This document shows positions 1 to 32,864 of a stretch of DNA of 32,864 bases, in pieces (position 1 is the stretch's first letter; every line of letters begins with the position of its first letter). Position numbers and translations under genes: made by a program. The notes beneath the pieces were generated by a model. The model had not been told where the DNA came from. It worked only from the letters and a program-made list of their open reading frames with translations, and did no database searches. Source of the DNA: Gammaproteobacteria bacterium (lineage in GTDB: Bacteria > Pseudomonadota > Gammaproteobacteria > SpSt-1174). The stretch lies in assembly GCA_037388465.1 (NCBI GenBank), contig JARRKE010000020.1:1-32864 (forward strand). The letters are read 5' to 3'.

Positions 1-22
1 CGCGTATTCAGGTGTAGACAAA

Positions 23-1909
23 GTGCAGTACCCGACAGATTTCGATGTCATCGTCATAGGTGGCGGCCACGCCGGTACGGAAGCGGCACTGGCGGCCGCC
101 CGCCTCGGTGTGCGCACGCTGCTGCTGACTCAGAACATCGAGACCATCGGTCAGATGAGCTGCAACCCGGCCATCGGGGGTATCGGCAAGGGACACCTGG
201 TCAAGGAGATCGACGCCCTGGGCGGGGCGATGGCGCATGCCGCAGACCGCGGGGGAATTCAGTTCCGTATTCTGAATGCGCGCAAGGGTCCGGCCGTTCG
301 GGCCACCCGCGCGCAGGCCGACCGCCAGCTCTACAAGCAGGCCATCCGTGAAGCGGTGGAAAACCAGCCCAACCTGACCCTGTTCCAGCAGGCGGTGGAC
401 GATCTGATCGTTACCGGCGACCGGGTGACCGGGGTGGTCACCCAGATGGGGGTGCGCATCGCGGCGCGCGCCGTGGTGCTGACCGTCGGCACCTTCTTGG
501 GCGGGCGGATCCATATCGGCGAGAGTCAGAGTCAGGGCGGGCGCGCCGGCGACCCGCCCAGCATCGCCCTCGCCGCCCGTCTGCGCGAGCTGCCGTTGCG
601 CGTCGGCCGGCTCAAGACCGGTACGCCGCCGCGCATCGACGGGCGCAGCATCGATTATTCGCGGCTGCAGGCGCAGCCGGGGGACGAGCCCACGCCGGTG
701 TTCTCTTTCCGGGGCCGGCGCGAGGAACACCCGCCGCAGGTGAGCTGCCATATCACCTATACGAATGCCCGCACCCACGAGATCATCGCCGGCGGCCTGG
801 ACCGTTCGCCGATGTACACCGGCGTGATCGAGGGCGTCGGGCCGCGCTACTGCCCGTCCATCGAGGACAAGGTGGTGCGCTTCGCCGACCGTGACCGGCA
901 CCAGATCTTCATCGAACCGGAAGGGTTGCACACGCACGAAATCTACCCGAACGGGATCTCGACCAGCTTGCCCTTCGACATACAGCTCGCGCTGGTGCGT
1001 TCCATCGCGGGCTTCGAGCAGGCGCACATCACCCGCCCCGGCTACGCCATCGAATACGACTTTTTCGACCCGCGCGACCTGCGTCCCAGCCTCGAGACGC
1101 GGGAGATCGGCGGCCTGTTTTTCGCCGGGCAGATCAACGGCACGACCGGCTATGAAGAGGCCGCGGCCCAGGGCCTGATCGCAGGCCTCAACGCCGCGCG
1201 CCAAGTCGCGGGCGAGGAGGCCTGGGTGCCGCGCCGGGACGAGGCCTATATCGGCGTGCTGATCGACGATCTCAACACCTGCGGCACCGCCGAGCCGTAC
1301 CGCATGTTCACCTCGCGTGCCGAACACCGCCTGCTGCTGCGCGAGGACAATGCCGACCAGCGCCTCACCGAAATCGGTTATCGACTGGGGCTGGTGGACG
1401 AGGCCCGCTGGCGGGCGTTCAGCGCGAAGCGCGAGGCCATCGAAAAGGAACAACGGCGTCTGCGCTCGACCATGGTGTTTCCCGACCGCGGCGCCGGGCC
1501 GGCATTACGCGAAACGCTCGGCGAGACCCTGAGTAAGGAACAGAATCTGCTTGAGCTACTCAAACGACCAGGCGTGACCTACGCCGGTCTGATGTCTGTG
1601 CCTGAACTCGGTCCCGGAACGGATGACCCCAGCGTGGCGGAACAGGTCGAGGTACAGGCGAAATATGCCGGCTACATCAGCCGCCAGCAGCAGGAAATCG
1701 AGCGCACCCGCCGCCACGACGAAACGCTGCTGCCGGACGATCTCGATTACGCTGCGGTACAGGGGTTGTCCAACGAGGTCCGCAGCAAGCTGCAGGCGCA
1801 CCGTCCGGCCACGCTGGGCCAGGCGGCGAGGATCTCGGGTGTCACCCCGGCGGCGGTTTCCCTGCTGCTCGTGCATCTCAAAAAACAGAACTGGTTGAAG
1901 TCGGCATGA
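23..1909 (+). CDS. mnmG: tRNA uridine-5-carboxymethylaminomethyl modification enzyme MnmG (GidA)
   Basis: This is the FAD-dependent partner of MnmE; together they install the (carboxymethyl)aminomethyl group on U34 of certain tRNAs in the cytoplasm. The 628-residue product has the family's usual length and is colinear with E. coli GidA. The N-terminal dinucleotide-binding motif GGGHAG is at residues 13-18, followed by SCNPAIGG and [14 protein letters not shown]. The signature blocks [41 protein letters not shown] and [20 protein letters not shown] are all present, and the C terminus ends with the conserved SGVTPAA helix region. The start is a GTG at 23 with AGGTG about 8 bases upstream; no ATG gives the conserved N terminus. 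The promoter lies outside the window. The gene overlaps the next one by ATGA, which indicates translational coupling. Confidence 0.97.
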
Positions 1910-2379
1910 AACAAACAATAATTCGAAACGCCTTGTTGCTGTGGTGTCTGCTGTTGTTCGGATTCGCGGCCCAGACCGCCGCAGCCGGGGACCGCATGGT
2001 CATCAAGCCGAGCCATCACAGCGTGAGGGTGACCATCGAGCGCCTGCAGGCGGAGCTCAAGAAGGAAAACATTCCGGTCTTCGCGACCATCGATCATGCC
2101 GCCAACGCCAAGTCGGTCGGCATGTCGCTGCGTCCGACCGAGGTGATTATTTTCGGCAAACCCCGATTGGGCACCACGTTGATGCAGGAGACCCAGACCA
2201 TCGGCATCGACCTGCCGTTGCGGGTGCTGGTCTGGGAAGACGAGCGCGGCCGGGTGTGGATGGGCTACACCGATCCGAAGGTGATGCTGCACTGGCATTT
2301 CATCAAGGACCACGATGCGCTCGCCGCCAAGATGCGCGCCCTGCTGGACAGGCTGACCAACGAGGCGGGTTCGCTCTGA
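1906..2379 (+). CDS. exported DUF302-domain protein of unknown function
   Basis: The 157-residue product begins with a basic stretch, a hydrophobic core ([13 protein letters not shown]) and a small-residue region ending near AAA-G28, so it is probably exported to the periplasm. The mature part has the pattern of DUF302: amphipathic strand/helix with T-I-E-R-L, then the [10 protein letters not shown] segment, [15 protein letters not shown], and a [11 protein letters not shown] block near the C terminus. DUF302 has no established biochemical activity. The gene overlaps mnmG by ATGA and abuts rsmG with no spacing (TGA followed directly by ATG), so it is embedded in the mnmG-rsmG transcript. In many gammaproteobacteria mnmG and rsmG are adjacent, so this is an insertion into a conserved pair. 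The family call is from pattern recognition of the sequence. Confidence 0.85.
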
Positions 2380-3024
2380 ATGTCGGTCGACCGATCCGCC
2401 GCGCTCGCTGACGGTCTGAGCGCGGCGGGCATCCAGACCACGCAACGCCAGCACGATGCCCTGCTGAAGTACCTGAACCTGCTGCAACGCTGGAACCGGG
2501 TCTATAACCTGACGGCGGTGCGCGATCCGGACCAGATGATTCCGCTGCATATCCTCGACAGCCTGGCCGTGCTGCCCTGGCTGCATGGGCCGAGACTGCT
2601 GGACGTGGGCAGCGGCGCCGGCCTGCCGGGCATTCCGCTGGCGGTGATGACGCCGGATCTGGACTATACCCTGTTGGACGCCTCGGCAAAGAAGGCGCGC
2701 TTCATGCGCCAGACCGTGATCGAACTGGGGCTGAACAACGTCGAAGTGGTCAATGAGCGGCTGGAAAGCTACCGCCCGTCACGGCCCTTTGATACCCTGC
2801 TCAGCCGGGCGTTTTCCAGCCTGCGGGCGTTTGTCGAGGGAACAGCGGCGCTGGCGGCACCGCAAGCACACTGGCTGGCCATGAAGGGCAAGCTGCCCGT
2901 GGACGAGATCCGGGCCCTGCCGGCGGGTTATGTGGTGGAAGACAGCCCGCAGCTGCGTGTGCCGGGCGTGACCGGGGAGCGGCATTTGATCGTCATCAGC
3001 AGGTTGGCAGGAGAGCATGGGTAA
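2380..3024 (+). CDS. rsmG: 16S rRNA (guanine-527-N7)-methyltransferase RsmG (GidB)
   Basis: RsmG methylates N7 of G527 in the 530 loop of 16S rRNA, using S-adenosylmethionine; loss in other bacteria gives low-level streptomycin resistance. The 214-residue protein matches family length. Family landmarks are WNRVYNLTAV (residues 38-47), HILDSL, and the SAM-binding loop LLDVGSGAGLPG at residues 73-84, followed by LLDASAKKARF and LSRAFSSL. The ATG directly follows the stop of the DUF302 gene, so translation is probably coupled. The last 8 bases overlap the start of parA. This mnmG-rsmG-parA-parB order is the classical origin-proximal arrangement of proteobacteria. Confidence 0.96.
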   Translation: MSVDRSAALADGLSAAGIQTTQRQHDALLKYLNLLQRWNRVYNLTAVRDPDQMIPLHILDSLAVLPWLHGPRLLDVGSGAGLPGIPLAVMTPDLDYTLLDASAKKARFMRQTVIELGLNNVEVVNERLESYRPSRPFDTLLSRAFSSLRAFVEGTAALAAPQAHWLAMKGKLPVDEIRALPAGYVVEDSPQLRVPGVTGERHLIVISRLAGEHG

Positions 3025-3802
3025 GATTCTGGCGGTAACCAATCAAAAGGGCGGGGTCGGCAAGACCACGACCAGCGTGAATCTCGCCGCCTCCCTGGCT
3101 GCGACGCGCCGCAAGATCCTGCTGGTCGATCTCGACCCCCAGGGCAACGCCACCATGGGTTGCGGGGTGGACAAGCACAGCATCCGGGCCAGCATCTACG
3201 ATGTACTGATGGCGGAGATGGCGCCGCAGCGCGCCATCGTATCCGTGGAGGGCTCGGGGTTCAGCCTGTTGCCGGCCAACGGCGACCTGACCGCCGCCGA
3301 GGTCGAGCTGATGCAGATGGAGGGACGCGAATTCAAGCTGCGTCGGGCGCTGCAGCCGGTGCGCAATGAATACGACTACATTCTGATCGATTGCCCGCCG
3401 TCCCTGAACATGCTGACCGTGAACGCCCTGGTGGCCGCCACCGGGGTTTTGATTCCCATGCAGTGCGAGTACTACGCCCTGGAGGGGCTGTCGGCGCTGA
3501 TCCGCACCATCGAAAGCATCCGCCAGACGGCCAATCCGGAACTGCAGATCGAGGGGTTGCTGCGCACCATGTACGATCCGCGCAACAACCTGTCCAACGA
3601 CGTTTCGACCCAGCTGATCCAGCATTTCGGCGATCGCGTCTACCGCACCATCATCCCCCGCAACATCCGTTTGGCCGAGGCCCCCAGCTATGGGATGCCG
3701 GTAATCCAGTATGATAAGGGCTCGCGCGGCGCCCTGGCCTACCTCGCCCTGGCCGGCGAGATGCTGCGCCGCGACACGCGAACCGTGTTCGTGCATCAAT
3801 AA
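3017..3802 (+). CDS. parA: chromosome-partitioning ATPase ParA (Soj)
   Basis: ParA is a nucleoid-binding ATPase that, with ParB bound at parS, moves the newly replicated origin regions apart. The 261-residue protein carries the deviant Walker A motif KGGVGKTT at residues 11-18 with the signature lysine K11, Walker A' LLVDLDPQGNAT (residues 35-46) and Walker B LIDCPPSL. There is no N-terminal DNA-binding extension, so it is the short chromosomal Soj type rather than a plasmid type Ia ParA. The ATG start overlaps the end of rsmG by 8 bases. parB follows after 33 bases, consistent with one transcript. No in-window sequence is a convincing full parS. Confidence 0.96.
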   Translation: MGKILAVTNQKGGVGKTTTSVNLAASLAATRRKILLVDLDPQGNATMGCGVDKHSIRASIYDVLMAEMAPQRAIVSVEGSGFSLLPANGDLTAAEVELMQMEGREFKLRRALQPVRNEYDYILIDCPPSLNMLTVNALVAATGVLIPMQCEYYALEGLSALIRTIESIRQTANPELQIEGLLRTMYDPRNNLSNDVSTQLIQHFGDRVYRTIIPRNIRLAEAPSYGMPVIQYDKGSRGALAYLALAGEMLRRDTRTVFVHQ

Positions 3803-3835
3803 CGACGTGAGTCCGGCGAGGACGATTGTAATTTC

Positions 3836-4693
3836 ATGACCAGAAAAAAACCCGGACTGGGCAGAGGCCTGGACGTGCTGCTGAGTTCCGCCGCGGAGGT
3901 CCGCGAAACCGCGGACGACAGCGATCTGCGCCATATTCCCGTGGAGCACATCCGCCGCGGCAAGTACCAGCCGCGGGTGCACATCCGCCCCGAGGCCCTG
4001 CAGGAGCTGGCCGATTCGATCCGCGCCCAGGGCCTGGTGCAGCCGGTGGTGGTGCGCCGGGTCGGCGACGGGGAGTTCGAGCTGATCGCCGGCGAGCGGC
4101 GCTGGCGGGCGGCACAGATGGCGGGCCTGCTCGAGGTGCCGGCGGTGGTGCGCGACATTCCCGACCAGGCGGCCGCGGCCATGTCGCTGATCGAGAACAT
4201 CCAGCGCGAGGATCTGAATCCGCTGGAAGAGGCGAACGCCCTGCAGCGTCTGATCAACGAATTCGGCCTGACCCACATGCAGACCGCCGAGGCGGTGGGG
4301 CGCTCGCGCACCGCGGTGACCAACCTGCTGCGCCTCCTGGACCTGAGCGACGAGGTGAAGGCCATGGTCGACGAGGGCCAGCTCGAGATGGGCCACGCCC
4401 GGGCCCTGCTGGCCCTGCAGGGGCGGGCCCAGCTGGAGGCTGCCCGCCACGTGGCCGCGCGCGGCCTGTCGGTGCGTCAGACCGAGCAGTACATCAAGTC
4501 ACTGCAGCACCCGAAGTCCAGGCCGGCACGGCCGCAGAGCGCGGATCCGGACGTGAAGCGCCTGGAGCAGCGGGTCAGCGAGCAACTGGGGGCCAAGGTC
4601 CAGCTCGCCCACGGCGGCGACGGCAAAGGCCGCCTGGTGATCCATTACAACAGCCTGGACGAGCTGGACGGGATCCTCCAGCACATTAAATAA
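3836..4693 (+). CDS. parB: chromosome-partitioning protein ParB (Spo0J)
   Basis: ParB is the CTP-dependent clamp that loads at parS centromere sites and activates ParA. The 285-residue product has the N-terminal ParA-interacting tail (KPGLGRGLDVLL), the ParB/Srx CTPase domain with GERRWRA (residues 86-92) and ENIQREDLNP (120-129), the helix-turn-helix region around residues 147-168 (MQTAEAVGRSRTAVTNLLRLL), and a C-terminal dimerisation segment. The ATG at 3836 gives the conserved N terminus. A typical sigma70 promoter for the ATP synthase operon begins 30 bases after its stop, so parB is the last gene of the mnmG-led transcript unless there is read-through; no terminator hairpin was seen between them. 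Confidence 0.96.
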   Translation: MTRKKPGLGRGLDVLLSSAAEVRETADDSDLRHIPVEHIRRGKYQPRVHIRPEALQELADSIRAQGLVQPVVVRRVGDGEFELIAGERRWRAAQMAGLLEVPAVVRDIPDQAAAAMSLIENIQREDLNPLEEANALQRLINEFGLTHMQTAEAVGRSRTAVTNLLRLLDLSDEVKAMVDEGQLEMGHARALLALQGRAQLEAARHVAARGLSVRQTEQYIKSLQHPKSRPARPQSADPDVKRLEQRVSEQLGAKVQLAHGGDGKGRLVIHYNSLDELDGILQHIK

Positions 4694-4722
4694 ACCTTCA
4701 TAAATCCTGCCCCGTCAGCTTG

Positions 4723-4751
4723 TTGACCCTCTAAAGGCGACTCTTTATACT
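4723..4751 (+). promoter_or_regulatory. sigma70 promoter of the atp operon
   Basis: A TTGACC -35 box (4723-4728) and a TATACT -10 box (4746-4751) are separated by exactly 17 bases, each one mismatch or so from consensus. It lies in the 145-base gap between parB and atpI, the only sizeable gap before the operon, and would start transcription near 4758, giving a leader of about 80 bases. Assignment is by consensus matching only. Confidence 0.75.
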
Positions 4752-4838
4752 GCGCGGCCTGTTGTCCAGGGGCGCTCACGGCCGATTGCGCCTTATTACA
4801 TACAAGACAACCAGCAAGCCGACACGAGGCAGACCTGC

Positions 4839-6356
<1,518 letters not shown>

Positions 6357-6406
6357 GCAGCAACTCGCCCTAGGTATCGAACTCGACGTAATCGAGAGGA
6401 ATCGGC

Positions 6407-6877
6407 ATGAATATCAATGCAACCCTCATCGGCCAGTCGATAGCCTTCTTCGTGTTCGTGTGGTTCGTCATGACGTATGTCTGGCCACCGATCATGAAAG
6501 CGCTCAACGAGCGTAAGAAGCAGATCGCCGATGGCCTTGCCGCCGCAGAGCGTGGCAAGCACGAACAGGAGCTGGCCAAAAAGCACGCCCTGGAAGAGCT
6601 TCACGCCGCCAAGCAGCAGGCGGCCGAGATCATTTCCCAAGCACAGAAGCGCGCCAGCGAGGTGGTCGAAGAGGCCAAGCAGCAGGCGCGTTCCGAAGGC
6701 GATCGCCTCAAGGCGGCCGCCCAGGCTGAGATCGACCAGGAGATCAACCGGGCACGCGAACAGCTGCGTGGTCAGGTGGCGTCTCTGGCGGTGGTCGGCG
6801 CGGAGCGGGTGCTGAAGAAAGAGATCGACGCCAAGGCCCATCAGCAGGTGCTCGACGATCTCGTCGCGCAACTCTAG
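6407..6877 (+). CDS. atpF: F1Fo ATP synthase subunit b
   Basis: Subunit b is the peripheral-stalk dimer linking the membrane sector to F1. The 156-residue product equals the E. coli length: one N-terminal membrane helix ([19 protein letters not shown], residues 11-29) followed by a long charged, alanine-rich coiled coil (about residues 30-140) ending in a hydrophobic tail (VLDDLVAQL). Only one b-type gene is present, so the stalk is a homodimer as in E. coli, not the b/b' pair of photosynthetic alphaproteobacteria and cyanobacteria. A GAGAGGA ribosome site precedes the ATG. atpH follows after 10 bases. Confidence 0.97.
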
Positions 6878-6887
6878 GGGCTGAGTC

Positions 6888-7424
6888 ATGGCTGAAACCA
6901 CCTTCCTTGCTCGTCCCTACGCACGGGCCGTTTTCGAGCTGGCTCAAGCCGGCAACGCCCTGGGCAAGTGGTCCGAGCAGCTGATGTTCCTGGCTGCGGC
7001 GGCGCACACCCCGGAGATGCAGGCCATTATCGAGAGTCCCCGGCTGAGCAAAGAACAGCAGCTCGACCTGTTCAAGAAGGCATGCGACGGCAACGTGGAC
7101 GCGCAGGGGCAAAACCTGCTGACCGTGCTGGTCGAAAACGACCGCCTGGAACTGCTGCCGGAAATCGCCGCCATCTACGAGCACATGAAGAACGAGGCGG
7201 AAGGTTCGGTCGAAGCGACACTGATCTCCGCGCTTCCGCTCGACGACGCGCAGCAGGCCGCCGTGGTCAAGGCGCTCAAGGCGCGCCTGGGACGCGAAGT
7301 ACGTTTGGTCTGCGAAGTCGACGAATCCCTAATGGGCGGCGCGGTTATTCACGCCGGCGATCTGGTTATTGATGGTTCCGTGAAAGGGCGCCTGGAAAAG
7401 ATGCGCACCGCATTGGGCCACTGA
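6888..7424 (+). CDS. atpH: F1Fo ATP synthase subunit delta
   Basis: Delta caps F1 and binds the C-terminal ends of the b dimer, completing the stator. The 178-residue length matches the family. The N-terminal helical-bundle domain is recognisable from TFLARPYARAVFELA (residues 4-18), and the C-terminal part from LLPEIAAIYEHMKN and the closing block GGAVIHAGDLVIDGSVKGRLEKM typical of OSCP/delta proteins. It sits between atpF and atpA with spacings of 10 and 13 bases, as in the standard operon. Confidence 0.97.
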   Translation: MAETTFLARPYARAVFELAQAGNALGKWSEQLMFLAAAAHTPEMQAIIESPRLSKEQQLDLFKKACDGNVDAQGQNLLTVLVENDRLELLPEIAAIYEHMKNEAEGSVEATLISALPLDDAQQAAVVKALKARLGREVRLVCEVDESLMGGAVIHAGDLVIDGSVKGRLEKMRTALGH

Positions 7425-7437
7425 GAGGAATTGAACG

Positions 7438-8979
<1,542 letters not shown>

Positions 8980-9012
8980 GGCGAGACACGAAACGCAACG
9001 GTAGGTAGACCA

Positions 9013-9873
9013 ATGGCTGGCGCAAAAGAAATTCGCACGCAGATCAAGAGTATCAAGAATACTCAGAAGATCACCAAGGCCATGGAAATGGTGGCCGCGA
9101 GCAAGATGCGTAAGGCGCAGGACCGGATGCATGCATCCCGCCCCTATGCCGAGAAGATGCGCAATGTCATTGGCCATCTGGCGATGGCGCATCCGGAGTA
9201 CGTGCATCCGTATCTTGAGGAACGCCCGGAGGTAAAACGGGTCGGCCTGATCATCGTTTCCAGCGACCGCGGCCTGTGCGGCGGCCTGAACATCAACCTG
9301 TTCAAGAAGGCCCTGGGCGAGATCAAGCACTGGCGCGACCAGGGTGCGGAGATCCGCCTCTGCATCATCGGCGCCAAGGCTCGCGCGTTCTTCAAGCGCA
9401 TGGGCGACGTGATGTCGGAAATCACCCACCTCGGCGATGCGCCGCGGCTGACCGATCTGATCGGCACGGTGAAGGTGATGCTCGATGCCTACAACGAAGG
9501 CGAGATCGACCGCCTGATCCTGATCGAAAACAGTTTTGTTTCGACCATGTCACAGAAGCCGAGTGCGTCGCAGCTGATTCCGGTGGTGCCGGCACAGGAT
9601 GAGAGTCTCAAGCATCACTGGGACTACCTGTACGAGCCAGATGCCAAAGAGGTCCTGAACGACCTGCTGACCCGCTATATCGAGTCGCAGGTGTATCAGG
9701 CGGTGGTGGAGAACGTCGCCTGCGAGATGGCGGCGCGCATGATCGCCATGAAGAGCGCCTCCGACAACGCCGGCGAGCTCATCGATCAGCTGCAGCTGGT
9801 CTACAACAAGGCGCGCCAGGCAGCCATCACCCAGGAAATTTCCGAGATCGTCAGCGGCGCTGCGGCGGTCTAA
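9013..9873 (+). CDS. atpG: F1 ATP synthase subunit gamma
   Basis: Gamma is the central rotor shaft turning inside the alpha3beta3 hexamer. The 286-residue product matches E. coli AtpG in length. The N-terminal helix starts [20 protein letters not shown] and continues with [16 protein letters not shown]; the middle domain has [10 protein letters not shown]; the C-terminal helix ends with [10 protein letters not shown] and [22 protein letters not shown], all hallmark blocks. It lies 33 bases after atpA and 40 bases before atpD. The gap before atpD is AT-rich with a GAGGA ribosome site, similar in flavour to the atpE leader. Confidence 0.98.
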
Positions 9874-9910
9874 CGATCAAGAATTCAGATAGATTTTTAC
9901 GAGGATATAA

Positions 9911-11314
<1,404 letters not shown>

Positions 11315-11326
11315 GAGGCTATACTT

Positions 11327-11752
11327 ATGCCCATGACCATGCATGTGGACATCGTGAGCGCGGAGGAAAGCATCTACTCCGGCCCCGTCGAGGAGGTCTA
11401 CGCCCCCGCCGAGATGGGCGAGGTGGGCATCTTCCCGCGCCACAGTCCTTTCATCTCCCGGCTCAAGCCCGGCGAGGTCCGCGTCAAACCCGAGGGCAAG
11501 CAGGAGCTGGAGTTCTACTTCGTATCCGGCGGTATCCTCGAGATCCAGCCGCACGTCGTCACCGTTCTGGCCGACACCGCGGTGCGTGCCAAGGACCTGG
11601 ACGAAGCGGCGGCGCTGGAGGCCAAGCAGCGCGCCGAACAGCTGTTGTCGGACAACAAGGGTGAGATCGATTACGCCCGGGCGCAATCCGAACTGCTGGA
11701 GGCGATCGCCCAACTGCGCATGATCGAAAAGATGCGCAAAAATCTGAAGTGA
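11327..11752 (+). CDS. atpC: F1 ATP synthase subunit epsilon
   Basis: Epsilon binds gamma and the c-ring and can inhibit ATP hydrolysis through its C-terminal helices. The 141-residue product has the N-terminal beta-sandwich (MHVDIVSAEESIYSG, APAEMGEVGIFPRHSPFIS, PGEVRV) and two C-terminal helices rich in alanine and charged residues (residues about 88-138). The start could be the ATG at 11327 or the one two codons later at 11333. It ends the operon; a strong terminator begins 26 bases downstream. Confidence 0.97.
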   Translation: MPMTMHVDIVSAEESIYSGPVEEVYAPAEMGEVGIFPRHSPFISRLKPGEVRVKPEGKQELEFYFVSGGILEIQPHVVTVLADTAVRAKDLDEAAALEAKQRAEQLLSDNKGEIDYARAQSELLEAIAQLRMIEKMRKNLK

Positions 11753-11777
11753 TCCGCGCGCCACACGCAGTACCTTT

Positions 11778-11808
11778 ACGGGCAGCCATCGGGCTGCCCG
11801 TTTTCGTT
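11778..11808 (+). terminator. rho-independent terminator of the atp operon
   Basis: A 10-bp stem (ACGGGCAGCC, 11778-11787, pairing with GGCTGCCCGT, 11792-11801) closes a four-base loop and runs into TTTTCGTT. It lies 26 bases after the atpC stop, so it separates atp transcription from glmUS. Confidence 0.9.
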
Positions 11809-11872
11809 AGGGCAGCGTACACGGGTGATCGGGTACAATCGCTACCTTTGAAGACCAGTTTTGCCTGAATCC

Positions 11873-13243
11873 ATGAGTCTCGGAGTCATCATCCTCGCCG
11901 CCGGCCAGGGAACCCGGATGCGCAGCCGTCTGCCCAAGGTGCTGCACCGGGTGGCGGGACGGCCCATGCTGGACCACGTCATCGATACCGCCCTGGCCCT
12001 GGATGGCGAGCGCATCAGTGTCGTTTACGGGCACGGTGCCGAGTCCGTCATCGCGCATCTGGACGGCCAGGGTGTGGATGCGGTGCTGCAGGAATCCCAG
12101 GAGGGCACGGCGCATGCAGTCAAGCAGGCCCTGCCCGCCATGCAGGACGTGGATCACATCCTGGTGCTGTACGGTGACGTACCGTTGATACGCCCGGCGA
12201 CTCTGAATCCCCTGCTCGACGCGCTGCAGCACGCGAAGCTGGCGGTGCTGACGACCGAACTTGATCAGCCGACGGGTTATGGGCGCATCGTACGCGACGG
12301 TCACGGCCAGCTGACGAAAATCGTGGAGGAAAAGGATGCCTCGGATGCCGAACGGTCCCTGCGCGAGGTGAACACCGGCATCCTGGCGGCGGAGCGCGAG
12401 GCGCTGGAACGCTGGATAGACGGCATCGGCAACGACAACGCCCAGAGCGAGTATTACCTCACGGACTGCGTCGCGCTGGCCGTGCACGAAGGCTCGGGTG
12501 TCGCCGGGGTGCGCTGCCAGGACGCCATGGAGGTCAGCGGGATCAACGACCGTGCGCAGCTGGCGGCCGTGGAGGCCTATGCTCAGCGGCGCACCGCCGC
12601 CGACCTGATGACACAGGGTGTGACCCTGCTCGATCCAGCGTCGCTGCGGGTGCGTGGTCGGGTACGGATCGGGGTGGATGTCGAGATTGACGCCAATGTG
12701 GAGCTGGCGGGCGAGGTAATCATCGGCGACGACGTGCACATCGGTGCGAACTGCGTGATTCGCGACAGCGAGATCGAGGCCGGTGCCGAGATCCTGCCGA
12801 TGTGCGTGATTGAGCAGGCCAGGGTGGGGTCAGGCAGCCGGGTCGGCCCGTTTGCGCGCCTGCGCCCAGGTGCGGAGCTGGCCGGCGGTAATCACATCGG
12901 CAACTTTGTCGAGATCAAGAACAGTCAAATAGGCCAGGGCAGCAAGGTCAATCACCTGAGCTATGTCGGCGACACCACCATGGGCAGCCAGGTCAACATC
13001 GGGGCCGGGACCATTACGGCCAACTATGACGGCGCCAACAAGCACCGCACCGTCATCGAGGACAACGCCTCCACCGGATCCAACTCGGTGCTGGTCGCGC
13101 CGGTTACAGTAGGCAAGGGCGCGACCCTGGGTGCCGCTACGGTGCTGCGCAAAACGGCCCCCGAAGGCAAGTTGACCCTGACGGCAACCAAGCAGACCAC
13201 GGTGGACGGTTGGAAGCGCCCCGAAAAAAAGCAGGAGAAGTGA
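11873..13243 (+). CDS. glmU: bifunctional N-acetylglucosamine-1-phosphate uridyltransferase / glucosamine-1-phosphate acetyltransferase
   Basis: GlmU makes UDP-GlcNAc, the precursor of peptidoglycan and lipopolysaccharide, from glucosamine-1-phosphate in two steps. The N-terminal nucleotidyltransferase domain starts with VIILAAGQGTRMRS (sugar-nucleotide loop) and has VLYGDVPLI and TGYGRIVRD. The C-terminal half is a left-handed beta-helix of hexapeptide repeats carrying the acetyltransferase, with GPFARLRPGAEL, NHIGNFVEIKNS and NIGAGTITANYDG. The ATG at 11873 gives 456 residues, the family length; an in-frame TTG at 11861 would add four residues. Neither has a clear ribosome site. A TACAAT lies at 11834-11839 but no good -35 box accompanies it. 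glmS follows after one base. Confidence 0.97.
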   Translation: MSLGVIILAAGQGTRMRSRLPKVLHRVAGRPMLDHVIDTALALDGERISVVYGHGAESVIAHLDGQGVDAVLQESQEGTAHAVKQALPAMQDVDHILVLYGDVPLIRPATLNPLLDALQHAKLAVLTTELDQPTGYGRIVRDGHGQLTKIVEEKDASDAERSLREVNTGILAAEREALERWIDGIGNDNAQSEYYLTDCVALAVHEGSGVAGVRCQDAMEVSGINDRAQLAAVEAYAQRRTAADLMTQGVTLLDPASLRVRGRVRIGVDVEIDANVELAGEVIIGDDVHIGANCVIRDSEIEAGAEILPMCVIEQARVGSGSRVGPFARLRPGAELAGGNHIGNFVEIKNSQIGQGSKVNHLSYVGDTTMGSQVNIGAGTITANYDGANKHRTVIEDNASTGSNSVLVAPVTVGKGATLGAATVLRKTAPEGKLTLTATKQTTVDGWKRPEKKQEK

Positions 13244-13244
13244 C

Positions 13245-15071
<1,827 letters not shown>

Positions 15072-15108
15072 TGGACATTGCAACCAACTTCTTCGTGATC
15101 AGATAAAA

Positions 15109-15909
15109 ATGCGCTCGCACAAAGCAAGGCTCGAATATTTAAAACATGCTGGGTATGTGCCACAAGGCATTATTGATATTGGAGCGCATGTCGGTAAGTG
15201 GTCTGAAATGATTCATAGCGTATTTCCTAATGCGCCAATCTTGATGATCGAGGGAAATCAAGATCACAAAGAGAAGTTATTAGGGGCCTTGGAAAATATT
15301 CAGCATAGGATGCCAGATTCCGAACTTGAGATAACTCTTTTATCAGATCAAGCAAAAGAAGCGATCTATTACAAAACAATAAATGGCGGGACATCAGGCA
15401 ATTCCCTTTATAAGGAAAATACGCCGTCATACGCGAAAGAAAACGTCATAGAGGAAATAAGAAAGACAACAACATTGGATGAAATAGTAAAGCGGTCAGG
15501 ACCTACTTACGATTTCATCAAACTGGATGTACAAGGAGCGGAAGCAGACGTTTTAAAAGGCGCATTGGCTACGATGGAACATGCGAAGTTCATCCTGATG
15601 GAAACTCAGTTGCTGGAATACAATCAAGGCGCGCCGTTGTTTCATTCAATCATTGAATTAATGGCTTCGTATGGATTTCAGATGGCGGATGTTTATGAAT
15701 TTCACTATCTACCAGATGGAAGGTTGAACGAAGTAGATGTGCTTTTTGCAAAAAGCCATGATCCAATGTTTTGCATCGATAGGAACAAGAAAATTAACAA
15801 AAAGGAAAAGACGGCAGATATCTTTAATCTTTGCCTAAATATGGACTCACCAATATCAATTATTAAGAAACTGATGAGTAATCAATTTCGACATGGCAAA
15901 TCGGGATGA
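15109..15909 (+). CDS. FkbM-family SAM-dependent methyltransferase
   Basis: FkbM-type enzymes methylate hydroxyl groups of sugars or small molecules, often in surface-polysaccharide pathways; the substrate here is unknown. The 266-residue protein shows SAM-binding motif I IIDIGAHVGKWS (residues 21-32), the acidic end of the next strand LMIEGN (45-50), and the family signature FIKLDVQGAEADVLKGA (136-152). A lysine-rich tail (about 229-240) follows the domain. Base composition is unlike the neighbours: in the row starting 15781, 18 of 60 bases are G or C, against 40 of 60 in the glmS row starting 14521, which suggests horizontal acquisition. It lies 37 bases after glmS in the same orientation with no terminator between, so it may be expressed by read-through. 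No strong ribosome site precedes the ATG. Confidence 0.85.
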   Translation: MRSHKARLEYLKHAGYVPQGIIDIGAHVGKWSEMIHSVFPNAPILMIEGNQDHKEKLLGALENIQHRMPDSELEITLLSDQAKEAIYYKTINGGTSGNSLYKENTPSYAKENVIEEIRKTTTLDEIVKRSGPTYDFIKLDVQGAEADVLKGALATMEHAKFILMETQLLEYNQGAPLFHSIIELMASYGFQMADVYEFHYLPDGRLNEVDVLFAKSHDPMFCIDRNKKINKKEKTADIFNLCLNMDSPISIIKKLMSNQFRHGKSG

Positions 15910-16145
15910 AACCCATCAATGAAAGCAACGCCATGGGCTTAGACTTGATGTCATATCGGGTTAATTAGGCTTCAGTTGAATTAAGGCCTTAGAAGCCCAC
16001 CCTAAATCTAAATTACAGCAAAGGGCGGGCAAAATTCTTTATGAAAAACATGGTGTTAGATGCCTTCAGCAAAGGCGGCTTTCCCTGGCGTCATTCATGG
16101 GGTAGGATTGCCGGCTTGCCAAGTACGTATAGAGACGGAGTGGTT
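15910..16145. other. AT-rich gene-free interval with nested inverted repeats
   Basis: No convincing gene was seen here. AT-rich DNA continues to roughly 16075 and then returns to the GC-rich composition of the genome, marking the right edge of the island. An outer inverted pair TGGGCTT (15934-15940) and AAGCCCA (15993-15999) encloses an inner pair TTAATT (15961-15966) and AATTAA (15979-15984). There is no T-run after it, so it is not a standard terminator. An ATG-initiated extension from 16041 into the next gene is open but lacks a ribosome site. Confidence 0.4.
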
Positions 16146-16448
16146 ATGGATCAGAACGCCCTGAACGCACGCTGCGTAGAGCTTTTTCAGCACCCCCGCG
16201 TGCAACAGATGATGTGGAGTCCGCGCATGTTCTGGGATATCGGTCGTACGCTCACCTCCAAGCCGACCGATTGGACCAGCCCCAAGGTCGACCTGTGTGA
16301 ACTGGAAGTGCTGCTGGCCGCAGCCGCCTATGTCGATTCGCAGTGCGCCACAGAACTGAACGGCCGCGAACCCGGCCGTGCCGATTTCATCCGCCGCGCG
16401 GTGCAAAGCGGCCAGCGTCCCATGCTGCACAACATCAAGAGTCACTAA
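16146..16448 (+). CDS. small protein of unknown function
   Basis: I do not recognise this 100-residue product. It is soluble-looking, with no signal peptide or membrane helix, and is rich in Arg, Trp and Cys; it has blocks WSPRMFWDIG, KVDLCELEVLLAAAAYVDSQC and a C-terminal RADFIRRAVQSGQRP. The ATG at 16146 is preferred over the upstream in-frame ATG at 16041 because GGAG (16137-16140) lies five bases before it and because the upstream part is in the AT-rich island. Base composition is like the core genome. It is a single gene ending in a strong terminator, with no functional context from its neighbours. Coding status rests on the ribosome site, composition and terminator. Confidence 0.7.
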   Translation: MDQNALNARCVELFQHPRVQQMMWSPRMFWDIGRTLTSKPTDWTSPKVDLCELEVLLAAAAYVDSQCATELNGREPGRADFIRRAVQSGQRPMLHNIKSH

Positions 16449-16471
16449 GCGAAACCGTATCGGGATTGCAT

Positions 16472-16502
16472 AAAAGCCGGGCCTCAGGGCCCGGCTTTTT
16501 TT
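16472..16502 (+). terminator. strong rho-independent terminator, possibly bidirectional
   Basis: The stem AAAAGCCGGGCC (16472-16483) pairs perfectly with GGCCCGGCTTTT (16488-16499) around the loop TCAG and runs into seven Ts (16496-16502). It ends the small unknown gene. The A-rich left arm gives four Ts on the other strand, so it could also stop minus-strand transcripts coming from the DJ-1-like gene that ends at 16571. Confidence 0.92.
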
Positions 16503-16570
16503 GTGCCTGTCAAAATCGCCGGTGCAGCGAACGGGCTTCGAGTTTGTCGGTTACGGCGGTGGAGCGATGA

Positions 16571-17125
16571 TCAAACGGGGCGTTGCAGCGGGCCTTCCAC
16601 TTCGGCGCGTTTGTCCGCACCGGCCAGCAGTTCGATCAGTGAAAGCGCGAAGTCCATGGCCGTGCCGGGACCCCGTGAGGTGAGGATGTGCCCGTCACGG
16701 GTCACCACATCGGTGGTGAGCGTGGTGTCGGGCAGGTTCATGGCCTCCAGCACGCCCGGGAAGGCGGTGGCGTGGCGGCCTTCCAGCAGACCTGCCGAGG
16801 CCAGCACCTTGGGTGCGGCGCAGATGGCGGCGGTGTAGCGTCCCTTGCCGGCATGCCGGCCGAGCAGCTCGGCGAGGCGGGTGTCGTGTTGGAGGTTGTC
16901 GGCGCCGGGCTGGCCGCCGGGCAGTGCGATCAGGTCGAAGTCCTCACCCAGAACGCTGTCCAGGGTGACATCGGGCAGGAGCCGGGTGCCGCGGGAGGCC
17001 GTGACGGGTCGGTCGTCAAGTCCGGCGGTAACGACCTCGAAGCCGGCGCGGCGAAACAGGTCGATGAGGGTAACCGCCTCGAGTTCCTCGCAGCCCTGGG
17101 CTAGGGGGATAAGGATGCGAACCAT
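16571..17125 (-). CDS. DJ-1/PfpI superfamily protein, YajL-like
   Basis: DJ-1/YajL proteins are cytoplasmic stress-response proteins with reported chaperone or deglycase activities, the latter debated. The 184-residue product has the nucleophile-elbow cysteine C102 in AAICAAP, the partner glutamate in GCEELEAVT (residues 11-19), LIALPGGQPGADNL and the C-terminal LTSRGPGTAMDFAL. It is closer to the YajL/DJ-1 branch than to PfpI proteases. The ATG at 17125 has an excellent AGGAGG (complement of 17133-17138) seven bases upstream, and overlaps the end of the upstream deacetylase gene by 25 bases, so it is the last gene of the envC-led operon. E. coli YajL lies elsewhere, so this linkage is a local feature. 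Confidence 0.9.
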   Translation of the reverse strand: MVRILIPLAQGCEELEAVTLIDLFRRAGFEVVTAGLDDRPVTASRGTRLLPDVTLDSVLGEDFDLIALPGGQPGADNLQHDTRLAELLGRHAGKGRYTAAICAAPKVLASAGLLEGRHATAFPGVLEAMNLPDTTLTTDVVTRDGHILTSRGPGTAMDFALSLIELLAGADKRAEVEGPLQRPV

Positions 17126-17889
17126 GATCTGGCCTCCTGCTTGGCACGGATGAGTTGACTCGCGTGCACCAGTGTAACGCCGTCGCTGGCCAGGTTGCGC
17201 AGGCGTTCCCGCAGGACCATCAGGGTTGCAGGATGAGGATGCCCGATGGCGATGGCATAGCCGCGCGCCCGGGCGATCTGGATCAGGGTGTCGAACTGGT
17301 GCGCCACGTAGGCGGGATCCCCCGGCTTGGCGTCCAGGAAGACGTTGCGCGCCGCATGGGGCAGGCCGTGCTCGGCCGCCACCTGCTCGGCGACGGTACG
17401 CGGCGTGGTGCGGCTGTCGATGAAATACAGCCCGCCGTGCTGCTGCAGCACCTGCATTACCCAGGCCATGTCGCCGGGATGCTGGGTCAACAGGCTGCCC
17501 ATGTGGTTGTTGACGCCGCGCACGTACGGAATGTCGGCCAGGGCCTTTTGCACCGTCCGCTTCATCTGGGTTTCGTCCATGTCCAGGGTCAGGCCGTCCG
17601 GGCCGAGCCGGCGGTCATCGTCCGATTCCATGGGCAGATGCAGCATGACCTCCTTGTCGCGGGCATGGGCTTCGTCTGCCAGCCGGCGGGCAAAAGGCGT
17701 GTCCGGCAGTACGGAAACCGTGAGCGCGCCCGGCAGCGCGAGGCTGGCCTGGCCCGCCGCGAGGTTGTAGCCGAGATCGTCGATGATGATCGCGATCAGC
17801 GGGTGGCGGGCGGGTTCGGCGCGAAGCGAGGTCGACAGGAAAAGCAAAAGCAGGCAGGCGAGCCCGAGGCACGCCTGCCGGGGATACAT
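17101..17889 (-). CDS. yibQ: exported divergent polysaccharide deacetylase family protein (YibQ-like)
   Basis: This belongs to the divergent polysaccharide deacetylase family (NodB-like fold), a periplasmic protein usually encoded beside envC; its substrate is not established. From the ATG at 17889 the product has 262 residues with a signal peptide (ACLGLACLLLLFLSTSLRA) cleaved before EPARHP. The mature part starts IAIIIDDLGYN and then shows VMLHLPME, VRGVNNHMGSLLT, YFIDSRTTP and AIAIGHPHPAT, the conserved sites of the family. A GTG at 17907 would add six residues and overlap ctpA. It overlaps the DJ-1-like gene by 25 bases at its 3' end. The order envC-ctpA-yibQ is common in gammaproteobacteria outside the enterics. 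Confidence 0.9.
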   Translation of the reverse strand: MYPRQACLGLACLLLLFLSTSLRAEPARHPLIAIIIDDLGYNLAAGQASLALPGALTVSVLPDTPFARRLADEAHARDKEVMLHLPMESDDDRRLGPDGLTLDMDETQMKRTVQKALADIPYVRGVNNHMGSLLTQHPGDMAWVMQVLQQHGGLYFIDSRTTPRTVAEQVAAEHGLPHAARNVFLDAKPGDPAYVAHQFDTLIQIARARGYAIAIGHPHPATLMVLRERLRNLASDGVTLVHASQLIRAKQEARSWFASLSP

Positions 17890-17897
17890 GTGGGTTA

Positions 17898-19205
17898 TCA
17901 GCGCCACTTGCCGTAGATGGACAGACCCTTGAGGAGATTCAACGCCTCGTACAGCTGATAATCCTTTTCGGCCAGGCTCAGATCGTCCCCGGATTTTGCC
18001 TCAGGCGCCTGTTTCTTGTTGCCGTTCTGCAGATGGCCGCTCAGGTCGGCTTCCGTGATCGGTTTGAACGTCTCCTTCTGGCTGCTTACTTTCAGCGGGT
18101 CCAGGGTCACGTTGGGCACGATGCCCTCGGCCTGGATGGAGCGTCCGGACGGCGTGTAGTACAGCGCGGTGGTGAGCTTGAGTGCGGTGCCTTCGGGCAT
18201 GGGCAGGATGGTCTGCACGGAGCCCTTGCCGAAGGTCTTGGTGCCCACGATCAGGGCACGCTTGTTGTCCTGCAGCGCTCCGGAAACGATCTCCGAAGCG
18301 GAGGCCGAGCCGCCGTTGACCAGCACCACCATCGGGGCGCCGTCCAGGTCGTCCCCCGGGGAGGCGGAATAGCGCAGGTCGGAATCGGCGATGCGGCCCT
18401 TGGTGTAGACGATCAGGCCCTTGTTCAGGAAGGCGTCCGCCACACCCACCGCTGCGGTGAGCACCCCGCCGGGATTGTTGCGCAGGTCGAGCACCAGCCC
18501 CTTGAGGTCGCCCTTGTTTTCCTTCTTCAGCGCCTCGAGGGCCTTTTGCAGGTCCTCCGCGGTGCGGGACTGGAAGCTGGCAATGCGTACGTAGCCGTAG
18601 CCGGATTCGAGCATGCGGTATTTCACGCTCTTCACGTGGATCACGGCGCGCTTGATGGAAATCTCCATGGGTGCGGCGGCACCCTCCCGGACCACGGTCA
18701 GGGTGACCTTGCTGCCGGGCTTGCCGCGCATGAGCTTGACGGCGTCATCCAGGCTCATGCCTTTGACGGGTTTGTTGTCGATGCGAATGATCAGGTCGCC
18801 GGACTTGATGCCGGCCTTTTGCGCCGGTGTGTCGTCGATGGGGGAAACCACCTTGACGAAGCCGTTCTCCATGCCGACCTCGATACCGAGGCCGCCGAAT
18901 TCGCCGGTGGTGCCGATCTGCAGTTCCTTGAAGGCCTCCTTGTCCAGAAACGCGGAATGCGGATCCAGACCGGTCACCATGCCTTCGATGGCGCTTTCAA
19001 TGAGCTTCTTGTCGCTGACGTCCTCGACGTAATCCTCCTTGATCTTGCTGTATACGTCGGAGAACAGGCGGAGTTCGTCCAGCGGGAGCGCCTCGGCATT
19101 GGCAGGGGCCTGCTCACGGTCGGCGAAGACCGTGATCGAGGTACTCAGCATGGTGCCGATGACCATACCGAGCAGGATTCCGAAGATTAAACGCTTGTTT
19201 CTCAT
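17898..19205 (-). CDS. ctpA: carboxyl-terminal processing protease, S41 family (CtpA)
   Basis: S41 proteases are periplasmic or membrane-anchored and trim C termini or degrade envelope proteins, including peptidoglycan hydrolases. The 435-residue product has an N-terminal signal/anchor (FGILLGMVIGTMLSTSITVF, residues 8-27), a PDZ domain (about 105-185, with GGLGIEV and AGIKSGDLIIRID) and the protease core. The catalytic serine is S302 in GGSASASE and the lysine K327 in TFGKGSVQ; their spacing of 25 and E305 match the family dyad. A GGAGAG ribosome site precedes the ATG. A 111-base gap separates it from envC; a weak promoter there cannot be excluded. Neighbouring EnvC suggests a role in cell-wall remodelling. 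Confidence 0.95.
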   Translation of the reverse strand: MRNKRLIFGILLGMVIGTMLSTSITVFADREQAPANAEALPLDELRLFSDVYSKIKEDYVEDVSDKKLIESAIEGMVTGLDPHSAFLDKEAFKELQIGTTGEFGGLGIEVGMENGFVKVVSPIDDTPAQKAGIKSGDLIIRIDNKPVKGMSLDDAVKLMRGKPGSKVTLTVVREGAAAPMEISIKRAVIHVKSVKYRMLESGYGYVRIASFQSRTAEDLQKALEALKKENKGDLKGLVLDLRNNPGGVLTAAVGVADAFLNKGLIVYTKGRIADSDLRYSASPGDDLDGAPMVVLVNGGSASASEIVSGALQDNKRALIVGTKTFGKGSVQTILPMPEGTALKLTTALYYTPSGRSIQAEGIVPNVTLDPLKVSSQKETFKPITEADLSGHLQNGNKKQAPEAKSGDDLSLAEKDYQLYEALNLLKGLSIYGKWR

Positions 19206-19316
19206 GAAGCTCTCCCTACCAACACGAAGGGTGCGGCTCCGCCACCCCCCTGGGGCTGCTTATACCGGGTCAAAAGTTCTGAGCATCTTAGCATGTCGAA
19301 GCCGCGGGAACGCGAT

Positions 19317-20498
19317 TTATCGGCTCGCAAAGCGCACCTTGTGACTGCACCACTGGCCGGGATTGACCGGCTTGCCGTTGTGGCGGATTTCGAAGTAAAG
19401 GCCCGGCTGCGAGTGGCCGCCGCTGTCACCCACGCGCCCGAGAATGTCCCCGGCGTCCACCCAGTCGCCGACCGCTTTGTACAGGCTTTCGTTGTGTCCG
19501 TAGAGGCTCATGTAGCCGCGGCCGTGATCGACGATGATCAGCAGGCCGTAGCCGCGCATCCAGTCGGCGAACACGACGCGCCCGTTGGCGACAGCGCGGA
19601 CCGGCGCATGCGGTTTGGCCCCGATCAGCACGCCGTGCCAGCGCAGCTTGCCGTCGCTGCCCGAGATCCGCTGGTGGTAACGGGCGCGCAGCCTGCCGTC
19701 GACGGGCCAGGGCAGTCGCCCCTTGAGGCTGGGAAAGCGCTGGAAAGAGCCGATGTTGTCGGGAATGTCGGACAGCACCTTGCCGAGTGAATCGAGCAGG
19801 GACTGCAGGTCCTGCTCGTTCTTTTTAAGCGAGCCGAGTCGTGCCTGCTGGGATTTGAGCCGCTCGTCGATCCTGCCCAGCAGCGCCTGCCGGTCCCGCT
19901 TGTTGCGTGCCAGGGTGCGGATGCGCGCCTGCGCCTGATCACGGCTCTGCTCCAGGGCATGTTTCTGGTCGTGGATGGCAGATTCCGTCTGCGCCAGTTC
20001 GTCGAGCGTCTGCTGCAGGTCCTGCAGCCGATGCACGCGGGCCTGGTTGAGGTACCGGGCGTAGGTCAGGGTGCGGCCGAGCGTGGCCGGGTCCTGCTGG
20101 TTCAGCAACAGCTTGAGCTGCGGGTCGCCGCCCATCATGAACATGGCGCGCAACTGGGCGTCCAGCGCCTTGCGCTGGGAAGCGAGATGGGTCAGCAGGG
20201 ACTGGCGCTGGGTCTCCAGACCGGAAAGGCGCCGCTCCTGTTTTGCCAGGCGTTGGCGGATGGAGCGCAGCTCGTGCAGCAAACGCCCGCGTTCGCGTTC
20301 GATGCGTCCGAGCTCGGCCTGCAGTGCATCCTGTTTCTGCAGAGTGCGTTCGCGATTGGCCTGCAAGGCGCTGATTTCACGCTGGATTTTCTGCAGCTTG
20401 GCCGCAGTTTCCGCGCGCTGGTCGGCCGCCGGCACGGGCGGCGCGCAACACAGGCTGACCAGCAGCAGGACAAGCAGGCTAGAACGTGGCCGGAACAC
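19317..20498 (-). CDS. envC: murein hydrolase activator EnvC
   Basis: EnvC is a periplasmic septal protein that activates amidases AmiA and AmiB under FtsEX control. From a GTG at 20498 the 393-residue product has a signal peptide (SLLVLLLVSLCCAPPVPA), a long coiled coil (about residues 25-250, rich in Gln, Arg, Leu) and a C-terminal LytM/M23 domain. The LytM domain is degenerate as in E. coli EnvC: the HxxxD site reads HGVLI and the HxH motif reads GLYFEIR, so it cannot bind zinc and should act as an activator, not a hydrolase. A GTG at 20525 is an alternative start (402 residues); the longer open frame to 20681 would run into the divergent arsR gene and is unlikely. Gene order with ctpA and yibQ supports the call. 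Confidence 0.93.
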   Translation of the reverse strand: MFRPRSSLLVLLLVSLCCAPPVPAADQRAETAAKLQKIQREISALQANRERTLQKQDALQAELGRIERERGRLLHELRSIRQRLAKQERRLSGLETQRQSLLTHLASQRKALDAQLRAMFMMGGDPQLKLLLNQQDPATLGRTLTYARYLNQARVHRLQDLQQTLDELAQTESAIHDQKHALEQSRDQAQARIRTLARNKRDRQALLGRIDERLKSQQARLGSLKKNEQDLQSLLDSLGKVLSDIPDNIGSFQRFPSLKGRLPWPVDGRLRARYHQRISGSDGKLRWHGVLIGAKPHAPVRAVANGRVVFADWMRGYGLLIIVDHGRGYMSLYGHNESLYKAVGDWVDAGDILGRVGDSGGHSQPGLYFEIRHNGKPVNPGQWCSHKVRFASR

Positions 20499-20590
20499 AG
20501 GATCGGGACCCTTTGGGGACGGCACCCATTGTAGCCCGGCGGGGGCAACGAGCAAGGAGACGTTGTGGACAGTAAGGCGTTGTTGTACTG

Positions 20591-20608
20591 TATAATTTAA
20601 TAATATTA
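20591..20608. promoter_or_regulatory. AT-only block between envC and the ArsR-family gene, candidate promoter/operator
   Basis: An 18-base stretch made only of A and T contains a consensus TATAAT (20591-20596, preceded by TG) and the perfect palindrome TAATATTA (20601-20608). It lies about 30 bases before the regulator's ATG and 93 bases upstream of the envC start. No matching -35 box is evident on the plus strand. ArsR-family repressors often bind AT-rich dyads overlapping their own promoter, so autoregulation is inferred. Confidence 0.4.
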
Positions 20609-20636
20609 CGACTTCGTGATCCGGCGGTACCTCCTG

Positions 20637-20963
20637 ATGCCCGAATCCACCGAACTCCTGACGCCGCAATTGATGTCCCAAGACGAGGACATCGAAAGGG
20701 CTTCCCGTTCCCTGAAGGCCATGTCACACCCGTTGCGGCTGAAAATCCTCTGCACCCTGGGGGATCGCGAGGTGAGCGTGCAGGAGATCGTGGACAGCGT
20801 CGGCACCTCCCAGAGCAACATCTCCCAGCACCTCGCCATACTCAGGGACAAGGGCATTCTCGCCTCCCGCAAGGACGCCAACCGCGTCTACTACCGGGTC
20901 GGCGACGCGCGCACCCTGCGCCTGATCGGCATGATGCAGGAAGTCTTCTGTAACCAGGCCTGA
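20637..20963 (+). CDS. ArsR/SmtB-family repressor, SqrR/BigR/YgaV-like (predicted persulfide sensor)
   Basis: The 108-residue winged-helix protein has the ArsR core KAMSHPLRLKILCTLGD (residues 27-43), recognition helix TSQSNISQHLAILRDKG (57-73) and wing DANRVYYRV. Two cysteines, C39 in KILCTL and C105 in VFCNQA at the end of the last helix, are 66 residues apart, as in the sulfide/persulfide sensors SqrR and BigR; the metal-site CxC of arsenic-type ArsR proteins is absent. These proteins form an intramolecular polysulfide bridge and leave DNA. The ATG at 20637 is chosen; a GTG at 20616 would add seven residues. A rhodanese gene follows in the same direction after 81 bases, and envC diverges. 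Confidence 0.85.
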   Translation: MPESTELLTPQLMSQDEDIERASRSLKAMSHPLRLKILCTLGDREVSVQEIVDSVGTSQSNISQHLAILRDKGILASRKDANRVYYRVGDARTLRLIGMMQEVFCNQA

Positions 20964-20985
20964 AGTCCTTCCGGGGCGGTCGGAC

Positions 20986-21014
20986 TTGGCCTGAACCCCG
21001 CTTCCTGCTAAAAA
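20986..21014 (+). promoter_or_regulatory. candidate sigma70 promoter for yibN-grxC-trxC
   Basis: TTGGCC (20986-20991) and TAAAAA (21009-21014) are 17 bases apart, and TGC immediately before the -10 box makes it an extended -10. It lies in the 81-base gap after the repressor gene, 31 bases before the rhodanese start. Support is by consensus only. Confidence 0.35.
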
Positions 21015-21044
21015 GGCGTCCTGATTTTCCCTGGGCCCCTGCGC

Positions 21045-21470
21045 ATGCAAGAATACCTCGCTTTTGTCTCGCGCCATCCCGTGTTGTTCGCCTTGCTGGC
21101 GGCGGTGGTGGTGCTGATCATCTGGACCGAAATCCGCCGTTTCACCTCCGGGTTCCGTCAGGTCTCGCCCGCCGAGGCCGTACGCCTGATCAACCAGGAC
21201 GAGACCCTGCTCCTCGACGTTCGGGATGCCAACGAGGTTCGCACCGGCGTGATCGGCGGCGCCAAGCACATCCCGCTGGCCGACCTCACCAAACGGGTCG
21301 ACGAGCTGGAAAAATTCCGCGACAAGACCATTCTCGCCTATTGCCGCAGCGGCAGCCGTTCCGCCCAGGCCTGTTCGCAGCTTTTGAAACGCGATTTCAA
21401 GAACGTGGTGAATCTCAAGGGCGGTATCATGGCCTGGCAGGAAGCGAACCTCCCCTTGAGCAAGAAGTAA
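21045..21470 (+). CDS. yibN: membrane-anchored rhodanese (sulfurtransferase), YibN-like
   Basis: Rhodaneses carry sulfane sulfur as a cysteine persulfide. The 141-residue product has one N-terminal membrane helix (residues 12-28, VLFALLAAVVVLIIW) and a single rhodanese domain with LLLDVRDANEVRTGVIGGAKHIPLADL and the active-site loop CRSGSRS with C100. E. coli YibN has the same design and the same neighbours grxC and secB, which supports the name. It lies downstream of an ArsR-type regulator with persulfide-sensor cysteines, so it may handle the sulfur species sensed by it. grxC starts six bases after the stop. Confidence 0.9.
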   Translation: MQEYLAFVSRHPVLFALLAAVVVLIIWTEIRRFTSGFRQVSPAEAVRLINQDETLLLDVRDANEVRTGVIGGAKHIPLADLTKRVDELEKFRDKTILAYCRSGSRSAQACSQLLKRDFKNVVNLKGGIMAWQEANLPLSKK

Positions 21471-21476
21471 CGGTCA

Positions 21477-21746
21477 ATGAGTAGTCAGCCCAAGGTCATC
21501 ATGTATTCCACGCGCTTTTGCCCCTATTGCGTGATGGCGCGGCGCCTGTTGAGTTCGAAGCGGGTGGAGTTCGAGGATATCCGCATCGATCAGCATCCCG
21601 AGCGGCGGGCGGAGATGGAAGACCGCAGTGGCCGGTTCACCGTGCCGCAGATCTTCATCGGTGAGGTGCACGTCGGCGGATACGACGACATGGCCGCGCT
21701 GGAGCGGGAAGGGCGGCTCGATCCTTTGCTCGGGAGAGAGGCGTGA
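21477..21746 (+). CDS. grxC: glutaredoxin 3
   Basis: A small glutathione-dependent thiol oxidoreductase of 89 residues. The dithiol active site CPYC is at residues 15-18 (YSTRFCPYC), followed by the cis-proline glutathione-binding TVPQIFIG and the GGYDDMAALE motif. It is the expected gene between yibN and secB in gammaproteobacteria. Its last bases overlap the GTG start of trxC, so the two thiol redox proteins are translationally coupled. Confidence 0.96.
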   Translation: MSSQPKVIMYSTRFCPYCVMARRLLSSKRVEFEDIRIDQHPERRAEMEDRSGRFTVPQIFIGEVHVGGYDDMAALEREGRLDPLLGREA

Positions 21747-22174
21747 GTGGGCGGATTCTCGTCTGCCCGCATTGTCTGAAGCTCAACCGGGTCCCCGAGG
21801 CGCGGCTGGCGGAATCGCCGCGTTGCGGCAGCTGCCACGAACCGCTGTTCGGCGGCCATCCCCTGGAACTGACCCCGCAGACGCTGCAGCGGTTTATCGC
21901 CAAGGAGGAAATCCCGCTGCTGGTCGACTTCTGGGCGCCCTGGTGCGCACCCTGCCGCGTGATGGCACCGGCCTTCGAGCAGGCCGCGCGGGAACTCGAA
22001 CCGCGAGTCAGACTGGGCAAGCTTGATACCGAGGCCCATCAACAGCCTGCCGCCGAATACGGCATACGCGGCATTCCGACCCTTATTCTGTTCGCCGGCG
22101 GGCGTGAGAAGGCGCGCGTCTCCGGCGCCATGGACGCCGGACAGCTGCGGCAATGGGTGAGCCAGCAACTCTGA
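21743..22174 (+). CDS. trxC: thioredoxin 2 (zinc-binding thioredoxin)
   Basis: TrxC-type thioredoxin of 143 residues with an N-terminal zinc module, CPHC (C8, C11) and CGSC (C28, C31), followed by a thioredoxin domain with the active site WCAPC (C68, C71) and the cis-proline loop GIRGIPTLILF. The start is GTG at 21743 within the grxC stop (GTGA overlap). Thioredoxin 2 reduces protein disulfides in the cytoplasm and in enterics is under oxidative-stress control. It is not at this place in E. coli, where secB directly follows grxC; here it is inserted between them. Confidence 0.95.
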   Translation: MSGRILVCPHCLKLNRVPEARLAESPRCGSCHEPLFGGHPLELTPQTLQRFIAKEEIPLLVDFWAPWCAPCRVMAPAFEQAARELEPRVRLGKLDTEAHQQPAAEYGIRGIPTLILFAGGREKARVSGAMDAGQLRQWVSQQL

Positions 22175-22247
22175 TACCGGCGGCGCTCGCCCGATTCTTT
22201 ACGGATTCAACCCATCTCCAACGACTTTTAGGGAACAAGCATCGATC

Positions 22248-22730
22248 ATGACTGACCAGACCACAGCCCAGGAATTCACCATCCAGAAAATCTATCTCAA
22301 GGACGCCTCGGTCGAGGTGCCCAACGCGCCGCAGGTCTTTACCAACGAGTGGCAGCCGGAAAGCAATCTGGAACTGAACACCGAGAGCCAGAAGATCGAA
22401 GACGGCATTTACGATGTGACCCTCACCCTGACCGTCACCACCAAGAACGCCGGCAACACGGCCTTCCTGGTGGAGGTCAAACAGGCCGGCGTGTTCAGCG
22501 CGCGCGGCTTCGACGAGGAGCAGATGGGGCACATGATGGGCAGCTTCTGCCCGAACATCCTGTTCCCCTACGCCCGCGAGGCCGTCTCCAGCCTGTCGGT
22601 GCGCGCCGGCTTCCCGGACCTGCAGCTCGCGCCCATCAATTTCGACGCCCTTTACGCCCAGCACCTGGAGAACCAGGGAGAGGGCAACCCGCCCGCCACG
22701 TCGGACCCCGAAACGGGGGCTACGCACTAA
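22248..22730 (+). CDS. secB: protein-export chaperone SecB
   Basis: SecB is a tetrameric cytoplasmic chaperone that keeps precursors unfolded and delivers them to SecA. The 160-residue product begins with the typical FTIQKIYLKDASVEVPNAPQ and contains the LTVTTKN, FLVEVKQAGVF, and CPNILFPYAREAVSSLSVRAGFPDLQLAPINFD blocks. Length matches the family. It lies 73 bases after trxC and 15 bases before gpsA, as in E. coli. Confidence 0.97.
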   Translation: MTDQTTAQEFTIQKIYLKDASVEVPNAPQVFTNEWQPESNLELNTESQKIEDGIYDVTLTLTVTTKNAGNTAFLVEVKQAGVFSARGFDEEQMGHMMGSFCPNILFPYAREAVSSLSVRAGFPDLQLAPINFDALYAQHLENQGEGNPPATSDPETGATH

Positions 22731-22745
22731 CCCCCGGCCGGCGAG

Positions 22746-23750
22746 ATGCCTGGATCCGCCATCGCCGTTCTCGGGGCAGGGTCCTGGGGCACGTCACTGG
22801 CCGTGCACCTGGCGCGCAACGGGCATGCCGTCCATTTGTGGGACCGCAAGCCCGAGGCCGTCGAGGCCATGTCGCGTACCCGGACCAATGCCCGTTACCT
22901 GCCGAACATCGAGTTCCCGCCGACGCTGACGCCCACCGCGGACCTCGAGGCGGTTTGCGCCGCGTGCGACGACCTGCTGATCGCGGTGCCGAGCAAGGCC
23001 TTTCGCGGCTTTCTGAAAACTCTGCAGCCTCATCTGCGTCCCACCGCACGGCTCATCTGGGCCACCAAGGGGCTGGAGGTGGAGAGCGGCAAGTTTTTGC
23101 ACCAGGTACTGGAGGAAGAGTTGGGCGTGTCCCGGCCCTATGCCGTGATTTCCGGGCCCTCCTTCGCCTGGGAGGTGGCCTGCGGCCTGCCGACCGCCAT
23201 TACGGTGGCCGGCGGCAACGCCGCGTTTTGCCGCGAGGTGGCCACCATCCTGCACAGCGAGACCTTCCGCGCCTATACCAGCGACGACCTGATCGGGGTA
23301 CAGCTCGGCGGTGCGCTGAAGAACGTCATGGCGATCGCCGCCGGCATTTCCGACGGTCTGGGCTTCGGGGCGAATGCCCGCGCCGCCCTCGTGACGCGCG
23401 GTCTGGCCGAGATGGTGCGGCTGGGAGACCGGCTCGGCGCGCGGGCCGAGACCCTCATGGGGCTGTCCGGCCTGGGCGATCTGGTGCTGACCTGCACCGA
23501 CGACCAGTCGCGCAATCGCCGGCTCGGCCTGGCGCTCGGCCAGGGCAAGGCGCTGGAAAGCGCGCTGCGCGACATCGGCCAGGCGGTGGAGGGTGCGGTA
23601 ACCGCCAAGGTCGTCATGCGCCTGGCCGGCGGCACCGAAGTGGAACTGCCGATCTCGCAACAGGTCTTTCGCGTCCTCTATGAAGGAATCGCGCCACGCG
23701 CCGCGGTCAGCGAACTGCTGGGCCGCGATCTCAAACCGGAACTCGGTTAG
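22746..23750 (+). CDS. gpsA: glycerol-3-phosphate dehydrogenase [NAD(P)+]
   Basis: GpsA reduces dihydroxyacetone phosphate to sn-glycerol-3-phosphate for phospholipid synthesis. The 334-residue protein has the N-terminal dinucleotide fold AVLGAGSWGTSLA (residues 7-19), the ISGPSFAWEVA segment, and the catalytic-lysine block GALKNVMAIAAGISDGLGFG followed by ARAALVTRGLAEM and GLSGLGDLVLTC. A GGCGAG lies right before the ATG. The gene ends two bases from the oppositely oriented trmL; the cysE gene found after gpsA in E. coli is missing here. Confidence 0.97.
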   Translation: MPGSAIAVLGAGSWGTSLAVHLARNGHAVHLWDRKPEAVEAMSRTRTNARYLPNIEFPPTLTPTADLEAVCAACDDLLIAVPSKAFRGFLKTLQPHLRPTARLIWATKGLEVESGKFLHQVLEEELGVSRPYAVISGPSFAWEVACGLPTAITVAGGNAAFCREVATILHSETFRAYTSDDLIGVQLGGALKNVMAIAAGISDGLGFGANARAALVTRGLAEMVRLGDRLGARAETLMGLSGLGDLVLTCTDDQSRNRRLGLALGQGKALESALRDIGQAVEGAVTAKVVMRLAGGTEVELPISQQVFRVLYEGIAPRAAVSELLGRDLKPELG

Positions 23751-23752
23751 CC

Positions 23753-24214
23753 CTAACCAGCCCCTGCAAATCCGTTCTGCCGCCAGGCCTCGTAGAGCAC
23801 GGCCGTCGCCGCGTTCGACAGGTTCAGGCTGCGGCTTTCCGCGACCATCGGGATCCGCCGCAATCCCTCCGCAAAGCGTACCCGCACCTCAGCCGGCAGC
23901 CCGCGCGTCTCGGGTCCGAACAGCAGGGCGTCCCCCGGCGCATAGCTTGTCTCGGCATAGGACCGCGTGGCATGGGTGCTCAGCGCATACACACGGGGTG
24001 GCGCGACGCTTTCCAGAAAGTCATCCAGCGTGTCGTGCACCCGCATGCGCGCCCACTCTCGGTAATCCAGCCCCGCCCGTTTGAGACGCCGGTCGTCGAG
24101 TTCGAAACCGAGCGGGCGGATCAGATGCAAATGGCTCCCGGTGTTTGCGCACAGGCGGATGATGTTGCCGGTGTTGGGCGGGATTTCCGGCTCGAACAAG
24201 ACCACGTGAAACAT
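23753..24214 (-). CDS. trmL: tRNA (cytidine/uridine-34-2'-O)-methyltransferase TrmL
   Basis: TrmL is a SPOUT-class enzyme that 2'-O-methylates the wobble base of tRNA-Leu isoacceptors. The 153-residue product has the N-terminal EPEIPPNTGNIIRLCANTG, the RRLKRAGLDYRE segment and the C-terminal trefoil-knot SAM site LLFGPETRGLP and RSLNLSNAATAVLYE. It is convergent with gpsA, whereas in E. coli it is in the same direction. Its upstream side faces the 15-bp inverted repeat and the divergent sigma54 regulator. Confidence 0.96.
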   Translation of the reverse strand: MFHVVLFEPEIPPNTGNIIRLCANTGSHLHLIRPLGFELDDRRLKRAGLDYREWARMRVHDTLDDFLESVAPPRVYALSTHATRSYAETSYAPGDALLFGPETRGLPAEVRVRFAEGLRRIPMVAESRSLNLSNAATAVLYEAWRQNGFAGAG

Positions 24215-24230
24215 AACGGCTCCGAAGTGG

Positions 24231-24264
24231 TGTCGAAACTGTGACAGCCGTCACAGTTTCGACA
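24231..24264. repeat. perfect 15-bp inverted repeat, candidate operator or hairpin
   Basis: TGTCGAAACTGTGAC (24231-24245) is followed by the spacer AGCC and by its exact reverse complement (24250-24264). It is 16 bases upstream of the trmL start and about 87 bases upstream of the sigma54-type regulator start. No T-run follows on either strand, so it is a poor terminator. Each arm also has TGTC...GACA symmetry (24231-24246). It may be the binding site of the regulator encoded next to it or an RNA hairpin. Confidence 0.85.
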
Positions 24265-24351
24265 ATTGGGGTGTTCATTTTCTGTCAGTTGAGGCGCGAG
24301 CGGACATAAACTCCAGGGAAATCAGAGACCAAGCATTGCCATTCCGCGATC

Positions 24352-25773
24352 ATGGAGGCGAAACCGGAAATGTCTGCTCGACCACATGTGTTATCCAAGC
24401 CGGCCGTTTTACTCGTCGATGACGATCCGGCCATACGGGACAGTCTGGGATTTTATCTCGGCCGGCGGTTTACCGTGGTCAGCGCATCCTCCCGACAGGA
24501 AGTGCAAACGCTGTTGGCCAACACCGGCCGGATGCCGCGCCTGGCCCTGGTCGATCTGGGACTGCCGCCAGACACCCACAGCCCGGAGGAGGGGTTCGCC
24601 CTGATTCCCGAACTGCTGGCGCACGACTCCGAAATGCGCATCCTGGTATTGACCGGGCAGGAGGAGGCGGAGCACGTCAATCACGCACTGGCCCTGGGCG
24701 CGGCCGACTTCATCAGCAAACCCAGTGCACCGGAACACATTCTCGCCCGCCTGGAACATCAGCAGTTGATGCTGGAGACCCAGACGCAGGATCAGCTCCA
24801 ACCCGGCCAGGGCGAGATGCTGCTGGGCGAAAGCCCGGCCATGGATGCGCTGCGGGCGCAGATACGGCAATTCGCCTCCGCGCCCTTCCCGGTGCTGATC
24901 ACCGGCGAATCGGGCTGCGGCAAGGAACTGGTTGCCCGCGAGATCCATCGCATGAGCGAGGGCAGCCGGGGGCCGTATGTGGCGGTCAACTGTGCGGCCC
25001 TGCCTGGCGATCTGATCGAGGCTCAGTTGTTCGGCCATGCGCGCGGCGCCTTCACCGGGGCGCACGAAGAGCGCGTCGGCTTTTTCGCCGAGGCCTCCGG
25101 CGGCACCCTGTTGCTGGACGAGATGGGCGAGCTGCCGCCCGGCCTGCAGGCCAAGCTGCTGCGGGTGCTGGAGAACGGCGAATACTACCGCGTGGGCGAG
25201 ACGCGGCCGCGGCATGCGAAGGTGCGTCTGCTGGCTGCGACCAATCGCGACCTGCGGGCCCTGGTCGACGAGGGCCGATTCCGCGCCGACCTGTATCACC
25301 GGCTGAGCGTGCTGCGTATCCACTGCCCGCCGCTGCGCGACCGGGCGGGTGACGCGACCCGCCTTCTGCGCCACTTCCAGCAGGCCTATGCGCGTACCGT
25401 GCCGCGCTTCATCCTGAGCAAGGAGGCGCAGCGCCTGTGGGAGACTTATAACTTTCCCGGAAATGTGCGAGAGTTGAAAAACCTTGTAATTCGTCTGGGG
25501 ACGAAATATCCCAACCAGACCGTCTCCGAAGAGGCGTTGCGTGCCGAGATGGATCCCGGCACAGGGCAGTTGGTCGCCCCCACCGCCACGGACGCACAGC
25601 ACCATCTGCGCCAGATCGGCTTCGAGCTCGACGGTTATCTCCACGAGGTGGAGCGTGAACACATACTGTGTGCGCTGGACCTCGCGGGTGGGAATTTGAG
25701 CAAGGCCGCGCGTTACCTCGGCCTGAACCGGACGACCTTGTACAGTCGTATGCAACGCCTGGGTGTTCGCTGA
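24352..25773 (+). CDS. sigma54-dependent response regulator (NtrC type)
   Basis: The 473-residue protein has a receiver domain (residues 18-135; acidic pocket D23-D25, predicted phosphorylation site D68, K123), a sigma54-activating AAA+ domain (about 155-385; Walker A GESGCGKE 185-192, sigma54-contact loop GAFTGA 232-237, Walker B LLLDEMGE 253-260) and a Fis-type helix-turn-helix at the C terminus (GGNLSKAARYLGLNRTTLYSRM). All residues needed for activation are present. No histidine kinase lies in the window. Its stop overlaps the next start (TGATG), so it is the first gene of the pilus operon and probably regulates it or another surface structure. An in-frame ATG at 24370, with GGAGG 11 bases upstream, is an alternative start. 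Confidence 0.93.
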   Translation: MEAKPEMSARPHVLSKPAVLLVDDDPAIRDSLGFYLGRRFTVVSASSRQEVQTLLANTGRMPRLALVDLGLPPDTHSPEEGFALIPELLAHDSEMRILVLTGQEEAEHVNHALALGAADFISKPSAPEHILARLEHQQLMLETQTQDQLQPGQGEMLLGESPAMDALRAQIRQFASAPFPVLITGESGCGKELVAREIHRMSEGSRGPYVAVNCAALPGDLIEAQLFGHARGAFTGAHEERVGFFAEASGGTLLLDEMGELPPGLQAKLLRVLENGEYYRVGETRPRHAKVRLLAATNRDLRALVDEGRFRADLYHRLSVLRIHCPPLRDRAGDATRLLRHFQQAYARTVPRFILSKEAQRLWETYNFPGNVRELKNLVIRLGTKYPNQTVSEEALRAEMDPGTGQLVAPTATDAQHHLRQIGFELDGYLHEVEREHILCALDLAGGNLSKAARYLGLNRTTLYSRMQRLGVR

Positions 25774-26765
25774 TGCTGTATCTGGACCACTTCGGACTCA
25801 AGAAGCCGCCGTTTCGGATCACGCCGGATCCCGGCTTTTTCTATTCCGGCGCGCATCGGGGGGACGTGCTGGCCGCCCTCGTATACGCCGTCACGGCCGG
25901 CGAGGGTATCGTCAAGGTGGTCGGCGAGGTCGGCAGCGGCAAGACCATGCTGTGCCGCATGCTGGAGCTCGAACTGGCTGACCAGGTCGATATCGTCTAT
26001 CTGGCCAACCCCAGTCTGAGCCCGGACAACATCGCCCAGGCGGTCGCATTCGAACTGGGTCTGCCCACGGAAGGATTGAGCCGGCTCGAAGTGATGCAGC
26101 GGCTGCAGTCCTTTCTGCTGGAGCGCCATGCCAGCGGCCACAATGTGGTGGTGTTCATCGAAGAGGCCCAGGGCATGCCCCTGGCGACCCTCGAGGAACT
26201 GCGCCTGCTGAGCAATCTGGAGACGGCCGACCATAAGCTGTTGCAGATCGTGCTGTTCGGGCAGCCCGAGCTGGATATCAATCTTCGCGAAACCGCCATT
26301 CGCCAGCTGCGGGAACGCATCACCCACAGTTTCGAGCTGCAGCCGTTGCAGCGCGCCGACACGCACGGGTATCTCAACTTCCGCATGCGGGCCGCCGGCT
26401 ACCGCGGGCCGGACCTGTTCACACCCCGCGTGGCGCGGCAGATCGCGCGCTATTCGCAGGGGCTGATCCGCCGTATCAACATCCTCGCCGACAAGTGTCT
26501 GCTGGCGGCCTACGCCGCCGGTACGCACGCCATCACCACGGGGTTGGTCCGCCGCGCCGCGCGGGACCTGGATCCGGTGTCGGGTTCGCGCCCCGCCCCC
26601 TGGCTCGGTTGGCTGGCCAGTGCGGTGATCGCGGCCATCGTCGCCGTGGTGGTCACCTGGCAGGTGGTAACGGTACGCCCGGTACAGCCGGTGCAAGGTA
26701 CACCCGGTGCGGGGGCGCAGCAGTCGGGTTCGAGCAACGTCGCCGGAAACAAACAAAAACCATGA
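25773..26765 (+). CDS. mshM: MSHA-type pilus biogenesis ATPase MshM (ExeA-like)
   Basis: The 330-residue protein starts MLYLDHFGLKKPPFRITPDP, the typical opening of the ExeA/MshM AAA family, with FFYSGAHRG next. Walker A GEVGSGKT is at residues 51-58 and Walker B VVVFIEEAQG at 125-134, with a Glu-Glu pair. A membrane helix at about 277-300 (LGWLASAVIAAIVAVVVTWQ) is followed by a short Gln/Ser-rich periplasmic tail, so the ATPase is cytoplasmic and membrane-anchored. ExeA homologues use ATP to help secretin assembly through the cell wall; here the secretin gene follows at once with an ATGA overlap. In Vibrio, mshM follows mshL; here it precedes it. The ATG overlaps the regulator stop by one base. 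Confidence 0.88.
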   Translation: MLYLDHFGLKKPPFRITPDPGFFYSGAHRGDVLAALVYAVTAGEGIVKVVGEVGSGKTMLCRMLELELADQVDIVYLANPSLSPDNIAQAVAFELGLPTEGLSRLEVMQRLQSFLLERHASGHNVVVFIEEAQGMPLATLEELRLLSNLETADHKLLQIVLFGQPELDINLRETAIRQLRERITHSFELQPLQRADTHGYLNFRMRAAGYRGPDLFTPRVARQIARYSQGLIRRINILADKCLLAAYAAGTHAITTGLVRRAARDLDPVSGSRPAPWLGWLASAVIAAIVAVVVTWQVVTVRPVQPVQGTPGAGAQQSGSSNVAGNKQKP

Positions 26766-28471
26766 ATCGTCATATCAAACCTGTGATCGCGTTGTTCAGA
26801 CAGCCCCTCCGGCTTTGCCTCTGGGGGCTGTTTCCCCTGCTCGCGGCCTGTGCCACACCCACGCATCAGTCGGTTCAGGCCCAGAACGCGGGGGCCCAGG
26901 CCCAAGGGCACCTGGCCGAGAACGCCGTGCGGCAGGCCCCGGGGCCGATCCCGAAGCCGGTCGACCGTCCGTTGTTTCTGAAGCCGCCGCGTCCACCCGA
27001 AAAGCAGGAGGTCTACACCGTCGTGGTGGACAACGTGCCGGTACGCGATCTGCTGTTTTCGCTGGCGCGCAACGCCAAGGTCAATGTCGATATCGGCGAG
27101 GGCATTACGGGTCGGGTCACGCTGAACGCGGTCAAGGAAACCCTGCCGGCCATCCTGGCGCGCATCGCCGACCAGGTGCCGATTCGCTGGCACATCAAGG
27201 GAAACCGTCTGGTGGTGGTTGCCGATACCCCGTATTGGCAGGATTACGCCGTCAACTATCCCAACATCAACCGCAGCATCAAGAGTTCGATCTCGATCTC
27301 GACCCAGGTCGGTGCCTCGGGCGTATCCGACATCAGCAGCCAGGGTGGCGGCGGAGGCGGCGAAAGCGGTTCGAACAGCTCCTCGGCCACCATCAAGAAC
27401 GAGTCGGTGAACGGCTACTGGAATACCCTGATACGCAACATCGACACGATTCTGGGCGAGGAACCCACCGTGGTGGACAACCAGGTGCTGGGATCCAAGT
27501 CGGTGACCGCGAATCGCGAGACCGGCATGATCAGCGTCTACGCCACGCAAAAGCAGCAAAAGCAGATTCAGCAGTTCCTGCTGCAGACGCAGCGCAGCGC
27601 GGACCGCCAGGTATTGATCGAGGCCACCGTAGTGGAGGTCAACCTCAACAAAGAGCACCAGGCCGGGGTGAACTGGAACGCCATCGCCTCGGATGTCGGG
27701 CTGAGCAGCGTCAGCACGCTCACCGCTTCCAATCTGGCTCAGCCACCCTTTGTGACCCTGACCGGGTCGACCAAGGCGAACGGGTTCACGCAGCTGGACA
27801 GCACCATCAGCATGCTGCAGGCCTATGGAACGGTACGGGTGCTGTCCAGCCCCAAGATCATGGTGCTCAACAACCAGAGCGCCATCCTCAAGGTGGTGGA
27901 CAACAAGGTGTACTTCACCATCAAGGTGGATATCACGCCGACCCTGACCACCACTTCCGGCGGCGGTACGGCGACCACCTCGCTGGTGACCTATGAGACC
28001 CAGGTGCACACGGTGCCGATCGGTTTCATCATGAACGTCACACCCTACGTCAGCAGTGCCGGTGACATCACCCTCGAGGTGCGTCCGACCATCACCCGCA
28101 TCATCGGCTACGTAAACGACCCCAACCCGGCCCTCGCCCAGGTCAAGGTGACCAGCAAGATTCCGGAAGTCCAGGTGCGTGAGATGGAGTCCATGCTGCG
28201 CGTGGCCAGCGGGCAGGTGGCCGTGCTGGGCGGGCTGATGCAAAACAGCGTGGACAACACCACCCAGGGCGTACCCGGCCTGGCGAATACCCCTTATGTG
28301 AGCGACGCCTTCAGTTACAAGGACAACAAGACCAATAAGACGGAACTGGTGATCTTCATGCGCCCGCGCGTCATCCACGCTGCCAGCCTCAATGGCGATC
28401 TGAAAGATTTCACCCGCTTCCTGCCCGGCCGCAACACCCAGGGCCCGACAACCGGCGAGGAACTGCAATGA
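26762..28471 (+). CDS. mshL: MSHA-type pilus secretin lipoprotein MshL
   Basis: MshL forms the outer-membrane secretin channel through which the pilus passes. The 569-residue product has a lipoprotein signal ending in LLAAC with C30 as the lipidated residue, a secretin N-domain (VDNVPVRDLLFSLARNAKVNVDIGEGITGRVTL, about residues 89-121), a Ser/Gly-rich segment (190-208), a second N-domain (QVLIEATVVEVNLN) and the secretin core with VLSSPKIMVLNNQSA, VGFIMNVTPYVS-like IGFIMNVTPYVS, and VAVLGGLMQNS...GVPGLANTPYVSDAF. The length and arrangement are those of PilQ/MshL/GspD family members of the MSHA type. It overlaps both mshM and mshN by ATGA. Confidence 0.9.
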   Translation: MNRHIKPVIALFRQPLRLCLWGLFPLLAACATPTHQSVQAQNAGAQAQGHLAENAVRQAPGPIPKPVDRPLFLKPPRPPEKQEVYTVVVDNVPVRDLLFSLARNAKVNVDIGEGITGRVTLNAVKETLPAILARIADQVPIRWHIKGNRLVVVADTPYWQDYAVNYPNINRSIKSSISISTQVGASGVSDISSQGGGGGGESGSNSSSATIKNESVNGYWNTLIRNIDTILGEEPTVVDNQVLGSKSVTANRETGMISVYATQKQQKQIQQFLLQTQRSADRQVLIEATVVEVNLNKEHQAGVNWNAIASDVGLSSVSTLTASNLAQPPFVTLTGSTKANGFTQLDSTISMLQAYGTVRVLSSPKIMVLNNQSAILKVVDNKVYFTIKVDITPTLTTTSGGGTATTSLVTYETQVHTVPIGFIMNVTPYVSSAGDITLEVRPTITRIIGYVNDPNPALAQVKVTSKIPEVQVREMESMLRVASGQVAVLGGLMQNSVDNTTQGVPGLANTPYVSDAFSYKDNKTNKTELVIFMRPRVIHAASLNGDLKDFTRFLPGRNTQGPTTGEELQ

Positions 28472-30045
28472 GCCTGCTGCTCGATGCCCTGAAAAAGGCG
28501 GCGGCGGCCAAACAGGCACAGGAGGCCGGACATCAGGAAACGCAACCCGCCGGAGAACCGGCCGCGATCGAAACGCCCGATCAGGCCGGTGAGCTGAGTC
28601 TGGCGCCGGTCGATGCGGCGCCGGAAGACGAGGGTGAAGCGGACGAACGGGAGGATGGACTGGACGAGTCCCTCGATTCCCCGCCGTTGTCACAGGCGTT
28701 CGAGGAGGAGGAACCGGATCTCGAGTTTCCGGTTGCATCCGACCTGGAAGCGACGTCAGTGCCCTCGGACGAGCAAAGCGAACCTGAGCCGCTGGAAACC
28801 GGTGGCGAGGCCGGTTCGCCGCCGCTCTCCGGACAGGAAACTGACGGGCCGATAAACGATGTCATCGAATACGACGAGGTACCCGCTACCGATGCGGTAA
28901 GCGAACCGGCGCCGGACCCGCAGGTTGAGACGGACGGGGTGGCAGCCGAAAGCGAACCGTTGACCGTCGAGCGGCGCGGGGATCGCAATGACTGGGAAGA
29001 ACGCGACTGGGCCACGCCGGGACAGCGTGCCCAGGCGAACGCCGTCCTGCGGGCGGAGCAAAACCGGCAGCGCCGGCGCCGGCTGCTGGTGTGGGGAACG
29101 CTCGGGACGGTGGTTCTGATCGGTGCCGGGGGCTACGGGGTGTATGCCTATCGCGCCCTGCAACCGGGCCAGACGGGGCCCGCGCAGACCTTCATTGTGC
29201 AGCAAGGCCAACCGTCGGCATCCGCGCCGGCACCTCAACCGCAGCCGCCCGCCGCCACCGAGGCGCCCCAGGCCGTTGCCGCGCCGAAACCGCCTGTGGC
29301 TGAGCCGGTGCAGGTGCATCCCAAGCCACCGGCCGTGACGCACAAGCCGGCCAAACCGGCCGTCCCGTCGACGCATACCATTACGCACAAAAAGCCGGTC
29401 CGCAAAGCCGCCAGGCCCAAACCGGCAAAGCGGCCGATTGTCGTCCGTGAAGAGGGCGGCGGTTTGTCGGGCTGGCTCAACAAGGGCTACGCGGCATTCC
29501 AGCAAGGCGACTTCCAGGCCGCCGAGGCGGCTTATCGCGAGGCATACCGGATCGAGCCGAGCAACCGGGATGCCCTGCTCGGTATGGGCGCGTCGACCGC
29601 CGCGCTCGGCGATCGCGAGGCTGCTCAACAGTATTATCGGACCCTGCTGCACCTGAATCCGCAGGATGCCATTGCCAAGGCCGCCCTGAGCAGTCTGGAG
29701 GGCGCGCTGCGGCCGACGCATACCCTGGCCGAACTGCAGCGGTTGATCGCCGGTCAGCCGGATTCCGCGCCACTGCGTTTCGCGCTCGGCAACCTGTATG
29801 CAGCCGAGTCGTCATGGGCGCAGGCCGTGCAGGCTTACGGCGAAGCGGTGAGCCTGGAAAGCAGCAATCCGGATTACCTGTTCAACCTAGCGGTGGCACA
29901 GGATCACCTGGGTCATCTCGACCAGGCGCTGCAAAACTATCGCCGCGCGGAAGTGGCGGCGTTGACCCACCCCTCCCTGATCGATCGCTCGATCCTGCGT
30001 GAACGGATCCGGGCCATCGAAGCGTTGCGGCGGCATGCCTCCTGA
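28468..30045 (+). CDS. mshN: MSHA-type pilus biogenesis TPR protein MshN
   Basis: The 525-residue protein starts with MSLLLDALKKAA, a signature of MshN-type proteins. A long acidic, Glu/Pro-rich cytoplasmic region follows (about 48-160), then one membrane helix (206-228), a Pro/Lys/Ala-rich periplasmic linker (245-325) that may span the peptidoglycan layer, and a C-terminal set of tetratricopeptide repeats (about 335-500; KGYAAFQQGDFQAAEAAYREAYRIEP and AQAVQAYGEAVSLES). It probably links the inner-membrane platform to the secretin. The acidic region is longer than in short homologues. It overlaps mshL by ATGA and mshE by 11 bases. The name rests on the N-terminal motif, topology and position. 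Confidence 0.82.
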   Translation: MSLLLDALKKAAAAKQAQEAGHQETQPAGEPAAIETPDQAGELSLAPVDAAPEDEGEADEREDGLDESLDSPPLSQAFEEEEPDLEFPVASDLEATSVPSDEQSEPEPLETGGEAGSPPLSGQETDGPINDVIEYDEVPATDAVSEPAPDPQVETDGVAAESEPLTVERRGDRNDWEERDWATPGQRAQANAVLRAEQNRQRRRRLLVWGTLGTVVLIGAGGYGVYAYRALQPGQTGPAQTFIVQQGQPSASAPAPQPQPPAATEAPQAVAAPKPPVAEPVQVHPKPPAVTHKPAKPAVPSTHTITHKKPVRKAARPKPAKRPIVVREEGGGLSGWLNKGYAAFQQGDFQAAEAAYREAYRIEPSNRDALLGMGASTAALGDREAAQQYYRTLLHLNPQDAIAKAALSSLEGALRPTHTLAELQRLIAGQPDSAPLRFALGNLYAAESSWAQAVQAYGEAVSLESSNPDYLFNLAVAQDHLGHLDQALQNYRRAEVAALTHPSLIDRSILRERIRAIEALRRHAS

Positions 30046-31771
30046 GTCCCAGGCCCGCAGACGGCAGGACACGGCCGCAGGCAAGCGCAAGCGGCGCCTG
30101 GGCGAGTATCTCGTTCACAAGGGCATCATCAGCGAGGACCAGCTGCGCATCGCCCTGACCGAGCAGCAGCGTTCGCAGCGCCAGCTCGGGCAGATCCTGG
30201 TCCAGCTGGGATTTTTGACCGAGTCGGTATTGCGCGACTTCCTGGGCGAGGTGCTGGGGCAGGAAAGTATCGACCTCGGCCGCGTGGTTCCCGATCCCGC
30301 CGCGCTGGAGCTCATTCCCAAGGACCTGGCCCGCCGTTACAAGCTGCTGCCCGTCAACTACGACAAGGAGACCGGCGAGCTGTTGGTCGCCATGGCCGAC
30401 ACCTACGACCTGCTTGCGCAGGACAAGCTGCTCGCCCATCTGGGCGGGCGGCTGATCGTCAAACCGGTGCTCGCCGGCGGCGCCGAGATCGAGACCGCCA
30501 TCGACCAGTACTACGGGCACGTGCTGTCGCTGGAGGGCATTCTGCAGGAGATCGAGACCGGCGAGATCGACTACCAGAGCCTGACGACGGAAAGCGAGGA
30601 GTACAGCCAGCCGGTGGTGCGCCTGGTCAACGCCATCATCAGCGACGCCGTCAAGCGGGACGCCTCGGACATCCACTTCGAACCCGAAAGGGGGTTTTTG
30701 CGCGTGCGCTACCGCATCGACGGCGTACTGCGCCAGGTCCGTTCCCTGCACCGCAACTACTCGCCCGCCATCGTCGTGCGCCTGAAGGTCATGGCGCACA
30801 TGAATATCGCCGAAACCCGCGCGCCGCAGGACGGCCGGTTTTCGCTGCGCGTCACCGGCCGGGACGTCGACTTCCGCGTGTCGAGCCAGCCGACCACGCA
30901 CGGTGAAAACATCGTGCTGCGTATCCTGGATCGCGAAAAGGGCATCGTGCCGCTGGAGCAGCTCGGCCTGGAGCCCGACAACCTCGACCTGCTGCGCCTG
31001 CTGATGAGCCGCCCGGAAGGCATCATGATGGTGACCGGGCCGACCGGCAGCGGCAAGACCACCACGCTGTATTCGATGCTCAGCCACGTGAACCACGAGG
31101 GCATCAACATCATGACCCTCGAGGACCCGGTCGAGTATCCGATGTCCATGATCCGGCAGACCTCGGTCAACGAGGCGGCCAAGCTGGATTTCGCCAACGG
31201 CATCCGTTCCATGATGCGTCAGGATCCCGACGTGATTCTGGTCGGCGAAATCCGCGACGAGGACACGGCGCAGATGGCGTTTCGCGCCGCCATGACCGGC
31301 CACCAGGTGTTTTCCACCCTGCATACCAACTCGGCCATCGGCGCCTTTCCGCGCCTGCGCGACATCGGGGTGATACCGGACATTCTGGCCGGCAACATCA
31401 TCGGCGTGCTCGCGCAGCGCCTGGTCCGCAAGCTGTGCACGCATTGCCGTGAGCCCTACGCGCCGGACGGGATCGAGCTGCGCATTCTCGGCCTGCCGCC
31501 TGACGAACATCCGACCCTGATGCGCGCCAAGGGATGCCCGCGCTGCGACCACACCGGTTACCGCGGTCGCGTGGCCTTGATGGAGATCCTGCGCATGGAT
31601 CCCGAGCTGGACGAACTGGTGGCCAGCAACGCCACGCAGAAGACCCTGCTGGACGCGGCGTTCGAGCGCGGCTTCCGGCCGCTGGTCGAGGACGGTGTCC
31701 GGCGCGTGCTGTCCGGCGTCACCAGCCTCGATGAGGTGACGCGCGTAGTAGACCTGACGGGCAGGCTCTGA
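30035..31771 (+). CDS. mshE: MSHA-type pilus extension ATPase MshE with c-di-GMP-binding N domain
   Basis: MshE is the GspE/PilB-type hexameric ATPase powering pilus extension. From the ATG at 30035 it has 578 residues. The N-terminal MshEN domain has two consecutive c-di-GMP-binding motifs, RLGEYLVHKGIISEDQL (residues 21-37, ending in Q44) and LGQILVQLGFLTESVL (51-66), matching the RLGxxLVxxG...L...LxxQ pattern. The ATPase core has Walker A GPTGSGKT (335-342), Walker B VILVGEIRDEDTAQ, Asp and His boxes (DIHFEP, HTNSA) and a tetracysteine zinc site CTHC...CPRC. The open frame extends upstream to a GTG at 29999, but that start would overlap mshN by 47 bases. The ATG overlaps mshN by 11 bases, and the stop overlaps mshG by one base. 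Confidence 0.92.
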   Translation: MPPESQARRRQDTAAGKRKRRLGEYLVHKGIISEDQLRIALTEQQRSQRQLGQILVQLGFLTESVLRDFLGEVLGQESIDLGRVVPDPAALELIPKDLARRYKLLPVNYDKETGELLVAMADTYDLLAQDKLLAHLGGRLIVKPVLAGGAEIETAIDQYYGHVLSLEGILQEIETGEIDYQSLTTESEEYSQPVVRLVNAIISDAVKRDASDIHFEPERGFLRVRYRIDGVLRQVRSLHRNYSPAIVVRLKVMAHMNIAETRAPQDGRFSLRVTGRDVDFRVSSQPTTHGENIVLRILDREKGIVPLEQLGLEPDNLDLLRLLMSRPEGIMMVTGPTGSGKTTTLYSMLSHVNHEGINIMTLEDPVEYPMSMIRQTSVNEAAKLDFANGIRSMMRQDPDVILVGEIRDEDTAQMAFRAAMTGHQVFSTLHTNSAIGAFPRLRDIGVIPDILAGNIIGVLAQRLVRKLCTHCREPYAPDGIELRILGLPPDEHPTLMRAKGCPRCDHTGYRGRVALMEILRMDPELDELVASNATQKTLLDAAFERGFRPLVEDGVRRVLSGVTSLDEVTRVVDLTGRL

Positions 31772-32844
31772 TGCAGCATTTCCGCTACAAGGCGCAGGAT
31801 ATCGAAGGCCGCATCGTGGGCGGCGTGCTGGAGGCGGCGAACGAGATCGACGTCGAGATGCGTCTGGAGCGCATGGGGCTGGAACTGATACGCGTGCGCC
31901 CGGTGCGCCACTTCCACTTCAGCCTGTTTTCCCGCGGCGTGCGGCGCGGCGACCTGATCAACTTTACCTTCTACCTCCAGCAGCTGCTTTCCGCCGGTGT
32001 ACCGATGATCCAGGCACTTGCCGACCTGCGCGATACCAGCGACAACCCGCGCATGCAGGCCGTGCTGAGCACCCTGGTGGAGTCCATCGAGGGCGGACAA
32101 AACCTGTCCGAGGCCCTGGAGGAATATCAGCGCCTGTTCGGACAGACCTACGTGCACGTGGTGCGGGTCGGCGAACAGGCGGGCAATCTGCCGGAAATGC
32201 TCGACGAGCTGACCTCCATGCTCAAATGGCAGGAGCTGCCGTTCCAGACCCGCATGCTGATCGCGACGTCCGATTTTTTCGTCAATTTCTGGTACGTGGT
32301 GCTGCTGTTGCCGTTCGTGATCTTTTTCGCGATCCGCGCGGGGGCCCGCTCGAGTCCACGTTTCCGTTTCCAGCTGGATCGCCTCAAGTTGCGCATTCCG
32401 CTCATCGGGCCGTTGCTGTACAAGATCAAGCTCGCCCGTTTTGCGCGCAATTTTTCGTTGATGTACCGGGCCGGCATCACGGTGCTGGAAATTCTGCGTC
32501 TGAATTTCAAGGTCATGGATAACCTGGTGCTGCAGGAAGCCTTGCAGGAGGTGCACAAGGAAATCTCGGAAGGCGTCAACATCAGCACGGCCTTCGCCAA
32601 CGTGGCGCTGTTCTCACCGCTGGTGGTGCGTATGCTGCGCGTGGGCGAAAACACCGGCGGGCTGGACCGGGCGTTGGAAAACGTCAGTTACTTTTACGAC
32701 CGTGAGGTCAAGGAGTCTATCGAGCGCCTGGAGCCCATGATCGAGCCGGCGCTCACGGTCGTGCTCGGCGCCATCGTCGGGTGGGTCATGTTCTCGACGC
32801 TCGGCCCGGTATACAACACGGCGGTCAGTATGGGCGCGATGTGA
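31771..32844 (+). CDS. mshG: MSHA-type pilus inner-membrane platform protein MshG, with internal deletion
   Basis: GspF/PilC-type platform proteins have two homologous cytoplasmic domains, each followed by a membrane helix region. This 357-residue product is short by about 48 residues compared with PilC (405). Domain 1 is intact (NFTFYLQQLLSAGVPMIQAL to RVGEQAGNLPEMLDEL) but after TSMLKWQ (residue 154) the sequence jumps directly to ELPFQTRMLIATSDFFVNFW, which in homologues lies after the first membrane helix. Domain 2 keeps the equivalent region: RVGENTGGLDRALENVSYFYDRE followed by IEPALTVVLGAIVGWVMF. Two hydrophobic helices remain (about 172-188 and 329-345). The frame is intact. Function may be lost or altered. 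The ATG overlaps the mshE stop by one base. Confidence 0.88.
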   Translation: MQHFRYKAQDIEGRIVGGVLEAANEIDVEMRLERMGLELIRVRPVRHFHFSLFSRGVRRGDLINFTFYLQQLLSAGVPMIQALADLRDTSDNPRMQAVLSTLVESIEGGQNLSEALEEYQRLFGQTYVHVVRVGEQAGNLPEMLDELTSMLKWQELPFQTRMLIATSDFFVNFWYVVLLLPFVIFFAIRAGARSSPRFRFQLDRLKLRIPLIGPLLYKIKLARFARNFSLMYRAGITVLEILRLNFKVMDNLVLQEALQEVHKEISEGVNISTAFANVALFSPLVVRMLRVGENTGGLDRALENVSYFYDREVKESIERLEPMIEPALTVVLGAIVGWVMFSTLGPVYNTAVSMGAM

Positions 32845-32864
32845 TGAAACGCTGCGTACTGCTT
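32844..32864 (+). CDS. start of the next operon gene, truncated by the window edge
   Basis: An ATG at 32844 overlaps the mshG stop as ATGA, the same coupling used elsewhere in this operon, and seven codons (MKRCVLL) remain in the window. The basic-then-hydrophobic beginning would fit a lipoprotein or exported pilus component, but too little is visible to name it. Confidence 0.45.

Follow-up and report, generated by a model that had tools for sequence, protein, structure and literature searches.

A perfect 15-bp inverted repeat lies between trmL and the divergent gene for an NtrC-class response regulator (RR) in the stretch of 32,864 nucleotides analysed here (the window), and our results make it likely that this repeat is the RR's own tandem operator, which would probably be autoregulatory. 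The repeat is read as a twin RR site because a doubled site precedes the pilin genes of genomes that carry the RR and was not seen at the pilin genes of non-carriers. The original prediction had offered two roles for the repeat, an operator such as the enhancer site of the neighboring sigma-54 regulator, or a structured leader RNA. The top rank that a motif gave to the repeat and the shared distribution of site and regulator among genomes favor the former as the candidate role, and little support was obtained for the latter, given the lack of an Rfam match, a modest fold z-score and the short arms found in the strongest RR promoters.

The two arms, TGTCGAAACTGTGAC at 24231-24245 and GTCACAGTTTCGACA at 24250-24264, are 100% complementary over 15 bp and are separated by a 4-nt spacer, in a gap of 137 bases (24215-24351) between the trmL start at 24214 on the minus strand and the RR start at 24352, exactly as predicted and at the coordinates given. 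When perfect dyads with arms of at least 13 bp and loops of 3-20 were sought in the whole window, this was the sole case and also the longest, and among 60 dinucleotide-shuffled windows one reached an arm of 13 and the rest did not exceed 11, in agreement with the earlier view that the repeat is beyond chance. The left arm together with the next base, TGTCGAAACTGTGACA (24231-24246), is an exact TGTC-N8-GACA, and the mirror 16-mer, CGTCACAGTTTCGACA (24249-24264), has a single mismatch to this pattern (CGTC for TGTC). The TGTC/GACA half-symmetry that had been described for each arm is thus found in the left arm, given the next base, and is broken at one position in its mirror. The repeat can thus be divided into two TGTC-N8-GACA-like dyads that are offset by 18 bp (Table 1). 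The 15-bp arm has no further copy at fewer than two mismatches in the genome (2.79 Mb); therefore, the repeat is not dispersed, and the reading as a common dispersed repeat, which had been named as a finding that would speak against an operator, was rejected.

Table 1. Features of the trmL-RR gap and of the genes on either side of it (positions in the window)
Feature	Position	Strand	Remarks
trmL, divergent neighbor	23753..24214	-	SpoU methylase domain
Perfect 15-bp inverted repeat, 4-bp loop	24231..24264	.	interpreted as two mirror-image dyads that form a tandem operator
Putative operator dyad 1, TGTCGAAACTGTGACA	24231..24246	.	10.0 bits with the pilin-promoter motif, rank 1 of 32,849
CRP-type core TGTGA-N6-TCACA, repeat center	24240..24255	.	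exact match
Putative operator dyad 2, CGTCACAGTTTCGACA	24249..24264	.	7.2 bits, rank 9
Possible weak third dyad, TGTTCATTTTCTGTCA	24272..24287	.	4.4 bits, 23 bp past dyad 2
NtrC-class RR	24352..25773	+	receiver, sigma-54 AAA+ and Fis-type HTH domains
ExeA/MshM-like AAA ATPase	25668..26765	+	TIGR03015 below cut-off, Pfam AAA_22 above
MshL-like secretin	26495..28471	+	TIGR02519 235.7 of 250.2 bits (below cut-off); Pfam Secretin above
TPR protein	28468..30045	+	MshN-like by position
MshE-type ATPase	29999..31771	+	T2SSE and MshEN domains
MshG-type inner-membrane protein	31771..32844	+	T2SSF domains; name by position

The gene run headed by the RR is an MSHA-type pilus set, in which the TPR protein is presumably MshN-like. 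The true start of the ExeA/MshM-like ATPase is probably near 25773, overlapping the RR stop codon, and the coordinates of the secretin are those of the ORF as listed, its real start lying further in. The best NCBIfam models for the RR were NtrC (348.5 of 558.6 bits) and the PEP-CTERM response regulator PrsR (335.7 of 502.6 bits), both below cut-off, and the trmL product scored 190.5 of 190.6 bits (just below cut-off) and 201.3 of 282 bits (below) with the NCBIfam TrmL models. The RR was found in 50 of 369 sampled genomes of the class at an E value of 1e-95 or better, its own genome counted. Two genomes of the same family gave no match to the RR at an E value of 1e-100; in both, a different gene begins right beside trmL and the trmL-RR gap is missing. 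The genome of the window contains nine more matches to enhancer-binding proteins at 1e-60 or better.

In one carrier (G155), near-identical palindromes were found at the RR promoter (TGTTGAAATTTCAACA) and before a type IV pilin gene (TGTTGAAAATTCAACA), which led us to read pilin promoters across genomes. The best pilin matches from 13 genomes yielded 12 readable promoters; lower-ranked matches were left out, as were the G211 pilin, in which the N-terminal motif was not found, and the second pilin match of G155. For de novo motif discovery, 11 pilin promoters of RR carriers were used, G345 being omitted as a member of the same genus as G138, and the window was not part of this set. A palindromic model with one site per sequence and a per-sequence background gave the motif TGTYGAAAWTTCRACA with a log-likelihood of 53.3, and a repeat run with 300 random starts for the real data and the shuffles alike gave 53.2 versus 21.4-27.4 in 20 shuffles. 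A mixture model without the per-sequence background collapsed to a G+C motif on these promoters and was rejected.

When the window was scanned with the TGTYGAAAWTTCRACA motif, position 24231 ranked first of 32,849 positions and 24249 ranked ninth. These two positions also formed the top tandem pair at 17.2 bits, followed by a pair of 11.5 bits in the same gap and by 7.7 bits elsewhere; a pair of 17.2 bits was reached anywhere in 2 of 60 shuffled windows, and the gap makes up 0.4% of the window. A single site of 10 bits appears in 8 of 100 shuffled versions of the RR's own promoter, and the dyads of the window are mediocre (10.0 and 7.2 bits) in comparison with the best sites of the eight pilin promoters that bear a sigma-54 element (14.0-22.3 bits). 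In these eight of the 12 pilin promoters (G155, G265, G360, G222, G106, G138, G345, and G215), two to three dyads are followed by a TGGCA-type sigma-54 element at a distance of 66-206 bp (66-129 bp in six), and neighboring dyads are 18-22 bp apart, with one step of 32 bp in G138 and in G345. The tandem pattern had 46 summed mismatches on the 12 promoters versus a mean of 72.0 and a minimum of 63 in 300 shuffled sets. In the pilin promoters of G138 and G345, two dyads in mirror image span 34 bp and are offset by 18 bp, as in the window; their perfect outer arms measure 8 and 11 bp, respectively.

The pilin locus of the window's own genome lies at the end of contig 83, where the prepilin begins 39 residues before the contig stops. 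It contains a sigma-54-like element, TGGCATGGATACTGC, with weaker dyads 120 bp (9.5 bits) and 101 bp (8.2 bits) before it and a further match of 8.4 bits 46 bp ahead of it; both dyads overlap the ORF that precedes, at its 3' end. In the search for arm-like sites in the genome that had been suggested as a check, TGTCGAAANTTCGACA was not enriched when up to 3 mismatches were allowed (19 and 16 on the two strands versus 12 and 19 in the reversed control). Among ten orthologue genomes searched for TGTCGAAANTTCGACA at up to 2 mismatches, counts above the control were obtained only in G361 (5 versus 0), G156 (2 versus 0), and G265 (10 versus 7); G266 gave zero, and the six others were at or under the control.

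The co-occurrence of site and regulator was observed directly, as were the sequence of the repeat and its match to the motif. A search of the class with the G222 pilin gave matches in 58 of 369 genomes, and 30 loci were returned, of which 29 were scored, 13 with the RR and 16 without it at the E threshold of 1e-95. With a strict pattern of TGTC/GACA pairs 16-24 bp apart and at most 4 of 16 mismatches, which itself came from the window and whose spacing range and mismatch cut were fixed, like the sigma-54 pattern, after the RR-carrying promoters had been viewed, tandem pairs were detected at the pilin promoters of 9 of 13 RR carriers versus 0 of 16 non-carriers (rank-sum p = 1.8e-5). The G155 pair by itself was equalled in 6 of 60 shuffles. 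Counted by family, which is the only correction for relatedness, tandem pairs occurred in 5 of 7 families with the RR versus 0 of 11 without it (p = 0.0025). A comparison of carriers and non-carriers with the matrix gave p = 5e-6, a value that is not independent because 11 of the 13 RR-carrying promoters had served to train the matrix. The sigma-54-type element TGG[CA]N9GC was present in 8 of 13 carriers versus 1 of 16 non-carriers (p = 0.0033). The element was missing from the pilin promoter of G156, and four carriers (G034, G178, G284, and G088) had neither a tandem pair nor a sigma-54 element at the pilin gene. A sigma-54-type element thus follows such sites at 8 of the 13 pilin promoters of RR carriers and not in the gap itself, where GG-N10-GC is absent from the plus strand between the repeat and the RR start, which is why the repeat is classed as a putative autoregulatory operator and not as a classical sigma-54 enhancer of the gap.

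Comparison of the same gap in relatives had also been suggested. Among 49 RR promoters (48 genomes and the window's own; G302 was left out because its match was at a contig edge), four contained an exact TGTC-N8-GACA, a number reached by 0 of 100 shuffles (shuffle mean 0.11), and the promoters of 22 named, held-out orthologues contained none at up to one mismatch. These named-genome orthologues were found with a receiver-domain profile, which gave at least 80 loci, of which the best 22 (L153-L174) were used; no relative was recovered from the named genomes when the full-length regulator served as the query. With one mismatch allowed, a CRP-like site was present in 0 of the 49 promoters (shuffle mean 0.23) and 0 of the 22. 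Therefore, neither TGTC-N8-GACA nor the CRP core is general to the RR promoter. The TGTYGAAAWTTCRACA motif reached 11 bits or more in 8 of 72 RR promoters from four families, versus a mean of 1.6 and a maximum of 5 in 100 shuffles, three of the eight belonging to genomes whose pilin promoter had trained the motif; at 10.0 bits, the site in the window is under this mark. A de novo motif search in the RR promoters returned only a coding motif of an upstream metF-like gene (named by eye). In two RR promoters of one family (f154; L112 and L113), the dyad abuts a CTATAC-type box, which we read as a -10 box. In three gammaproteobacterial MAGs (L157, L159, and L164), the trmL-regulator gap has a shared TGGCAACATTTCTGC (GG-N10-GC) with a TATATA-like box immediately after it, and the dyads were not found in these gaps.

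These results suggest a model in which the RR, encoded 87 bp downstream of the repeat, would bind the two mirror-image dyads of the TGTYGAAAWTTCRACA form at their 18-bp offset, the two being so alike that together they appear as one 34-bp inverted repeat. The phosphorylated RR would occupy both dyads, probably in a cooperative manner, and would thereby control its own operon, comprising the regulator, the ATPase, the secretin, the TPR protein, and the MshE-type and MshG-type genes. From tandem sites of the same kind, placed ahead of a sigma-54 promoter, the regulator would also switch on a separate pilin gene. The identity of this RR as the binding protein, its cooperativity and the sign of the autoregulation are predicted from sequence comparisons. 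The RR is somewhat more likely to repress or fine-tune its own operon than to activate it, since no sigma-54 element follows the site here and since the dyads of L112 and L113 abut the CTATAC-type box.

The center of the repeat is at the same time an exact CRP core, and another such core lies at the promoter of the genome's own pilin gene, 78 bp ahead of the sigma-54-like element, so that a composite operator is possible. In this case, the RR would bind the two flanking dyads and cAMP-CRP the central dyad of the 34-bp palindrome, the two competing with each other, a proposal that we regard as tentative. Both dyads deviate from the motif in the same way, their inner halves being TGTGACA and not TTCRACA, and it is exactly these shared deviations that create the perfect central core. 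Two of the five exact CRP cores in the genome sit at loci with RR-type sites, namely the RR operon and the pilin gene. It is unlikely that the central site alone is functional, with cAMP-CRP controlling the pilus operon and the outer symmetry being incidental, even though the TGTGA/TCACA half-sites are matched perfectly, the genome encodes a CRP (343 bits versus a curated cut-off of 266), and cAMP-Vfr directly controls pilus genes in Pseudomonas aeruginosa according to the available text of PMC8787478. The five exact TGTGA-N6-TCACA sites compare with 0 in the reversed control, but they are only a modest excess over the approximately 2.7 expected by simple arithmetic at equal base frequencies. 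Furthermore, CRP-like sites at up to one mismatch were missing from 12 pilin promoters as well as from the orthologue RR promoters, and control by CRP alone leaves the outer TGTCGA/TCGACA symmetry and the match to the pilin motif unexplained. The remaining three exact cores are located upstream of a diguanylate cyclase gene, before a weak CcsB match, and within the 3' end of an ORF that precedes the gene for an enhancer-binding protein, which we take to be FleQ. Identical 16-mers, TGTGAACGCCGTCACA, were noted at two loci far from each other, L056 1501-1516 (G000:C2:93965) and L057 1501-1516 (G000:C8:3410), one ahead of an enhancer-binding protein gene (presumably FleQ) and the other ahead of a diguanylate cyclase gene.

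Alternatively, another sigma-54 activator, such as a PilR- or NifA-like protein, might bind the TGT-N10-ACA dyads and the adjacent RR might merely be one of its clients. The upstream activator sequence of NifA is TGT-N10-ACA, a half-site geometry that the dyads share, and the nine additional matches to enhancer-binding proteins in the genome also speak for this reading. The hallmarks of PilR binding, as given in the available part of PMC6058289, are NifA-like TGT-N11-AGA and GTCT elements. This alternative seems unlikely, in that the sites at pilin promoters track the presence of the RR orthologue, the one activator scored for co-occurrence, and in four other families the promoter of the RR itself also contains the site. 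A hairpin that acts on trmL or the RR, as a structured leader RNA or a bidirectional terminator, is very improbable. In its favor, the stem is perfect over 15 bp and is 17 bp away from the trmL start, and folding the gap as a single strand gave a z-score of -2.16, with 3 of 200 shuffles equally stable. However, the Rfam search of the window gave no match, neither strand shows a T-run after the repeat, as had been noted in the original prediction, and the longest perfect arms were only 5-8 bp in the eight RR promoters that scored highest with the motif and 6-11 bp in the 12 pilin promoters. An intrinsic terminator was rejected, since there is no T-run after the stem and no terminator-like pattern at the repeat; the lone such pattern in 24100-24450 is a weak 7-pair stem at 24219-24239 on the minus strand, separate from the repeat (shuffle mean 0.4).

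The proposed RR operator resembles several known systems. In PEP-CTERM genomes, a sigma-54-linked upstream motif is distributed like PrsR, as stated in the available sections of PMC1569441, and the same sections describe an activator motif ahead of a sigma-54 motif, mostly at solitary structural genes and with a distribution matching that of the regulator. The RR studied here matches the PrsR model (TIGR02915) at 335.7 bits but is under its 502.6-bit cut-off, and its putative targets are a pilin gene and an MSHA-type operon. The hunt for the PrsR motif began with a TTTACA alignment, which is unlike TGTYGAAAWTTCRACA, a comparison that was made with the text description in those sections of PMC1569441 and not with a logo. 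The PilS-PilR control of pilA is similar in that a sigma-54 RR acts at a pilin promoter in which TGT/GTCT-type half-sites are repeated, but the PilR hallmarks (TGT-N11-AGA with GTCT elements, in the part of PMC6058289 available) are different and the operon here is MSHA-type. The sites differ from the NifA upstream sequence in an extra GAAA/TTTC core, and nif context was not seen near the sites read. The exact TGTGA-N6-TCACA core resembles the sites of CRP and Vfr, the consensus of the latter being ANWWTGNGAWNYAGWTCACAT (PMC8787478, available text), but it is embedded in a longer dyad and was not found at the orthologous promoters read. Further related literature includes PMC9850573 and PMC3333781, both available in part, and no title or abstract opening found in our literature search describes this regulator-motif pair. 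The analysis thus provides a predicted DNA recognition motif and a core regulon for a PrsR-related RR subfamily present in 50 of 369 genomes of the class, the proposed core regulon being the RR's own MSHA-type pilus operon and a solitary sigma-54 pilin gene. If the composite operator exists, pilus building would be tied to a two-component signal and to cAMP, and the overlap with CRP, if real, would be a compact case of two signaling systems on one palindrome.

Several minor observations were made in the window and its genome. A 16-mer close to the arm, TGTCGAACCTGTNACA, occurs in the same genome at L003 1500-1515 (G000:C4) and L005 1501-1516 (G000:C23), where it precedes genes resembling those for RNase T and DsrE, respectively (both named by eye), and scores 8.8 and 4.4 bits with the pilin-promoter motif. 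The short contig G000:C86 contains TGTCCAAAATGTGAC twice (positions 825 and 3907; L008 and L009) and two CRP-like sites with 2 mismatches at 792 and 815. In addition, an ORF for an FkbM-type methyltransferase at 15109-15909 of the window lies in an island of low G+C content (approximately 0.40 versus approximately 0.65 around it), which is possibly a recent insertion.
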